Of a stretch of 64,000 bases of DNA, positions 1-64,000 are shown piece after piece. Made by a program: the position numbers and the translations under genes. Source of the DNA: Planctomycetota bacterium. GTDB taxonomy: Bacteria; Planctomycetota; Brocadiia; Brocadiales; Brocadiaceae. Below the pieces are notes generated by a model that saw only the letters and a list, made by a program, of their open reading frames with translations, ran no database searches and was not told where the DNA came from. The stretch is from positions 62,001 through 126,000 of the forward strand of contig VGXV01000004.1 of the NCBI GenBank assembly GCA_016873165.1. The letters run 5' to 3'. Position 1 is the first letter of the stretch, and the number at the start of each line of letters is the position of its first letter.

Positions 1-593
1 TTACATCTTACATGCACCATTTTTGATTCAGGCAATATGCTGATTATCCCTCTTGGGCATACCTCGGCGCATTTTCCGCAACCTGTGCACCGTTCCCTTA
101 TTACTTTGGGCAAGCCATCTTTTCCCATGTACATAGCTTCAAATTTACACGCTTCAACACACGTGCCTAACCCTAAACATCCGTAATCACACCCGAAATA
201 ACCGCCGCTGATAATATTTGCCGCGCGGCAGTCTTTTATTCCATTATAGGTAAATTTGTCAGTCACACTTCTTGCATGACACATAACGACGGAAAGGACA
301 CGTTCCTTACTTTCGAATTTGACCCCCATAATATTAGCAATAAGTTCCGCAACAGGAGACTGTCCCACTGTACAGCCGGTGACAGGAGCTTTTCCCTCCG
401 CCACTGCCTGTGCAAAACCTCCGCATCCTGGCAAACCACATGCCCCGCAATTTGCGCCAGGAAGCACCTCGTTGATTTTTTCACTACGGGGATCAACTTT
501 CACGGCAAACTTATCAGAAGCAATTGCCAACCCTATGCCAAAGATCACCCCTAATACGCCAAGTGTGATTGTCGCGCTTAAAATTAGTTCCAT
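1..593 (-). CDS. rnfB: RnfB-like electron-transport ferredoxin (partial)
   Basis: The frame is open from an ATG at 593 down to the window edge, so the C-terminus is missing. It starts with one membrane helix (about residues 4-25). An Fe-S domain follows with the pattern C-G-A-C-G-L-P-G-C-G-G and a later Cys, as in RnfB/PF04060. A ferredoxin-type C-T-G-C-G-K-C-A-E-V-C-P motif lies near the cut end. RnfB is the cytoplasm-facing Fe-S subunit of the Rnf complex, which moves electrons between reduced ferredoxin and NAD coupled to ion transport. The other rnf genes would lie outside the window. A different membrane-bound polyferredoxin is less likely because the N-terminal helix plus CGACG motif is typical of RnfB. 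Confidence 0.85.
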   Translation of the reverse strand, partial: MELILSATITLGVLGVIFGIGLAIASDKFAVKVDPRSEKINEVLPGANCGACGLPGCGGFAQAVAEGKAPVTGCTVGQSPVAELIANIMGVKFESKERVLSVVMCHARSVTDKFTYNGIKDCRAANIISGGYFGCDYGCLGLGTCVEACKFEAMYMGKDGLPKVIRERCTGCGKCAEVCPRGIISILPESKMVHVRC

Positions 594-682
594 TTTTTAT
601 GCACCAATAATCTCAATATATCGCTGTTAGCTGTTAAATGATTATTTATTACAATTTTTCCATAACTGACAACATCCGGCAC

Positions 683-2356
683 CTATGCCATTGTTCCAAT
701 CATTTGATGAATCGGTTGACCCGCAGGAACCATCGGGAAAACATTTTCATTTTTATCTATCCTGAAATCCATAACAACAGGTTGTTTGATGGAAAATGCT
801 TTTTCCAATGTCGGGCGCACATCTTCCTTCTTTTCTATCAAAAACCCTTTCGCCCCATATGATTCCGCCAACTTTACAAAGTCAGGATTACCGTTTAAAC
901 AAACACCGGAATACCTCTTGCCATAAAATAGCTCTTGCCACTGCCGAACCATGCCAAGATACCCGTTATTTAATATAACAACCTTTACCGGAATATTCAA
1001 CCGAACAGCAGTGCTTAGTTCCTGAATATTCATCTGGATACTTCCATCCCCTGCAATATCCACTACAATTTTATCAGGGCATCCCAATTGAGCTCCGATT
1101 GCAGCGGGGAATCCATATCCCATGGTACCCAATCCCCCTGAAGAAAGAAATGTCCGCGGCTTAGTATACGTATAGTACTGAGCCGCCCACATCTGATTCT
1201 GCCCGACCTCAGTTGTTATAATAGCCTCACCCTTTGCTGCTTCATGTATCTGTTCTATTACATATTGTGGCTTTATAAGGTTGCTGCTTTTATCATATGT
1301 TAATGGTTTTTGTTCTTTCCACTGTTTTATTTTATCCAACCATTCTTTTCTTTCAACAAAACTGATATGGCTATTAAGTTCTCTCAAAATATTTTTAGCA
1401 TACCCTACAACCGGTATATCTACCTTGATGTTTTTACTTATGGAAGAAGGGTCAATATCAATATGAATAATTTTTGCATTGGGCGCAAATTCGTCAATTT
1501 TGCCTGTTATACGATCATCAAACCTCGACCCGACTGCAATCAGTATATCGGATTCCGTAACAGCAAGATTTGCATACGCAGTCCCATGCATTCCTAACAT
1601 TCCCAAAGATAAATTATGATTCTCCGGAAATCCCCCGAGTCCCATAAGGGTTGTGGTAACGGGAATATTTCCCTTTTCCGCAAGTTCCAATAATTCCTTA
1701 GAGCTATCAGATGAAATAATGCCGCCGCCGGTATATAATACCGGGCGTTTTGCCTTATTAATTACCTCTGCGGCTATCTTTATCTGGCGAATATTCCCTT
1801 CATACGTTGGTTTGTAACCCGGCAAATCTACTTCCGGAGGTATTATTTCTTCACATTTTGCCATAGTGACGTCGACCGGCAGGTCTATTAACACCGGCCC
1901 CTGCCTGCCCGAACTTGCCAGATAAAATGCTTCTTTTACCACCCTTGATAAATCTTTAACATCTTTAACCAAATAACTGTGTTTTGTTATAGGGCGAGTT
2001 ATGCCAATTATATCAACTTCCTGGAAAGCATCATTGCCGATAAGAAATGTCTTTACCTGCCCTGTTAAAGCAACCATGGGAATAGAATCCATATATGCCG
2101 TTGCAATAGCTGTTGTCAAGTTTGTCGCTCCAGGGCCGGAGGTAGCAAGGCATACGCCAACTTTACCTGTCGCTCTCGCATAACCATCGGCAGCATGGCC
2201 TGCTCCCTGTTCATGCCTTGTCAGCATAAATTTAATCGGCGATTCGTACAATGCATCAAACAAAGGGAGAACCGCACCGCCAGGGATACCGAACACGTAT
2301 TCTACCCCCTCTCGAATCAGCGCATCTACTAGGATTTGAGAACCTGTTTTAATCAT
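683..2356 (-). CDS. ilvB: Acetolactate synthase, large (catalytic) subunit
   Basis: The 557-residue protein has the full three-domain layout of thiamine-diphosphate acetohydroxyacid synthases. The N-terminal domain holds the catalytic Glu (about residue 49, in [15 protein letters not shown]). A central FAD-binding domain follows, then a C-terminal ThDP/Mg motif starting G-D-G-S at about residue 430 and ending with N-N. It condenses two pyruvates, or pyruvate with 2-oxobutyrate, in branched-chain amino acid synthesis. Full length for the family. No small regulatory subunit (ilvN) is next to it. The ATG is preceded only by a weak AAAGA. About 195 bp separate it from spoVG upstream, so it probably has its own promoter. 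Confidence 0.93.
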
Positions 2357-2551
2357 TAATCTTTGAAAAATATAAAAGTTTAAAGAGAATATATTTTAAA
2401 AACACCTTAGGAGAACATACTTTCTCTCTCTATTTCTTGACAGGATGTTCAAAAAGGTATGCTTAAATTGAACAACAAGAGGCTATTGGTATGAAATTAT
2501 CGAGTGTAACCGCTTCTCTTTCTAACCGTGCTTACTTCTATTCCTACACCC

Positions 2552-3007
2552 TTATAAATCCTCATTCTCATAGTCATCAATATCCAAATCATCTAAATCC
2601 TCATATTTTTGAGGCTTGTAACCCGGCAATTTGGACTTTTCCACTTCTTCTTTATAGGCGGCGAGTACTTTTTCTTGTATTTCTTCTCTGCATTTTGAAT
2701 TTATCGGGTGGGCAGTATCCGCATGCAATTTCAATCTTCCCGCACCCCTGGAAGCACGTTTTTCATCTAATTTTGTGCCGCAATCGTTACAGTACTGAGA
2801 CATAAGATGGTTTTTTCCACCACAATTCGGGCATCGGTCGGTAAGTTTTCTACTTGGCATTGCAACGAAGGCCCCCTTATGCCCCTCGATAACCTTTAGA
2901 TCTCTGACGACAAAATCGTTATCAATTGTAATGCTGCAAAACGCTTGCAATCTGTTTTTTTTCGCTTCGGTCAGCTTCACCCTAACTTCAGTTATATTCA
3001 CGGCCAT
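2552..3007 (-). CDS. spoVG: SpoVG-family RNA-binding regulator with inserted zinc ribbon
   Basis: A 151-residue protein. Residues 1-52 match the N-terminal half of SpoVG (I-T-E-V-R-V, then D-F-V-V-R-D-L and F-V-A-M-P-S). Residues about 90-125 match the C-terminal half (A-H-P-I-N-S). Between them is an insertion with C59-x2-C62 and C73-x2-C76, a zinc-ribbon pattern absent from the roughly 97-residue Firmicutes protein. The C-terminus is acidic. SpoVG proteins bind RNA/DNA and act as global regulators. Strong SD (GGAAAGGGG) directly before the ATG. It lies 12 nt after ispE, the same ispE/spoVG neighbourhood seen in Bacillus. What the extra ribbon binds is unknown. Confidence 0.85.
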   Translation of the reverse strand: MAVNITEVRVKLTEAKKNRLQAFCSITIDNDFVVRDLKVIEGHKGAFVAMPSRKLTDRCPNCGGKNHLMSQYCNDCGTKLDEKRASRGAGRLKLHADTAHPINSKCREEIQEKVLAAYKEEVEKSKLPGYKPQKYEDLDDLDIDDYENEDL

Positions 3008-3019
3008 CCCCTTTCCTGT

Positions 3020-3907
3020 TCACTTAGTTATGCCTTCGAAATCACTGGTTACCACAAATACATCACCAAAACCAAACGTTTTTACATTTTGCCCTATATT
3101 CTTTGCCTCACTCTCCCTTCTGCACAATCCATATACGGCAGAACCACTTCCCGATAAAAGCACGCCACAAAAATCAAGTTTTTTTAATTTCTGTTTTATT
3201 TCTTCAAGTTGAGGATAAAGCTTAAAAACAACGTCTTCCAATCGATTATGCAAACACGTTCCTAACAGATCAGCGTCTCCTGATTCTAAAGACCGCAGAA
3301 AAAAGGTAACATCTTTCAAATTTTTTGTCAAGGCAATTTTGAAATTTTTATACGCAGTTGCCGTGCTTACCGCAAACTTTGGATATATTATCACGTAATA
3401 ATATTTTGTTTTGATAGGAAATGGCTGGATTATCTCACCCCTCCCCCTGCAAATAGCTGTATTTTCACCTATAAAAAAGGGAATATCGGAACCGAGCCTG
3501 GCTGCAAATGACATTAATCTTTCACTATCATAGCCGAGTCGCCACAACCTGTTTATACCAAATAACGTTGCTGCCGCATCGCTGCTGCCTCCACCCAAAC
3601 CCGCTCCAATAGGTATATTTTTTTCCAAAAATATTTTTATCCCTCTATAAATACCCGATTCTTTCTGCAACAATCGCACTGCTTTAACCACCAAATTGTC
3701 TTCACCCGTTTCAAGTTCAGGATTTGAACAACTTAATTCCATATCTTCATTGTTTTCCATATAAATATAGTCGTACAAACACACTTTTTGCATAACTGTT
3801 TCTATTTCATGATACCCATCAGGGCGTTTCCCCAAAATCTCAAGAAACAAATTGATTTTCGCGGGTGCCGCGATTTTTATTTTCCCTTGATCTTCCCAAT
3901 ATTTCAT
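3020..3907 (-). CDS. ispE: 4-diphosphocytidyl-2-C-methyl-D-erythritol kinase
   Basis: A GHMP kinase of 295 residues, the usual length. The ATP-binding glycine-rich loop is at residues 99-110 (P-I-G-A-G-L-G-G-G-S-S-D). An N-terminal P-A-K-I-N-L-F-L substrate motif is present, and a C-terminal L-S-G-S-G-S-A-V-Y-G motif. It phosphorylates CDP-methylerythritol in the non-mevalonate isoprenoid pathway. The gene starts 5 nt after rsmD and ends 12 nt before spoVG, so the three are almost certainly one minus-strand operon. Confidence 0.93.
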   Translation of the reverse strand: MKYWEDQGKIKIAAPAKINLFLEILGKRPDGYHEIETVMQKVCLYDYIYMENNEDMELSCSNPELETGEDNLVVKAVRLLQKESGIYRGIKIFLEKNIPIGAGLGGGSSDAAATLFGINRLWRLGYDSERLMSFAARLGSDIPFFIGENTAICRGRGEIIQPFPIKTKYYYVIIYPKFAVSTATAYKNFKIALTKNLKDVTFFLRSLESGDADLLGTCLHNRLEDVVFKLYPQLEEIKQKLKKLDFCGVLLSGSGSAVYGLCRRESEAKNIGQNVKTFGFGDVFVVTSDFEGITK

Positions 3908-3912
3908 GATAT

Positions 3913-4500
3913 TTAGCTCACTCTGATATTTTTCTCAAAAAAAGATACCTGTGTTTCTCTATAGATTCTTGTATCGTACAACTTTAAAAACAATGCCTTT
4001 GGCGGTATTTCTAACAATATCTTTCTATGTTGAAACACAATAATGCCTTCAGGACATACGATATTTTTTTCATATAATGCAGACAAGAAAATCAACAATT
4101 TTTCCCGATACGAGCTTTCGTCGACAAGTGGATATGGCGGACAGGCAAAAACGAGATCAATTCCGGCAATATGCTGCTCCAGAAATGGAATAACTTTAAG
4201 CACATCACATTTTATGATACTTGACTTTTCATGTAGTTTTGTTACAGCAATGTTTTTTTCTATCGTCTGGATTGCAGATGTATCATTCTCTACAAACAAA
4301 CAAGATTTTGCCCCCCTGCTTAATGCCTCTATACCGACAGCCCCCGTACCGGCATATAAGTCCAAAATATTACTGTCAGGAACAACATTCGCTAATATAT
4401 TAAACAGTGATTCCTTTACATTATCCGGTATTGGTCTGGTCTTGCTCCCTTTGGGAGAATAAAGCGAGACTCCCCTCGCACTACCCGCAATTACACGCAC
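3913..4500 (-). CDS. rsmD: 16S rRNA (guanine-N2) methyltransferase RsmD
   Basis: A 195-residue SAM-dependent methyltransferase. Motif I is L-D-L-Y-A-G-T-G-A-V-G-I-E-A-L-S-R-G, preceded by the family signature R-V-I-A-G-S-A-R-G at the N-terminus and T-R-P-I-P-D-N-V-K-E-S. The enzyme methylates G966 of 16S rRNA (E. coli numbering). The start is GTG (4500) without an evident SD. The catalytic motif IV, normally D/N-P-P-Y/F, reads C-P-P-Y here (codons GCC TGT CCG CCA TAT), an unusual replacement of the acidic or amide residue by Cys. First gene of the rsmD-ispE-spoVG operon. Confidence 0.85.
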   Translation of the reverse strand: MRVIAGSARGVSLYSPKGSKTRPIPDNVKESLFNILANVVPDSNILDLYAGTGAVGIEALSRGAKSCLFVENDTSAIQTIEKNIAVTKLHEKSSIIKCDVLKVIPFLEQHIAGIDLVFACPPYPLVDESSYREKLLIFLSALYEKNIVCPEGIIVFQHRKILLEIPPKALFLKLYDTRIYRETQVSFFEKNIRVS

Positions 4501-4641
4501 AATTGTATCAGATTTATTTGTTGTTTTAAAAAAATTACCATCTTCTTGAATACAAGCAATCCCGCTTTTCTACCGCATGAAAATACTGAAATGTGTAAAT
4601 GGTAAGCTTATATTGGTTCCAAGTCAAATCCAATTTCCGTA

Positions 4642-4670
4642 TTGACACCTTTAATGGTTTTTTGTATTAT
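4642..4670 (+). promoter_or_regulatory. Sigma70-type promoter of prfB-glyA
   Basis: TTGACA at 4642-4647, a 17-bp spacer and TATTAT at 4665-4670. The predicted transcription start is near 4677, leaving a leader of about 43 nt before the prfB ATG. Confidence 0.75.
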
Positions 4671-4719
4671 TCGTTTTTTATGGATTTTATAATTTTACAG
4701 AATTAAAAGCAGGTAAAAA

Positions 4720-5866
4720 ATGATTGAAAATATAGGAAAAGAACTCTCCCACCTCAGAAAACGTCTTATTACCATAAAGGACTCTCTTTGACGTAGAGAG
4801 TAAAGAAAAAGACCTCTCCGAACTCGAAAAGAAAATATCTTCTCCCGGATTTTGGGATAATAAAGACAACGCACAACAGATTATCAAGAAATTAAAATCT
4901 CTCAAAGGAATTGTATTCCCTCTTCAAGAATTGCAAAAAACATTCGAAGATATGGAGTTCCTTGTTGCCATCGCACAAGAAGAAAACGATGAAAAAACAA
5001 CAGAAGAGGTAGTTAAGGATATTGCGTCATTTACACAAAAACTTGAAAAACTCGAATTAAATACAATGCTCAGCGAAGCCCATGATCATTGCAATGCATA
5101 CCTGAGTATTTATGCAGGGGCAGGCGGAACGGAATCATGTGATTGGGTTTCTATGCTTTTTCGTATGTATTCACGTTGGGCAGAAAAAAATGGTTACACA
5201 CTCTCCCTCATTGATTCATTAGACGGGGAAGAAGCCGGATTAAAAAGAATTACCGTTCTCATCGGGGGCGAGTATGTTTATGGATATTTAAAATCTGAAA
5301 TTGGTGTGCATCGCCTGGTAAGGATTTCGCCATTTGATTCCAACGCCAGAAGGCATACTTCATTTGCCGCAGTTGACGTACTGCCGGAAATGGAAGAGGA
5401 AGATGAAATAGAAATAAACGACAATGATATACAGGTGGATACATACCGGTCATCGGGAGCCGGGGGGCAGCATGTAAATAAAACATCTTCTGCGGTTCGT
5501 CTTACCCATTTACCCACCGGAATAGTGATAGCATGCCAAAGTGAACGCTCACAGCATCAAAACCGGAGAAGAGCTTTAAGCATGTTAAAAGCAAAGTTGT
5601 ATCAAGTTAAAGAAAAGGAAAAAGAAAAGGAATTATCTGCTGCTTATGACGAAAAAGGAGATATTGCATGGGGTAACCAAATACGATCATATGTTTTGCA
5701 GCCTTATTCACTTGTCAAGGATCTGCGAAGCGGCAAAGAAAGCGGTAACACACAAGCAATGCTGGATGGAGAAATAGATACATTTATTGAAGCTTATTTA
5801 AAATGGAAAATGGCAAAATCAAATTTATCAACAAAAACGAGGGATTATGACAACGCTAAAACATAA
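4720..5866 (+). CDS. prfB: Peptide chain release factor 2 (programmed +1 frameshift)
   Basis: Translation starts at ATG 4720 (AGGT upstream), runs 23 codons to an in-frame TGA (4789-4791), then must shift +1 to continue from GAC at 4790 to the stop at 5866. The full product is about 381 residues, normal for RF2. Visible motifs are S-P-G-F-W-D in the N-terminal domain, S-P-F (the UGA-recognising tripeptide, in R-I-S-P-F-D-S) and the catalytic G-G-Q ([10 protein letters not shown]). RF2 terminates translation at UGA and UAA, and low RF2 favours the frameshift, an autoregulatory loop. The 3' end overlaps glyA by 20 nt. Confidence 0.95.
4786..4792 (+). other. RF2 programmed frameshift site CTT-TGA-C
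   Basis: The slippery CTT followed by TGA and C is the canonical prfB recoding signal. A purine-rich AAAGGA lies 5' of it and can act as the internal Shine-Dalgarno stimulator. Spacing to CTT is slightly longer than in E. coli. Confidence 0.92.
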
Positions 5867-7112
5867 CGATCCGGAAGTCTGGAATGCCATACAGGAAGAA
5901 GCAAAAAGGCAACAGGAAACAATTGATTTAATCGCATCAGAAAATATATGCAGCCTCGCCGTACAAGAAGCACAAGGTTCTCTTATGACCAACAAATACG
6001 CAGAGGGGTATGTTAACAAACGATGGTATGCCGGGTGTTCAAATGTAGATACCGTAGAACATTTGGCCGTTGAAAGGGCAAAAAAAATGTTTGGAGCAGA
6101 ACATGCCAATGTGCAGCCAAACGCGGGTTCTCAGGCAAACATGGCGGTGTGTTTTGCAGTGCTAAAACCAGGAGACCGTGTGTTGGGGATGGATCTCTCC
6201 CACGGCGGACATTTAACGCACGGTTTTAAGAAGAATTTTTCGGGAATGATGTATGAAATAGCTCATTACGGCGTAAGCAGGGAAACAGGCTACATAGATT
6301 ACGATGAATTGCGTACCATTGCACGTGCCAATAAACCAAAAATTATCATTGCCGGCGCCAGCGCATATCCGCGAATCCTCGACTTTAAGAAATTCAGAGA
6401 AATTTCAGATGAAGTAGGGGCTTATTTCATGGCAGATATAGCGCATATTGCAGGCCTGATTGTAGCTGACGCGCACCCGTCACCGGTGCCTTTTGCCGAT
6501 TTTGTCACCACAACAACCCATAAAACATTGCGCGGGCCACGGGGCGGTCTCATTTTGTGCAAAGCTAAATATGCAAAACAGATTGACGCAATGGTATTTC
6601 CCGGTATTCAGGGCGGACCTTTTATGCACAGTATTGCAGCAAAGGCTGTAGCTTTTAAGGAAGCGATGTCTGAAGAATTTAAAAAATGTCAGCATCAAAC
6701 AGTAAAAAACGCACAAGCAATGTCACAGGAATTTATAAAAAGAGGATTTAACATTGTTTCCGGAGGCACGGATAATCATTTATTCCTGGTTGATTTACGC
6801 AATAAGAACATTACCGGCAAAGAAGCTCAAATGTTACTTGAAACGGTTAATATCATCCTGAATAGAAATACCATTCCTTTTGATGAAAAAGGCGCAAGCG
6901 CAAACGAACCAAACGGCATCCGTATTGGCGCGCCAACAATCACTTCCCGCGGAATGAAGGAAAAGGAAGCAGTAAAAATTGCAGAGTCGATATGCAAAAT
7001 TCTATCGCAGTCAAAAAACGAAAGTATAAAAAATGAAATCAAAAATACCGTGCGAGATTTATGCGCTGCCTATCCTTTGCACAAAGCAGGCGCATGCCAG
7101 GCTCCAAAATAG
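5847..7112 (+). CDS. glyA: Serine hydroxymethyltransferase
   Basis: A 421-residue PLP enzyme interconverting serine and glycine with tetrahydrofolate. The PLP-binding Lys is K226 in [14 protein letters not shown]. The family signatures N-K-Y-A-E-G-Y near residue 50 and G-G-H-L-T-H-G near 120 are present. The start overlaps the end of prfB by 20 nt and has an SD-like GAGGG upstream, so the two genes are probably translationally coupled. A strong terminator follows. Confidence 0.95.
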
Positions 7113-7157
7113 AAATTAATTACATCACGTGGGTCTTACACAATTATCTATACTAAA

Positions 7158-7187
7158 GGGCTGGATACTATCCAGCCCTATTTTTAT
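7158..7187 (+). terminator. Rho-independent terminator after glyA
   Basis: Perfect 9-bp stem (7158-7166 with 7170-7178) with a 3-nt loop, followed by TATTTTTAT. It separates prfB-glyA from gpsA. Confidence 0.85.
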
Positions 7188-7199
7188 GCATACATAAAA

Positions 7200-8222
7200 A
7201 TGAAACCATTCTCACAATCAAAAAAGATAACTGTAATTGGAAACGGCGGCTGGGGAACAGCCTTAGCGATTTTGTTATACAAAAAAGGCAATGAAGTTAT
7301 TCTTTGGGGGCATGATAAATCTTACACTGATTATTTACGAGAGAAGAGAGAAAACACAAAATATTTAAAAGGGATAACCATTCCGCAGGATATTGCCATT
7401 ACCTCTGAAATTAACGGGAAGTTAATGGATGCGCAATTCATAATATCCGCAACTCCCACTCCTTATTTACGTTCCGTGCTTCTTAAATTCAAAGAGGTAT
7501 ACATTAATAAAATTCCCATTATTAGCATTACCAAAGGAATCGAAAACGAAACACTCATGAGGCCAAGCGAAATTATCCGGGATGTTTTAGGGAATGTGCC
7601 TATATCTTTACTTTTGGGTCCCAGCCATGCAGAGGAAGTTGCACATGGCTTGCCAACTACTATTGTTGCTTCTTCAAATGATTCAACTTTAGCGCATGCA
7701 GTGCAGGAACTTTTTACGACAGACAGATTCAGAGTGTACACAAATACCGATATAATTGGTGTAGAAATAGGGGCCGCGCTGAAAAATGTGATTGCTATCG
7801 CTGCAGGCATATGCGATGGATTAAATCTTGGAGACACCACGAAAGCCGCATTACTCACACGTGGTTTGGCAGAAATAAGCCGTCTTGGAACTGCAATGGG
7901 CGCACAAAAAGCAACTTTCTCCGGGCTTTCAGGATTGGGCGATTTAATAACTACCTGCATTAGCCCTTACGGGAGAAACAGAAGAGTCGGAGAACAAATT
8001 GGCAAAGGAAAAACTTTACAGGAAATACTAAGCAACATGGAACAAATTGCAGAAGGGGTGTGGACAACAAAATCCGTCATTAAACTCTCGAAAAAATACA
8101 ATATAGAAATGCCAATTACTCAGGAAATTTATTCTGTGTTGTTTTTAAACAAAAAACCGATGGAGGCATTAAATAACTTAATGATGCGCACTCCCAAATC
8201 AGAAGTTGAAGAAATTTATTGA
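7200..8222 (+). CDS. gpsA: Glycerol-3-phosphate dehydrogenase [NAD(P)+]
   Basis: A 340-residue Rossmann enzyme. The nucleotide-binding G-N-G-G-W-G-T-A-L-A lies at residues 14-23. The catalytic Lys is in G-A-A-L-K-N-V-I-A-I-A-A-G (near residue 197), followed by the conserved G-L-S-G-L-G-D-L. It reduces dihydroxyacetone phosphate to sn-glycerol-3-phosphate for lipid synthesis. Length is normal. It begins only 12 nt after the glyA terminator, and a second hairpin follows its stop. Confidence 0.94.
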   Translation: MKPFSQSKKITVIGNGGWGTALAILLYKKGNEVILWGHDKSYTDYLREKRENTKYLKGITIPQDIAITSEINGKLMDAQFIISATPTPYLRSVLLKFKEVYINKIPIISITKGIENETLMRPSEIIRDVLGNVPISLLLGPSHAEEVAHGLPTTIVASSNDSTLAHAVQELFTTDRFRVYTNTDIIGVEIGAALKNVIAIAAGICDGLNLGDTTKAALLTRGLAEISRLGTAMGAQKATFSGLSGLGDLITTCISPYGRNRRVGEQIGKGKTLQEILSNMEQIAEGVWTTKSVIKLSKKYNIEMPITQEIYSVLFLNKKPMEALNNLMMRTPKSEVEEIY

Positions 8223-8276
8223 ATAGAATCATATCGTTTTTTCCAGTACCCCTGTATACTCGCTCTATAGAAACAG

Positions 8277-8316
8277 AAAAATCCTGGTAAGTCAAAACAC
8301 CTACCAGGATTTTTTC
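8277..8316. terminator. Bidirectional terminator between gpsA and the nxr operon end
   Basis: Stem arms 8281-8289 and 8302-8310, flanked by A-rich sequence on the left and TTTTTTC on the right, so it can terminate plus-strand gpsA and the minus-strand transcript ending at 8332. Confidence 0.8.
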
Positions 8317-8331
8317 AGATTCTGTGATTGC

Positions 8332-9063
8332 TTATCTTCTTCTTGCTAATTCAAAATTAACCGTAGCAGCCTTTCCTGTCTCTACAGTAATCTCTTGCGA
8401 CAATTCTTTAAGCTTTTCGTGCCATGTTTTTACCGTATACTTTCCTGGTGGCACACCTTCTATCGTATAGTTGCCATCTTTATCGGTCATACCAAAATAC
8501 GGATTGGCAAGTGAAAGCACATATCCTGCCATTTCTGCATGAACATTACAAAGAAGGGGCGTTTCCCCTAAAACATCAAACGCTACCTCCTTGATAACTC
8601 CCGTTGGATAGGTTCCCAGATTAAACTGCAATGCAGCAGAAGGAGGAGAAAATACATTGTGACGTACAGCATCACTATTGGGGAAATCAACAACAGAACC
8701 TTTTTGTAATGCTACTACCCTCGGCACATACGTCAAATTAAGCTGATCAACGACCGCATGCTCGGAAGGAGGTGCAAAATTATTATCTCCCACTTTTTCT
8801 ATAAAAACAACAACATTCTCGTTTGTTCTTTCCCTTTTACATGTTACTTTGCCCGTAATAGAACCCCCATTATCAATCTTTGGGATATTATTGACAACTC
8901 TCTTCAATTTTTGCTGCGCATCTTCCAATTTTTTCTGAGCCGCAGCCATTTCTTCAGCGCTCAATGCTTTCTTTTCTTCCTGTGCATATACTGCTCTCAG
9001 TGTTATGGGCATTGAAACCATAAATGACATTGCAAGAACACCAGAAACCAGAAATCTTTTCAT
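8332..9063 (-). CDS. Exported cupredoxin-like protein with carboxypeptidase-regulatory-like domain
   Basis: A 243-residue protein with a signal peptide (residues 1-27, A-Q-E cleavage region) and a short helical segment (30-60). A beta-rich domain follows with a possible type-1 copper set: His in R-H-N-V-F, then C-N-V-H-A-E-M (Cys, His, Met). The C-terminus is a carboxypeptidase-regulatory-like fold (G-N-Y-T-I-E-G-V-P-P-G-K-Y-T-V). The same layout occurs in the 251-residue protein at 26829. SD AAGGAAGG. It lies 115 nt downstream of nxrA beyond a strong hairpin, so it may be expressed at a lower level than nxrA. I infer electron transfer or a structural role near NXR; the copper site is by pattern only. 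Confidence 0.7.
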   Translation of the reverse strand: MKRFLVSGVLAMSFMVSMPITLRAVYAQEEKKALSAEEMAAAQKKLEDAQQKLKRVVNNIPKIDNGGSITGKVTCKRERTNENVVVFIEKVGDNNFAPPSEHAVVDQLNLTYVPRVVALQKGSVVDFPNSDAVRHNVFSPPSAALQFNLGTYPTGVIKEVAFDVLGETPLLCNVHAEMAGYVLSLANPYFGMTDKDGNYTIEGVPPGKYTVKTWHEKLKELSQEITVETGKAATVNFELARRR

Positions 9064-9107
9064 AAGCCTTCCTTTTCCTCCATTGAAAAAATTTTCTTGA
9101 AATTACA

Positions 9108-9151
9108 CGAGCTAACAAATGTTTTAACTTCTGTCAACATTTGTTAGCTCG
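9108..9151 (-). terminator. Strong hairpin directly after nxrA
   Basis: A perfect 16-bp inverted repeat (9108-9123 with 9136-9151) with a 12-nt loop, 28 nt past the nxrA stop. On the minus strand it is followed by TGTAATTTC rather than an immediate T-run, with TTTTTT only 20 nt on. It may be a partial terminator or a 3' stabiliser that sets the nxrA versus downstream-gene ratio. Confidence 0.7.
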
Positions 9152-9178
9152 TCATCACAATCGCTTTACCTTTAAAAA

Positions 9179-12100
9179 TTACGCTTCAACTTTTATTAAT
9201 TCACCATTTAAAAATTTCTTCATGAAATCATTCTCGTTACCGGCAGTGTATCCGGTTTTAACAGGATCCCAAACCCCTATTCCACCAATACCGCCATTCT
9301 CGGCTTTTGTAATCTTTACCAGCGTTTCTTTTGGCACAGTATTAATGCAGTGGTTGTCCGCCTCAAAACCAAAAACAAATTTCATACCGATTTTGGCCTT
9401 GTGGAAGAGACTATCCAGCTGATGCATCGGCATCGACCAATCTCTTGTAATACTCTGTTGCGAACCGTAACGGAAGCTGGACTGATACCCTGTTGGCGAC
9501 AAAGCCCTTCCATCCGGTCTTGTTTCGTGCGCCTGCACCGTTCTATCAGACGAAATAAATGCAGAATGTTTCATCATGGTACAGTTATACGGATATGCCG
9601 GATTATACTTTGCCCTCAACATAAGCCTTGAAACCTTATAGAAAGGATCATTTGGTTTCCATCCTTCATACGGCCTGTCAGCGGGGTTAGCATCAACATA
9701 AACATAATCACCGTCTTCAATGCCTAAATCTCTCGCTGCCTGAGGGTGAATATGTATCTGATGCTCACCGACACCCGGCATTCTCTTGTCCATCCTGTAT
9801 GGATCGCCAAAGTTGTTATTCCAGATAAAGTTCCAGTCAGTAACAGCCCATTGCGAATGTACGGTATGCCTTGACTTTGGAGTCACACAATAGAACTGAT
9901 ACCCTTTTTCCCACAAGAAATTCTTCGTTTTCTTTGTTTCTTCCCATGATTTTTTAATATTCCTGACAGTTCTTTCATCCCAATGCTCAGCATTCTCCGG
10001 AATACCATAATCATCCGGCCGGATATAAGGATTTGTGCTTACAATAGCGTTTGGCAAATATGGCGTAGCTTCCGGCCCTTCACGATGGACGATAAAGTTT
10101 TCACCATATTCAATAATTTCAGGTTCGTCATTGTACGCTTGCAACCTTCCTGTTGGGGTATAAAATGGCAAACTTTCGTGTATCTGTTCCCAGAATGGCT
10201 GCCTCGGATAAGTCCGGTATAACATCAATGCAACACCCGGCTCTCCATATTTCCCATTCAATATATCCTCACACGTATACCCTTTCATAGTTGAACTGCC
10301 ATCAAGCAATCTGTTAATGTAAACGCTTGCTCTTCCTTCGAGGGCAAATTTCCAATTGTCCTCAAATCTCTTATCTTTCAGCAATTCTCCTAATTTTGAA
10401 GCCATACCGGCAATTATCTTCACATCATCCTTTGAGTCATACACAGGGGTTATACCCGTTTTTCCCCATATTTGAATAAAAGGATTTGAACAGGAAGTGG
10501 TAATCTCATATTCCTGGAATTCCACCCATGAATTTGCCGGGAATGCAAAGTCAGCATACTCTATTGAACCTGTCACCTCAATATCAGTAGACATAATTTG
10601 CTCGATATTCGGGTTCACATTTTTCAACATTTGGTATACGTGCTTCGCGTTATTAATTAAGTTAACGTTTGTAAACCACATAATCTTCGTAGGTGTAGGC
10701 ATATGCGTCTTTCCGGTAAAGACTTTACGCCCGTATTTTGGAGTATTTACGATGAGTGGCCTTTCGCTGTGGTTCCAGTAGGCAACTTCTTCATCCAATG
10801 CGCGTCCTTTAATCTTTAAGTCCATTGCAGATGCATCCGGATTTAAGTTTGGATTAAATACATCCTCCGCTACCCATGCATAAAATCCAGGACCACTCCA
10901 CTTCGCCGACTGGAAATTACCAGCCTTGTAATTACCGGCCCATGTATGAGAACCAGATCCAAATACACCTACATTGCCTGTCAACATTAATGGCAAATAA
11001 TAGGAACGATTCATCAAGGTGGCATGGAAATAATGATTAACACCTTCACCGCAATGTATTGCAACAGGTTTTATTGTCGCAATATCCTTCGCCAGCATTT
11101 CTATCAGTTCTTTTGGAGAACTGGTCATTTCAACTACTGAATCTATATCATAATCCTTGAGATGTATTTTGTACATTTCAAGCAATGTCATGACCTCAAT
11201 CTCTTTGCCATCAACCGTTTTCAGCTTAAACGAACCTTCCAGCGCAGGGTCTATGCCTTTTTTGATCAATGTATCACCAACATCATCCCTGGTAATCGCT
11301 TTTGGGCCATTTGTTTTTGAATCCCAGACTACAAAATCCCCGATAATCTCCCTTTGATCATCATGTAAACCATGAATATGATAGCTAGGACCCTCAGAAA
11401 TATCCTGCAATTTATAGTTGGGAATAATATCTTTCGGAGATAACCTCTTTAAGGTATCAGTCCTTACCAGCAACGGGAAGTCGGTAAATTTTTTCACATA
11501 ATCGGCATCATACCATTTATTATCGATAAGTATTTTTGTAACACCAAGGTAAAGAGCCGTATCGGTGTTATTTCGAATTGGAATCCAATAATCCGCCTTT
11601 TGGGACGATGGGCTATATTCCGGGGTAATTACAACGATTTTCCCTCCACGCTCTATTACCTGTGTAACCCAATGTGCCTCTGGCATTTTGTTTTCTATCA
11701 AATTTTTTCCCGTTTTAATAAGCAGCTTTGAGAACCGTATGTCATTCATATCGATATCTGAGGTCTGCAACCCGTGGGAAAACGGATGTCCGGGAGCCTG
11801 ATCACCATGCCATGTATAATTCGACCAGTTCCTGCCACCTAATGCCTGATCGGGACTTACCCCTCTGTTGTGGGCATCAACAAGGGCAAGGCAATTGTTA
11901 AACCTGTACATGCCGTATTTTCCGATTACGCCCAAAAGACCCATGCCTCCGCGTCCCTTGAAAGTACGTGTGCCGGCTTCCTGCATCCTATCGACCATTT
12001 CTTTCGGGTATCCCTGGTCAATAAGCTTCTGAGCACCCTCAGGACCGCTATATTTTTTGGTAATATGGATAATTCCCTTTGCCGCATAGGTAAAGGCTTC

Positions 12101-12625
12101 ATCCCACGAAGCTCTTAATAATTCATCATTACCCCTGTTATCAAACATATACCTTGTCTTGTTCTCTGGAGTCAGTTCTGGGAATCCATCGTCCGCCCAC
12201 CTCTTCCACCCTTTTCTGATTAACGGGTATCTAAGCCTGTACGGACCATAAACTCTCCTATGGAACGTATAACCCTTCAAACACATCCTCGGGTTCCAGT
12301 TCCTTGATGCTTTATTCCCATACAAATCAGAATATCTTTGATGATCGTAATTTTGCTCAACCCTCATCATAACGTTGTTTCTCACAAATGCCCTGACTCT
12401 GCAGGCATGGGTATCATTAGGAGAACAACAATAGGTAAATGTACGATCATACTGATATTGGTTTCTGTAAACACTTTCCCATCTACGATCAGGATAGGCA
12501 TCCAACGGATTTCCGACTTCGACTGCAGGTTTTAACAACCTGAACGCCATTGCCTTTTTGGCAAGAGTCAAGGTCGCTCCAGTTGCACCAGCTACCTGTA
12601 GGAAAGTCCTCCTTGTTAACTTCAT
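9179..12625 (-). CDS. nxrA: Nitrite oxidoreductase alpha subunit (Mo-bis-MGD)
   Basis: 1148 residues. A twin-arginine signal is at residues 4-27 (T-R-R-T-F-L-Q). Compared by eye with NarG, the first Fe-S cluster region has Cys67-x3-Asp71-x3-Cys75-x39-Cys115, so Asp appears to take the place of one Cys ligand. Asp275 in W-H-G-D-Q-A-P-G is the likely molybdenum ligand. The protein belongs to the type II DMSO-reductase family, with nitrite oxidoreductase, perchlorate reductase and ethylbenzene dehydrogenase. In anammox bacteria it oxidises nitrite to nitrate inside the anammoxosome and feeds electrons back to carbon fixation. SD AAGGAG is 8 nt before the ATG. Last gene of the core nxr operon. 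Confidence 0.95.
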   Translation of the reverse strand: MKLTRRTFLQVAGATGATLTLAKKAMAFRLLKPAVEVGNPLDAYPDRRWESVYRNQYQYDRTFTYCCSPNDTHACRVRAFVRNNVMMRVEQNYDHQRYSDLYGNKASRNWNPRMCLKGYTFHRRVYGPYRLRYPLIRKGWKRWADDGFPELTPENKTRYMFDNRGNDELLRASWDEAFTYAAKGIIHITKKYSGPEGAQKLIDQGYPKEMVDRMQEAGTRTFKGRGGMGLLGVIGKYGMYRFNNCLALVDAHNRGVSPDQALGGRNWSNYTWHGDQAPGHPFSHGLQTSDIDMNDIRFSKLLIKTGKNLIENKMPEAHWVTQVIERGGKIVVITPEYSPSSQKADYWIPIRNNTDTALYLGVTKILIDNKWYDADYVKKFTDFPLLVRTDTLKRLSPKDIIPNYKLQDISEGPSYHIHGLHDDQREIIGDFVVWDSKTNGPKAITRDDVGDTLIKKGIDPALEGSFKLKTVDGKEIEVMTLLEMYKIHLKDYDIDSVVEMTSSPKELIEMLAKDIATIKPVAIHCGEGVNHYFHATLMNRSYYLPLMLTGNVGVFGSGSHTWAGNYKAGNFQSAKWSGPGFYAWVAEDVFNPNLNPDASAMDLKIKGRALDEEVAYWNHSERPLIVNTPKYGRKVFTGKTHMPTPTKIMWFTNVNLINNAKHVYQMLKNVNPNIEQIMSTDIEVTGSIEYADFAFPANSWVEFQEYEITTSCSNPFIQIWGKTGITPVYDSKDDVKIIAGMASKLGELLKDKRFEDNWKFALEGRASVYINRLLDGSSTMKGYTCEDILNGKYGEPGVALMLYRTYPRQPFWEQIHESLPFYTPTGRLQAYNDEPEIIEYGENFIVHREGPEATPYLPNAIVSTNPYIRPDDYGIPENAEHWDERTVRNIKKSWEETKKTKNFLWEKGYQFYCVTPKSRHTVHSQWAVTDWNFIWNNNFGDPYRMDKRMPGVGEHQIHIHPQAARDLGIEDGDYVYVDANPADRPYEGWKPNDPFYKVSRLMLRAKYNPAYPYNCTMMKHSAFISSDRTVQAHETRPDGRALSPTGYQSSFRYGSQQSITRDWSMPMHQLDSLFHKAKIGMKFVFGFEADNHCINTVPKETLVKITKAENGGIGGIGVWDPVKTGYTAGNENDFMKKFLNGELIKVEA

Positions 12626-12667
12626 ATTTCCTACTCCTTTCTAAAAAACATACCGTAATACAAAATG

Positions 12668-13633
12668 TTATATACTATGATGAGAAATCGCTCTTCTCGA
12701 TTTATACATTTCAACACATCGGTTACAAGCGCCATCTTCCGGGGACCAGTTGGGAAAATCCTGTCTGATATCCTGAACCGTTTCAACATCTTCTTCGAGA
12801 TTTTCCACCCACTTGTAAGTCCGAAACTGGCACAAAGGACAAAGAGATCCTGGCAAAAGCAATTTTTTCCGCCTCATGTTTTCGGGAATTTTGTCATCAG
12901 CAATATCCAAAACTTTATGAACATCAGTCGCTAATTCCAATATCCTTCCATGAGTGAGATTTTCATCATTCCACAAAACCTCAAAAATCACTCTTTTCGC
13001 TTCTTCCGGAAACCCCATATAAAGAGCACAAAATTCTTTATACCTGCCTTCTTTGCTTCCAACAGCCTCTTTGCCATTCCTCAAAATGCGGCTATCAACA
13101 TAAATATCCCAAAAAGTACTGTACCGTTCTGTTATAATGCTTTGCTCCATAGGATTTCCCCCCAGAAATTCGCTTTTATAACAAAACGTATCGCTCAACA
13201 TGTCAAGAATATGCATTAGCTCGTGCCGTAAGAATTTCAGCAGGAAGCTCTGATCATGAAAACGTTCAGCTAATAACTTTAGCTTGATTCGTTTTTTTGC
13301 GATTTTTTGATTCAAATCTCTTACAAGGTCGGAACCCTCATCAAATTTGTTCTTTGCCCTTACAATTACTGCCCCGGTTACAAGTTTTTCCAATTCACTA
13401 AATTCACTGAAAGCCTTTTCAATCAAAGTAACAAAACCGAGCTTATTAAAGAAATCCCACTCAACCTTTCTGAATTGTTTTGGCCGTTCTTCAAGGGAAA
13501 ATTCCTCGTAAATCGGATCTACGAGAAGGTGATATTCCTCGGAAAGTTTCATATTCCCTTGTTCTTCTTTCTGCCGGATCTCTTTGAACACAACATCTTC
13601 AATTAAACCTGGCTCAAACTCAAGGTGCACCAT
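12668..13633 (-). CDS. Uncharacterised HExxH protein within the nxr operon
   Basis: 321 residues, no signal peptide. It carries H-E-L-M-H at 137-141, the signature of zincin metallopeptidases, followed by a conserved-looking acidic segment (W-D-I-Y-V-D-S-R near 175-182). C-terminal pairs C265-x2-C268 and C303-x2-C306 form a treble-clef or zinc-knuckle pattern. Its start overlaps the chaperone stop (TAATG) and it ends 42 nt before nxrA, so it is co-expressed with the enzyme. I infer a cytoplasmic maturation or quality-control role. I do not recognise a named family, and peptidase activity is only suggested by the motif. Confidence 0.7.
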   Translation of the reverse strand: MVHLEFEPGLIEDVVFKEIRQKEEQGNMKLSEEYHLLVDPIYEEFSLEERPKQFRKVEWDFFNKLGFVTLIEKAFSEFSELEKLVTGAVIVRAKNKFDEGSDLVRDLNQKIAKKRIKLKLLAERFHDQSFLLKFLRHELMHILDMLSDTFCYKSEFLGGNPMEQSIITERYSTFWDIYVDSRILRNGKEAVGSKEGRYKEFCALYMGFPEEAKRVIFEVLWNDENLTHGRILELATDVHKVLDIADDKIPENMRRKKLLLPGSLCPLCQFRTYKWVENLEEDVETVQDIRQDFPNWSPEDGACNRCVEMYKSRRAISHHSI

Positions 13634-14430
13634 TAGTTATCTCCCGTCCCATCAACAGAACCGGAACACGACAAACATTCATCAGGCACTCCTGCAACGG
13701 CATCCTGGTTCAGATCGGACTCTTTAAACATTTCGGTCTGCACTCCCAAAAGCTCCATTTCCAACTTCATAAATTCCTTTGTTACTTCAGACAGGGCAAA
13801 ATAAAAACCTTCCACAGACCTTCTTCCGAAAAGAAGGGCAAAAAGAGGCACCCATTTCCCTGCATGTTCTCTTAAAAATTTTTTCTGGGCATCCAGACAA
13901 ATTTCAACCTCTTCCTTTCCATGATTTTCTAACGCATATGCCTGTTTATAAAGGAGAAACTGCATAAATTCCAACTCTACACTCACATGATCGCACCGCT
14001 CTTTTTCTTCCTCAGAAATATCCAGGCCAAATGCCTTATAAAACCCCTGAATGTCTGCCAAATCCTGAACTTGCTGGAAAACATGAGCAGCGCCATATTG
14101 TCCTTCATATAGTGGACATTCTTTTGATATGGTATGCCCGACTATACGATTATATATACTCTGTAATTTTTCCACATCAGCATTGCAATAGAGTTCCTGC
14201 AAGTTTTTCAAAGATTTTACCATTGCCGACAAAGAATCACTTTCCCCATAGCACCCTTCTATCGTATCCACCAGCTCCGTAAAATCTTCCCCTTTTAACA
14301 AGGAGAGTTTTTCTTCTTCAGGAAATAGATAACAAGCAGATAAAACCTGATATACCGCGCTTCGCGCCAGCAAACACTCGATTTCTGCCATGTGTTCATT
14401 TTCCTGAAGACCACTATTCTTAACAACCAT
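13633..14430 (-). CDS. TorD/NarJ-type molybdoenzyme chaperone
   Basis: About 265 residues of helical protein with the TorD-family pattern: E-C-P-L-Y-E-G-Q-Y, then D-I-Q-G-F-Y-K-A-F-G-L, then the H-V-S-V-E-L-E-F-M helix. Such chaperones bind the Tat signal and insert Mo-bis-MGD into the alpha subunit before export. An upstream TTG (14442) is in frame, but ATG 14430 has GGGGA five nt ahead and is the better start. It is 14 nt from nxrB and overlaps the next gene by one base. It should serve NxrA. Confidence 0.85.
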   Translation of the reverse strand: MVVKNSGLQENEHMAEIECLLARSAVYQVLSACYLFPEEEKLSLLKGEDFTELVDTIEGCYGESDSLSAMVKSLKNLQELYCNADVEKLQSIYNRIVGHTISKECPLYEGQYGAAHVFQQVQDLADIQGFYKAFGLDISEEEKERCDHVSVELEFMQFLLYKQAYALENHGKEEVEICLDAQKKFLREHAGKWVPLFALLFGRRSVEGFYFALSEVTKEFMKLEMELLGVQTEMFKESDLNQDAVAGVPDECLSCSGSVDGTGDN

Positions 14431-14444
14431 AAAATTCCCCAAAA

Positions 14445-15677
14445 TTAAATTGAGTTAGAATGCTTATCAGGCCTTACATGAACCGGTTCTTCAATGGTAG
14501 TCCTTACAACTTCTTTTCCATCTGCATCAAACCCGATCACCGTATCGTTGTACATTTCAAACTTTTTGCCATGAATTGTCGTTTCATAGACCTTCGGACC
14601 TTCTTCAATCTTATATTCAAAAATTATGGTCTGCGCCATCCTAAACAATGACATAACCGCCAGCAATTCCCTGGAAGGCACCATAAACTTTTCAATAGCT
14701 TCATCTACACCTGGACCAAACATCTGCCTCAAATATGCCCTTGGAGCCCATCTTGGCGGAATATAATAGATATTCGGCTCTGTTCCGAATTGCGGATACA
14801 GTGGCAATGCAATTTTATGATGTCTTACTAACCAGGTAATAGGATTTTTCGGATTATCGTCAAGGAAACCCTGCAAGCGAATCTGGCCAACGCAAGCAGA
14901 CATACATCTTGTTTCCATCGGTTTTCCTTCAGTAAGAGGATCGCGTCCCTCTATCCTGGGATAACAGGCAATACATTTTTCGCTCACCCTCGTCAAACCC
15001 CTATACATCGGTTTCTTATAAGGACACTGCTCTACACACTTCCTGTATCCACGACACCTCTTTTGATCTATCAGCACGATCCCATCTTCTTTTCTCTTGT
15101 AAATCGCTTTTCTCGGACAGGCCGCCAAACATCCGGGATAAGTACAGTGATTACATATCCTCTGAATATAAAAAAACCAACGACTATGCTCAGGCAACGT
15201 TGAATACTCACCCGGCTGGTTGCTGCTCTTTGCCGTATCTTCTCCAAAATTCGGCGATCTCCATTCTTTGTCTTCAGGAATATATCCTACCGCCCACTGA
15301 TTAATATTTTTCTTTTTTGCCGCCTCAAAAATTGTGTCCCCTTCATATGTGCCATAAGGCGCCCCTGTGCCATAAGGAGAAGCTTCTTTATCCTTATCAT
15401 CTGTATACCAAACGTTATCGGGGTTATCTATCAACCTTAACGTCTTAACATCCCATGACTGGGGATACCCACCATAAGGCTTTGTCTCGACGTTATTCCA
15501 CCACATGAATTCCTGCCCCTTATTGAAAGTCCAGGTACTTTTACATGCCATAGTACAGGTTTGACATGCAATACACCTGTTAATATTAAACACGGCAGCA
15601 AATTGATGCTTCGGCCTGGATTCAAAATAGGGATATTCCATACGTCTCCCTAAATGCCAGTTATGTACAAGTGTCAT
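14445..15677 (-). CDS. nxrB: Nitrite oxidoreductase beta subunit (Fe-S)
   Basis: 410 residues with four Fe-S binding groups. C35-x2-C38-x2-C41-x3-C45 comes first, then C175-x2-C178-x4-C183-x3-C187. The third is C208-x2-Tyr211-x2-C214-x3-C218, where Tyr replaces the fourth ligand; NarH has Trp there and binds [3Fe-4S]. The last is C235-x2-C238-x19-C258-x3-C262. It relays electrons between NxrA and the haem subunit. It has no signal of its own, which fits export with Tat-tagged NxrA. SD AAAGGAGA. It follows nxrC by 53 nt. Confidence 0.95.
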   Translation of the reverse strand: MTLVHNWHLGRRMEYPYFESRPKHQFAAVFNINRCIACQTCTMACKSTWTFNKGQEFMWWNNVETKPYGGYPQSWDVKTLRLIDNPDNVWYTDDKDKEASPYGTGAPYGTYEGDTIFEAAKKKNINQWAVGYIPEDKEWRSPNFGEDTAKSSNQPGEYSTLPEHSRWFFYIQRICNHCTYPGCLAACPRKAIYKRKEDGIVLIDQKRCRGYRKCVEQCPYKKPMYRGLTRVSEKCIACYPRIEGRDPLTEGKPMETRCMSACVGQIRLQGFLDDNPKNPITWLVRHHKIALPLYPQFGTEPNIYYIPPRWAPRAYLRQMFGPGVDEAIEKFMVPSRELLAVMSLFRMAQTIIFEYKIEEGPKVYETTIHGKKFEMYNDTVIGFDADGKEVVRTTIEEPVHVRPDKHSNSI

Positions 15678-15730
15678 CTTTAAACTCTCCTTTCAATCAA
15701 CAACACAACCTGATATTTTCTAAAATTTAT

Positions 15731-16702
15731 TTATTGCCATGCAATTCTTTCCAATGCCAACGGATGCCATTGGGTAGAGATGTTCTTTTGGCCGTTTCTA
15801 TCTTCTTTATCACCATTCCAGACAGCCATATTGAAATAAGTGCTTTCTCCGGGCACAAACTGAACATCAAGCGGATCATTAGAATTCAATAACCGGTAAA
15901 AGATAACCGTCCATTTACTATTTTCGTATTTACTGCATGCGTTTACATCCTGATGATCCTGGGAAGTTAATGTGCCAAATCCTTCCGCATTTAAATCTTC
16001 AACTGTCCTGCCCCGATTAGGCATAGAAAGCAAATTATGCGCAGAAACTCCTCCGGCTAAAACTGCCGCACTCTGCATCAGCCCTTTGTGATAGTTTACG
16101 CTGTGCGGATTCGTGCTAAAGTCGTCATGCATATTAGGATATCGAACAGGACATTCTTCAATACCTCCGCTTGCAACCATATCTGCTTCCCAATCCGCCT
16201 TCCAATGCCATAAATTTACCGGTTTTTGCCTGTCACCCATTCGAGGACTAAATTTTTCATCAGTGCTGACCACTACCTTTCCCAGAGGAAACATAAGGGC
16301 AACCCCATCCCTAAACTCCTGAGTGGCAATTGCCTGCGCATTTTTTGTCGCATCGTCCCATGATACTTGAAAATAAATTGCAGTCCCATCGTGAACAGCC
16401 TTTACTTCTGCGGCATTTACAGAGCCTCCTCCATTGGGAAATGCTTTGTCTTGCTTCTGCAATTTCACCTGAACCCCTTCCGCATCCTTAAGCGCTTTCT
16501 CTAAAGAACACACCGTAACATCCTTCGGGCAATCAAACTCCACAAATTTTACATTTAATACCTCTTTGGTAGGCGTAAATTCTTCTTCCGCCATACCTTT
16601 CACCCCCTCTGCCTCCTCAGCAACACAGAGTGTTGCGCTCAAAAACAAACATCCTAGGAGGGCTACTCCATAACTTCTCAATAAGCGATAAAACTTTTTC
16701 AT
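15731..16702 (-). CDS. nxrC: Nitrite oxidoreductase gamma subunit (haem b, EB_dh-like)
   Basis: 323 residues with a signal peptide (1-28). The remainder resembles the ethylbenzene dehydrogenase gamma-type haem-b domain: V-S-W-D-D-A-T strand, L-W-H-W-K-A-D-W-E and a C-terminal W-N-G-D segment. There is no CxxCH, as expected for non-covalent haem b. It is the exit or entry point for electrons to c-type cytochromes. Very strong SD (GGGAGGAGAGGG). First gene of the nxr operon, preceded by 0.9 kb of non-coding DNA. Confidence 0.9.
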   Translation of the reverse strand: MKKFYRLLRSYGVALLGCLFLSATLCVAEEAEGVKGMAEEEFTPTKEVLNVKFVEFDCPKDVTVCSLEKALKDAEGVQVKLQKQDKAFPNGGGSVNAAEVKAVHDGTAIYFQVSWDDATKNAQAIATQEFRDGVALMFPLGKVVVSTDEKFSPRMGDRQKPVNLWHWKADWEADMVASGGIEECPVRYPNMHDDFSTNPHSVNYHKGLMQSAAVLAGGVSAHNLLSMPNRGRTVEDLNAEGFGTLTSQDHQDVNACSKYENSKWTVIFYRLLNSNDPLDVQFVPGESTYFNMAVWNGDKEDRNGQKNISTQWHPLALERIAWQ

Positions 16703-17625
16703 CCCTCTCCTCCCTTAAAAACTTTTATCAAATCAAAGATAATACAATCTTTCTGTGAAAACATAGGATTTCCATCATCCTAAAAACCATGAAAAATTAA
16801 ACGTAGTACCAACCTCCTTCCTAACTATCACAGCAAAACATCACCTAAAAATTTCATAACTCAGATAATTAATAACCTATTCAAAAACATGAACAGACGA
16901 AGCATGTCCTTCTCTGTGATATACCTTATTTATCTTCGTACAATAAATGGATAGAAAGGCAAAAGTGCAAACTTCATACCCTTTAGAACAAACCTTACCT
17001 TATTAAAAAAACACTTCATTACTTATTTCAGCACGATATGATACAAAAACTACCTTTCTTTATTAAAGAATTCTTAGCATGCCAATACATTTCTATTTTG
17101 AAATATATAGTTCAATACTGAATAATTAAAAAAATCAATACTTAAATAATTTTGCCTGCAAATAACTATCATTACATTTTCAATATTACCATACAACAAA
17201 AATAATTCCAGACAAATACTCTACTTATTAATACTGCCACAAACAACGAAATATATAGGTTAATACTATAGATAAAACGCAATATTTCATGTGTATATTC
17301 AAAAACTGTGTCGTTTTTCCGTAATTGGTGAGATCGTAACGCATGAAAATGAACAGTACAAATTGCCGTATTCTCTATATACAGTCCAATTTGTATGATT
17401 TAATATGTTTCAGAGACGAGATATTTTGTGTAAAAGATTTTATATTGTGTTGTAATGGGAATCATCAGGATAATTAACTTACAACAAATAGCTGTTGATT
17501 ATTTTCCTCGTATTTAATGCTTTCTTATACATGATCCGTCAAAGGAAAATAAGAGCACAAACTGAAGATACACGACCTGCAAGCGTATGGAAGGGAATTT
17601 CACAAAAGTATTACAACAAAACACC
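16703..17625 (-). promoter_or_regulatory. Long AT-rich leader/upstream region of the nxr operon
   Basis: 923 bp with no credible ORF. It must contain the nxrC promoter on the minus strand. I could not pick a clear -35/-10 pair. A near-repeat AAATATATAG-NNN-AATACT occurs at 17101-17119 and 17249-17267 (17/19 identical). Related (T/C)AATACT cores lie at 17134-17142 and 17227-17235. Inverted repeats: 17357-17365 with 17387-17395 (9 bp, perfect), and 17499-17508 with 17543-17552 (10 bp, perfect), the latter near the stop of the Usp gene. Confidence 0.5.
17357..17395. repeat. Inverted repeat TACAAATTG-N21-CAATTTGTA
   Basis: Two perfect 9-bp arms separated by 21 bp, about 650 bp upstream of nxrC. 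It could be an operator or an RNA hairpin; nothing in the sequence decides. Confidence 0.5.
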
Positions 17626-18969
17626 TCAATGGATATGGGATAAATCTTTCCCCATATACTGAGATTTCACTTCATTTACTATTTCTTCCGTAATTTCCCT
17701 ATGACCGTTTTCCTGTGCATATTTCTCTATTCTTTTCCTTACTATGCCCCTAATAAAAGAAGGAATACGCTCGGTTTGTTCATGTGCCTCATTTGACCAA
17801 ATTAAAGGCACATGCTCTACAGAAGAATCTTCTTCACCACATTCCTCTCCTTCCGGGACAACCTTATTTGATGCAACAGTCCCTGCAACACCTTCTTCAT
17901 ATTGATAATTACCCCGCTCATTCACATTATCAGTTTTCTTTCCCGACGAGACACCGGAATGCACGGGATTTTCCATAGTAACCCTTATATTGCCTCCGGT
18001 TAACATAATATTGCAAGGAGCCAGTCTCAATAAATTTTCAGTTGTGCTTCCCAAATCCAAACTATTTGTATTGTGTATGCCTGTTCTCCCCACAATCAAC
18101 AATGAAGATGGATAATTTTTTAAGTATCGCAATATCTGATCAAACGGCTTTCCATCCAGCAATATCGATGAAATTTCAACACCTTCCCTTTTTGCAATAT
18201 TACAAGCGCTATCAAGATGATTCTGGTAGATTTTTGCGAGTCCTTTATCTATTATTTCCTCATGAAGAGTTTCCTGTTCCTTAAACCTGAATATTTTTCC
18301 GGCTTCTTCGGAAAGCACCTTTGCAATACTTCCAAAAGCAACTCTATGATAATGAGGATCATATATAGATACTGCATCAAGTTTCATATTAAACGATCTG
18401 GAAAATGAAATCGCAGATTTTACTCCTGCCAAGGATTGCATACTTCCATCAACCGCAACTACTATTTTCCCTCCAAAACCGTTTCGCTTTACTATCAATA
18501 CATCCGTTTTTATGCGCCTGACAACACGCTCACAAACACTGCCAATCAGATTTTCGTTAACAGCAGCAAGCCCCAACGCGCCAATTATTACTAAATCATA
18601 ACCTCCCCGCCGGACTTCTCTAATTATCTCATAATAATTTTTCCCCTCTAATAAAATCTCATTATGAGGCACATTCGCATTTTTACATTTCTCTTTAAAA
18701 ACATCAAGGTATGACTCAGAAATCATTTTTAAACCTTGATTAATAAGCGAAGCATGCAAGTTGCGCTGTCTTTGCAATTCCTTTTCATCCTGGTATTTCT
18801 CAGGCAATCCTTCTTCCATATCACGAAATCTTTTCTGGTGCAATGTTGCATCATAAACATGACACCCGACAAGCTGTGAACCGAATTTCGTCGAAATTGC
18901 AATTCCAAGATCGATACAATAATTTGAATATTTCGAATTATCTATCGGTATTAATATTTTTTTATACAT
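17626..18969 (-). CDS. Tandem universal stress protein with PCP_red tail
   Basis: 447 residues. Two UspA domains (about 1-165 and 166-335) both show the nucleotide-binding G-x2-G-x9-G-S/T style end, for example V-G-R-T-G and the D-L-G-S-T-T-E-N-L-L segment. After a low-complexity linker, residues about 395-445 read I-P-S-F-I-R-G-I-V-R-K-R-I-E-K-Y-A then I-T-E-E-I-V. That is the pattern of PF08369 (PCP_red), found as a tail on various redox proteins and on light-independent protochlorophyllide reductase. Cytoplasmic. It sits at the end of the cytochrome gene set and just upstream of the nxr region. The fusion suggests a regulator or assembly factor tied to redox enzymes; function is not known. 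Confidence 0.8.
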   Translation of the reverse strand: MYKKILIPIDNSKYSNYCIDLGIAISTKFGSQLVGCHVYDATLHQKRFRDMEEGLPEKYQDEKELQRQRNLHASLINQGLKMISESYLDVFKEKCKNANVPHNEILLEGKNYYEIIREVRRGGYDLVIIGALGLAAVNENLIGSVCERVVRRIKTDVLIVKRNGFGGKIVVAVDGSMQSLAGVKSAISFSRSFNMKLDAVSIYDPHYHRVAFGSIAKVLSEEAGKIFRFKEQETLHEEIIDKGLAKIYQNHLDSACNIAKREGVEISSILLDGKPFDQILRYLKNYPSSLLIVGRTGIHNTNSLDLGSTTENLLRLAPCNIMLTGGNIRVTMENPVHSGVSSGKKTDNVNERGNYQYEEGVAGTVASNKVVPEGEECGEEDSSVEHVPLIWSNEAHEQTERIPSFIRGIVRKRIEKYAQENGHREITEEIVNEVKSQYMGKDLSHIH

Positions 18970-19009
18970 AACTATACTTTTTACAAATACAAATCCACAT
19001 GATCAAAAT

Positions 19010-19576
19010 CTAAATTGATTCACTTTTCAATTTCTTCCACTCACTGATTGCTCCTCCGGCCAAAGCCACGGTGATTACCGCAATAAATAGCCACCGGAGC
19101 GCAGATTTAAAATTGGCAGATTTTTTTCCCTCGACTACCGCCTCCTTCTCTGCCACAACCTCTTTTGCCGCTTCTTCAACGGAAAGTCCCTTAATATAAC
19201 TTACCATCTCTGTAATTCTTGCTTCTGTAAAAATATTCCCCCATGGAGGGCAAAGATTCGACTTGCCAACCGAAGCGGCTCCACCGGTGATTGACTGCGT
19301 TAAATCCGCTTCTGACCTGGTTGCCATATATGCCGCATCTTTAAAATTCCTGGGTTTTGGATTCAAATCTATCGTATAAAACGTACCTCTTCCGTCACCT
19401 TCTTTTCCATGACATGGAGAGCAATAATATTCAAACGATGCCTTTGCCGAAATCATAAATTCAGAATCTCTGGGAGAGGTTACCAATTCTTTCGCAAAAC
19501 AAACACCTGCCGCTACATTCAAAACAAATAGCGGAACGAATAAAAACTTTCCTTTTGAAGACAAAAAATGACTCAT
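19010..19576 (-). CDS. Membrane-anchored monohaem cytochrome c
   Basis: 188 residues: signal peptide (1-28), one haem motif C52-S-P-C-H56 followed by G-K-E-G-D-G-R-G, and a C-terminal transmembrane anchor (about 158-178). A class I cytochrome c facing the anammoxosome lumen or periplasm is likely. Its ATG is 2 nt after the stop of the tetrahaem cytochrome, so the two are translated from one message. It probably carries electrons to or from NXR. Confidence 0.85.
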   Translation of the reverse strand: MSHFLSSKGKFLFVPLFVLNVAAGVCFAKELVTSPRDSEFMISAKASFEYYCSPCHGKEGDGRGTFYTIDLNPKPRNFKDAAYMATRSEADLTQSITGGAASVGKSNLCPPWGNIFTEARITEMVSYIKGLSVEEAAKEVVAEKEAVVEGKKSANFKSALRWLFIAVITVALAGGAISEWKKLKSESI

Positions 19577-19578
19577 TG

Positions 19579-21063
19579 TTAATTTCCCTCTTTTCCCTTG
19601 ACGTGATCAACCAAGAACCCAACCAACATCTTAATATCCTGATCAGAAAAACCATAATTCGGTTCTATCGCCCTAGGATTTACCGCCGTCGGATTTTTCA
19701 GATGATGAAACATATACGCCGGCTGTAACCGATCACCGACGGTTCCAAGGTTTGGTCCCACCACACCGCCACCCTTCACACCGTCAGCATGACAAGCGTT
19801 ACATCCCTTGCTATAAAACAAATTTTTACCTGCCTCGACTATTTCCGCAGTTGGTTTTTCATTCACAAAAACATCTGAAGGAAGTTGCTTATTTAACAGA
19901 TACTTTTCCATAAATCCTGTTGCTAAAGAAGCATCATCTTCCGACAGATTAAACTTCGGCATCTGCTGGCTCAGCGGACGAATAATATCCGGAGCCTTTA
20001 AAAATTCCTTTTCCCAGTCCATCTTCATCTTAGTGCCAGCTTCAGTTAGGTTTGGCGCATACGTTCCGCCCTTTTTCCGGATAGTATGGCAAGTTAAGCA
20101 TCTGATATCATACAAAACCTTTTCAAATCCTTCCAATCCCTCTCTCTTGTTTTCAACAACAGGCATTAACTCGCTGAGGCCCTTGATATCGTGACAAACA
20201 AAACAACGCGCTTTCTCTATTATAGTCTTACCTTTAAAAATAAGCGCATTATCCCCCTTAATGCTATCATACTCTGCCTTTGTTAAAACTTTTACTTCCT
20301 CAACTGGTTTCTGGGCAGCACCTTCTTCCTCTCCATCTTCTTCCTCCGGCATAAACTGAGTATCACGCATGATGTACTCGGCTAATCCACGTATCTCCTC
20401 ATCAGAAAATCTGAACTGCGCCATCATCGTATCGGGAAAATGCTTCTTTGTATTAGTAAGCCAGCCATGCAGCCAGTCTCTATTAATCTTGGTAACTATT
20501 TTCCCAAGATCAGGTCCTACACCAACATTTCCGCCAAGTCCTTTGATAGGATGACATATGGTACAACGAGCGCGACTCCAAACACCTTTACCCATCTGAA
20601 ATACCTGGTCCATGTTGTCATATTCTTCATCCGTCATATCGTCTTCACGTTTTAACAGATAATTATCCCACTTGACTTTTGTCCCTTCTTCCGCAATGCT
20701 GCCTAAATATGCTATAACAGCTTTAATTTCATCAAATTCTAACCCCAGATCAGGCATTTTGGCATTTGGAACAACCGATTTAGGATCGGCTATCCATCTG
20801 GAAATCCACTCTACATTCGCTTTATGTATGACATTCGTGAGTATAGGCCCGTTTTTCACCCTTCTATAGGGATCTTCCAGTTCAAACGGAAGAACAGACC
20901 AATCTTCAGGTATCTGGTATTTTTTATCAATCTCCAGATACATTGAATCTATAGTTCTTTCTTGCGCTGCAACTCCTCTGTAATTGGCAATAGATACAAA
21001 ACATACCATTGCTGCCAATAATATTAATTTAGTATGTAGCCTCGATAGTAACTTTAACTGCAT
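19579..21063 (-). CDS. Tetrahaem c-type cytochrome with one degenerate cytochrome domain
   Basis: 494 residues with a signal peptide (1-33). Four CxxCH motifs: C167-T-I-C-H, C287-F-V-C-H, C322-L-T-C-H and C421-N-A-C-H. Residues about 50-125 look like a class I cytochrome c core (W-I-x2-W-I-A-D-P-K then M-P-D-L-G and a Y-L-G-S helix) but have no CxxCH, so a fifth domain seems to have lost its haem. An acidic linker lies near 238-250. SD AAGGAG. The gene is in the middle of a tight cytochrome operon. Confidence 0.88.
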   Translation of the reverse strand: MQLKLLSRLHTKLILLAAMVCFVSIANYRGVAAQERTIDSMYLEIDKKYQIPEDWSVLPFELEDPYRRVKNGPILTNVIHKANVEWISRWIADPKSVVPNAKMPDLGLEFDEIKAVIAYLGSIAEEGTKVKWDNYLLKREDDMTDEEYDNMDQVFQMGKGVWSRARCTICHPIKGLGGNVGVGPDLGKIVTKINRDWLHGWLTNTKKHFPDTMMAQFRFSDEEIRGLAEYIMRDTQFMPEEEDGEEEGAAQKPVEEVKVLTKAEYDSIKGDNALIFKGKTIIEKARCFVCHDIKGLSELMPVVENKREGLEGFEKVLYDIRCLTCHTIRKKGGTYAPNLTEAGTKMKMDWEKEFLKAPDIIRPLSQQMPKFNLSEDDASLATGFMEKYLLNKQLPSDVFVNEKPTAEIVEAGKNLFYSKGCNACHADGVKGGGVVGPNLGTVGDRLQPAYMFHHLKNPTAVNPRAIEPNYGFSDQDIKMLVGFLVDHVKGKEGN

Positions 21064-21078
21064 AAAAGCTCCTTGATA

Positions 21079-22686
21079 TTATTCTTGATCTTCTTCTAAC
21101 TTAGGAGGAAACCTTCTCAACCGAGCAAGGAACCAGAGCTCTACACTCGCCCCCATAACCACCGCAATTAATACATAGACAAATACTGTTTTAGGCATTG
21201 GCTTCTCGAGCAATATATAATACCACGCCGATATGGATTTCTGGCCACCCGCATCACTATTCGAACCATCCCATGCAGCAAAAGCGATTGGTATTAACTT
21301 GCCAATTTCAAACTGTATATCTTTTTTTTCATCTTCCGTTTTTAAAGCCCGTTTAAACACCACCTTCCAGCGTCCATTGACATATACTCCTCCACCCGTA
21401 ACATCCTGCCCTTCCGGCGGCTGTACTGAAATTTTCTTAAACCCCTTGGCATTTAATTCCATAATACTGCCCGGTTCACTTCCCGGCGCTTCCGCCACAG
21501 AACCAAAACCCTCGTTCCAATATGCTTTCCATTGCCACAGATTTACGATACCGCCGGAATCTCCCATCCCGAAATAAGGCTTTTTTAAGGAGTCCGGGAT
21601 CTTTGCAGGAAATTGCAACGAAACAGCGTCTCTGAAGATATCCTCTTGCCTATTTGTCCTATCGTCCCATTCGACAAGGAAAGCAATTTCATCATCATTA
21701 TACAATCCCCTGATCATAACCGAATCAACGGAAGGCTCCCATAATCGCGGATGCGCAATTATCTGCCCCGCCAATGGAATTTCCATGGGGGTTACCTGTC
21801 CCCATGCTTCGTCTGCCGGATTACCAGGCATTTCTCCACTTTCCAAAAGCTTTACCTTTACAACAACATCGGAAGCCATTTTTTTTGAAATACTCTCAAC
21901 ATAATGGGCTAAACTCCACCGTTCTTCATCGGTCAGCTTATCTTTATAAGAACCCATCGGGGTCTCATTAAAACCTGTAGAGATCGTCCGATAAATATCC
22001 CCTGCTGTATTTCCCCCTTTAAAATTCCACGATTGCGTTAAATCTCTGGCGCGATATGGCATATTCCACTGTGTCTGCATAGCAACGGTAAGAGGACCGT
22101 TCCCTCTTCCATCTTCTCCATGACAGTTATAACATTTCATTTCTTTAAATAACTCACGCCCTTTTTCGATACTCTCCTGGGTAGCAACAACATTTCCAAC
22201 ACTTAAAACCTCCGGTGAAGTATCCTTCTTGAATTGCTCATTAAACGTCTTCAGGTAATAAACCACCTGCCATCTTTCCGTTTCACTTATGGTATTCCAG
22301 AACGGCATAGCTGTACCCTCTATGCCGCTTGTAATTATGCGAAAAAGATCCTCATCCGTCGGGACTGAACCAAAAGGAGTAGACCTTACTTTAAACTCAT
22401 TGCGGGTGAAGTTTCGAGGCTTCGGAAACATCGTTTTAGCGGCAGGCCCATTCCCGCCGCCGGTGATGCCGTGACAATACCAGCACCTCTTTTCATAAAC
22501 CTTTTTCCCGTCTGCAACCGCATTTTGGTTTTCCGGCAATTTCTGAGGCACCTCATGTTTGTAAGTTCTGAACATGTGAGAAGCTTGAGCATTTACCGCT
22601 TCTATCTTGTAAAACGCTACAACACTGAAAACTATCAAGCCAAAATTAACTACTTTGTTTTTAAACAGTTTTATCATTGTATTCAC
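21079..22686 (-). CDS. Dihaem cytochrome c fused to an NxrC-like haem-b domain
   Basis: 535 residues: signal peptide (1-34), haem c motifs C68-W-Y-C-H72 and C185-Y-N-C-H189, each in its own class I domain. A C-terminal domain (about 285-495) has the EB_dh/NxrC pattern (V-E-W-D-D-R-T, L-W-Q-W-K-A-Y-W, W-D-G-S). One C-terminal membrane helix lies at about 505-528. The layout could relay electrons from a b-type haem through two c-type haems. The start is GTG (22686); ATG three codons on is possible. A known haem-containing NXR-T subunit drives NXR tubule formation in Kuenenia. Whether this is that protein cannot be settled from sequence alone. Confidence 0.85.
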   Translation of the reverse strand: MNTMIKLFKNKVVNFGLIVFSVVAFYKIEAVNAQASHMFRTYKHEVPQKLPENQNAVADGKKVYEKRCWYCHGITGGGNGPAAKTMFPKPRNFTRNEFKVRSTPFGSVPTDEDLFRIITSGIEGTAMPFWNTISETERWQVVYYLKTFNEQFKKDTSPEVLSVGNVVATQESIEKGRELFKEMKCYNCHGEDGRGNGPLTVAMQTQWNMPYRARDLTQSWNFKGGNTAGDIYRTISTGFNETPMGSYKDKLTDEERWSLAHYVESISKKMASDVVVKVKLLESGEMPGNPADEAWGQVTPMEIPLAGQIIAHPRLWEPSVDSVMIRGLYNDDEIAFLVEWDDRTNRQEDIFRDAVSLQFPAKIPDSLKKPYFGMGDSGGIVNLWQWKAYWNEGFGSVAEAPGSEPGSIMELNAKGFKKISVQPPEGQDVTGGGVYVNGRWKVVFKRALKTEDEKKDIQFEIGKLIPIAFAAWDGSNSDAGGQKSISAWYYILLEKPMPKTVFVYVLIAVVMGASVELWFLARLRRFPPKLEEDQE

Positions 22687-22759
22687 TAGCTCTTCATTAA
22701 AATTAACATTATCTCAAAACTTTTTAACCCGACTAAGTAAACACCCAAAACAAAAAGCT

Positions 22760-23530
22760 TTATTCCGCTTTTTCTCTTTGCCGCGGCATCACGCCTGCGG
22801 TGTCATATTCCCCCATAATAATTTTCCACATTTGCTCGTCTTCCAAATCACCATCCCATGCGGGCATTGCGGAATCCCACGGAGTTGATTCAGAGGGAAG
22901 GCCTGGCCCCCCTTCCTTAATTCTCCAAAAGAGATAGTTATCAACTACTGTCGCAATTGTACCAGGGTCCTGAAAATTAATAGGTCTCAGCCGGAATGAA
23001 TTTGCAAACGGCCCGTTGCCATCTGCTTTTGATCCATGGCAAGGACGACAATATGTCTGAAAAAGCACCTTTCCTTCCTCGATACACTTCCTTTGAATAT
23101 CCGCATCTTTCTCTCTGAACGGGTTTTCCATTTTCTCATATTTTTGCGGCAACGTAGGATGCTGTATTCTCAATTCAACTGGCGAAGCGGCTCCTGGCAA
23201 TGAATAAGAATAAACAAACCATCCCACAACAAGCGGAAAGGCTATAAAAAATATTTTCTGTAAAAAGAACTTAAGAAACGTACCTTGGCCAGGCAACAAA
23301 AATCCCAAAAAATCAACAAATTTCTGATTACTCGTTGTGGCATATACCAGCCCTGCCAAAATTCCCATAATCATATACCACATCATCAGCGTGCTTGGAG
23401 TCGGCATAGGATGCCCCTTGCCCATAAGCACCTGAAAGACCACCGGAGATACATATTTTAAGAAGAAAAACAAAAATATGACTGCCGCAACAACCCAAAA
23501 CATTAAATATTGACTTCGCTTATTCCCCAT
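22760..23530 (-). CDS. Membrane-bound monohaem cytochrome c
   Basis: About 256 residues. Three hydrophobic helices (about 10-35, 48-68, 92-112) precede a single class I cytochrome c domain with C-R-P-C-H at about 161-165 and an M-P-A-W-D-G-D segment supplying the likely Met ligand. An in-frame TTG one codon upstream is possible, but ATG 23530 has AGGAG nine nt ahead. It is probably a membrane-embedded electron carrier next to the bd-like subunit. Confidence 0.83.
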   Translation of the reverse strand: MGNKRSQYLMFWVVAAVIFLFFFLKYVSPVVFQVLMGKGHPMPTPSTLMMWYMIMGILAGLVYATTSNQKFVDFLGFLLPGQGTFLKFFLQKIFFIAFPLVVGWFVYSYSLPGAASPVELRIQHPTLPQKYEKMENPFREKDADIQRKCIEEGKVLFQTYCRPCHGSKADGNGPFANSFRLRPINFQDPGTIATVVDNYLFWRIKEGGPGLPSESTPWDSAMPAWDGDLEDEQMWKIIMGEYDTAGVMPRQREKAE

Positions 23531-23580
23531 CAATAAATACTCCTAACAATAACCATCGCCCAAACCATCCTCATCAAGAT

Positions 23581-24531
23581 CTACTTTAAGCTCCTCAAAT
23601 ATGCAATTACCGCATAAAACTGACGCACACTTAATAATTCACTAATATTCCCAGGCATAATTGATACTTCCTGTTTTTTCATATCTTCAATCTCAGCCTT
23701 AGGAATAACTACTTCTTCCATGGAACCGCTCTCCTCTACTATCAGCGTAAGCTCTTGTTCCGTATCACTCTTTATTAATCCGTTGTACGGTATACCATCC
23801 ACCGTCACCACAAATACGGTCTCATAACCCTTTACTATAACCGTGCTTGGAGTCAAAATTGATTCAACAAAATATTCAGGAGTCTGAATTGCCCCAATAC
23901 CGGTAAGTTCCGGCCCAACTTTCTTACCCTTGCCGCTTACCATATGACATTTACCACAGGTCACATTAAGCGATTCATCAAAAAATACCTGCTCACCCTC
24001 TTCAGCAGTTACTTCCATAGGAGAAACCCAAGGTTTTACTTTTGTCTTAGAGGCTTCCGGTATCTTATCTTTGAATTTCATAATGGCATCAATATCCGGC
24101 TCTCCGCCTAAAGTCTGCAAATATGCAATAACAGCAAGTATTTTCTCACGCGATAACATAATAGGCGGATCAAAAACCTTTGGCATAATCTTATCATACC
24201 CGTCTACCACATACTTGTCTGGCTCCACGATAGACTCGATCATATAATCCAAACCGCTGGACATACCAAGCTTTTTTGCTCTTTCCTCAGCCCTTTCCGC
24301 CAAACCTTCCTGATCCGGCCCCCTTGTCGCACTACCACTGGAACCAATTTTATGACAGGTACTACACTGCCCATCTCCCCAGAAAATTTGCTCTCCAGCC
24401 TCAGGAGTAACACCACCCGCAGTCTCCCCTCCGCCAGTGCCGGACAGGCCTGTCACATAGACGGTGATGTACATATAAAACCCTATGACAGCAACTCCAA
24501 ATGCCACAATTTTTAACATCGTCTTATTCAT
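23581..24531 (-). CDS. Dihaem cytochrome c, N-terminally anchored
   Basis: 316 residues with an N-terminal helix (7-28) that may stay as an anchor. Two class I domains carry C56-S-T-C-H60 and C192-G-K-C-H196. The C-terminal domain contains the extended hairpin seen in copper-nitrite-reductase or PVC-type cytochromes (E-T-V-F-V-V-T-V-D-G, then a K-A-E-I-E-D-M). SD GAAGG. It lies between the bd-like gene and the monohaem cytochrome. Confidence 0.85.
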   Translation of the reverse strand: MNKTMLKIVAFGVAVIGFYMYITVYVTGLSGTGGGETAGGVTPEAGEQIFWGDGQCSTCHKIGSSGSATRGPDQEGLAERAEERAKKLGMSSGLDYMIESIVEPDKYVVDGYDKIMPKVFDPPIMLSREKILAVIAYLQTLGGEPDIDAIMKFKDKIPEASKTKVKPWVSPMEVTAEEGEQVFFDESLNVTCGKCHMVSGKGKKVGPELTGIGAIQTPEYFVESILTPSTVIVKGYETVFVVTVDGIPYNGLIKSDTEQELTLIVEESGSMEEVVIPKAEIEDMKKQEVSIMPGNISELLSVRQFYAVIAYLRSLK

Positions 24532-24662
24532 AAGCCTTCTTTTGCCTTCTTATTACCACCATGATCTTAGAAATTTATCAACACAGTCATTATTCATCAT
24601 AATGAGTCACCTACCAAGGCAATTAAGCATAAACAGATTATCCCCAAATCCATCCCACATCA

Positions 24663-26774
24663 TTATTCTGCCTCGGTTTTTACTTTTTTATCTCCAAGGT
24701 TAGCCAGCCAGAACACGAATGCCACCAAACCAAGGAACAACGCCACGATCAAACCGACAACCCTTCCCATAAATGAAAGTGTCGGAGTATATGCCCACTG
24801 TGATGTATCCTGCAACAAACCATATACGTGCCAATCCATACGCAGACCGGAACGGATGAATCCCATAAGACCCATTAAAATGACAATAACGATACAAAGC
24901 AGCAACAGCGCATACTGCGACCTCACAGGCATCTTGCCCCATGTAATCTCTCCAACCACCTTAGCCTTGCGGAACATGAAGATATCAATAACAGCATTCA
25001 TGATCAAACAACTCATCACAATTGACACCTGGGTTACCGATAAATATCTCAGTACCAAATTCGCTTTCTGCATGACCTGGAAACCGTAGTACCAGAAATA
25101 CAGCACAGCAATACATGTCGTAACCCCAAACAAAATAAACTGGCCCAACTTGCCTTTATTTTTAAAAGTCAGGAAGACAGCAAGGCAAACTACCAATGAT
25201 TGAATGTATAAAGCAAAAATCAACGGCGTTACGTACCCTTTAATCTGTGCGTCCAACTCGACAAAATTCAGCGAAATAGCATAGGAAACAAGCATCATCA
25301 AACAGAAACCCAAACCTGACAAAACACCGATTTTCCCAACTTTTCCCTGCTCTGAAAATGCCACCATTGTCCCCTTATTACTTCTTCTGTAAATCAGAAA
25401 GGAAAAGAACGTAGACAAAATAATAAGGTTCACCACAGCATTCTTAGCCGCCATAACACCAAAATATTTTGAGAATGGATGATACTGTTCGCCAATCATC
25501 GCCCTTTCTTCACCGCTTAACGGCAAGTTGTGAGGGGTAAGCCACACGGCAAAGCACATAAAAATAATCACATTAAGGTATTTGATATAGCCCGTGTACC
25601 GTTCAGACCCCTTAATCCTTCCCATGCCTAACCACAGGTAATAATTGGCTCCTATGAACAACATGCCGATCAAAATCGCCTGAATGATAAATGTCCAGGA
25701 AAACGCTCCTCCCATCATGATATTTCCCATAACCGGACTTGCGCTATAAATTTCCCTGCCCAGCCAATATCCGGCAAAAGGCAAAGGAATCAACGCTCCG
25801 ATGCCTATGAAATTTCCAACGTAACCCATCCAATCATAGTGAGCCTTTTCCTCTTTTGTTTTTGCGCCTAAAAATTTCACCGCTGCGTATGCGCCAACGA
25901 TAAATCCTCCAAAACACACATTAGCAATCAATCGATGAATATTAACCGGCATCCACAGTTCGTTATAAAATGCCTCACTCAAACTCAGCAACCTCCCGGT
26001 TTTCATACTAACGCCCGAAGGCCCCATCATGTATGTTGCCCATGAGTTTGTAAGGAACATTAGCCCGGTGCCAAAGAGATTCAGCAGAACACCCAAAGAG
26101 ATATGAAACCACTTTTTTGCCGAAGTACCTTTTAAAATATCCCAGGAATAATAATAGCCATACAGCGTAAATGCTTCGCCAAAAAACATAAGCGCATAGA
26201 CGTACATCGTAGGGGCAAATACATTAGTCATATGACCCATAAATTCAGGATATAACCCAAACAGGCTGAAGGCAAGCAACCCACCGAGCGACGCGGTTGT
26301 CGCAAATGCGGCAGACAGCAGTTTGGTAAATTCCTTTGCCATTTTATCATACTTTATATCGCCGCCCTTAAAACCAACAATCTCAACGATAACCGCAAAT
26401 ATTGGAACACCTAGCACAAATGCAGCAAACATCAGATGTAATTCAGACACGATCCACACAATAACGCGCGAATCCAATCCAAAAAACGCGCGATATTGAA
26501 CCGGCTCCAGCTCTCCCTCCTCCTCTTCTTCTGCTTTGGCCTCTCCTTCAGCTCCAGCCGCAGATGTTCCCTCTGCTGTCTGTTGCTGCTCTCCGGAAGC
26601 AGCGCCTTCCTCAAATGCAGGCAACTCAACACCGGCTTCTTCAGCATGCACGGCAGTCAGCAAGACTCCCTTTTGTAAGGAAAGAGAAAGTACCGCACTT
26701 AATGCAATAACCAACAACATTACAAAAATGCTTTTTTGTTTTATAAACTTTAAAAATAACTTATAATTATTCAT
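24663..26774 (-). CDS. CydA-like bd-oxidase subunit I with N-terminal extension
   Basis: 703 residues. A signal-like helix (1-44, ending A-V-H-A) and an acidic, Ala/Glu-rich linker (about 45-92) come first, then many membrane helices. His113 (S-E-L-H-L-M-F) and His280 (N-I-H-R-L-I-A-N) sit where CydA binds haem b595 and b558. The usual quinol-oxidising loop is not obvious, and no cydB is next to it. Among cytochrome c genes, it is more likely an electron-transfer membrane component that moves NXR electrons to or from the quinone pool than a true oxygen reductase. That is inference. Confidence 0.82.
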   Translation of the reverse strand: MNNYKLFLKFIKQKSIFVMLLVIALSAVLSLSLQKGVLLTAVHAEEAGVELPAFEEGAASGEQQQTAEGTSAAGAEGEAKAEEEEEGELEPVQYRAFFGLDSRVIVWIVSELHLMFAAFVLGVPIFAVIVEIVGFKGGDIKYDKMAKEFTKLLSAAFATTASLGGLLAFSLFGLYPEFMGHMTNVFAPTMYVYALMFFGEAFTLYGYYYSWDILKGTSAKKWFHISLGVLLNLFGTGLMFLTNSWATYMMGPSGVSMKTGRLLSLSEAFYNELWMPVNIHRLIANVCFGGFIVGAYAAVKFLGAKTKEEKAHYDWMGYVGNFIGIGALIPLPFAGYWLGREIYSASPVMGNIMMGGAFSWTFIIQAILIGMLFIGANYYLWLGMGRIKGSERYTGYIKYLNVIIFMCFAVWLTPHNLPLSGEERAMIGEQYHPFSKYFGVMAAKNAVVNLIILSTFFSFLIYRRSNKGTMVAFSEQGKVGKIGVLSGLGFCLMMLVSYAISLNFVELDAQIKGYVTPLIFALYIQSLVVCLAVFLTFKNKGKLGQFILFGVTTCIAVLYFWYYGFQVMQKANLVLRYLSVTQVSIVMSCLIMNAVIDIFMFRKAKVVGEITWGKMPVRSQYALLLLCIVIVILMGLMGFIRSGLRMDWHVYGLLQDTSQWAYTPTLSFMGRVVGLIVALFLGLVAFVFWLANLGDKKVKTEAE

Positions 26775-26828
26775 TATATGGCACGCCTTTTCACAAGTAA
26801 GTTACACAAACCATAAAAATCATCACAC

Positions 26829-27572
26829 TTATTTTTTCTGATACGCAAAATCTGCAACTACTTCTCCACCGGCAGCAACAGCGACTTCTGCTGTTTTCTT
26901 CCCCAGTTTCTCCTGCCACACTGATATCTCATATTTACCTACTGGAACATTATCGATTTTAAACTTACCATCCGCATCAGTCACCGCAAAATAAGGATTC
27001 CCCTTCACTACGAGGTAAGAATTCATCCACTTATGAACGTCGCAGGTTATTTTCACCATTTCCGGCATATCAAACTTCTTTACCATCTTACCGTTCCCGG
27101 AAACACCTTCATTAAAAGCAGGGTTTCTGATCGACCATGAATGGAGATTGTGCATGATGTTATCGCTATTTAATAAGTTCACTTCAGTGCCCGCACATAC
27201 CGCAACAACATGAGGTGCAAACACACATTCTTTCTGATCAAGCGTCACCGGGGTAGTATCCATTGCCTTTCCGGCCTCAATTTTATCCAATGACACCACC
27301 GCATACCTTATACCCGCATTTCCAGAATTAATCACCAACTCTTCAGATGCCTTTTGACCATGACCACATACCTGCTCATCTTTATCGATCTTCAACATCT
27401 TCGCGGCAGGCGCACCACCATCAAGCTTCACCGTACCTACGATTGACCCACCGTCTTTCACTTCAATCACGTTATACACCGGGGCCTTTCCCGCTGCCAT
27501 CACCGTTTGATCAATACATACCAAACTTAGCACGAGACCGCCCATTAAGCCAATAAAGTTCAAGCTTTTCAT
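26829..27572 (-). CDS. Exported cupredoxin-like protein with carboxypeptidase-regulatory-like domain
   Basis: About 247 residues, a paralogue in layout of the protein at 8332-9063. Signal peptide, beta-domain with His in I-M-H-N-L-H, then C-D-V-H-K-W-M (possible Cu ligands Cys-His-Met), and a C-terminal G-K-Y-E-I-S-V carboxypeptidase-regulatory-like fold. An ATG at 27584 is in frame, but ATG 27572 follows GGAGG with ideal spacing and is preferred. It is the first gene after a strong promoter and precedes the bd-like gene by 54 nt, so it probably heads the cytochrome operon. Confidence 0.75.
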   Translation of the reverse strand: MKSLNFIGLMGGLVLSLVCIDQTVMAAGKAPVYNVIEVKDGGSIVGTVKLDGGAPAAKMLKIDKDEQVCGHGQKASEELVINSGNAGIRYAVVSLDKIEAGKAMDTTPVTLDQKECVFAPHVVAVCAGTEVNLLNSDNIMHNLHSWSIRNPAFNEGVSGNGKMVKKFDMPEMVKITCDVHKWMNSYLVVKGNPYFAVTDADGKFKIDNVPVGKYEISVWQEKLGKKTAEVAVAAGGEVVADFAYQKK

Positions 27573-27670
27573 CACACCCTCCATACTTCCGTATCTGAAA
27601 TTATACGAACAAAAGTTATTTTTATTTAACGTACTCTATCAAAATACCGGCCAAGACAAAACAGTCGGCT

Positions 27671-27699
27671 ATAATACTTGCATGAAATTGAATTGTCAA
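27671..27699 (-). promoter_or_regulatory. Sigma70-type promoter of the cytochrome operon
   Basis: On the minus strand TTGACA (27694-27699), 17-bp spacer, TATTAT (27671-27676). The start site would be near 27664, giving a leader of about 90 nt. The rest of 27573-27993 is AT-rich with no ORF. Confidence 0.8.
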
Positions 27700-27993
27700 C
27701 CAGAAACTTACTGCCAGTGCATTAAAAAGATTTTTCCCCGCAAAAAAAATTTACGCCAGACATTAGCCCTTAACAATACTCATTCCTTTTTTAAAAAAAA
27801 TGTGAAATTTTTAAAATAATTTGCGTAACTAGTGAAATTTCAAATTCTTAATTTTCCTCTAACTGAAAAAAAATCCTTCCTAACAAAAAAATATAAATTT
27901 CATAACTGAAACAATACTTTCACTTTTGTTTCAGTTTTAGAATGCAAAATTTTCCGTATTGATGATGAAAAAAATTTTTTAACTTGCACCTTA

Positions 27994-29091
27994 TTAATTT
28001 AACGTTCTTTTTAAAACTTCAATGTCTCTCGGTTTAACTGTTTTTCCCGAATCGACAATAACATCGGGCTCCATCTTAAACCTCCTTACCCATGTTGTTT
28101 CCGATTGAGACTTCCAGTACAATTTATATTCGCCGGGAGATACGTTCATAAAATGATAATAACCATCATCATTAGTGACCGTTTCAAGTTCCAAAGCGCC
28201 CTCTACAAGTCGATATTCCCTTAATAACAAACCACTCTTTTCAAGCCTGCGCAATTGTACCAGACAACCCTTCATGGGTTTTCCGCTTTTTAATATCCGT
28301 CCCTCAACACTGCCAAGATTCGGATCTTGTAATGCCGTTATTTCTTCAACTGTTTCGGCAACCGCAGAAACTTCCGCGTCCGGCAAGTTATCATCTTTAT
28401 TCCCGGCTACCTGAAATGTTTTATCCTCCGGCATGCGCTCTGTCCTGCTATCGCCGCGTTTTTCAGAATCACCAAATTCATTTGCATCGGAAACATCATC
28501 TTCTTTAACTCCGATGTCTTTTTCCTTCAATGTCTCTTTTGTTTTAAATCTATAATATTTCTTTGAATCTGCTTTGTCTGTAATATCAGTCCTTAATTCC
28601 CCTGCCAACGCAGCCGATTCTTCTTTTTGTATATTCCCCGCCTGATTTTGGGTACTATATTCGCGTTGCCGCCTTTTTTCATCATCTTTATTGACCGTTT
28701 CCGGCATATTGGAACTGCCTGTTTTTTCAACCGGCAACGACTCGCCATCGCCATTCTCCTTGAATGACATCTGTACAGAAGATATCGCAAAGGCAGGTAT
28801 CAATATAATGATTTCGTCTTTTTTTATCTCCTTTACTTTACACTCCAGAGTTATTTCCTCCGCATCCAGAAAAATTACATCAGAAAAATAGTCATTTTGT
28901 GAAAACTGCATATTTAAAGACTTCATAGCTCTTTTCGGTATTTCCAAACTCACATATTCATCCGTAGCGCCTAATACCTTAAAATCGATTTTTTTACCGG
29001 AATCTTTCAATACGATTACATCTCCGCCGGCTGCAGAGAAAAAACTCGTACTCAAAAACAAAACCATTACATATACATACAATCTCATCAT
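27994..29091 (-). CDS. Exported protein with C-terminal carboxypeptidase-regulatory-like domain
   Basis: 365 residues: signal peptide (1-22), a beta-rich N-terminal part (about 25-115), a long charged and probably disordered middle (about 120-255), and a C-terminal domain (about 260-345) with G-S-V-E-G-R-I and D-G-Y-Y-H-F-M-N-V-S-P-G-E-Y-K-L typical of carboxypeptidase-regulatory-like (CarboxypepD_reg) folds. No catalytic motif. Transcribed towards the cytochrome operon but separated by 0.4 kb, so probably a separate unit. Function unknown. Confidence 0.7.
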   Translation of the reverse strand: MMRLYVYVMVLFLSTSFFSAAGGDVIVLKDSGKKIDFKVLGATDEYVSLEIPKRAMKSLNMQFSQNDYFSDVIFLDAEEITLECKVKEIKKDEIIILIPAFAISSVQMSFKENGDGESLPVEKTGSSNMPETVNKDDEKRRQREYSTQNQAGNIQKEESAALAGELRTDITDKADSKKYYRFKTKETLKEKDIGVKEDDVSDANEFGDSEKRGDSRTERMPEDKTFQVAGNKDDNLPDAEVSAVAETVEEITALQDPNLGSVEGRILKSGKPMKGCLVQLRRLEKSGLLLREYRLVEGALELETVTNDDGYYHFMNVSPGEYKLYWKSQSETTWVRRFKMEPDVIVDSGKTVKPRDIEVLKRTLN

Positions 29092-29113
29092 TTAATAAAA
29101 ATTCCTCGCACAA

Positions 29114-29127
29114 CGTAAATATTTACG
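29114..29127. promoter_or_regulatory. 14-bp perfect palindrome upstream of the 365-residue gene
   Basis: CGTAAATATTTACG lies 23 bp before the ATG at 29091, a plausible operator or start-region hairpin. Confidence 0.4.
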
Positions 29128-29250
29128 AAAAATATCATGCTTAACAAAAGCTTTGCATTCTTTTGCCAATTGCTCTATTATCAAGCGCCGAAAGGATTTA
29201 TTTAACCAGTCGCATTAGTTTATCATTCATTGATTGTATATCAAATAAAA

Positions 29251-29286
29251 AAAGGGACATCACAAGAACGATGTGATGTCCCTTTT
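29251..29286 (-). terminator. Rho-independent terminator after the Reeler-like gene
   Basis: Arms 29251-29264 and 29272-29285 pair perfectly over 14 bp. On the minus strand a T-rich run follows. Confidence 0.88.
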
Positions 29287-29318
29287 CCAATACATTTCTA
29301 AAAGATTACGTAATCTTT

Positions 29319-30215
29319 TTACTTTTTTCTTACTTTCACTACTGTTTTTGCCGTGCCTTTTACCCCTTCTGCCGCAAATGTTATCTTTGCATTACCTTTC
29401 TTATCCTTGGCAGTGATAGTAAACTTTGCTTCTCCATTTGTATCTGTTTCAACACTTTCCGGCGACACATCTACCCTCTTTTTGCCTGCGTTACTCAATG
29501 ATGCCGTAACTTTCACACCTTCCGCCGCGTAATCCTCATCCCCTGTTACCGTTACTGTCACTTCATCGCTTTCCCCGAACAACAGTGTTATTTTCGCATC
29601 AGAAACAGCTATCAATTCTGCTTCACACGAACCGGGCACAGGCGTTGCCGTTGGCGTGGGTGATGCTGCTGCTCCTGCAATCAATGAAGCGGTCGTTGTA
29701 TAAATATAATCACCTTTATTTGTGCTATTTCCGTCTGCTTCATTTCCTGCGGCATAAAATGTGACAGGATCGTCTGCCGCACTGGAAGGAGCTCTCCACA
29801 CTACAGACCAGCTTGAATCATTGGACCCGCTTGAAGTATGCGAAATATAATCTCCCTCACTTGTTTGCGTCTTATTATCAACATTGTTAAAAAGCCCGAC
29901 GTGCTCATTATTTGCATCGAGGGCAGAAAGCTGAAACCCATGCTTTACACCGCTTGAATTAGTAAATGATACGGTAATAGTTACTTCTTCTCCCGGAGTA
30001 TAGGTGCTTGGCGCGGTAATAGAAAACCCGGCGCTTCCGGAATTTACATCAAAAGAATTATGACATAATGTCGCACAGGTAGACCCATTATCTGCGGGAG
30101 AACCCGTATTACCGTCCGGCGGACCTGCAGAATATGAGTATGCAACATTCACCCCGACACCCATCGTCAACAATAGAGTAACAATACATGATGCCATCTT
30201 AAAAAGGTTTTTCAT
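29319..30215 (-). CDS. Exported Reeler-like protein with Ig-like C-terminus and CxxxCH motif
   Basis: 298 residues: signal peptide (1-27). A G-N-T-G-S-P stretch and C-A-T-L-C-H follow at about 47-52, then a beta-sandwich (60-185) of the Reeler/choice-of-anchor V type. After a Pro/Thr/Ala linker comes a bacterial Ig-like (Big_1) domain with V-T-V-T-V-T-G. In relatives the N-terminal motif is usually CxxCH; here an extra residue makes it C-x3-C-H. SD AAGGAGGT and a consensus promoter predict high expression. Probably a surface or anammoxosome-lumen protein. Confidence 0.75.
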   Translation of the reverse strand: MKNLFKMASCIVTLLLTMGVGVNVAYSYSAGPPDGNTGSPADNGSTCATLCHNSFDVNSGSAGFSITAPSTYTPGEEVTITVSFTNSSGVKHGFQLSALDANNEHVGLFNNVDNKTQTSEGDYISHTSSGSNDSSWSVVWRAPSSAADDPVTFYAAGNEADGNSTNKGDYIYTTTASLIAGAAASPTPTATPVPGSCEAELIAVSDAKITLLFGESDEVTVTVTGDEDYAAEGVKVTASLSNAGKKRVDVSPESVETDTNGEAKFTITAKDKKGNAKITFAAEGVKGTAKTVVKVRKK

Positions 30216-30316
30216 ACAAGTACCTCCTTCTAAGAAAAAACTTCACCGGAAAAGGAAACTATACAATAAAATTTTAATTAAACCGCAGCTATATTCCGGA
30301 AATAAAATACAGCGCC

Positions 30317-30345
30317 ATTATATGAAATTCAATGTTTCATGTCAA
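30317..30345 (-). promoter_or_regulatory. Full-consensus sigma70 promoter
   Basis: Minus strand TTGACA (30340-30345), exactly 17 bp, TATAAT (30317-30322). Leader of about 95 nt to the ATG at 30215. Confidence 0.88.
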
Positions 30346-30509
30346 CTAATTATATCTTGACAATAATTTTTATTTAAAAACGATAAAGAGAAAGACATCT
30401 ACCCTACACCTCCGACAATACCCCGCGAACAACCCGCCTCTCCATAATAAAAACTATTCAAAGGGAAACATGCCTGAATTCCATCATGGTATCAGATGAT
30501 GCCGTATTC

Positions 30510-30532
30510 AAATCATTTTCACAAAATGATTT
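30510..30532. repeat. Hairpin upstream of the CBS gene
   Basis: Perfect 10-bp arms 30510-30519 and 30523-30532 with a CAC loop. It lies in the divergent region between the Reeler-like gene and the CBS gene and could be an operator. A weak TTGATT-N18-TATAAA overlaps its end (30531-30560). Confidence 0.45.
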
Positions 30533-30570
30533 GATTGAGTTATTGGATTTTTGATATAAAATAATTACCT

Positions 30571-30990
30571 ATGAAAAATCTTGATCCAATTTCTCATGTA
30601 ATGACCGCAAATTTACTCACCGTCACTATTGACCAAAAACTGAGCGTTGTGCGTAAATTGATGGCAGAAAATCAAATCCATCACATCCCGGTGGTAAATG
30701 ACCGAAAACTCACAGGACTTATCAGCGCAACCGATATGTTAAAATTAAATATCGCATCCGCGGAAACAAACAATAAATCCATTGATGAACTAATTGACCA
30801 GCAGTATACTGTAGAGCAAGTCATGCAGAAAAATCTGGTTACCATTAATATTAAGGACTCGGTGCGAAAAGCCGCGTATCTTCTGAGTAATGGACTATTT
30901 CACTCGCTTCCTGTAATTGATGACGACCGCAATCTTATCGGAATAATTACCAGTACGGATCTGATCAGGTACCTGGCAAAATCATACTAA
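30571..30990 (+). CDS. CBS-domain pair protein
   Basis: 139 residues made of two CBS motifs (about 8-62 and 80-136), each with the H-I/S-x-P-V-V/I-x-D and G-L/I-I-S/T-x-T-D pattern. Such stand-alone pairs bind adenosyl nucleotides and act as energy sensors. No partner domain. First plus-strand gene after the cytochrome region; no clear SD. Confidence 0.9.
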   Translation: MKNLDPISHVMTANLLTVTIDQKLSVVRKLMAENQIHHIPVVNDRKLTGLISATDMLKLNIASAETNNKSIDELIDQQYTVEQVMQKNLVTINIKDSVRKAAYLLSNGLFHSLPVIDDDRNLIGIITSTDLIRYLAKSY

Positions 30991-31013
30991 ATATTTCAAC
31001 GAAAGGCTCTGCT

Positions 31014-31538
31014 ATGAAACATCATTTTGGAATTGCTTTACTACTTCTTTTTACTCTGTTGTTTGGATTCGGCTGTAAAGAAAAAAACAATTCATCTTCC
31101 GCATCTCCTGATTTGCCGGATTTAGCCGGAATCTGGATATTGGTAAAGGAAAATGTTATTGGGTATGACATTGAAGATGGAAAACGGAAAGACTGGAATG
31201 AAACCAATGTTCTTGATGAGGAAATTTTTCAGTTTAATGCCAATAACGTAAAATGGTACACAAAAGAAGAAACATGTTACGAAGTGGACGATACCATTAC
31301 TTATAAAATTTCCGGAAAAAGACTTATCGGCCCTTTTTGGGAAGGAACAGACTCGGAAGAGAAAAACACAACCACATGGTCAACATCAATCGAGTACAAA
31401 AACAACTACCTTGTAATAACGCGGGCCGAAAACATAAAAGAACCTCGTTATGAATCATACGAGAAAATTATACAGTATTTTAAAAAATACACGGGAACGC
31501 TGCCACCTTCCGGGTGGCCAAAACAAATGTGTCAATAA
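31014..31538 (+). CDS. Putative lipoprotein
   Basis: 174 residues. A signal peptide ends in a lipobox (L-F-G-F-G-C, Cys21), then a polar linker and a beta-rich domain (L-A-G-I-W-I-L-V-K-E onwards) reminiscent of lipocalin-like calycin folds. Starts 23 nt after the CBS gene. Function unknown. Confidence 0.75.
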   Translation: MKHHFGIALLLLFTLLFGFGCKEKNNSSSASPDLPDLAGIWILVKENVIGYDIEDGKRKDWNETNVLDEEIFQFNANNVKWYTKEETCYEVDDTITYKISGKRLIGPFWEGTDSEEKNTTTWSTSIEYKNNYLVITRAENIKEPRYESYEKIIQYFKKYTGTLPPSGWPKQMCQ

Positions 31539-31643
31539 GTTCCTCTGCAAATACCGTTCGATTCCCGAATAAAAACCAAACAGAAAACTATTTTCGTTGC
31601 GCTGGGCTTCCGACTGTAATAGTCCTTCTTATTAAAGAAAGAA

Positions 31644-34600
31644 ATGTCAAATCTCCCAGAAGCGGAACACAACCTGCAATCGGGCAATCTCCTTTATGAA
31701 GAGGGAAATTATCCCGATGCGTACAAGGCATACAAAGCTGCAATAGCGTTGGATCCGGGCAATGCTATCGCTTACAATAATTGCGCACTCACTCTTTTTG
31801 AACTCCGGGAATTTGAAGAATCGATCAAACATTTCCAGAAAGCGGTTTCGATTGATCCCGAAATTGTCAGCGCTTACCACAGTTGGGGGCTGGCGCTTTA
31901 TCATATAAAAAAATACAACGAGGCTATTGAAAAATTTCAGATAGCGGTTGAAAAAAACCCAAACCACGTGGGAGCATATACGAGTTGGGGCATCGCCCTC
32001 TGCAATCTTAAAAAATATGAAGAAGCCATTGAAAAATTTCAGGAAGCAATAGAAATAGATTCCGAATATTTTGATGCTTACTACAACTGGGGACAAGCCC
32101 TTATCCGTCTTGAGATGTACGACCGGGCGGCAGATATATTTCAAACCGCACTGGAAATTAATCCAACCTCTATTGATTCCTATATTGGCTGTGGTCTCGC
32201 TTTTTATCATCAAAAAAAATACCTGCTTGCGGTGGAAATATACCAGCAAGCCATCGCAAAAGAACCGGAAAACCCTCGCATCTGCATCCATCTGGGGGAT
32301 GCCTTGGCGAAACAAAACCTCTATGAAAAGGCTTCCGAAAAATATCAGAAGGCCATTCAAATTGATCCGGCCAATACAAATGCTTACCTCTCATGGGGAA
32401 TTGCCCTTCAGGAACTTGACAAATACGGCGAAGCTGTCGGGAAATATCAAAAGGCTGCCGCAATTGATCAAACATGTCTCAATGCTTTCGTATATTGGAG
32501 CAACGCGCTTGTACAGTGTAAAGAGCACGAAAAAGCGATTGAAGTCCTGCAAAAGGCAATGGAAATAAATCACATACAGCCCGGCATCCGCATTGCGCTC
32601 GGAAATCTTTTTTATCAACTGAAAAGATATGAAGACGCCGTCAATATGTATCAAATGATAGCCGACGAGGATATCAAAGACGCAGCCGTATTCCTGCACT
32701 GGGGAAATTCTCTTGCGGAGATGAAAAAATTCAATGAAGCGCTGGAAAAATTCAAAAAAGCAATCGGAATAGATCCTTACTCATTGACTGCCTGTCTCTC
32801 ATACGGCACAGCCCTTATTGAGGCAAATAAGTACGAAGAAGCTATTGAAATATTCCGGCAAATAAACAAAACCAGACCGAATGACATCCCCGCCTCATAC
32901 CACTGGGGAAAATGTCTTTATAATCTTAAAAAATACAAAGAGGCCATTGAGAAATTTGAGCAGGTAATCTCCCGTGACCCTGGCAATATTGAGGCGCTCC
33001 TTGCCCTGGGGCTGTGTTATTACAACCTGAAAAACTACACTGCTGCATGTGAAAAATTCCAACATTGCACAACGCTCGATCCCAAAGCTTCCATGCCCCA
33101 TGCATGCCTTGGAATACTACTGTACGAACGCAAAGAATTTGAAGAAGCCATTAAGATATTCAGAAAGGCTGCCCGCCTCGATTCAAAAAACAGCATCGCG
33201 AATCATGGATGGGGCAATGTACTCTTTAAATTAAAGAACTATGAAGATGCGATAAAAAAATATAAAAAATCAACCTCCCTTGACCCCGGTAATTTAGCCG
33301 CGCATTATAATTGGGGGCTATCCCTGTGCAAGCTGCAAATGTTTAACGAATCCATTAAAAAATATGAACAAATACTCACCCTCGACCCTAATTATGCAAA
33401 TGCCTATGTCGGATGGGGCATAACCCTCTATGAAACAAATCAATATGAAGATGCTCTGAAAAAGTGTGAAGAAGCCGTATCTATCGACCCTGTACATTCC
33501 GGCGCCCTTTCTCTCCGGGGACACACCCTTTATAAATGCAAAAGATACGACGATGCGGCCGTAAAATTTCTGCAGGCAACGAAATACAATACCACTCATG
33601 CGGATATATTTAATATTGCCGCTTACCTGCATTGGAAGCGGGGACAATACGAAAAGGCCGGAAACCTCTGGAAAACAGCCTGCGCCCTCTACGAACAAAT
33701 GAGGGAAATGGCAAAAGAAACTCTTTCCGCCGACTTCTTCCAAAACTACGGGGACATTCTCTATAATGTGTTTGGGAAAATGGACAAGGCGGAAGAAATG
33801 TATCAGGAAGGGCTCTCTCTCAACCCCGATCATACGGGAATTCTGATCAGTCTGACACAGTTATATCAGGAAAAAAAAGACACAAACATCGCCGCAGGAA
33901 CGGACGCATTTCTGAAGTCGCAGGAGGCATTTCAAAAAGCAGCATTTTCTTTAAAAGAACAGCTCCGGCTGGCAAAAAGCGCAGGAAAACTTAACCTTCT
34001 GGCGCAATTACTATTGATCGCCGAAAACCTTGAAGAAGCGGAAAAATATTTCAAAAATGCCCTGGAAGGCACTGAAGACAGCACACTAAACGAAAGAGAA
34101 ATGTCAGAAGCCTATACAAACTTAGGAGCAATCTCTCTCCATAAAAAAGATTTCCAGGCGGGACTGCAACATCTGAAACGCGCCATCGAACTGGATGCTA
34201 CAAACCTTGCTGCACAATGCAACATTGCGGCGACATTTCTCAAGATGGAACAATGGGAAAACGCAGAAGCCGTCTACAAAAAAATCCTGGAATATCTCCC
34301 GAACCACACGGAGTCACATATCGGACTGGCGGAGGTATACAGAATAACGGGAGATCGCGGCGCCAGGAGTTGCTATAAACAGGCGCTTTCACACGTATCA
34401 CAGGCTCTCTCCCTTGCCGAATCGGAAACAGGCTCTAAAAGACTTGATAAAAATATCCTTGCGGCGCTATTCTATGCAAAAGGATACATCAGAATAAAAG
34501 ATCACCAGTCATTCAGGGAAGCGAAAGACGATACCCTTTACCATCTGGCATTTGAAGACTTTGAACACTGCAGAAATTATAACCCCAACAGCATTCTGGC

Positions 34601-34976
34601 AACCGTCGCTATAAACGCTTTGCAAAAAAAACTGCGCACGGCTTCTCCTCAGTGGATTACAGAAAAAATAGGCCCCGGCACAATAATATTCCTCTCTCTT
34701 CTGGTTTTTATCGCGGGTCAGATAAGCTTTTTTACCGGCATTCCAAAAACCATTAACCTGAATCACTACGCAATCATAACCGTTGGCTCTCTCATTTCCA
34801 TCGCGGCAGGTTTTTATTTGCCGCAAATTATGCGTCAAAAGAACATAAATATCGAATTAGAGGAATACCCCCTGCCCCTGTTATCAACCGCAACAAACCG
34901 AATTGGCATAGAACTGGAAAAAAGCCCCATAGACCTGCTGAATATACTCCCTCCCAAAATCACTTGGAAATTATAA
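31644..34976 (+). CDS. Giant TPR-repeat protein with C-terminal membrane helices
   Basis: 1110 residues. From residue about 8 to 640 it is an almost unbroken run of 34-residue TPR units (W-G-x-A-L-x2-L-K-K-Y-E-E-A-I-x-K-F-Q-x-A then D-P). A second set lies at about 690-930. Two hydrophobic helices near 1010-1060 and a short charged tail follow. No signal peptide, so the TPR scaffold probably stays cytoplasmic and anchored at its C-terminus. Likely a protein-protein scaffold; the partner is unknown. Confidence 0.85.
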   Translation: MSNLPEAEHNLQSGNLLYEEGNYPDAYKAYKAAIALDPGNAIAYNNCALTLFELREFEESIKHFQKAVSIDPEIVSAYHSWGLALYHIKKYNEAIEKFQIAVEKNPNHVGAYTSWGIALCNLKKYEEAIEKFQEAIEIDSEYFDAYYNWGQALIRLEMYDRAADIFQTALEINPTSIDSYIGCGLAFYHQKKYLLAVEIYQQAIAKEPENPRICIHLGDALAKQNLYEKASEKYQKAIQIDPANTNAYLSWGIALQELDKYGEAVGKYQKAAAIDQTCLNAFVYWSNALVQCKEHEKAIEVLQKAMEINHIQPGIRIALGNLFYQLKRYEDAVNMYQMIADEDIKDAAVFLHWGNSLAEMKKFNEALEKFKKAIGIDPYSLTACLSYGTALIEANKYEEAIEIFRQINKTRPNDIPASYHWGKCLYNLKKYKEAIEKFEQVISRDPGNIEALLALGLCYYNLKNYTAACEKFQHCTTLDPKASMPHACLGILLYERKEFEEAIKIFRKAARLDSKNSIANHGWGNVLFKLKNYEDAIKKYKKSTSLDPGNLAAHYNWGLSLCKLQMFNESIKKYEQILTLDPNYANAYVGWGITLYETNQYEDALKKCEEAVSIDPVHSGALSLRGHTLYKCKRYDDAAVKFLQATKYNTTHADIFNIAAYLHWKRGQYEKAGNLWKTACALYEQMREMAKETLSADFFQNYGDILYNVFGKMDKAEEMYQEGLSLNPDHTGILISLTQLYQEKKDTNIAAGTDAFLKSQEAFQKAAFSLKEQLRLAKSAGKLNLLAQLLLIAENLEEAEKYFKNALEGTEDSTLNEREMSEAYTNLGAISLHKKDFQAGLQHLKRAIELDATNLAAQCNIAATFLKMEQWENAEAVYKKILEYLPNHTESHIGLAEVYRITGDRGARSCYKQALSHVSQALSLAESETGSKRLDKNILAALFYAKGYIRIKDHQSFREAKDDTLYHLAFEDFEHCRNYNPNSILATVAINALQKKLRTASPQWITEKIGPGTIIFLSLLVFIAGQISFFTGIPKTINLNHYAIITVGSLISIAAGFYLPQIMRQKNINIELEEYPLPLLSTATNRIGIELEKSPIDLLNILPPKITWKL

Positions 34977-35066
34977 GAAATTATACTATCATTCTGTAGA
35001 TTTTAGGTATTTTCTCGATCACATTTATTTTATTATCTTTTACCCGTTTTTATAGAAGAACCGTTC

Positions 35067-36617
35067 ATGACGAAAGAAGAAGTCCTGAAAACTGTATTGA
35101 ATTCCCCCTCCTTGCCTACGCTGCCTACCGTTGCATCGAAACTCATTTCAATATCTTCGAAACCGGAAACCACGATGACGGAAATTGCCAATCTGATTTC
35201 CAAAGATATCACCATGTCGGCAAAATTATTAAAGATTGCCAACTCCGCCTTTTATAGCTTTTCCAGTAAAATCAGCACCGTTCACCAGGCGGTGTCAAAT
35301 ATCGGAAAAAATGCGATCCGAAGCCTTGTCCTCTCCGTTTCATTCCTTACCATTAAAACAAATTATAAAGACGAGGTATTTGATTATGAAAAACATTGGC
35401 AGCAATCTCTCTCCTCAGCCGTTGCGGCAAAACTTATCATGGCGGAAGTCGACAAAACAGACCCGGAAGAAATATTCAGCGCCGCGCTCCTGCAGGATAT
35501 TGGAGGATTAATCCTCGCGCGGTCCTTTCCGCAGCAATACAAACAAACGATGAAAGCGCTCTCTGAAAATAATGAAGATTGTATTGAAACCGAACGGCAA
35601 ATTATCGGAGCGGATCACGCACTTGTCGGTTATGCGGTCACTCGCAATTGGGGTTTTCCGGCAGAATTACTGATACCCATACTCTACCATCACAACCCTG
35701 AAGGTTATAAAGAAAACAATAACAAACTCAAAACAGCTATAAATGTAGTTCACTTATCGGGAATAGTTACGAACATACTATTCTCCAAAAATCCACAAGA
35801 CTATCACCGGCAGTTTATGGAAAAATCCAGGAAAATACTTAATTTTGACAACAAGGTTGCCGACAGGATACTTAAAAAGGTACATACGGAAATAGCTGAC
35901 GTTGCCGGTTTCTTCGACTTCAACATATCAAATCCCAAATCGATTGAAGAAATTCTGCAGGAGGCCAACATTGCCTTAAGCCTCATCAACTTATCCTACG
36001 AACAGATGAACAAGGAACTCATCGCCGCAAAGATGGAATTGCAGAAGCTTGCCAAAGACCTTGAAGAAAAAAACAAACGGCTTGAAGTACTTGCAAATAT
36101 AGACGGATTGACCGATGTATACAACCACCGGTACTTTCAAAACTTTCTCGAAACGGAGATTCGCAGGGCAATGCGCAAAGAAACATCCGTAAGCCTGATC
36201 CTCTTTGATGTGGACTACTTCAAAAAATTTAACGATAGCTACGGACATCAGGCGGGTGATTTCATATTAAAGGAAATGTGCAAACTGGTAAAAAAGAACA
36301 TTCGCGACTACGACATAGTTGCCCGGTACGGCGGCGAGGAGTTTGCCATTGTTCTTGTGGAAACACCGGAGGAAGAGGCCATAGAAATTGCAGAAAAACT
36401 CCGGGAGACCATTGCTGCACACATCTTTATTGACGGCATCAACGAATACACCGTAACCGCCAGTTTTGGCGTGGCAACCATGAGTCCCGCTATAGAAGAA
36501 ATAAAACAAGGCGATTTTATTGAATCCGCCGACAAGGCCCTCTATGAATCAAAGAAAAAAGGCCGCAACAAAGTAACCGCACACATCCAGAAAAAGAAAT
36601 GGTTCGGAAAGGGATAG
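35067..36617 (+). CDS. HDOD-GGDEF diguanylate cyclase
   Basis: 516 residues. An N-terminal HDOD domain (about 10-215; L-P-T-L-P-T-V-A-S-K-L start, Q-D-I-G-G-L) is followed by a coiled coil (about 315-345) and a GGDEF domain (about 350-510). The active site is R-Y-G-G-E-E-F. An inhibitory I-site R-D-Y-D lies five residues before it, so feedback by c-di-GMP is expected. Makes cyclic-di-GMP. The last 188 bp plus downstream DNA are duplicated at 38121. Confidence 0.92.
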   Translation: MTKEEVLKTVLNSPSLPTLPTVASKLISISSKPETTMTEIANLISKDITMSAKLLKIANSAFYSFSSKISTVHQAVSNIGKNAIRSLVLSVSFLTIKTNYKDEVFDYEKHWQQSLSSAVAAKLIMAEVDKTDPEEIFSAALLQDIGGLILARSFPQQYKQTMKALSENNEDCIETERQIIGADHALVGYAVTRNWGFPAELLIPILYHHNPEGYKENNNKLKTAINVVHLSGIVTNILFSKNPQDYHRQFMEKSRKILNFDNKVADRILKKVHTEIADVAGFFDFNISNPKSIEEILQEANIALSLINLSYEQMNKELIAAKMELQKLAKDLEEKNKRLEVLANIDGLTDVYNHRYFQNFLETEIRRAMRKETSVSLILFDVDYFKKFNDSYGHQAGDFILKEMCKLVKKNIRDYDIVARYGGEEFAIVLVETPEEEAIEIAEKLRETIAAHIFIDGINEYTVTASFGVATMSPAIEEIKQGDFIESADKALYESKKKGRNKVTAHIQKKKWFGKG

Positions 36618-36789
36618 TTTGGTTTCCCTTCTTCGCAACCTCAACGAATCGTGATTGAAAGGAAAACAAGATATGATACACATGGAAAACACAAACGATT
36701 CTGAGAAAACCGGAGGATACTAAAGTCTTTTCCAGATTATCAAAAGATCTGATGTGGATTTGCCCACAATAAAGATTTGATCTGTTCAA
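36430..36789 (+). repeat. Copy 1 of a segmental duplication
   Basis: 360 bp: the last 62 codons of the diguanylate cyclase and about 170 bp of downstream DNA. Copy 2 is at 38121-38478, with a few substitutions and one 1-bp gap (about 95% identical by eye). Confidence 0.85.
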
Positions 36790-36865
36790 TGTCTAATTGA
36801 CCCCAAACCCCTCTATTTGAAAATAAACCTCAGCGCTTTTGTGTTTTAGTGGTTAGTTCTTCTCT

Positions 36866-37282
36866 CTACCTAATCCAGTAGAATATGACCTCTTTTTTCT
36901 TATCTATAGGATCAAATTCATGATGATCCGCTGTCAATATTTTAATGCCTCTCGTTTTTGCCTCGGCGATAGCTATTGAATCTGCAAGTGAAATTCTATA
37001 GGTGGCTTTCAACCTTCCGGCCTCTTTGAAAACAATATCTTCTAATTTATCAATGATTATTAAAGGTAAAGATACTATTTTAGCAAGTATTTCTTCCGCT
37101 TTGTCTTTTCCATCTTCACGATATATACCGTAGTATATTTCAAGAACATTAATTTTATTCATAAATACCTTACAACCGCTCTGTTTCGCCCGAACAAGAA
37201 TGTCTTCAACCACATCCGCACCGTTTTCATCATTTAAAAAGGCAATAATTGCACAGGCATCAAACAAAAATGCTTCTTTCAT
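36866..37282 (-). CDS. PIN-domain toxin (VapC-like)
   Basis: 138 residues. PIN acidic residues are visible: Asp8 (L-F-D-A-C-A), Glu near 49 (V-L-E-I-Y-Y), Asp in L-A-D-S-I-A and Asp in L-T-A-D-H-H. Expected to be an RNase. Its ATG overlaps the antitoxin stop by 4 nt (ATGA), the usual coupled arrangement. Confidence 0.88.
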   Translation of the reverse strand: MKEAFLFDACAIIAFLNDENGADVVEDILVRAKQSGCKVFMNKINVLEIYYGIYREDGKDKAEEILAKIVSLPLIIIDKLEDIVFKEAGRLKATYRISLADSIAIAEAKTRGIKILTADHHEFDPIDKKKEVIFYWIR

Positions 37283-37500
37283 CGCTCAAGCACCTTTTCT
37301 TTTTTTTTCAAACACAAGTATCTTTCTGTTGAAAAATGGGACCCCTTCAAAGAACCTCTCGCATCTCTTATGGGGTCTGTTTTGGGTTTTAACAAAATAC
37401 CTTCTTCCGTTTCTATGAGTTCAACTTCTTTTCCCTTCAGTTTTCTTGCTATCTTCTCCGGAAGATTCAATTGTTCCGATTTCACCACAACTGCTTCCAT
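37279..37500 (-). CDS. AbrB/MazE-like antitoxin
   Basis: 73 residues with the swapped-hairpin pattern L-P-E-K-I-A-R-K-L-K-G-K-E-V-E-L-I then G-I-L-L-K-P, and a charged C-terminal tail for toxin binding. Precedes and overlaps the PIN toxin gene. Confidence 0.8.
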   Translation of the reverse strand: MEAVVVKSEQLNLPEKIARKLKGKEVELIETEEGILLKPKTDPIRDARGSLKGSHFSTERYLCLKKKEKVLER

Positions 37501-37571
37501 TTACAGCTCCTTTCTTGAGTGTTTTCCAATCAATTGCTTTGCCATCTTTAATATCTTCTAGTGTCTAATTG

Positions 37572-38120
37572 CATAAATTGTTGATAGTATTTATCTTCTG
37601 AAATCCCTTTATTCTACTGGTATCTGCGGCAAAGAGATATATTGTGTATTATTGCAATTAAGCACTAGCGACAGATTTTCTGATTTTAATAGATAGTTTA
37701 TACGGCATTTGCCAGAAAATGCGGTGTATGAAAAGTTTAGTATACTTTCACCGCAAGCCAATTTGCAAGGCAAAACCTCCGTAAATTCCATGGCGGGTGT
37801 AGTTCTCCACTTCAGAAACGAAAAATGAAGCCGGGCAGTTTTGTTGAGGCAGTTAACGCCACCGCCGGGGATGTGGTTATTACAAAAATGGTTTGCCTGC
37901 TGCTGTCTTGATGAGTCTGGACTAATTTGAGGGCGGATAAGAAACTGTGGCAACTCATGCGGATTTGCCAATAATGCAGTGTGCTGGTTCAGCAAAAGGT
38001 TGAATTTCACAGAGAAATGAATACTTGTCCTCGTGAAAACGGGGAAACGATGAGAATAGATAAATCACAAATCAAGGTGTGACCCCATGTCTGTCCCCAT
38101 GTCTGTCCCATGTCCATGTC
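37572..38120. other. Non-coding stretch inside the duplicated region
   Basis: No credible gene. Short open frames on both strands lack start signals and show no family resemblance. The 10-bp TGTCTAATTG occurs at 37562-37571 and at 36790-36799, bracketing the PIN/AbrB pair. Confidence 0.5.
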
Positions 38121-38478
38121 TTGACGGCATCAACGAATACACCGTAACCGCCAGTTTTGGCGTGGCAACCATGAGCCCTGCAATAGAAGAAATAAAACAA
38201 GGCGATTTTATTGAATCCGCCGACAAGGCCCTCTATGAATCAAAGAAAAAAGGCCGCAACAAAGTAACCGCACACATCCAGAAAAAGAAATGGTTCGGAA
38301 AGGGATAGTTTGGTTTCCCTTCTTCGCAACCTCAACGAATCGTGATTGAAAGAAAACAAGATATGATATACATGGAAAGCACAAACGATTCTGAGAAAAC
38401 CGGAGGATACTAAAGTCTTTTTCAGATTATCAAAAGATCTGATGTGGATTTGTCAATAATAAAGATTTGACTCGTTCA
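38121..38478 (+). pseudogene. Copy 2: truncated GGDEF 3' end plus downstream DNA
   Basis: Carries the last 62 codons of the diguanylate cyclase (to the stop at 38308) without the G-G-E-E-F site, preceded by unrelated, ATG-CCC-type repetitive sequence. It cannot make an active enzyme. Confidence 0.85.
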
Positions 38479-38550
38479 ACGTTCAACTTTCTAAGGGAAA
38501 TCAGAGAATATACACCACGAACACCTCCTTGAATTTTCGTGCTATAATTT

Positions 38551-41193
38551 TCAAACGAAAATTCCTTCCAATATCTTCTTTACAATCTCTTCTGCTCTCG
38601 GCTTCACTTCTACTACGAGCTTCTCAAACTCATTTTCACCAAGTTCCTTTTCAAGATTTTTGAGGTTTGATTCGGTTGTTTCAAGGTTTCTGTCTTCTGC
38701 CTTGATGAATATATCTTTCGCAAGCAGATAGCATGCTAATGCTTCTTTGTGTTTTTTTTCGTCTCTGTAGATATCGCCCAGATTACTGAGCCATGCACCT
38801 TCTCCGTGTTTGTGTGCAATTTCTTGCGCAATCTTTAAAGCTTTTTTATAATATCCGACAGCTTTTTTTGTATCGTCTAAGCCACGGTAGGCTAAGCCAA
38901 GGTTTCCAAATCCTATGGCTTCACTTTGTCTATTCCCAATTTCTTGGGCAATCATCAATGCCTTCTCATAATACATAATGGCACTTCTTAAATCACCCAG
39001 ATAGTTATAAGCAAGACCAAGATTCCCAAACACTGCACTTTCTCCTTGTTTATCTCCGATTTCTTGTGTAATTTTCAGCGCCTCTTCATAATATCCAATG
39101 GCTTTTCTCAACTCACCAAGATCCCTATAAGCATTGCCAAGGTTTCCCAGCCCTGCACCTTCACCTTGTTTATCTCCAATTTCTTGCGCAATCTTCAGCG
39201 CCTTTTCATAAGACACAATGGCACTTTCTACATCACCCAGTTTATAATAAGCACTGCCAAATCTTCCAAGCTCAACGCCTTCACTATGTTTGCTTCCAAT
39301 CTCCCTTGCAATCTCAAGTGCTTTTTCATAATATCCAATCGCTTTTCTTGTCTCACCCAAATCACAATAAGCTAGGCCAATGTTTCCTAGTTTTACGCAT
39401 TCACCTTGTCTGTTTCCAATTTCCTGAGCAATCTTTAGTGCTTTTTCATAATACACAATAGCCTTTTTCACATCACCCAGATGACTGTAAGCAATGCCGA
39501 GGTTTCCTAGTCCTGCATCTTCACCTTGTCTATCTCCAATTTCTTGGGCAATCTTCAGTGCCCTTTCATAGTATTCAACGGCCTTTCTTGTATCGCCCAA
39601 ACAATTATAAGCAGTGCCAAGCTCTCCAAGGGTTGCTCCTTCATTTTTTCTATCCCCAATTTCTTGTGTAATTTCTAAGACTTTTTTATAACAATCAATC
39701 GCCTCACTTACCTTACCCAGAACACGATAAACATTGCCAAGGTTTCCAAGAATACCGGCGTGAACACTTATTTCTCTCAGTATTGGTTTATCTCTAAAAC
39801 GGTCATTTGGGAGTACTTCCATATACAGATCAACAAGCGTTCTGTAGTTTCCCCATCTATACAAATATTCATAAAATTTAAAGTCAAAAATAATGCTTGC
39901 TGCCTTGTCATATTCCTCGGCCATACAAGCATGATAGAACACTTCTAACAAGGAGTGCAAATCTTCCTTTTTTAGGCACTTTTTGGGTAGGGGAAGGGAA
40001 AGATAATATTGATAAGCAAAACCATGACGTTTCACTTTATCAAATATCTTGATATACATATAGTTTTGTATCAAAGGATCTTCCCAGTAATCTTCATTTG
40101 TTTTCTGCAACAGCGATTTTCTGTTTAGGTTTAATGCCATCTTTTTAATAACAGCTTCAGTCCAACCAGGATCCATCGCAATGGCAGCTATTGCCCTTGT
40201 TGGTACTGGTTCTCTAAACAATGATAAATACTGGAGCAGCCTACGTTCTTCTGCGTTTAACCTTTCTGTATAAACCTTATCCAGAATTCTTTCTGCCACT
40301 TCGCCTTTTTCTCCAAGCCACAGAGTTTTATCAACCAAGATACTAGAAAGCGTTTCCATTCCTTCTTTGAGAAGCTGCACCAAAAGAATAAGGGCGAGAG
40401 GATGACCACCAGAAAGCTTTATAACTTTTCTGAGTTCATCATCATGCTCAGTTAAACCGTTTTTCCGTAAAAGTTGGATGGCTGCGGACTCATCAATGCC
40501 ACCGATAGGATAGCATTTCGGCCGGATTCCGCGTTCACTTGAAGGATATTCCCAGCTTGTAAATAAAATTCTACTTCTTCCGGCACTCTCCGTTGCTTTC
40601 TCTATTATATCTGAAAAAACAGGCTTAAGAGGCGTATTTGTTTCGGAATTGAGAAGAATCTCAAAATTATCCAGAACTAAAAAATAAGGTGCCGCATTTA
40701 ACTCTCGGAAGAATAAATTAAGTTGATCTTCAGTTTTATATTTTCCAATATCTTCAATTGGTTTGCCTATAATTGTAAAAAAACTACTCACCATGTCACT
40801 AATATCAATCGTATCAGCTACTCTCCGCCAATATATACCTGCATATACACCACTTTTTTCCAATCTATCTACGTACATACTTGCCAGAGTAGATTTTCCA
40901 GTACCTCTGAAACCTGTGATAACCAACACTGAACTATCTTTGAAAAATTCGTCAATTTCATTCAGTTCCTGCTGCCTGCCAAATATATTTGCAGGATCAG
41001 TGGTAGGTCTGATACCTTGTGTGTAAAGCCACGACTTACCGTAAACAGTCGAATCATCAGGAAGAATAAAAGTACAATCTTTATAAACAGTTTGTGTGAT
41101 ATTTTCACCAATAGCAACCTGTCCCTGGACATTTCCAAGTTTAAAATCCTTGCCTACCTGTATTTTAGGAATTGAAGAATCATGGAGTGTCAT
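38551..41193 (-). CDS. STAND NTPase with TPR sensor and glycine-rich N-terminal tag
   Basis: 880 residues. Residues 19-35 hold the tag L-G-N-V-Q-G-Q-V-A-I-G-E-N-I-T-Q-T. The NTPase follows: Walker A G-F-R-G-T-G-K-S-T (94-102), Walker B Y-F-L-V-L-D-N-F-E (about 170-178), then a winged-helix-like region and from about 485 to 840 roughly ten 40-residue TPRs (L-G-N-L-G-x-A-Y-x2-L-G-D). This is the NLR-like order tag-NTPase-superstructure sensor. Many STAND proteins act in phage defence or regulated death. No effector domain is fused; the small gene 16 nt upstream shares the tag and is the likely partner. A 9-bp inverted repeat (38531-38539/38556-38564) sits at the stop. Confidence 0.85.
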   Translation of the reverse strand: MTLHDSSIPKIQVGKDFKLGNVQGQVAIGENITQTVYKDCTFILPDDSTVYGKSWLYTQGIRPTTDPANIFGRQQELNEIDEFFKDSSVLVITGFRGTGKSTLASMYVDRLEKSGVYAGIYWRRVADTIDISDMVSSFFTIIGKPIEDIGKYKTEDQLNLFFRELNAAPYFLVLDNFEILLNSETNTPLKPVFSDIIEKATESAGRSRILFTSWEYPSSERGIRPKCYPIGGIDESAAIQLLRKNGLTEHDDELRKVIKLSGGHPLALILLVQLLKEGMETLSSILVDKTLWLGEKGEVAERILDKVYTERLNAEERRLLQYLSLFREPVPTRAIAAIAMDPGWTEAVIKKMALNLNRKSLLQKTNEDYWEDPLIQNYMYIKIFDKVKRHGFAYQYYLSLPLPKKCLKKEDLHSLLEVFYHACMAEEYDKAASIIFDFKFYEYLYRWGNYRTLVDLYMEVLPNDRFRDKPILREISVHAGILGNLGNVYRVLGKVSEAIDCYKKVLEITQEIGDRKNEGATLGELGTAYNCLGDTRKAVEYYERALKIAQEIGDRQGEDAGLGNLGIAYSHLGDVKKAIVYYEKALKIAQEIGNRQGECVKLGNIGLAYCDLGETRKAIGYYEKALEIAREIGSKHSEGVELGRFGSAYYKLGDVESAIVSYEKALKIAQEIGDKQGEGAGLGNLGNAYRDLGELRKAIGYYEEALKITQEIGDKQGESAVFGNLGLAYNYLGDLRSAIMYYEKALMIAQEIGNRQSEAIGFGNLGLAYRGLDDTKKAVGYYKKALKIAQEIAHKHGEGAWLSNLGDIYRDEKKHKEALACYLLAKDIFIKAEDRNLETTESNLKNLEKELGENEFEKLVVEVKPRAEEIVKKILEGIFV

Positions 41194-41209
41194 TTTATAA
41201 TCTTTAAAT

Positions 41210-41629
41210 TCAGGATAGAAATGAGAGACCTATACCAATCAATTTTGCTATCTTTTCCGCTACTTCATAAAGTTCTGAAATATCTTTTATCGTCTTACCT
41301 GTTTTTTTAATAGTATTAACGCTGTTTTCAAACCTCTCTTTAATTTTTGATAGAACAGGCTTATCCTTATTAGCTTCTTTGATGGCAGCGCTTATATCAC
41401 CGTTAATAATACTTTGGTCTTCAGAGGAAAGACCAAGCTTCGCTATCCACTCTTGGAAGTCAAGAAGACTCTTCCTGAGTTCTTCAAGATCGATTCGCCC
41501 TAGAGATTGGGTTTGTATAATATTTTTCCCTATTGCAACTTGACCGCTAACATTTCCAATGGTTACATTTCCACTATTTATTCCTGAGACATTTGTGCCA
41601 TTTTTGTCTGAATCATATTCCATCTTCAT
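41210..41629 (-). CDS. Small helical protein sharing the STAND N-terminal tag
   Basis: 139 residues, not recognised as a named family. Residues 24-40 read I-G-N-V-S-G-Q-V-A-I-G-K-N-I-I-Q-T, matching the STAND tag at 13 of 16 core positions. Residues about 45-125 form predicted helices (R-I-D-L-E-E-L-R-K-S, then E-R-F-E-N-S-V-N-T). The C-terminus is hydrophobic (I-A-K-L-I-G-I-G-L-S-F-L-S) and may insert into membrane. SD AGAGG. First gene of a two-gene operon with the NTPase; plausible effector or adaptor. Confidence 0.7.
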   Translation of the reverse strand: MKMEYDSDKNGTNVSGINSGNVTIGNVSGQVAIGKNIIQTQSLGRIDLEELRKSLLDFQEWIAKLGLSSEDQSIINGDISAAIKEANKDKPVLSKIKERFENSVNTIKKTGKTIKDISELYEVAEKIAKLIGIGLSFLS

Positions 41630-41702
41630 TTTTACCTCTAATTTTGATACTCAAGTAGGTTAAGGGGTAATTTGGGGGTCAGGGTAATTTGAGGACAAAG
41701 GG

Positions 41703-41870
41703 TCACCTCTGGACAATTGACAATATTTTCCTGAATTGTTTATGTAATGTAGGACCTTTTGCAAGTCGTTGACGGAAACGGCTAACTGTTTTACTCACAG
41801 AAAAATAACTCCGCACCTCATGCTTTTGACCGACTTCTTTTAATGTCATGCCACCATGATTAACCGCGAG
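41703..41870 (-). pseudogene. Remnant of a REP-associated transposase C-terminus
   Basis: About 50 codons ending at TGA 41703, reading G-M-T-L-K-E-V-G-Q-K then S-V-S-K-T-V-S-R-F-R-Q-R-L. This resembles the DnaA_C-like helix-turn-helix at the end of Y1 (RAYT) transposases. The upstream frame is closed by a stop. A hairpin-type repeat (GTTGGG ... CCCAAC, about 41888-41913) adjoins it. Confidence 0.6.
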
Positions 41871-41921
41871 AAACAGTCAAGTAGGTTGTTGGGTTTCGTG
41901 CCTCATCCCAACCGAACCTGG

Positions 41922-42344
41922 CTAAAATGGAATGGTAACTTTTATTTCCGGTATCCTCTCAAAATCATTTCTGTTTTCAGTAACTATTTCTAAGACGTCA
42001 TTTTCTTTCATACAGGCCACTATTAGTGCGTCCCATAAGTGAATTCTATATTCAAAGGTTATATCAATAGCTTTTAACAATGTGTCAGTATCCCGGTCTA
42101 TAATTTTCCAGTTTTTCGACTTCAATATGTCTTCTATAATCGTTTTTGCAACTATAATAGAAATGGGGTTCTCCACTTTCCTGGTGATAACAACAAAGAA
42201 TTCCATGAGGTTTTGCAAACAAACAATGCCGCCACCTTCTTCCCATACGGACTTCAAAAGTTCCCTTGCTGCCCTGTGTTTATAGCCTTCGGAGGCATCG
42301 TAGGCATATACGAGAATATTTGTGTCTATTAGTCTATCTTTCAT
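41922..42344 (-). CDS. PIN-domain toxin
   Basis: About 140 residues: I-D-T-N-I-L-V-Y-A-Y-D at the N-terminus, L-M-E-F-F, L-W-D-A-L-I-V-A and a final T-E-N-R-N-D-F. A GTG at 42356 is in frame, but ATG 42344 with the R-L-I-D-T-N start is standard. Overlaps the preceding antitoxin gene by 11 nt. Confidence 0.87.
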   Translation of the reverse strand: MKDRLIDTNILVYAYDASEGYKHRAARELLKSVWEEGGGIVCLQNLMEFFVVITRKVENPISIIVAKTIIEDILKSKNWKIIDRDTDTLLKAIDITFEYRIHLWDALIVACMKENDVLEIVTENRNDFERIPEIKVTIPF

Positions 42345-42549
42345 ACAGGTCTTCACGTTTTAAATATAGTTTCTTTCCAAGATAAAAACCTTTATCAAGC
42401 AAATGTAGTTGTCTGTTTTTTATTTCTTCTTGTTCCTCTTTATTTATGATCTTCATAGTAACGAATGCTTGTGTGCCGGCAGGGAAATTGATTTTTTCAT
42501 CAAATCGGATTGTATTATCCTCAATAATGCCTCTATAAATCTTTTTCAT
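42334..42549 (-). CDS. AF2212-like (DUF104-type) antitoxin
   Basis: 71 residues: K-I-Y-R-G-I-I-E-D-N-T-I-R-F-D-E then F-P-A-G-T-Q-A-F-V-T. A longer frame begins at 42624, but its extra 25 residues look non-native, and ATG 42549 starts where the family starts. Pairs with the PIN gene that overlaps its end. Confidence 0.75.
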   Translation of the reverse strand: MKKIYRGIIEDNTIRFDEKINFPAGTQAFVTMKIINKEEQEEIKNRQLHLLDKGFYLGKKLYLKREDLYER

Positions 42550-42747
42550 ATTTCTTTGACATCCTTTCCCGATATTAACCAAGGAATAATTGCAAATAAT
42601 TGCAAAAAAAGCAAAGGGGGTCAAACCTAATCTATTGACAATAATATGGTTTTTTTCTTAAAACGATTATACCTTTAACTGTTTTAATTACAAGGATATG
42701 TTGGGGATTGATTACTATTCAGGTAAACATTTTATCCGCATAGATAA

Positions 42748-42905
42748 CTATTCGCCGGAGAGCGCTTTCTCGCACTGGTTATACAGGAACATTAAGGAAT
42801 CTCTTTTCTGCATTTTTTCTTTTAGTCTCTTTCTTGCCTTACTCATCCCGCCAACCGTCAAACCTCCCAGTCCCTGGCCGATCTCTCTTAAACTTTTAGG
42901 GGAAA
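42748..42905 (-). pseudogene. Second REP-associated transposase C-terminal remnant
   Basis: Frame ending TAG 42748: S-L-R-E-I-G-Q-G-L-G-G-L-T then G-M-S-K-A-R-K-R-L-K-E-K-M. The same DnaA_C-like helix-turn-helix as at 41703, but from a different family member. The upstream catalytic domain is gone. The rest of 42550-42958 has no gene I can support. Confidence 0.6.
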
Positions 42906-42958
42906 TGGGTATCCTTGGGGACTAAGGGCAACCCATTACAATGGACTTAATCAAGCCT

Positions 42959-43270
42959 TTATCCATGAGCTTTCTCAATAATAACACCCTCCTCCAGTAT
43001 TTCTCCGCCAATTTCGAAATAGTCTGATTTTTCCAACTCCTCTTCCGTAAAACCAATCGGGTCAATGTCAATATCTGTTTTTATGCGTCTTGCATAATCC
43101 GACAAAAGCATACTCCTTGTTATATCGTCCATTCTTTTAAACCCGTCGGAAATCACGGCAATATCTATGTCGCTTGACTTTGTAAGATTACCATAGGCAT
43201 AAGGCCGAAAAGGAAAATTATTTTTACCGTAACCCTTTTCTGAAATTTTTTTGCATATCTCATGATTATT
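42959..43270 (-). pseudogene. Frameshifted MNT-type nucleotidyltransferase
   Basis: Two frames join to a normal domain. D-E-V-R-R-I-I-M-R-Y-A-K-K-F then V-K-I-I-F-L-F-G is in one frame. It continues in another frame with Y-A-Y-G-N-L-T-K-S-S-D-I-D-I-A-V-I-S, the catalytic G-S-x-A-x-G / D-x-D motif of minimal nucleotidyltransferases. A small deletion near 43200-43204 breaks it, removing the Ser of L-F-G-S. No start codon is evident in the first frame. Minimal nucleotidyltransferases are usually antitoxins of HEPN toxins; no HEPN gene is present here. Confidence 0.7.
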
Positions 43271-43361
43271 CTTCTAACTTCATCTATTTGTAAACCATTT
43301 GATTATCATCTCCGTATCCTTTAACAAGGATGTTGACAATAAACATTGCAAAATTATATCG

Positions 43362-43757
43362 TCAGGCAAACAACGAAAGCGGGAAGTGTGCGGCAATTTC
43401 TTTAAAATGTCTGTCCAGCGTGTAGAGGGGAATATTGTTTTCTATGGCAGTCTGTGCTATAAGCAAATCTACCGTTCCTATGTTTATCCCCTTTTTAGAG
43501 AGATGGTACCCCATTAAACCGGCGTTTTTATACGACTCCTCTTTTGTGAGGACGTAATGAATTGCAGTGAGAAATCTCTCTAAAAACTTCAACTCCGTTT
43601 CTCCTGCAGCGCCTCTTTGCAATTCAAGCGTGATAATTCCTGTAATGGCTGCCCTCTCCTCAACTAAAATGTTCTTTAAATAACCAGAGACTTCACTGCC
43701 ACTTTTTCTGAAATACTCTATCCAGACAGAGGTATCTATCAGGATTTTATCTTTCAT
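43362..43757 (-). CDS. vapC: VapC-type PIN toxin
   Basis: 131 residues: I-D-T-S-V-W-I-E-Y at the start, L-E-L-Q-R-G, G-T-V-D-L-L-I-A and L-D-R-H-F near the end, giving the four PIN acidic residues. Overlaps the antitoxin gene by 11 nt. Confidence 0.9.
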   Translation of the reverse strand: MKDKILIDTSVWIEYFRKSGSEVSGYLKNILVEERAAITGIITLELQRGAAGETELKFLERFLTAIHYVLTKEESYKNAGLMGYHLSKKGINIGTVDLLIAQTAIENNIPLYTLDRHFKEIAAHFPLSLFA

Positions 43758-43941
43758 GCCTGAGTCTCTCCCAGTCTTTCTTAAATTTTAATTTACCCTC
43801 CATCTCAAACGCTTCCTCAATCCTCTTTTTCTTAACAAATTCTTCAAGGGCAATAATCACACCCTCCTTTTTGGTTTTGCTATGAGACAATTTCATTGCC
43901 TCATTCAGCAATTCTTCAGGTATATCTAATATTGTTTTCAT
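43747..43941 (-). CDS. vapB: VapB-type ribbon-helix-helix antitoxin
   Basis: 64 residues: T-I-L-D-I-P-E-E-L-L-N-E-A-M-K-L-S followed by T-K-K-E-G-V-I-I-A-L-E-E-F-V, the type II VapB signature. Cognate of the overlapping PIN toxin. Confidence 0.88.
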   Translation of the reverse strand: MKTILDIPEELLNEAMKLSHSKTKKEGVIIALEEFVKKKRIEEAFEMEGKLKFKKDWERLRHER

Positions 43942-44122
43942 AATATATCTCCATTTAAGTATTATATATATTCATAATAGCCATATTTGTATATCCTGTC
44001 AATAATGTATTTGCGTCAAGCCGGGTTGTTTTGCCCCTTAACAATCCTGTTATTCCTCTCGATGTTTTCTTTGATTTCCGGTGCGCCATACAAATAAACA
44101 GGACAAAGGGTCACCCATTTGC

Positions 44123-44623
44123 CTATTCCATTTGGTCGCATTTCTCCAACGTACTTCTGATTTTTTCAAGCATGTTTTTTACTTTCTTGGGTCCGTACCC
44201 AAAAACATCCATTTCAGTTTTATAGACACCATTATCTTCGATACGTTCGAAATATAACAGGGGGAGGGAATAATTTTGGGAAATTTTCTTCAGATAGTTC
44301 AATGCGCTCTCCGGCACGGTTCTGCCGACAGGGATGGCGGTAAGAATAGATTTGCCTTTGATCCAATTCAGGTTTTTTACAATAACCCTGGATATATCCG
44401 GCCTCATCCAGCCGGGAAAGTTGATCTCGTTCTGCAACCAGGAACAATTAAAATCAGCACAGAGTTTTGGGCGGGATGCGTATATGGCACAACCTTTGGG
44501 AGTAATGTTAGGACAGGGATGACCAGGATAAACAAGCGTGCCATTGATATTCATCTTTACCCATCCATCGCAGCATGCAGTGCATGGGCCGCAGTCTTTT
44601 TTATCGTTTGTATTCTGCAACAC
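44123..44623 (-). CDS. YkgJ-family cysteine-cluster protein
   Basis: About 166 residues. Cys-rich N-terminal half with C-G-P-C-T-A-C-C and, later, G-H-P-C-P, G-C-A-I-Y and L-C-A-D-F-N-C, the YkgJ (PF03692) pattern thought to bind a metal ion or Fe-S cluster. An in-frame TTG at 44638 contains its own SD (AGAAGGAG), so GTG 44623 is the better start. Role unknown. Confidence 0.8.
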   Translation of the reverse strand: MLQNTNDKKDCGPCTACCDGWVKMNINGTLVYPGHPCPNITPKGCAIYASRPKLCADFNCSWLQNEINFPGWMRPDISRVIVKNLNWIKGKSILTAIPVGRTVPESALNYLKKISQNYSLPLLYFERIEDNGVYKTEMDVFGYGPKKVKNMLEKIRSTLEKCDQME

Positions 44624-44694
44624 ACAACTCCTTCTCAATAATAATTAGCGTCACGACCTCTCTTCCTGTTTCATTTTATCAGAATTCTTTCCCG

Positions 44695-46824
44695 TCATTT
44701 TCTGGAAATGAAGGACTCGGCCACAAGCAGACCGAATACAAGCAATAAGAAAATCCCCCAGAGGGTTTTCTTTGCTTCTCCCGTAACCACCTCGCGCCTC
44801 TCTCCGGAACGGAAAGACCGTATCGTCACGTTTGTTTCTCCCATAAGCGCAGTAAGTTCTTTTTCCCCGATTTTCTCCGGATTGGACTCCAACACGTCGA
44901 CATTTACCGGAAAGAAGAAAGGATTTTTAAGCTGTGATGCATCATTTATGATACATGAATAAATGCCCGGCACATGGGTTTCGTTGTAAACAAAATACTT
45001 TTCATTCTCTATCACCTGAGGAGATAGGAGGGTTTTTGTTCCCTCGGGATTGGTCATTTCCAGATTTTCCGCATCGTAGGGGGAGGGAAATTGCCAGCTT
45101 TGTCCCACAAGGGTTTCGTGTCTGGTATCTCCGGTCACACTTCCTGATATATACCGGCACAACTGCTGTATAAGCGGGACAAAAAGGGGCTTTACCGGCA
45201 GATCTGTCCAATCTCTGTCGATAGACGAGGTAAACAACACCGCCTTTCCCTTCCCAACCTGTCTTTCAATAATGGCAGGGGTATTGTCGGAAAAGGAAAG
45301 TATCGTTTTTGCACCTTCTAAGGGAGTAGGGTCTAAGTAAAATACCTGGTAAAAGTTAATCGATGACATCATGGTACTATGCATTTCGAAAAGAACACGC
45401 ATCACCGGATGGGTTTCGCCGGATATCTTTACATGGAGGGGTTGTTCCTCCGTAATCAGTGTATTCCCGGAAAAGGTTTTCTTTGTGTGAAGCCGGTGCG
45501 GAAGCAAAGACCCGAACGAACTATTGTAATAACTGCTGTCTACTTTATCGCCCAAAGAAAAAATGACCGCACCTCCTTCTTTTACATATTTTTCAAGTTC
45601 CCATACTTTTTCATAGGGCAGCATTTCAACATTGCAGAAAAAGACGATGTCAAAATCTTCAAATTTCAGTCCTTCCACTTCTTGTACGGAACATATGACC
45701 GGTTTAATGGAGGAGGCGTGTTCACGGGCTGGGTTTAAGGCCTTTTCCAGATAAAATGTTTCGCTCTCATAGATATTTGTCCTGGGATCGCCGTCAATTA
45801 ACAGCGCATCGATCTTTTGTTCTTCATTCAGGGTAAAATACCGTTTATTGTCAGTAATCAAATTATCATCGGGGATTTCAATCCAGCCGAAGTGGCTTCC
45901 TTTTTCCACTTTGAAGCAGAATTCTTTCGTTTCGGCGGAATTTGCCTCACTATTAAAAAACCCCTGCGTCACTTTTTTTTGATCGACAAAAACCTGTGCC
46001 AGAAGATTTTTTATTTTATCCGGTGAATAATTAAATACCGTTGCCTTGAAAGAAATATCTCCGCTTGTACCGAATGCATTGTTGCGAAGTTCAAGGCCGG
46101 TAAGAGCAACGTTTTTTGATTCTTTTCCCTCCGACACATCTACTATGTGAACGCATGCAACATTATTGTGCAATTTCTGCTGACCGTTCTGAAACCATTG
46201 CAGGTCCCAGCCGTTTCGCGCCAAATCCGTAATAATAAATATCTGCTTAACGGGGGCTTCGTCAGCGATCAATATTTCTATTGCCCTGTCCAGCGCGGAT
46301 GTAATGTCTGTGGTGGAATATCCGGAATGTAAATCATCAATAATGGCGGTGAGTTTTTCCTTATCGTACTCAAGTTCCGGCACATCCTTTGAATTTGCCG
46401 GAGAGCAGCCGATAACAGCCGCCTTATCATCCTTTGTCAGATTCCCGATAATGTTCCTTGCCGCGTCTTTTGCAGAATGAAAAAGGGTGTTAGTCTTTTC
46501 CGCATATTGCATGCTGTATGACTCGTCCACAATAATAACACTACTGGTGGGAGTTTTGCCGTCAGCGCCGCCAGCCCCATAACTTTTGATAAATGGTTTG
46601 GCAAGCGCCATCGCAAGAAAGGCAAACAGGCATGCCCGGAGGACAAGGAGTATCAGTTGTCTGAGTTTGAACTTTACATAAATACGTTTATTGGATTGGA
46701 ATAAAAAATCGATAGCCGCAAATTTATGGGAAATCGCCTTTTTTTTATTGATAAGATGTATGATAACGGGGATCGCGGCTCCCAGAATCCCTATTAACAA
46801 AAGCGGATTGAGAAAGGAAATCAT
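44695..46824 (-). CDS. BatA-like membrane protein with vWA domain
   Basis: 709 residues. An N-terminal BatA-type segment with two membrane helices (P-V-I-I-H-L-I-N-K-K near 20) comes first, then a von Willebrand A domain with MIDAS V-D-E-S-Y-S-M, a long beta-rich and class-I-glutamine-amidotransferase-like region, and a last membrane helix. Third gene of a MoxR-DUF58-BatA set, 21 nt after the DUF58 gene. Such sets assemble or insert metal or ligand into envelope complexes. Confidence 0.87.
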   Translation of the reverse strand: MISFLNPLLLIGILGAAIPVIIHLINKKKAISHKFAAIDFLFQSNKRIYVKFKLRQLILLVLRACLFAFLAMALAKPFIKSYGAGGADGKTPTSSVIIVDESYSMQYAEKTNTLFHSAKDAARNIIGNLTKDDKAAVIGCSPANSKDVPELEYDKEKLTAIIDDLHSGYSTTDITSALDRAIEILIADEAPVKQIFIITDLARNGWDLQWFQNGQQKLHNNVACVHIVDVSEGKESKNVALTGLELRNNAFGTSGDISFKATVFNYSPDKIKNLLAQVFVDQKKVTQGFFNSEANSAETKEFCFKVEKGSHFGWIEIPDDNLITDNKRYFTLNEEQKIDALLIDGDPRTNIYESETFYLEKALNPAREHASSIKPVICSVQEVEGLKFEDFDIVFFCNVEMLPYEKVWELEKYVKEGGAVIFSLGDKVDSSYYNSSFGSLLPHRLHTKKTFSGNTLITEEQPLHVKISGETHPVMRVLFEMHSTMMSSINFYQVFYLDPTPLEGAKTILSFSDNTPAIIERQVGKGKAVLFTSSIDRDWTDLPVKPLFVPLIQQLCRYISGSVTGDTRHETLVGQSWQFPSPYDAENLEMTNPEGTKTLLSPQVIENEKYFVYNETHVPGIYSCIINDASQLKNPFFFPVNVDVLESNPEKIGEKELTALMGETNVTIRSFRSGERREVVTGEAKKTLWGIFLLLVFGLLVAESFISRK

Positions 46825-46845
46825 AATAAAATGTAATTAAAAATA

Positions 46846-47751
46846 TTATCTCTTGATAATGGAACGCAAAACATTTTCCCTTCGAGCAAGAAACTGAATT
46901 AATGTCTGGTCAAGAGGCGTAGAAGTATCTATCATCCAGTAATCTATTTGATTCTCAAGGCATGTTTTTTTGAATTGTTCAATAAAGCGGTTTATCTCTG
47001 CGAGATATCTCTCTTTAATTGTTTTAGGGTCTGCCAGTATCTTTCTCTCGTCCTCCATTGATTCAAAATACGTAATTGCCTCAAAAGGAAATGTGAGTTC
47101 ATAATGATCCAGAATATGAAATAACACTACCTCGTTCTTTTTAAAATGGAAATACTTCAGTTGCCGGGTAATCGCTTCCCTGTTATCAAAAAAATCAGAT
47201 ATGATGATGATTAATGAACGATGGCTGATTTTTTCAGCAAATTCTTTCAATACGGCGCCGGTATCGGACTGCCCCTTTGCCTCCAAACCTTCCAGTGTTT
47301 TAATAATCGCGTGGAAATGGGAAAGCCTCGAACGCGGAGGCACGTATTGCTTTACCCCATCACTGAAACAGACCAATCCCACAAGGTCAGATTGTTTTAA
47401 CAATACATATGCCAGCGATGCGGCAAGGGTAATCGCATATTCAAGCTTGCTAACCCCTTTTGATTTATACCCCATTGAACCGCTGGCATCGACAAACAAA
47501 TAGCTTTTAAGATTGGTCTCTTCTTCGAATTGTTTTACATAATATTTATCCGTCTTTGCCTGTACTTTCCAGTCAATATGTTTTATCTCGTTGCCGGGAG
47601 AGTACTCTTTATGTTCAAGGAATTCGATGCTGGAACCGGTGTAAGGGCTTTTGTGAATGCCGGACATTACTGCATCCGCCACCAGCCTTGCGCGCAATTC
47701 CATGTTAGCGATTTTTGAGAGTGTTACCGGATCAAAAGGATTTTCCGTCAT
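46846..47751 (-). CDS. DUF58 domain protein
   Basis: 301 residues. Typical DUF58 motif G-S-S-I-E-F-L-E-H-K-E-Y, then I-D-W-K-V-Q-A-K, and a degenerate vWA MIDAS D-A-S-G-S-M-G. Works with MoxR ATPases. Lies between MoxR and BatA-like genes. Confidence 0.92.
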   Translation of the reverse strand: MTENPFDPVTLSKIANMELRARLVADAVMSGIHKSPYTGSSIEFLEHKEYSPGNEIKHIDWKVQAKTDKYYVKQFEEETNLKSYLFVDASGSMGYKSKGVSKLEYAITLAASLAYVLLKQSDLVGLVCFSDGVKQYVPPRSRLSHFHAIIKTLEGLEAKGQSDTGAVLKEFAEKISHRSLIIIISDFFDNREAITRQLKYFHFKKNEVVLFHILDHYELTFPFEAITYFESMEDERKILADPKTIKERYLAEINRFIEQFKKTCLENQIDYWMIDTSTPLDQTLIQFLARRENVLRSIIKR

Positions 47752-47847
47752 TTTCCACCATTATCCTTTCACCGCACAAACGGGGGCAAAAAATTTTCTC
47801 TGCACAGTTTTTTTTAAGGTGAGATTCTTTTTGGTTGTATACTTTAT

Positions 47848-48852
47848 CTATTCTTTTACCGTATCAATCAACTGATCGATGACGTGAAGCGAGGTCTTCC
47901 CTTCAGCCTCGGCATGAAAATTGGTAATGATGCGGTGTTGTAATATGGATTTTGCAAGTTCCCGAACGTCATTACAGGTGGCCGCATACCTGCCATCCAG
48001 AATCGCCCTTGCCTTACCGCCAAGGATAAGATATTGCGAAGCGCGGGGACCCGCCCCCCAGCTAATCCATTTTTTTACAAAATCAGGCGCGTTCGAATCA
48101 TTTGGCCGGGAAGAGCGAACCAATCTCACCGCGTAATCAAGCACATGATCGGCAACAGGCACTCTCGTAACCAAATCCTGGAGGTTTATTATTTCCTCCG
48201 GGCTAAACACCTTTGATACGGAAGGTTTAAAGGCGGAGGTCGTGGTTCTTACAATTTCTATTTCCTCGTCCTTCGAAGGGTACTGCACATTAATCTGAAA
48301 CATAAACCGGTCGAGTTGCGCTTCAGGCAGAGGATACGTGCCTTCCTGTTCAATGGGATTCTGCGTGGCAAATACTATGAAAGGAAGTTCAAGTTTATAT
48401 GTGGCGCCGCTCGCGGTTACTTTGTGTTCCTGCATGGCCTGTAAAAGAGCTGCTTGTGTTTTCGGCGGGGTACGGTTGATTTCATCGGCAAGCAGAATAT
48501 TGGAAAAAATAGGGCCTTTGATAAATTTAAAAAACCTTTTTCCTGTATCGTGATCTGTCTCCAGGATATCCGTGCCGGTAATATCCGCAGGCATGAGGTC
48601 GGGGGTGAATTGTATGCGGTTAAACTGCAAATTCAAAACATCCGCTAACGTGCTCACGAGCAGTGTTTTCGCAAGACCGGGAACCCCCACAAAGAGACAA
48701 TGCCCCTTGCAAAAAAGGGCGATGAGGAGTTCGTCAATAACCTCTTCCTGCCCGATAATGACCTTTGCAATTTCCTTTTTAATCCTTGCGCGTCCATTTA
48801 CTATTTTTTCAATTGCCTGAAGGTCGGATTTTTCCATTTCAAGGGAAGTCAT
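47848..48852 (-). CDS. MoxR-family AAA+ ATPase
   Basis: About 334 residues: Walker A G-V-P-G-L-A-K-T, Walker B L-A-D-E-I-N-R, and the conserved A-T-Q-N-P-I-E-Q-E-G-T-Y sensor. An ATG 16 codons upstream (48900) is in frame but lies inside a repeat (48882-48960) whose arm translates as L-S-G-V-E-A, so ATG 48852 is preferred. Chaperone-like, acts with DUF58 and BatA. Confidence 0.92.
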   Translation of the reverse strand: MTSLEMEKSDLQAIEKIVNGRARIKKEIAKVIIGQEEVIDELLIALFCKGHCLFVGVPGLAKTLLVSTLADVLNLQFNRIQFTPDLMPADITGTDILETDHDTGKRFFKFIKGPIFSNILLADEINRTPPKTQAALLQAMQEHKVTASGATYKLELPFIVFATQNPIEQEGTYPLPEAQLDRFMFQINVQYPSKDEEIEIVRTTTSAFKPSVSKVFSPEEIINLQDLVTRVPVADHVLDYAVRLVRSSRPNDSNAPDFVKKWISWGAGPRASQYLILGGKARAILDGRYAATCNDVRELAKSILQHRIITNFHAEAEGKTSLHVIDQLIDTVKE

Positions 48853-48881
48853 AAAAATTATCTGTATATCAACATTTAATG

Positions 48882-48960
48882 CTTCGACCCCGCTCAGCAT
48901 GACTATTTAAAACGGTTTATAAGCAGTTAAACGGTATTGTCACCCTGAGCGGAGTCGAAG
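48882..48960. repeat. REPIN-like inverted repeat
   Basis: 22-bp arms 48882-48903 and 48939-48960 (19/22 paired) around a 35-bp centre. The arm core CTGAGCGGAGTCGAAG is a well-known bacterial intergenic repeat type. Confidence 0.75.
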
Positions 48961-48982
48961 GGTTATTTCTTGTGTGAAAATG

Positions 48983-49075
48983 AAAAAAAAGAGCGTCGGT
49001 GTCGAAGCTGCTCAGATAAGCCCAAAACTGAGCAATAAACGACCAAGGCTTTTCCCCGGCACCAACGCTCTCCTA
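48983..49075 (-). ncRNA. Possible small RNA or complex terminator
   Basis: Long closing stem (48991-49003 with 49058-49070, 12 of 13 pairs, including one G-U), an inner perfect hairpin (49010-49015/49028-49033), and on the minus strand an 8-T run at 48983-48990. A weak promoter (TTCACA 49099-49104, 17 bp, TAAAAA 49076-49081) sits right before it. It lies between the MoxR leader repeat and the acyl-CoA synthetase gene and may only be the latter's terminator. Confidence 0.45.
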
Positions 49076-49136
49076 TTTTTACCAAAAATTAAGTTAATTG
49101 TGAATGAAAATTTTCGATTTACCTATTTTTAATAAT

Positions 49137-50507
49137 TTAATGAGACTGTAATACCTTTCTTTGTAACAACATAGACATCGCCTTTGCGCTTCTTTCCGGA
49201 GAAGGAAATACGGGATAATGACGTTCTTCCAATAACTGTTTTACCTTCATCGTAAACGTTCCGCCTACGGTACACACCACCGCCGGTTTCCCCGATGCCT
49301 TCATTGTATTATCAATAATAGATACAATTTTCTCAGACATCCCTTTAGGAGACATAAGCGGAATAATGATCGCCGCATCATATTCGTCGCTTTCGACCAT
49401 ACACGTTTGCAAAGCAACGCGATAATCCTCATCGCACGCGCTCCCTGTCAAGTCAATGGGATTGTTCACAACATAAAACTGCGCAAATTTTTCCCTTAAC
49501 TTCTCCTTCAGTTGAGGAGAAGGCGGAACCACTTCCAAACCATTCTCCGTACAATAGTCCGCCACAATAACGCCAAAACCTCCGCCGTTCGTAACTATTA
49601 ATATCCTGTTTCCCTCCGGAGGGTTTTGCATGGAAAGAACTTTTATTCCGTCAATAAACTCTTCCAGACCATTTGCTTCAATAATACCCGCTTTCAAAAA
49701 TGCCGCTTTATAGATAGCATAGTTTCCTGCAATTGCCCCTGTGTGCGATTTCGCGGCGGCGATTCCCGCAGCTCCTTTCCCCACCTTTAATGCAACAATT
49801 GGTTTTTTCCGTGAACATGCCTTTGCGGCTTCAATAAACCTTCTTCCGTGATCAACCGACTCCATATAGATCGCAACAACTTCTGTATGAACGTCGTCCC
49901 TTAAAAATGCCAAAAGATCGGACTCTCCCACATCCATCCGGTTTCCATAGTTTGCCATTTTGGCAATACCAATACCCTCCTGCGCCGCTAAATCCAATAC
50001 GGAAATGGCAAACGCACCGCTTTGTGAAAGAATAGAGAGTACCCCCTTTTTGGGTTTAGTAATCCTTTCCCACGACAGAAACGATGTGGTAAAGTTCGTA
50101 TAATTATCCAAAACACCCAGACAGTTTGGCCCGATAATACGAATATTACTTTCACGCGCTACTTTCCTGATCTCATCCTCCATCTGAATGCCTTCCGCGC
50201 CCATTTCCCGAAATCCCGCGCTGATAATTACAGAATACTGAATCCCCTTTTGCGCCTGCTGTTTTATGATCTCCAATACAAATGATGCGGGTATCGCAAT
50301 AACCGTAAGCGCTATTTCATCAGAAATATCAAGCAGGGATGCAAAACATTCCAGGCCGAAAACGTTCTTATACTTCGGGTTTACCGGATAAATCTTTCCT
50401 GCAAATCCCATATCCAGAAGATTCTTCAGAATAATCCCCGGCAAGCTGCTGGCTTTCTCCGTGGCGCCTATAATGGCGACTGATGAGGGATTGAAAAAGG
50501 CATGCAT
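49137..50507 (-). CDS. ADP-forming acyl-CoA synthetase, alpha subunit
   Basis: 456 residues: N-terminal CoA-binding Rossmann domain (V-A-I-I-G-A-T-E-K-A-S near 10-20), a flavodoxin-like succinyl-CoA-ligase region, and the phospho-His site S-H-T-G-A-I-A-G (His255). Makes acetyl or another acyl-CoA with ATP, or the reverse for ATP gain. The beta (ATP-grasp) subunit is not adjacent. Confidence 0.87.
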   Translation of the reverse strand: MHAFFNPSSVAIIGATEKASSLPGIILKNLLDMGFAGKIYPVNPKYKNVFGLECFASLLDISDEIALTVIAIPASFVLEIIKQQAQKGIQYSVIISAGFREMGAEGIQMEDEIRKVARESNIRIIGPNCLGVLDNYTNFTTSFLSWERITKPKKGVLSILSQSGAFAISVLDLAAQEGIGIAKMANYGNRMDVGESDLLAFLRDDVHTEVVAIYMESVDHGRRFIEAAKACSRKKPIVALKVGKGAAGIAAAKSHTGAIAGNYAIYKAAFLKAGIIEANGLEEFIDGIKVLSMQNPPEGNRILIVTNGGGFGVIVADYCTENGLEVVPPSPQLKEKLREKFAQFYVVNNPIDLTGSACDEDYRVALQTCMVESDEYDAAIIIPLMSPKGMSEKIVSIIDNTMKASGKPAVVCTVGGTFTMKVKQLLEERHYPVFPSPERSAKAMSMLLQRKVLQSH

Positions 50508-50600
50508 TGTATTTAAGGGAAAAATATCTTCTAAGGTTTGTTGATAAAGAATGAATACGATCAGGAAAATGGATTGTAATTTTCTCGTTTCGGCAAAATG

Positions 50601-53519
50601 CTATTCGATGGTTTTCTCTATAACCTTTTCAAGTAGTTCTTGAATAGTCTTATCACCCGGAGCCAATGTTAATGCTTTATTCAATGCCTCCTCTGCCAGT
50701 TTATATTGTTTCATATTATAATAAGCAAAACCAAGCATTTTATAAGCATCAAGCGATTTCCCATCTATTTCAAGTGATTTCCGGCACTCGTTTATTGCGC
50801 CATCCCAATTTTGCTTCTTCAAATAAATATCAGCAAGGAGCAAGTTAATATTTATATGCCCATGACGCGGATATGCCGCATCAAACTCCCTCAAAAAAAT
50901 TTCCGCACGGTCATAATTCTGCAAATCGAAATAAGCGCCTGCTAAATTATGCAAATAAATCGGATTATCTGGCGCTAATTCCACTGCCTTTTGTGAATAT
51001 TGAATGGCATTATCGTATTGCTGTTTTCTCTTATAAATAACGCCAACGTTATTATAATAATCCGACACGGAGGGATTTCGTTCGATAAGCTTTAGGTAAC
51101 ATTCCAGAAGATCTTCATATTTTCCCGCAGACAAACAGGTCTTTGTTAAATTCTCAAGGTAAACTTGCCCATCCGGACTTAGTTCCAGCGCCTTCTTGAA
51201 ACTTTCAATTGCTTTATCAGGCATGCCTTTCTTGAGAAAAATCGCGCCAAGATTATTATAATAAACAGGCTCGGAAGGATTTATTGCTATCGCTTTTTGT
51301 GTAAAATATAATGCCTTCTCTGCTTCTCCTTTTTGTAGGTAAATATTTGTCAATCGTTCCAAATACGTGAGATCCTCCGGGCGAATCAAATATGCCTGAT
51401 AGAATTTCTCCAATGCACGGTCTGTATTCCCTTTATTGAGATACAAAAACCCAAGGTTTCCGTGAAACTGCGCCTGAAACGGGTCCATATCTATTGCTCT
51501 GCTATAAAAATCAATCGCCTGATCAACCGTAGGCCTATTAAATTTCTCCGCCAGCATTTGATAAATCATGCCGAAATGAAAAAAGCCAACAAAATGTTGC
51601 GGAATAACCATCAAAGAATTATTCGCTTCTAGAAACGCTTTTTGTGCCCATTTTTCATCATTTGTGCCAGATGCTTTTTGTATGTATACTTTGCATAAAT
51701 CATCGCGGTACATATTTTCGTAAGGATTCAGAAGCACTGCCCTGTTTATAAAGAACACTCCTTTATCGGTTAATTGCTCCGTCTTTTCCCTCTCGGCATA
51801 ATTCAATATCCTCCTCCCATATTCATAATTCATATCTGCCAGGTAAGAACGTAAAATAAATACCGTAACAAAACCTAACATGGCAAATATCAATACACAA
51901 TAAACCCACTTAACGAAGATTTTCCCTGACGTCAGATACTCATTTCTCTTTTGAATGGTTTTATCATGCTTTAATCTCTCTTCTCTGCCTTCAATCAATC
52001 TTTCGGCATTATTTACTTTTATTATCGAAATACAAAGCCCCATCATGACCCAGAAAAGCATGACAATCGGAGTATTTCCAAAACTAAATTGATTTTGAAT
52101 AAGATAGCAGATTATCCCCGAGCAAAGCCCTAATATGAGAATCTTATCCTGATTTTTCAGGTATTTATAATTTTTACCAATGTATATTCCAAAGGCAACC
52201 AGCAGCCAAATATACGTCCCCAAACCGAAAATACCACGGGTAACGGCGGTATCAAGGATATCGTTATGGATTCGATCCTGCCTTGGAAATTGAAATCCTT
52301 TATCCTGTTCCAAAACCGAAAATACCTTTGCCAGGTTTTTTTGAAAGACAATTCCTATAGTATCAGGGCCTATGCCAAGTGCTGGATAGTCCTTAATAAT
52401 CTCTATCGCTGCAAGATACTGAAAAATGCGGGAAAAGGAGGATCCCGTGACAGCAAATTTTTGAGCAATCCATGGTCTGGGGTGAGTATGCTGTTCAAAA
52501 TTCGCCAATAATTCTCCACCCCTATTGGTATGGGAATCATTTAAAGAATTATCGGTTTTTTGCACATCGTCAGCAAAATGTTTAATAAATGATGTTTCAT
52601 GCCGTATATTAAAAACTATTCCTATAAAAACTAATGAAGCTACAACGATTACAAATTTATACCTTTCTATAGTTTGTTTTCTAAAGATTAAAAAAAGAAA
52701 CGGTATAACACCCCCAATAAGAGCTACAAAACACGCCCTCGTATTAGTGAGCCAAAAGGCAATATATATGATTACAGAGGCTACATAAAAAATCCAAATG
52801 GCATATTGCCTGTTAATAAAAAACTCTTTTCCCTCATTTTCTCTTTTAGAACTATTGGACAAAGACCGGCGAATATTATCATCAGATAATTTCTTAGAAG
52901 CAGCATCCTTTTGCAATGGAAAACTACTGCTGAAAAACAGTGAAACCGCCACCGGCAATACCATAACAAGCTGCGCCGCAAAGAATACCGGATTCCCGAA
53001 TGTTGAAAACACCCGTGGGCCTCCGCTGCTCCAAGAAAAATAATCAATCCCAAAACGTTGGAAAATCCCGTAAAAAGAGGATATCGTTGCGCAACTGATA
53101 ATTGTGATCACTAACAAATAAAGCCTATGGCGTGTAGTGATAAAATTTATCGTTGCATAAAAAAGGAATATGTAACATAAAGTCTCTGTCAAACCCTCAT
53201 AACGCTTATATGTGCCACAAAGACTCATAATAGGATTTATAGAAACAACCGTTGAAATTATAAAAATAACTATATAAGAAAGAATAGGAATATCTATCGC
53301 TGCACACGAAAAATTGTTCTTTTGCTTAAGCGTGAGTAAAAACGACCAAATAACTAAAATAGAAATCGTCAGCAAATACAGTGTCATTGCCTTACTGAGA
53401 TCAAAAACACTGTATAACCGAATATCAAAAAAGAGGGGTACTATGATGGCTGCCAAAAATAATAGACCTATTATTACTTTTTCGCAGTACTTAGATATGT
53501 TTTCAGGAATAGAACTCAT
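50601..53519 (-). CDS. O-antigen-ligase-type membrane protein with TPR tail
   Basis: 972 residues. About a dozen membrane helices (15-495) contain a Wzy/WaaL-like loop (G-I-G-P-D-T-I-G and H-N-D-I-L-D). From about 600 to 965 TPR units follow (N-L-G-A-I-F-L-K-K-G, E-S-F-K-K-A-L-E-L-S-P). Family members ligate or polymerise surface polysaccharide or glycosylate proteins. TPRs may bind partners of the envelope. Confidence 0.85.
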   Translation of the reverse strand: MSSIPENISKYCEKVIIGLLFLAAIIVPLFFDIRLYSVFDLSKAMTLYLLTISILVIWSFLLTLKQKNNFSCAAIDIPILSYIVIFIISTVVSINPIMSLCGTYKRYEGLTETLCYIFLFYATINFITTRHRLYLLVITIISCATISSFYGIFQRFGIDYFSWSSGGPRVFSTFGNPVFFAAQLVMVLPVAVSLFFSSSFPLQKDAASKKLSDDNIRRSLSNSSKRENEGKEFFINRQYAIWIFYVASVIIYIAFWLTNTRACFVALIGGVIPFLFLIFRKQTIERYKFVIVVASLVFIGIVFNIRHETSFIKHFADDVQKTDNSLNDSHTNRGGELLANFEQHTHPRPWIAQKFAVTGSSFSRIFQYLAAIEIIKDYPALGIGPDTIGIVFQKNLAKVFSVLEQDKGFQFPRQDRIHNDILDTAVTRGIFGLGTYIWLLVAFGIYIGKNYKYLKNQDKILILGLCSGIICYLIQNQFSFGNTPIVMLFWVMMGLCISIIKVNNAERLIEGREERLKHDKTIQKRNEYLTSGKIFVKWVYCVLIFAMLGFVTVFILRSYLADMNYEYGRRILNYAEREKTEQLTDKGVFFINRAVLLNPYENMYRDDLCKVYIQKASGTNDEKWAQKAFLEANNSLMVIPQHFVGFFHFGMIYQMLAEKFNRPTVDQAIDFYSRAIDMDPFQAQFHGNLGFLYLNKGNTDRALEKFYQAYLIRPEDLTYLERLTNIYLQKGEAEKALYFTQKAIAINPSEPVYYNNLGAIFLKKGMPDKAIESFKKALELSPDGQVYLENLTKTCLSAGKYEDLLECYLKLIERNPSVSDYYNNVGVIYKRKQQYDNAIQYSQKAVELAPDNPIYLHNLAGAYFDLQNYDRAEIFLREFDAAYPRHGHININLLLADIYLKKQNWDGAINECRKSLEIDGKSLDAYKMLGFAYYNMKQYKLAEEALNKALTLAPGDKTIQELLEKVIEKTIE

Positions 53520-53625
53520 TTCACTTCATTTCTCTCACGAAACTGAACACTTGTTAGATTTTCAGAATTATTACAGATTTCTATTTTTTTTGCAACGAAG
53601 TATTATTAAAAGACTTACTGATACT

Positions 53626-56007
53626 TTATAGTGTTTTTTTGTTTATATTTATTTTCCACTTTTTACCGTAATGAAAACTGACGTAACTAATGAGAATAAA
53701 TAACGTAGAAAGCGTTATAATGCATCCTGTTTTAAATGTTATGGGATCATAGACAAATTCCACGTTGTGTAATCCTTTTTCGAGAAAAATAGATCTGATG
53801 ATATAATCGGTTTTGTAAATCGTAGTTTCTTTGCCATCAACATATGCTTTCCATCCCGGATAATAGGTGTCACTCAATACAAGAAAGCAGTTTTTATCCG
53901 TATTTGTCTGTAACGTAATCTTGTTGGAGGGATACACAAGGTTCTTGATTTCCGAGAGTATTTCTTTTGATTCGAGAAAAAAATTTTCCGCAATATTTTT
54001 TGGCGTCTCAATAACAATTTCCCGGAAAGGATCAAATTTTTCGCTAAAAAGCGTTTGAAAAATATCGTGTTTTTCATTAAGACTCGTTATTTTATTAACA
54101 AAGAATATACGAGGAAAGACATTCTTTACCTGTGCAACAGAAGTTTTTGCATCTATATTGTCATCGATTTCTGTATTTGTAATTATATATTTTAAGTTTA
54201 ACATTCTATAAAAATCATTTCTTGTTTTCAGAGAGGCGTTGTCATCGAGAAAGGAAAAAAATTCTTCAAAATAGTTGAGTATAATGGGATTTCCCCCCCC
54301 TCGAAATTTAAACAGATGATATGGGAGACTTGTTTCCCCTGCAAGAATTGATTTTACAAAGAAAAAGCGAGAAATGTCTTTACAACCATACAAAAAATAA
54401 ACAGTATTGTTATAGGAATTAATGATCCTACAGATATCCTTATCCGAACTAACAAAATTAATTATTCCCGGTTTTTTTTCTAATAAAGTGTTGTCATCAT
54501 AATAATTCAGATTTTTAAAGAAAAAAAATAGGTCAGAAACAATAATAGTTGTAATTAATATATTTAATAATTTGTAATTTAATTTGTGAGTGGTACAAAG
54601 AAAAATTATTGCTATTGTAGTAGATAAAAAGAATAGCATGTAAAGACAGTTTTTCAGAATATAATAATATCTTTGTTCTATAGAAAATGGAAGCGAAGGG
54701 TTTTGTATTTTATTAATATATTTTTCTAAAACAGAAACTACTACCGATGGGAAAAGGTAGGCTAATAAAATCAGGCAAATAAAAATGAGATAGAAAGAAA
54801 TTAATACTACAAAAGAAATAAACAAACGACGTTTATTTTCTTTGATTTCTCTATATGAAAAAAGTAAGTAATGTGTGCCAAAACCTGTAATGATCGATAG
54901 TGAAAAAACTGCTAATTCTGTATTTCTTGAAGGCCATCTGAAATTTTTCATAAATGGAAGATAAGAATTAAAGAAATGATACATTGGGGTATACATTCCA
55001 GAAGCCAGAATGAATAAGAATGCGGAAAGTATGCAAAAAAATGCCGTTAAGTATCTATGGGAAACAAATGGTTCGTTTGTGGCAGAACAAGTATATTGCC
55101 TCTTTGTTTGATTATGAAAGAAAAGGAATATTATTGCAAACAGCAGCAAAGTTAACGGAAATATTCCTATATAAAAACTCCCTGTCCAAAATTCAAACAG
55201 TGATATTCCCCACCAATCGTTATTAAATCCGGGTACTCCAAAGAAATATGGCACTAGGAAGGTAATCAGATGCAAGGGGTGTAATGAAGCAATTATGAGT
55301 TCAGGATCAAAATTTATTGCACGTACAGATAATTTAGTTGCCTCTAATGTGGGAAGCAACTGTACCATACTCAATAAAAAAGCAACTACAAATGCGAGCA
55401 AAGGGAAAATAAAAACGAAAAAGATTTTTTTGGAACCGCAACCATGATAACAAAGCAATAGAAAAGTAAAGATGCAATAAAATCCTAAGGAAAGATAAGT
55501 AAAATAAATGGCTAACGAATGCCCTCCGAAAAATTGAATAGCAAGAATAATACCTGCTAAGAGAGAATACATTAACGAAGTATTTTTTATCGTTTTATCA
55601 AATAAAAAGAAAATTAATGGAATCCATGGTATTGTGCTTACATAGCTTAAGAATTCAAGTCGGCTGATTATCATTCCGTTAAACATAAAAATAATTGCGG
55701 AAGTAAATGCCGCGGTTCTTACTACTTTCCAATGCTTCATTAGCAGGAACATAAAAACACCTGCAAGGAAGATATGGAGAATAATAAAGCAGCGATAGGC
55801 AACCGCAATAGGAAGAACATAAAAAAAAGCATTGAAGGGATAAAAGATCGCTGTTTGAGGACAAGCAAGGAATGGTTGGCCTAGGCGTGAGTAAGGATTC
55901 CATAACGGCATAGTTCCACTTCTGATAGCTTCCCTTGCGAAAATACGCCATGGTAAAAAATCGCAAAAGGTATCGCGTAAAAGCAGTATTTTACCTCTAA
56001 CAATCAT
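53626..56007 (-). CDS. YfhO-family membrane protein (5' end uncertain)
   Basis: 793 residues from the first ATG, about 13 membrane helices, typical P-L-W-N-P-Y-S-R-L-G-Q-P-F-L and a C-terminal beta domain with Y-Y-P-G-W-K-A-Y-V-D-G. YfhO proteins are GT-C-like glycosyltransferases. The first transmembrane helix expected before residue 1 is encoded by 20 in-frame codons upstream (56008-56067, A-I-F-V-L-F-I-L-T-I-I-F-F), but these have no ATG, GTG or TTG. Either an unusual start codon or loss of the original start is implied. Confidence 0.85.
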   Translation of the reverse strand: MIVRGKILLLRDTFCDFLPWRIFAREAIRSGTMPLWNPYSRLGQPFLACPQTAIFYPFNAFFYVLPIAVAYRCFIILHIFLAGVFMFLLMKHWKVVRTAAFTSAIIFMFNGMIISRLEFLSYVSTIPWIPLIFFLFDKTIKNTSLMYSLLAGIILAIQFFGGHSLAIYFTYLSLGFYCIFTFLLLCYHGCGSKKIFFVFIFPLLAFVVAFLLSMVQLLPTLEATKLSVRAINFDPELIIASLHPLHLITFLVPYFFGVPGFNNDWWGISLFEFWTGSFYIGIFPLTLLLFAIIFLFFHNQTKRQYTCSATNEPFVSHRYLTAFFCILSAFLFILASGMYTPMYHFFNSYLPFMKNFRWPSRNTELAVFSLSIITGFGTHYLLFSYREIKENKRRLFISFVVLISFYLIFICLILLAYLFPSVVVSVLEKYINKIQNPSLPFSIEQRYYYILKNCLYMLFFLSTTIAIIFLCTTHKLNYKLLNILITTIIVSDLFFFFKNLNYYDDNTLLEKKPGIINFVSSDKDICRIINSYNNTVYFLYGCKDISRFFFVKSILAGETSLPYHLFKFRGGGNPIILNYFEEFFSFLDDNASLKTRNDFYRMLNLKYIITNTEIDDNIDAKTSVAQVKNVFPRIFFVNKITSLNEKHDIFQTLFSEKFDPFREIVIETPKNIAENFFLESKEILSEIKNLVYPSNKITLQTNTDKNCFLVLSDTYYPGWKAYVDGKETTIYKTDYIIRSIFLEKGLHNVEFVYDPITFKTGCIITLSTLFILISYVSFHYGKKWKININKKTL

Positions 56008-56247
56008 CTCTTCGAAAAAAATGATTGTTAATATAAATAAAACAAAAATAGCAGTAAAATCTTTTTGCTAGGTTTTAGTAAATATTCGCATTTTTATAGT
56101 GAAGCTTCATGTTGTATAAATTTATAATACCATAATATAATAAAACGCCTGAGCATTTACAGTCATTTTATACAAATAGGTATTCTTGTGATGCGCTGTA
56201 ATGTAAAGGATTTGAAATGTTGTCTTGTGTAAATAGAAAAATAATAG

Positions 56248-56374
56248 TAACAGTTCACCCCTTCCGGATTGTCCCGGTATTTGAAAATGACCCACCCCTA
56301 GCCCCTCCCAGGAGGAGAATGCAAGAAGTCCCTGTCCCCTCCTGGGAGGGGATTTAGGGGTGGGTGAACTGTTA
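56248..56374. repeat. MITE/REP-like palindromic element
   Basis: 127-bp element with perfect 13-bp terminal inverted repeats (56248-56260/56362-56374) and a long inner inverted repeat (56291-56315 with 56338-56364). No ORF. The rest of 56008-56464 is AT-rich without genes. Confidence 0.75.
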
Positions 56375-56464
56375 TAAATAATAAAAAAGCTTAAAAAATT
56401 CGTTGAAAAATATCGATAAATATTGAGAGATTAGAGATAATACTTTCCATAAAGGGCAGTACTG

Positions 56465-58717
56465 TTGAATAAACAATTTTTGAAATATTATACAATTGCA
56501 ATCTTTTTTATTACCTTTGTTGTTTATTTAAATAGTTTACCGAACTCCTTTGTATATGATGATGAATTTACTGTAGTAAACAATTATTTTATAAAGCAAT
56601 GGAAAAACTTCCCGGCCCTTTTCAACAACAGGTATTTTTCCCTTTCTTCCGAATTAACCTATCGTCCATTAGTAACTGCTTCCTATTTTATCGATTACGC
56701 AATATGGAAGACAAATCCATTAGGATATCATCTCACAAATATTTTGTTGCATTCTCTCAATACAGCGCTTTTTTTTATTTTTTCCCTTTTCATTTTTAAC
56801 AGAAAAACTCCCGCGTTTCTCTCTGCCTTGTTTTTTTCCTCAAGTCCTGTTTTTTCAGAAGCTGTTAATGCCATCGGATTCCGGGAAGATTTACTGGCAT
56901 TTCTGTTTATGCTTCTCTCTATTATTTTTTTTGTCGGATGTAATAAAAAAAAATCTGTCTTCTGCTACGTGTTATCATTGATTTGCTATTTTTTAAGCCT
57001 TTTTGCAAAGGAAATGGCAATTTCGTTTCCGCTCCTGATTGTTTTATATGATTATGTTTGTAAAAGAAGTATTTCTGAAAATACAGAAAACAGTGGAAAA
57101 GAAGGAAATGCTTTGTTGTGTGGGAAAAACCTGAAAAAAAATATGGTTTTCAACCTAAAAGAAAGGTTGTATAAGTATTATGCCGGGTATATTGCCATAG
57201 CTATTATTTACCTTATAGTCCGATTTCTGATTATATACAATCCCCTGGAATCAAATCTCTCACTTCCCGCAAAGAGTATGTTTGTAAACATTTTAACTAT
57301 GACACATATACTTGCCTATTATATAAAATTCATTTTCCTCCCTTTTCCTCCGAACGCCGATTATGTAATGCCATATTTAAATTCCGTTTTTAATATCTCC
57401 CTTTTCCTGTCACTTTTGCTGTTTATTTCACTAGGAATCCTGTTCTTTCGTTTGAAATCAATAAACAAACGTTTCATTTTCGGTATTCTTTGGTTTTTTC
57501 TTGCGATTATTCCGGTTATGAACATTATTCCCCTTGTCAATATAATTGCCGAACGGTACTTATATATACCAGCCGCAGGTTTCTGTATTATTGTAGGCGA
57601 GGCATTTTCGCACACATTATCAAAAGTTCATCAAACAAGGAAATTAAAGATAATACATCGTTTTTATCAAAAGGAAAATAGCGGAAAGTATTTAACGCAT
57701 CAAATTCCATCAATATTGCTTATTTCCCTGTTCATGATAATTTTTGCGGGAAATATCTATTTTACAACAAAGAGAAACAATGACTGGAAAAACGATACGT
57801 CTCTATGGTCAAAAACACTCATTATTTCTCCAAGCAGCGTTAGGGCGCACAATAATCTCGGAGTATTACACATGAAGCAAGGAAAGTTAAATGATGCGAT
57901 CAAAGAGTTTGAAACAGTGGTTTCCTTAGACAATTCCCATAAGAATGCGCACAACAACCTTGGCATGGCATACTATAAAAAATCTCTCATAGAGGAAGCG
58001 GAAAGGGAGTTTGCATTAGCAATAAAAATCGATCCACATCATGCGGAAGCCCATAATAACCTTGGTTTTTTATATGATGGAAAACAACACTATGAAAAAG
58101 CAGTCAGTGAGTTTAAAATTGCCCTGCAAAATAAGTACGATGAAAATACTTACCATTATGTTAATAACTATTACAATAATGGGGGTTTTATTGCTGAAGC
58201 AATAGAGTTCTGCAATACTCTCCTGAAAAATTACCCCTATTTTGCAAATGTCCATAATGATTTAGGGGTGCTGTATACAAGACAGGGGAATATTAGTGAA
58301 GCAATTAAAGAGTTTACAAAAGCAAATTCCATAGATACATCAAATCCGGATACCCATAATAATCTGGGTATTGTCTATTACAAGAAAGGCAATGCAATGG
58401 AGGCGGAACGTGAGTTCAAATTGGCAATCAAACTAAAACCAAACCACGCGGAAGCTCATAATGATCTGGGTATTCTGCTTAATGATAAAGGGCGCTATGA
58501 TGATGCTATTACCGAATTTAAAACCGCAATAGCGATTGAACCAGAGTATGCAAATGCTCACATGAATTTGGGGGTAAATTTGTTGAAACACCGGAACGAT
58601 AGGAAAGCGGCCTTATTTCATTTAAAGAAAAGTATAGGAATCGATCCGTTGCAGAAACAAGCTGTTGAAATAACCCGTCTCATAGAAAAACTGGAACGAT
58701 ACTTAGGGGAACAATAG
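56465..58717 (+). CDS. TMTC-like membrane glycosyltransferase with TPR tail
   Basis: 750 residues from a TTG start. N-terminal D-D-E motif after helix 1 (Y-D-D-E-F), Y-R-P-L near 67, about ten membrane helices (to 435), then TPRs (460-735: N-N-L-G-V-L, A-E-A-H-N-N-L-G). The layout matches bacterial relatives of TMTC O-mannosyltransferases. Together with the two preceding membrane genes it suggests surface glycan or glycoprotein synthesis. Confidence 0.8.
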   Translation: MNKQFLKYYTIAIFFITFVVYLNSLPNSFVYDDEFTVVNNYFIKQWKNFPALFNNRYFSLSSELTYRPLVTASYFIDYAIWKTNPLGYHLTNILLHSLNTALFFIFSLFIFNRKTPAFLSALFFSSSPVFSEAVNAIGFREDLLAFLFMLLSIIFFVGCNKKKSVFCYVLSLICYFLSLFAKEMAISFPLLIVLYDYVCKRSISENTENSGKEGNALLCGKNLKKNMVFNLKERLYKYYAGYIAIAIIYLIVRFLIIYNPLESNLSLPAKSMFVNILTMTHILAYYIKFIFLPFPPNADYVMPYLNSVFNISLFLSLLLFISLGILFFRLKSINKRFIFGILWFFLAIIPVMNIIPLVNIIAERYLYIPAAGFCIIVGEAFSHTLSKVHQTRKLKIIHRFYQKENSGKYLTHQIPSILLISLFMIIFAGNIYFTTKRNNDWKNDTSLWSKTLIISPSSVRAHNNLGVLHMKQGKLNDAIKEFETVVSLDNSHKNAHNNLGMAYYKKSLIEEAEREFALAIKIDPHHAEAHNNLGFLYDGKQHYEKAVSEFKIALQNKYDENTYHYVNNYYNNGGFIAEAIEFCNTLLKNYPYFANVHNDLGVLYTRQGNISEAIKEFTKANSIDTSNPDTHNNLGIVYYKKGNAMEAEREFKLAIKLKPNHAEAHNDLGILLNDKGRYDDAITEFKTAIAIEPEYANAHMNLGVNLLKHRNDRKAALFHLKKSIGIDPLQKQAVEITRLIEKLERYLGEQ

Positions 58718-58881
58718 TATTTATATACGTTATACCGTAAGAATAAAATAAGGAGGAACGGCAGAGATTCAGAAATGAAAAAGAAACAAACATCGCAAAA
58801 GAAAAAGGAGTGGATTAGCGCTATTTTAGTGATTATTATGTTAAATCGGTAAGAAACCCTATAAACCACCTAAGCCATGTT

Positions 58882-59319
58882 TTAAGTTTTTTTAATCCCC
58901 AGTGCGCTTAATGACATCCGGATATCGTAGTTTCCCTTAAATTCGTATTCTTCTTCAAAAACTTTTTTAAAGTTATAAATATTTTTAAAATCGTCCTTCG
59001 AGTCTGTTTCTGTCTTCCCCATCAACCCGCTTTCAACAAGGTTGAAGACAATATTCCCGAAATCTATATCCTGTTTTATTCCCCATTGTTCAAACACGGT
59101 TAACGTCATAAAACCAAATTGCTTTAATGCATAACGCTTAATCCCTTCCATGAGTTCTTTTCCTGTCACGTGGCGGTCGGAACCAGAGGTTTTATACTGG
59201 TTTTTACCAAGCATATTTGTAGTAAATTCGAGCGCCTCGAATACAAATTGATAAGCAAGAGGGGAATAGCGGGGATCATTTTTTACTATTTCCTTTATTT
59301 TGCTCCAGGAATTTCTCAT
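58882..59319 (-). CDS. Minf_1886-family protein
   Basis: 145 residues: Y-Q-F-V-F-E-A-L-E-F-T, H-V-T-G-K-E-L-M-E-G-I, Y-A-L-K-Q-F-G and W-G-I-K-Q-D-I-D-F-G-N-I-V-F. This is a conserved planctomycete/verrucomicrobial family of unknown function. It is 32 nt downstream of... rather than within the metG unit: metG is upstream on the same strand and ends at 59351, so it is probably co-transcribed. Confidence 0.8.
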   Translation of the reverse strand: MRNSWSKIKEIVKNDPRYSPLAYQFVFEALEFTTNMLGKNQYKTSGSDRHVTGKELMEGIKRYALKQFGFMTLTVFEQWGIKQDIDFGNIVFNLVESGLMGKTETDSKDDFKNIYNFKKVFEEEYEFKGNYDIRMSLSALGIKKT

Positions 59320-59350
59320 ATTCGCTTCTCCGGGAAAAAGAGTTTAACTA

Positions 59351-60925
59351 TTAAAATGTTTTTTTATTCATTGATGGCATTGTTGTTTCTTTTCCGGAAT
59401 TTTCAGGTTCTTTTTCAATCCGGGGAAACAAGGGATTCCCTTTTTTTACTATAATGCCGTTTCTCATAGATTGCTGATATTCCAGACAGGGGGGTTCGTC
59501 GCCTTCCAGAATGCCAAGTTGTTTTTGTATTTCAACGCAGGTATTTGGCATAAAAGGGTAAATAAATATCGATATATCTTTGATTGCCTTCGCTAACGAG
59601 CTGATTACTCTTTCAAGCTGCGGCCTGTGAGCGCTCGTTTTTGCAAGTGTCCAGGGTTTTTTTCCCTCAATAAATCTGTTTGCCTTTCCTATAAATTCCC
59701 AAATCACTTCCAGCGCCTTGCTAAATTGAAGGTTGTCCAGTTCTTTATTTATTTGGTCGCAGGTGTTTTGAGAAGATTCCTTTAACTCATCCTCATCTTC
59801 AGAATATTCAGGGATTGCCGCATCAAAGTATTTTTCAACCATAGTAAGTGCGCGCTGCAACAAGTTGCCGAGGTCATTGCCAAGGTCAGAATTAATCCTG
59901 CTTATTAAGGCAGAGTAAGAAAAATTGCCATCAAGTCCGAAAGGGACTTCCCTCAGGAGAAAATACCGGTAAGCATCGGTGCCGTAGAGGTGAATAATAC
60001 TTAAAGGGTCTATCGCGTTTCCCAGTGATTTAGAAATCTTTTGCCCTTCGATCGTCCACCATCCATGGGTAAAGATTTTAAGCGGCAATTCAATATTTAA
60101 TGACATGAGAATTGCCGGCCAAATTGCACCATGGAACCACAAAATTTCCTTTCCTATGATGTGGACGTTTGCCGGCCAAAATTTCTGAAACAGCGTCATA
60201 TCATCATCATAGCCAAGTGCGGTAATGTAATTCAAAAGGGCGTCTATCCAGACGTATATTGTGTGTGTAGTATCCATGGGCACCTGAATTCCCCATGTTA
60301 CCGCAGATCTGCTTATGCTGATATCTTCAATGGGAGAGATTATTCGTTGAAATATTTCGTTTCTTCTTGATTCAGGCTGAACGAATTCCGGATGTTTATG
60401 ATAATGTTCAATAAGCTGTTTTTGGTATTTTGATAACCGAAAAAAGTAATTTTTCTCTTTTACTTTTTCCACTGCACGTTTACATTCCGGACACCGTCCA
60501 TCATCAAGTTGTGTTTCCGTCCAAAAACTCTCACAAGGGACGCAGTATCTTCCTTCGTATTCTCCAAGATAGATGTCGCCGTTTTCGAATAATTTCTTAA
60601 ATATCTTTTTTACGCGCTGAACGTGCCGGTCGTCTGTGGTGCGTATAAAGTCGTCATTGGAAATATTAAGACTTTTCCATACGTTTTTGTATTTGCTTAC
60701 AACCGTATCGACAAAATCATGGGGTGTTTTACTGCATGATTCAGCGGCTTTTTGAATTTTCTGCCCATGTTCATCCGTACCGGTTAAAAAGAAGACGTCA
60801 CACAGTTGCAATCTCCTGTATCGTGCTAAAACATCTGCGGCTATGGTAGTGTAAGAATGGCCAATGTGTGGGATATCATTTACGTAATAAATAGGAGTGG
60901 TAAGATAAAAAGATTGTTTATTCAT
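59351..60925 (-). CDS. metG: Methionyl-tRNA synthetase
   Basis: About 524 residues. H-I-G-H near residue 21, K-I-S-K-S near 305 (KMSKS loop), and a Cys pair region (C-V-P-C ... C-P-E-C) for zinc. No C-terminal tRNA-binding domain, so a short form. An ATG at 60979 is in frame but ATG 60925 has AGAGGA and begins at the conserved core; it overlaps ricT by 8 nt. Confidence 0.95.
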   Translation of the reverse strand: MNKQSFYLTTPIYYVNDIPHIGHSYTTIAADVLARYRRLQLCDVFFLTGTDEHGQKIQKAAESCSKTPHDFVDTVVSKYKNVWKSLNISNDDFIRTTDDRHVQRVKKIFKKLFENGDIYLGEYEGRYCVPCESFWTETQLDDGRCPECKRAVEKVKEKNYFFRLSKYQKQLIEHYHKHPEFVQPESRRNEIFQRIISPIEDISISRSAVTWGIQVPMDTTHTIYVWIDALLNYITALGYDDDMTLFQKFWPANVHIIGKEILWFHGAIWPAILMSLNIELPLKIFTHGWWTIEGQKISKSLGNAIDPLSIIHLYGTDAYRYFLLREVPFGLDGNFSYSALISRINSDLGNDLGNLLQRALTMVEKYFDAAIPEYSEDEDELKESSQNTCDQINKELDNLQFSKALEVIWEFIGKANRFIEGKKPWTLAKTSAHRPQLERVISSLAKAIKDISIFIYPFMPNTCVEIQKQLGILEGDEPPCLEYQQSMRNGIIVKKGNPLFPRIEKEPENSGKETTMPSMNKKTF

Positions 60926-61796
60926 CGCTGCAATCCTCTCTGCAGGATTGATGGCAATTGGTTTTTTCTTTTTGGGCATGTTGATTTGGTTTATTTTGCA
61001 CTCTGGTTACGTCCTTTATGGAAACGGTAAATCTGCTTCCGTTTTCTAATTCCACGGATACTTGTTGTTGCAAAATATCATGGCTGATTATTTCACCAAT
61101 GCCTTTTGAGGTTTTTACGGAAGTTCCTTTTTTGGGAACGCGTTGTTTTAGTTCTTCATAAACGCGGTCTTCATAACGAAGGCAACACATGAGACGGCCG
61201 CATCTTCCTGATATTTTAGAGGGATCCAAAGTGGCCTTTTGGTTTTTTGCCATTTTCATGGTGACCGGTTCCAAATTTTTCAGAAAAGATCTGCAGCATA
61301 ACTCCTGTCCGCAGTGTTCATAATCTGCCAGAAGTCTTGCTTCGTCGCGAACGCCGATTTGCTTCATCTCTATTCTTGCCTGATATTCTTTTGCAAGATC
61401 TTTTACCAGTTCTCTAAAATCAACACGACCGTTAGCCAGAAAATAGAAAATGATCTTTTTACTTCCAAACAGATGCTCGACATGCGCAAGTTTCATCAGG
61501 AGTTTATGTTCTTTTATCTTCATCTGGCAAAATTTCGATTCGGTTGGAATAGATTCAAGGTCTATTTTTTGTTGTTTCTCTATATCTTCCTGCGTTGCTT
61601 TTCTTAAAACCTCCCCGAAGTTTTCAACCGGAGCGTCATCTTCTATTTCCTTTACCTTGGCGATAACAGTGCCAAATTCTATTCCTCTATGTGAGCGGAT
61701 TATCACATGGTCGCCCTTTTTTAGCGAATCCATTGTTGCAAAAAAATCGCCGGTATTTTTTAAGACGCCGTATCGAATGGTTAATATTTGTCGCAT
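60918..61796 (-). CDS. ricT: PSP1-domain protein RicT/YaaT
   Basis: About 292 residues with PSP1 domain (K-K-G-D-H-V-I-I-R near 20; G-V-R-D-E-A-R; C-C-R-S-F and C-G-R-L-M-C-C-L cysteines that ligate an Fe-S cluster in the Bacillus Ric complex). A longer frame begins at 61883, but that codon lies inside the -35 box, so ATG 61796 is correct. RicT affects mRNA processing. The metG neighbour is common. Confidence 0.9.
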   Translation of the reverse strand: MRQILTIRYGVLKNTGDFFATMDSLKKGDHVIIRSHRGIEFGTVIAKVKEIEDDAPVENFGEVLRKATQEDIEKQQKIDLESIPTESKFCQMKIKEHKLLMKLAHVEHLFGSKKIIFYFLANGRVDFRELVKDLAKEYQARIEMKQIGVRDEARLLADYEHCGQELCCRSFLKNLEPVTMKMAKNQKATLDPSKISGRCGRLMCCLRYEDRVYEELKQRVPKKGTSVKTSKGIGEIISHDILQQQVSVELENGSRFTVSIKDVTRVQNKPNQHAQKEKTNCHQSCREDCSDE

Positions 61797-61854
61797 GTAA
61801 AATAGTAAAGAAAGGTATAATTTTAATAATGATAAAAATGGTAAATTACACTGA

Positions 61855-61883
61855 ATAGTAGCAATTGTATTGCTCAATGTCAA
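61855..61883 (-). promoter_or_regulatory. Sigma70-type promoter of ricT-metG
   Basis: Minus strand TTGACA (61878-61883), 17 bp, TACTAT (61855-61860). It excludes the longer ricT start and gives a leader of about 50 nt. Confidence 0.8.
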
Positions 61884-62109
61884 GCGTTTACGCCTTCTTT
61901 GGTTTTATGTAATTGCTTAATAGAAACGTACTTGCATTAATTATTTTAATTATGATATGATCATTTTTCGCAGAAAAACAATAAAATCATACTAGTGGAA
62001 GTTAAAAATCAAAAATAATAAGTAGTTCTGTAAAGTAGCAGGTGGTAAGCTGTATGCCTTTGGAATATAACGAAAAGGCTCGAAAGGAAAAAAGAAAGGA
62101 AAAATAAGG

Positions 62110-62664
62110 ATGAAAAAGATTTCTATTTTTATAACAAGCACATTATTCTTTCTGATTGTTACCGGTAAGGCGTTTGCTCAGGATGTATCAAATAAGTTGC
62201 AGTTGCTGGAAATTGTTATTTCCAATCTGGTATCCCGTGTTGAATCGCTGGAGAATCGCATTAACGTTCTGGAGAAATATCTTACCGGAACCGGTGGCGG
62301 GACCCCTTCTGATGTTATACCGAAAAAAAAGATGGACGCGGAGATTCACCGTGAAGACATTGCGAAGCCCCTTGTTATGGAAGGGTATGATGATATTGGG
62401 GATGGATTTTTTGTTAAAAATGTGCGTTTTAGTCCTTTTGGTGAAAACGTATTATTTACCGGAGAAATCACAAATAAATCCGGTAAAAATTACCGCTTTG
62501 CAAAATTTAAAGTAAAAATTTATGATGACCGGGGTGCTTTTTTTAAAGAAGAGGAGTTTGCCATCCCTGACATTCCAAAAGAAAGCACACGATCTTTTGA
62601 ATCCATGATTACCGGACTGCAATCTGCGTTTATAAGCAAATACGAAATAAGGTTGGTAAAATAG
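62110..62664 (+). CDS. Exported coiled-coil protein
   Basis: 184 residues: signal peptide (1-23), heptad coiled coil (about 28-62, L-Q-L-L-E-I-V-I-S-N-L), short Gly/Pro linker and a beta-rich domain (about 95-184; G-E-I-T-N-K-S-G-K and R-F-A-K-F-K-V-K-I-Y, like a FxLYD/DUF3426-type fold). Role unknown. Confidence 0.7.
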   Translation: MKKISIFITSTLFFLIVTGKAFAQDVSNKLQLLEIVISNLVSRVESLENRINVLEKYLTGTGGGTPSDVIPKKKMDAEIHREDIAKPLVMEGYDDIGDGFFVKNVRFSPFGENVLFTGEITNKSGKNYRFAKFKVKIYDDRGAFFKEEEFAIPDIPKESTRSFESMITGLQSAFISKYEIRLVK

Positions 62665-62799
62665 AAGGATTTTTTAACAAATGAAGATTTGCAAAGTTTT
62701 GTCGGGGATGCTTATATTCTTCATGCCTTTTTTAGAGTCAAAAATTTAAGTCATAAGATAATTATTAAAAGTACTATATGACTTATTTATTTTTCACTA

Positions 62800-62835
62800 T
62801 TGACAATGTGCACAATAATGTTTAGAATTCTAAAC
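62800..62835 (+). promoter_or_regulatory. Promoter with operator palindrome before gmd
   Basis: TTGACA (62800-62805), 17 bp, TAGAAT (62823-62828). The -10 lies inside a perfect 16-bp palindrome (62820-62835), a likely repressor site. Confidence 0.8.
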
Positions 62836-63123
62836 GTTTTAAAAAAGAAACGTTTATCATTGCAAACAACAATCTCTCACATCTCCCAACTGAGAGACCC
62901 CTATTCCTCCAACAGTTAAAAAAGCTGTTGGAGGAATATATTTAACAGATTCTAAAATTATATTTTCCCTTTAACTATTTCTACGATACAAGAGATTAAA
63001 AACTTTCTCTTGGGAAATAGACAAATTCATATCATAAGTTACGTAAACACAATCCATTGCGATTGTTTATCCCATGTAACTGAAAGGGACGAAGTCCGCA
63101 CATAATTAATCAGAAAGCACAGA
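62836..63123 (+). promoter_or_regulatory. 288-nt structured leader of gmd
   Basis: Hairpins: 62873-62879/62891-62897 (7 bp), and 62902-62915/62925-62938 (10 or more bp, with no T-run). A further interrupted stem lies near 63038-63082, then GGACGAAGTCC at about 63089-63099. No known riboswitch core recognised. Confidence 0.45.
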
Positions 63124-64000
63124 GTGAGAAAGGCATTAATAACAGGAATTACCGGGCAGGATGGATCATATCTTGCGGAATTATTATTGTCGAAAGAGTA
63201 TGAAGTTCATGGTTTAATCCGCCGCTCCAGTTCGTTTAATACCGATAGAATTGATCATCTCTATCAAGACCCCCATGATGCCAACCGAAAGCTTTACCTT
63301 CACCATGGGGATCTCTCCGATTCGGGTCAAATAACAAACCTTATCTACAATATCCAGCCGGATGAAATTTATCATTTAGGAGCTCAAAGCCATGTGCGGG
63401 TGAGTTTTGACATACCGGAATACACAGGTGATATAACCGGTTTGGGGACTACCCGAATATTAGAAGGTATCAGAAGGAGCGGCATCAAAACAAGATTTTA
63501 TCAGGCAGGCAGTAGTGAAATGTACGGAGGAGCAGTTGCGCCTCAGAATGAAAACACGTCTTTTATACCTAAGAGCCCTTATGCCGCAGCAAAGGTTTAT
63601 TCATATTGGATGACGGTTAATTACAGGGATGGCTATGGTTTATTTGCCTGTAATGGAATTTTATTTAATCACGAATCTCCAAGAAGAGGAGAAACATTTG
63701 TAACAAGGAAAATAACACGGGCAATTGCAAATATACTCGCAGGCAGACAGGACAAATTATACATGGGGAATCTGGAAGCAAAACGGGATTGGGGATTCGC
63801 TCCGGAGTATGTGATATGCCAATGGCTGATGCTTCAGCAGGATACCCCTGATGATTATGTAATAGGCACCGGTGAAAGCCATTCCGTAAGGGAGTTTGTG
63901 GAATATGCTATGAGTTATGCCGGTATCGAGATAGAATGGGAAAACCAGGGAGTTTATGAAAGAGGAATAGTACGGTCTCTTGATACAAAACATCAATGCA
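63124..64000 (+). CDS. gmd: GDP-mannose 4,6-dehydratase (partial)
   Basis: GTG start, about 292 codons to the window edge. N-terminal NADP loop [10 protein letters not shown], then [14 protein letters not shown] and catalytic [13 protein letters not shown]. Converts GDP-mannose to GDP-4-keto-6-deoxymannose for fucose-type sugars. Fits the surface-glycan genes upstream. The 3' end is outside. Confidence 0.93.

Follow-up and report, generated by a model that had tools for sequence, protein, structure and literature searches.

HEMP, an HExxH protein encoded in the nxr operon, as a candidate biogenesis factor for one clade of planctomycete NXR

The gene at positions 12668-13633 of the window (the whole stretch of 64,000 nucleotides analysed here, from a Kuenenia genome) encodes a protein whose family we name HEMP. 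We consider, with a rough probability of 0.58, that HEMP works in the cytoplasm beside the chaperone TorD as a biogenesis factor dedicated to one clade of NXR. Four computed observations carry this reading: the specificity of the family for NXR, its clustered origin on the NxrA tree, a purifying selection similar to that on TorD, and the repeated loss of the HExxH motif while linkage to nxr genes is kept.

The gene and its operon

The genes of the nxr operon lie on the minus strand of the window in the order nxrC, nxrB, torD, HEMP and nxrA. The operon and the parts of HEMP are as follows.

15731-16702, minus strand: nxrC, haem b subunit (TIGR03477, E 3.8e-37)
14445-15677, minus strand: nxrB, iron-sulfur subunit (TIGR03478, E 1.2e-83)
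13633-14442, minus strand: TorD/NarJ-type NXR chaperone, orthologue of kustd1702 (Pfam PF02613, E 9.5e-20; TIGR03482, E 1.9e-26, under its cut-off)
12668-13633, minus strand: HEMP, orthologue of kustd1701, 321 amino acids (sequence; cluster position as in PMC6423088)
13382-13633, minus strand: all-helical N-terminal part of HEMP, residues 1-84, with conserved Y42, R50 and F62 (AlphaFold2 model and conservation)
13274-13381, minus strand: three predicted beta-strands, residues 85-92, 100-105 and 114-120, before the motif helix (AlphaFold2 model)
13211-13225, minus strand: HELMH, residues 137-141, within helix 128-146 and followed by conserved D144 (sequence, model, conservation)
13094-13096, minus strand: D180, within helix 161-185, a candidate for the third metal ligand (model and conservation)
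12830-12841, minus strand: zinc-ribbon pair 1, C265-P-L-C268 (sequence, conservation)
12716-12727, minus strand: zinc-ribbon pair 2, C303-N-R-C306 (sequence, conservation)
9179-12625, minus strand: nxrA, catalytic Mo subunit with a Tat-like N terminus (TIGR03479, E 1.4e-103, under its cut-off)

The HEMP open reading frame starts with ATG, preceded by a Shine-Dalgarno-like GGGAG, and shares base 13633 with torD through the sequence TAATG; nxrA is the next gene downstream, after a gap of 42 bases. The placement between the TorD-like chaperone and nxrA and the one-base overlap, both described in a first-pass annotation of this DNA, agree with the ORF call and with the sequence, and HELMH and the two C-x2-C pairs are present as described there. 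When the protein was shuffled 20,000 times, HExxH arose in 2.6%, two CxxC pairs in 0.16% and both together in 0.005% of the shuffles; among the 44 ORFs of at least 150 amino acids in the window, HEMP is the only one with HExxH. No signal peptide was seen in its sequence, by which HEMP would be cytoplasmic.

By position and gene order HEMP is the orthologue of Kuenenia stuttgartiensis kustd1701, entered there as 'Unknown protein' (PMC6423088). Purified NXR and its tubules are reported to comprise kustd1700, 1703 and 1704 plus 1705 (A, B, C and T), without 1701 (PMC8387239). A genome paper from 2013 names a 'putative zinc finger' protein that the nxr gene sets of Kuenenia, Nitrospira and Nitrospina have in common (PMC3578206); this is probably the product of the HEMP gene. 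The available portions of these two sources (PMC6423088, PMC3578206) make no mention of HExxH, a zincin-like fold, a planctomycete-wide family or the pattern of losses, and a literature search found no paper on these features of HEMP.

In a NO-fed reactor the HEMP transcript of K. stuttgartiensis was present and went down 5.5-fold with the whole nxr cluster (PMC6423088). At the protein level the same study reports NxrA, NxrB and NxrC as detected and HEMP and TorD as undetected, in a single proteome that does not prove low abundance (PMC6423088). HEMP has a dN/dS of 0.11-0.12 in a comparison of two Kuenenia species, TorD one of 0.09-0.10, and partial NxrA and NxrB one of about 0.03; purifying selection on HEMP is therefore as strong as on the chaperone, and not as strong as on the enzyme. 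HEMP resembles the TorD/NarJ/DmsD chaperones of Mo enzymes in operon position, transcript behaviour and selection pressure, but has no sequence relation to them: PF02613 matches the neighbour at 13633-14442, not HEMP.

Occurrence in anammox bacteria and across Planctomycetota

The sample consisted of 392 Planctomycetota genomes, mostly draft assemblies, searched with a HEMP profile and separately with NxrA. These profile searches replaced a pattern-based contig search that reached close relatives of Brocadia only. Co-occurrence was counted by hand from the two result tables, and the names given to f4 and other families are inferred.

Among Brocadiaceae (f1), genomes in which the main nxr region is intact carry HEMP at the same site; those in which HEMP or nxrA is missing (G006, G018, G032) are contig-end cases. 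In the f4 genomes, Scalindua-like by inference, HEMP is found at 36-40% identity, likewise between torD and nxrA. The gene is not restricted to anammox bacteria: other planctomycetes carry it, and full-length relatives occur far outside the order Brocadiales.

Where the best NxrA reaches 59% identity or more to that of the window, 51 of 54 genomes carry HEMP, and in the three misses (G006, G111, G297) a contig end cuts nxrA; full-length HEMP was found in none of the 29 genomes with an NxrA of 40-58% identity. In the remaining genomes HEMP without NxrA is genuine only in G094, as G018, G097 and G371 carry nxrA fragments. Genomes of f2 have NXR without HEMP. In a search of plasmids, HEMP gave no match and NxrA five distant records.

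In 24 of the 27 members outside Brocadiales the HEMP gene adjoins or clusters with nxrA, nxrB or torD; of the other three, two lie at contig ends and one is a second copy. Three arrangements occur: HEMP separates the haem-subunit gene from nxrA, closes the operon behind torD, or otherwise lies directly beside nxrA. Because the order differs in this way among the non-Brocadiales members, the linkage of HEMP to nxr has been kept despite shuffling of the genes.

The co-occurrence counts are not independent events, and the NxrA tree is the better measure. On this tree (a quick LG+G4 tree with some long branches) the HEMP-free rows need 2 changes, compared with a mean of 17.8 after shuffling, so that the trait fits one gain, at the root of a single clade of NxrA. 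One of the two changes is G111, with its nxrA cut by the contig end, and is probably an artefact. The dedication to NXR proposed in the first-pass annotation is supported by this phylum-wide association with one NxrA clade, and by the transcript of K. stuttgartiensis falling with the nxr cluster (PMC6423088).

Two loci stand apart. In G094 (L078 5027-6789) a torD-HEMP pair lies near an aconitase gene; neither nxrA nor nxrB was detected in its neighbourhood, and the genome as a whole gave no match to NxrA. In L090 an ORF of 733 amino acids may join HEMP to an additional N-terminal part that has no Pfam match; this ORF may be over-long, in GC-rich DNA.

Predicted fold and a stand-alone paralogue

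Searched against Pfam, NCBIfam and the PDB sequences, the HEMP sequence of the window matched nothing beyond chance. An AlphaFold2 model from 26 sequences (mean pLDDT 88.5) places helices at residues 1-84, strands at 85-92, 100-105 and 114-120, a helix with HExxH at 128-146, a further helix at 161-185 that bears R170, W175, D180 and R182, and a C-terminal ribbon. This order of strands and helices is that of the minigluzincins. Foldseek found no significant match to the model in the PDB, the best being 4l7a, a zinc metallopeptidase (E 0.061). The model shows a zincin-like order of secondary structure, with no individually significant fold match.

A stand-alone paralogue of about 215 amino acids, present in other Brocadiales (f2, f4), carries HELMH and the block RRYKYLWNVYIDSRL. 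Its profile aligns to HEMP with an hhalign probability of 99.6, and the two are therefore clearly homologous. Against the PDB this profile finds MJ1213 (selecase, E 0.0076), in an alignment that ends on HExxH, and the paralogue model (pLDDT 91.1) has yeast Wss1 as its top Foldseek match (probability 1.00, E 0.029). Pfam M76 (PF09768) is weakly matched by 5 of 21 paralogues (best E 7.5e-4, 19.7 bits against a cut-off of 25.2), and the SprT-like PF10263 reaches 15.7 bits against a cut-off of 25.6 in one Scalindua-like member, only 2 of 40 members matching it with an E of 0.1 or less. A minigluzincin-like domain in HEMP is likely, and we infer from the present data its fold, its binding of zinc and its action with TorD in the cytoplasm.

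The minigluzincin zincins, here selecase/projannalysin MJ1213, the WLM domain of Wss1 and SprT, have in common with the HEMP model three strands, a helix with HExxH and a later helix with an acidic residue; the paralogue matches MJ1213 by profile and Wss1 by fold, the Pfam matches to SprT and WLM being weak. HEMP differs from them in its additional N-terminal helical part and zinc ribbon, in an HExxH that is degenerate in many members, in its linkage to nxr and not to DNA repair, and in the lack of a Pfam family at cut-off. HEMP would probably have originated from a stand-alone zincin-like protein and would have gained the N-terminal helical part and the C-terminal zinc ribbon on joining the nxr operon.

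Peptidase M76 (Atp23) has the motif HELxHxxD, of a type shared with HEMP. The paralogue matches to this family are under the cut-off; the HEMP of the window does not match PF09768, and HEMP stands outside any mitochondrial inner-membrane system. In yeast, Atp23 processes Atp6 and also assists the assembly of ATP synthase, through separate residues (PMC8877559); as an analogy only, this dual role in processing and assembly may offer a parallel for HEMP.

The paralogue was considered as a further NXR factor and rejected, as it sits in an operon with TRCF and a SurA-type PPIase (f2) or near an MgsA-type AAA gene (f4). At its loci (L114 1225-6246, L115 5075-6733 and L120 3407-5689) it shares an operon with TRCF (mfd) and the PPIase where the genome belongs to f2, and neighbours a AAA gene of MgsA/RarA type where it belongs to f4. 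It constitutes a separate HExxH family, with no Pfam model above cut-off.

Among the Foldseek matches of the paralogue, structures of IrrE/PprI rank low (E 0.8-1.6), and zinc ribbons in general are frequent nucleic-acid binders. Both points would suit a regulator of the nxr operon, in which a zincin-fold sensor comparable to the IrrE/PprI-type gluzincins responds to the state of NXR or to a metal and controls expression. HEMP matches no DNA-binding family in Pfam or NCBIfam, however, and its gene lies within the operon, where torD or nxrA is its neighbour and no recognised repressor gene accompanies it, and we regard regulation as the most improbable of the functions considered.

Fate of the HExxH motif and the zinc ribbon

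The first-pass annotation suggested that the protein is a dedicated maturation or quality-control protease for NXR. Across all 34 distinct sequences from Brocadiaceae and Scalindua-like genomes, H137, E138, H141, D144, D180, R182 and the four cysteines are invariant, while the x positions 139 and 140 of the motif vary. Outside the anammox families, however, HExxH is intact in 16 and broken in 13 of 29 members (for example RAELVR, RREFLH and RNEWRH). The losses require 8 changes on the best HEMP tree, for which the motif columns were left out, and at least 4 on well-supported branches. Most genomes with a broken motif have one family match each, with no intact second copy detected, and the linkage to NXR persists in these members. 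E138, D144, R170 and W175 are kept in nearly all members; position 180 is D or E in 23 of the 29 non-anammox members.

This pattern bears on a rival reading in which HEMP serves NXR as a dedicated protease for processing or quality control, with peptide-bond hydrolysis at the HELMH zinc site as its essential activity. The invariant H137, E138, H141 and D180 of the anammox sequences, between which the x positions are free to vary, the zincin-like order of strands and helices, and an acidic residue at 180 in most other members, as for a metal ligand, are what such a protease would have. Nevertheless we consider it unlikely, given the breakage of HExxH in 13 of 29 other members with at least four forced changes, and given that L074-L077 keep HExxH and have G or A at position 180. 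Moreover, a clade-specific tail or insertion of NxrA that would need cleavage was sought by comparison with HEMP-free clades and not seen, residue column 631 being the only extra position in HEMP-clade NxrA. The losses of HExxH, the kept linkage and the lack of an NxrA tail together imply that the shared function is hardly peptide hydrolysis. The dedication to NXR in the earlier proposal is supported, and a zincin-like order is predicted; proteolysis as a general function is not supported. The task common to the family probably lies in assembly or quality control and not in cleavage, and HEMP is possibly, as judged from its residues, an active peptidase in some lineages only, those of anammox bacteria included.

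The cysteine ribbon is kept more often than the HExxH motif, in 23 compared with 16 of the 29 non-anammox members. A second alternative would make this ribbon the active part, with HEMP as a carrier or insertase of a metal or cofactor for NXR (for example Mo-bisMGD or the FS0 cluster) that does not act by proteolysis. The FS0 cluster of NXR has an unusual Asp ligand (PMC8387239), and the NxrA of the HEMP clade is marked by only eight scattered residues, among them S68 beside the FS0 ligand Cys67. But the ribbon is absent in six members (the f5 pair, L092, L094, L097 and L098), and some NxrA of the HEMP clade have Cys as FS0 ligand 71 with no obvious matching change in HEMP, and a carrier function appears improbable to us. 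With the ribbon lost in six members and HExxH in 13 of 29, neither part is universal.

As an observation on the enzyme itself, the FS0 Asp ligand (D71 in the numbering of the window NxrA) is replaced by Cys in the NxrA of L074, L076, L077, L079, L081 and L090. Cys71 in these non-anammox planctomycete NXRs could, by sequence, yield an FS0 cluster with four Cys ligands. A comparison of TorD and NxrB between the HEMP clade and HEMP-free operons gave no notable clade-specific pattern, only G370 of NxrB.

Proposed function

As a biogenesis factor, HEMP would act with TorD on NxrA or on the NxrA-NxrB pair, ahead of Tat export, and would bind folding intermediates through its zinc ribbon and minigluzincin-type domain. 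In planctomycetes with a broken site it would act by binding only, in the manner of a pseudoprotease. In the anammox families, because the metal site is complete, a peptidase step may exist, either the removal of misassembled NxrA or a limited cut; the exact client of HEMP, and any cleavage, are guesses on our part. Several observations count against the biogenesis reading: the torD-HEMP pair of G094 without NxrA, some second nxrA copies without HEMP, the NXR of f2 without HEMP, the six members that lack the zinc ribbon, and the want of a significant fold match for HEMP itself.

A more far-reaching version, which we put forward tentatively and hold to be doubtful as a whole, is that HEMP represents a new class of Mo-enzyme maturation factors. 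A minigluzincin fold would have been recruited once, at the base of one NXR clade, as an assembly checkpoint together with TorD; it would have become a pseudoprotease repeatedly in non-anammox lineages. Anammox bacteria would have kept it as a complete metalloprotease that, ahead of Tat export, would remove or trim any NxrA in which cofactor loading has failed. To our knowledge, a minigluzincin-like fold has not been reported as a dedicated maturation factor of a Mo enzyme.

We likewise know of no worked-out account of how NxrA is loaded with its molybdenum cofactor and unusual iron-sulfur cluster and then exported. An additional biogenesis gene whose occurrence follows a single NXR clade would account for part of this process, would be a candidate for the missing component in heterologous production of NXR, and would serve as a genome marker of its clade. 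The repeated loss of the catalytic motif with the linkage kept constitutes a natural experiment that sets binding apart from cleavage. The enzyme concerned is the source of nearly all nitrate in nature (PMC8387239).

Further observations on nxr loci

Several Brocadiaceae genomes (L111, L112, L113, L044 and G014:C1:762993-766118) have a second nxrA with no HEMP adjoining and mostly without torD; the copy in G014 (G014:C1:762993-766118) contains four in-frame TGA codons. Paired cysteines (ECLSC, CDSC, CASC) are frequent in the C-terminal tails of TorD proteins from NXR operons, that at 13633-14442 of the window included, and such tails occur with or without HEMP in the operon.

Scalindua-like genomes encode, between nxrB and torD, a protein of about 200 amino acids that has an apparent signal peptide and corresponds to HEMP in its zinc ribbon only (CPLCxxxTYFWL...DFPGWxxxDGxCRNCFECY), at the following loci.

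L034 8420-9055: ribbon-only protein
L035 8050-8664: ribbon-only protein
L036 4141-4773: ribbon-only protein
L037 9110-9703: ribbon-only protein
L038 1833-2438: ribbon-only protein
L039 8750-9304: ribbon-only protein
L133 2688-3284: ribbon-only protein

This protein may be an exported partner of NXR, and it suggests that the zinc ribbon itself binds NXR.
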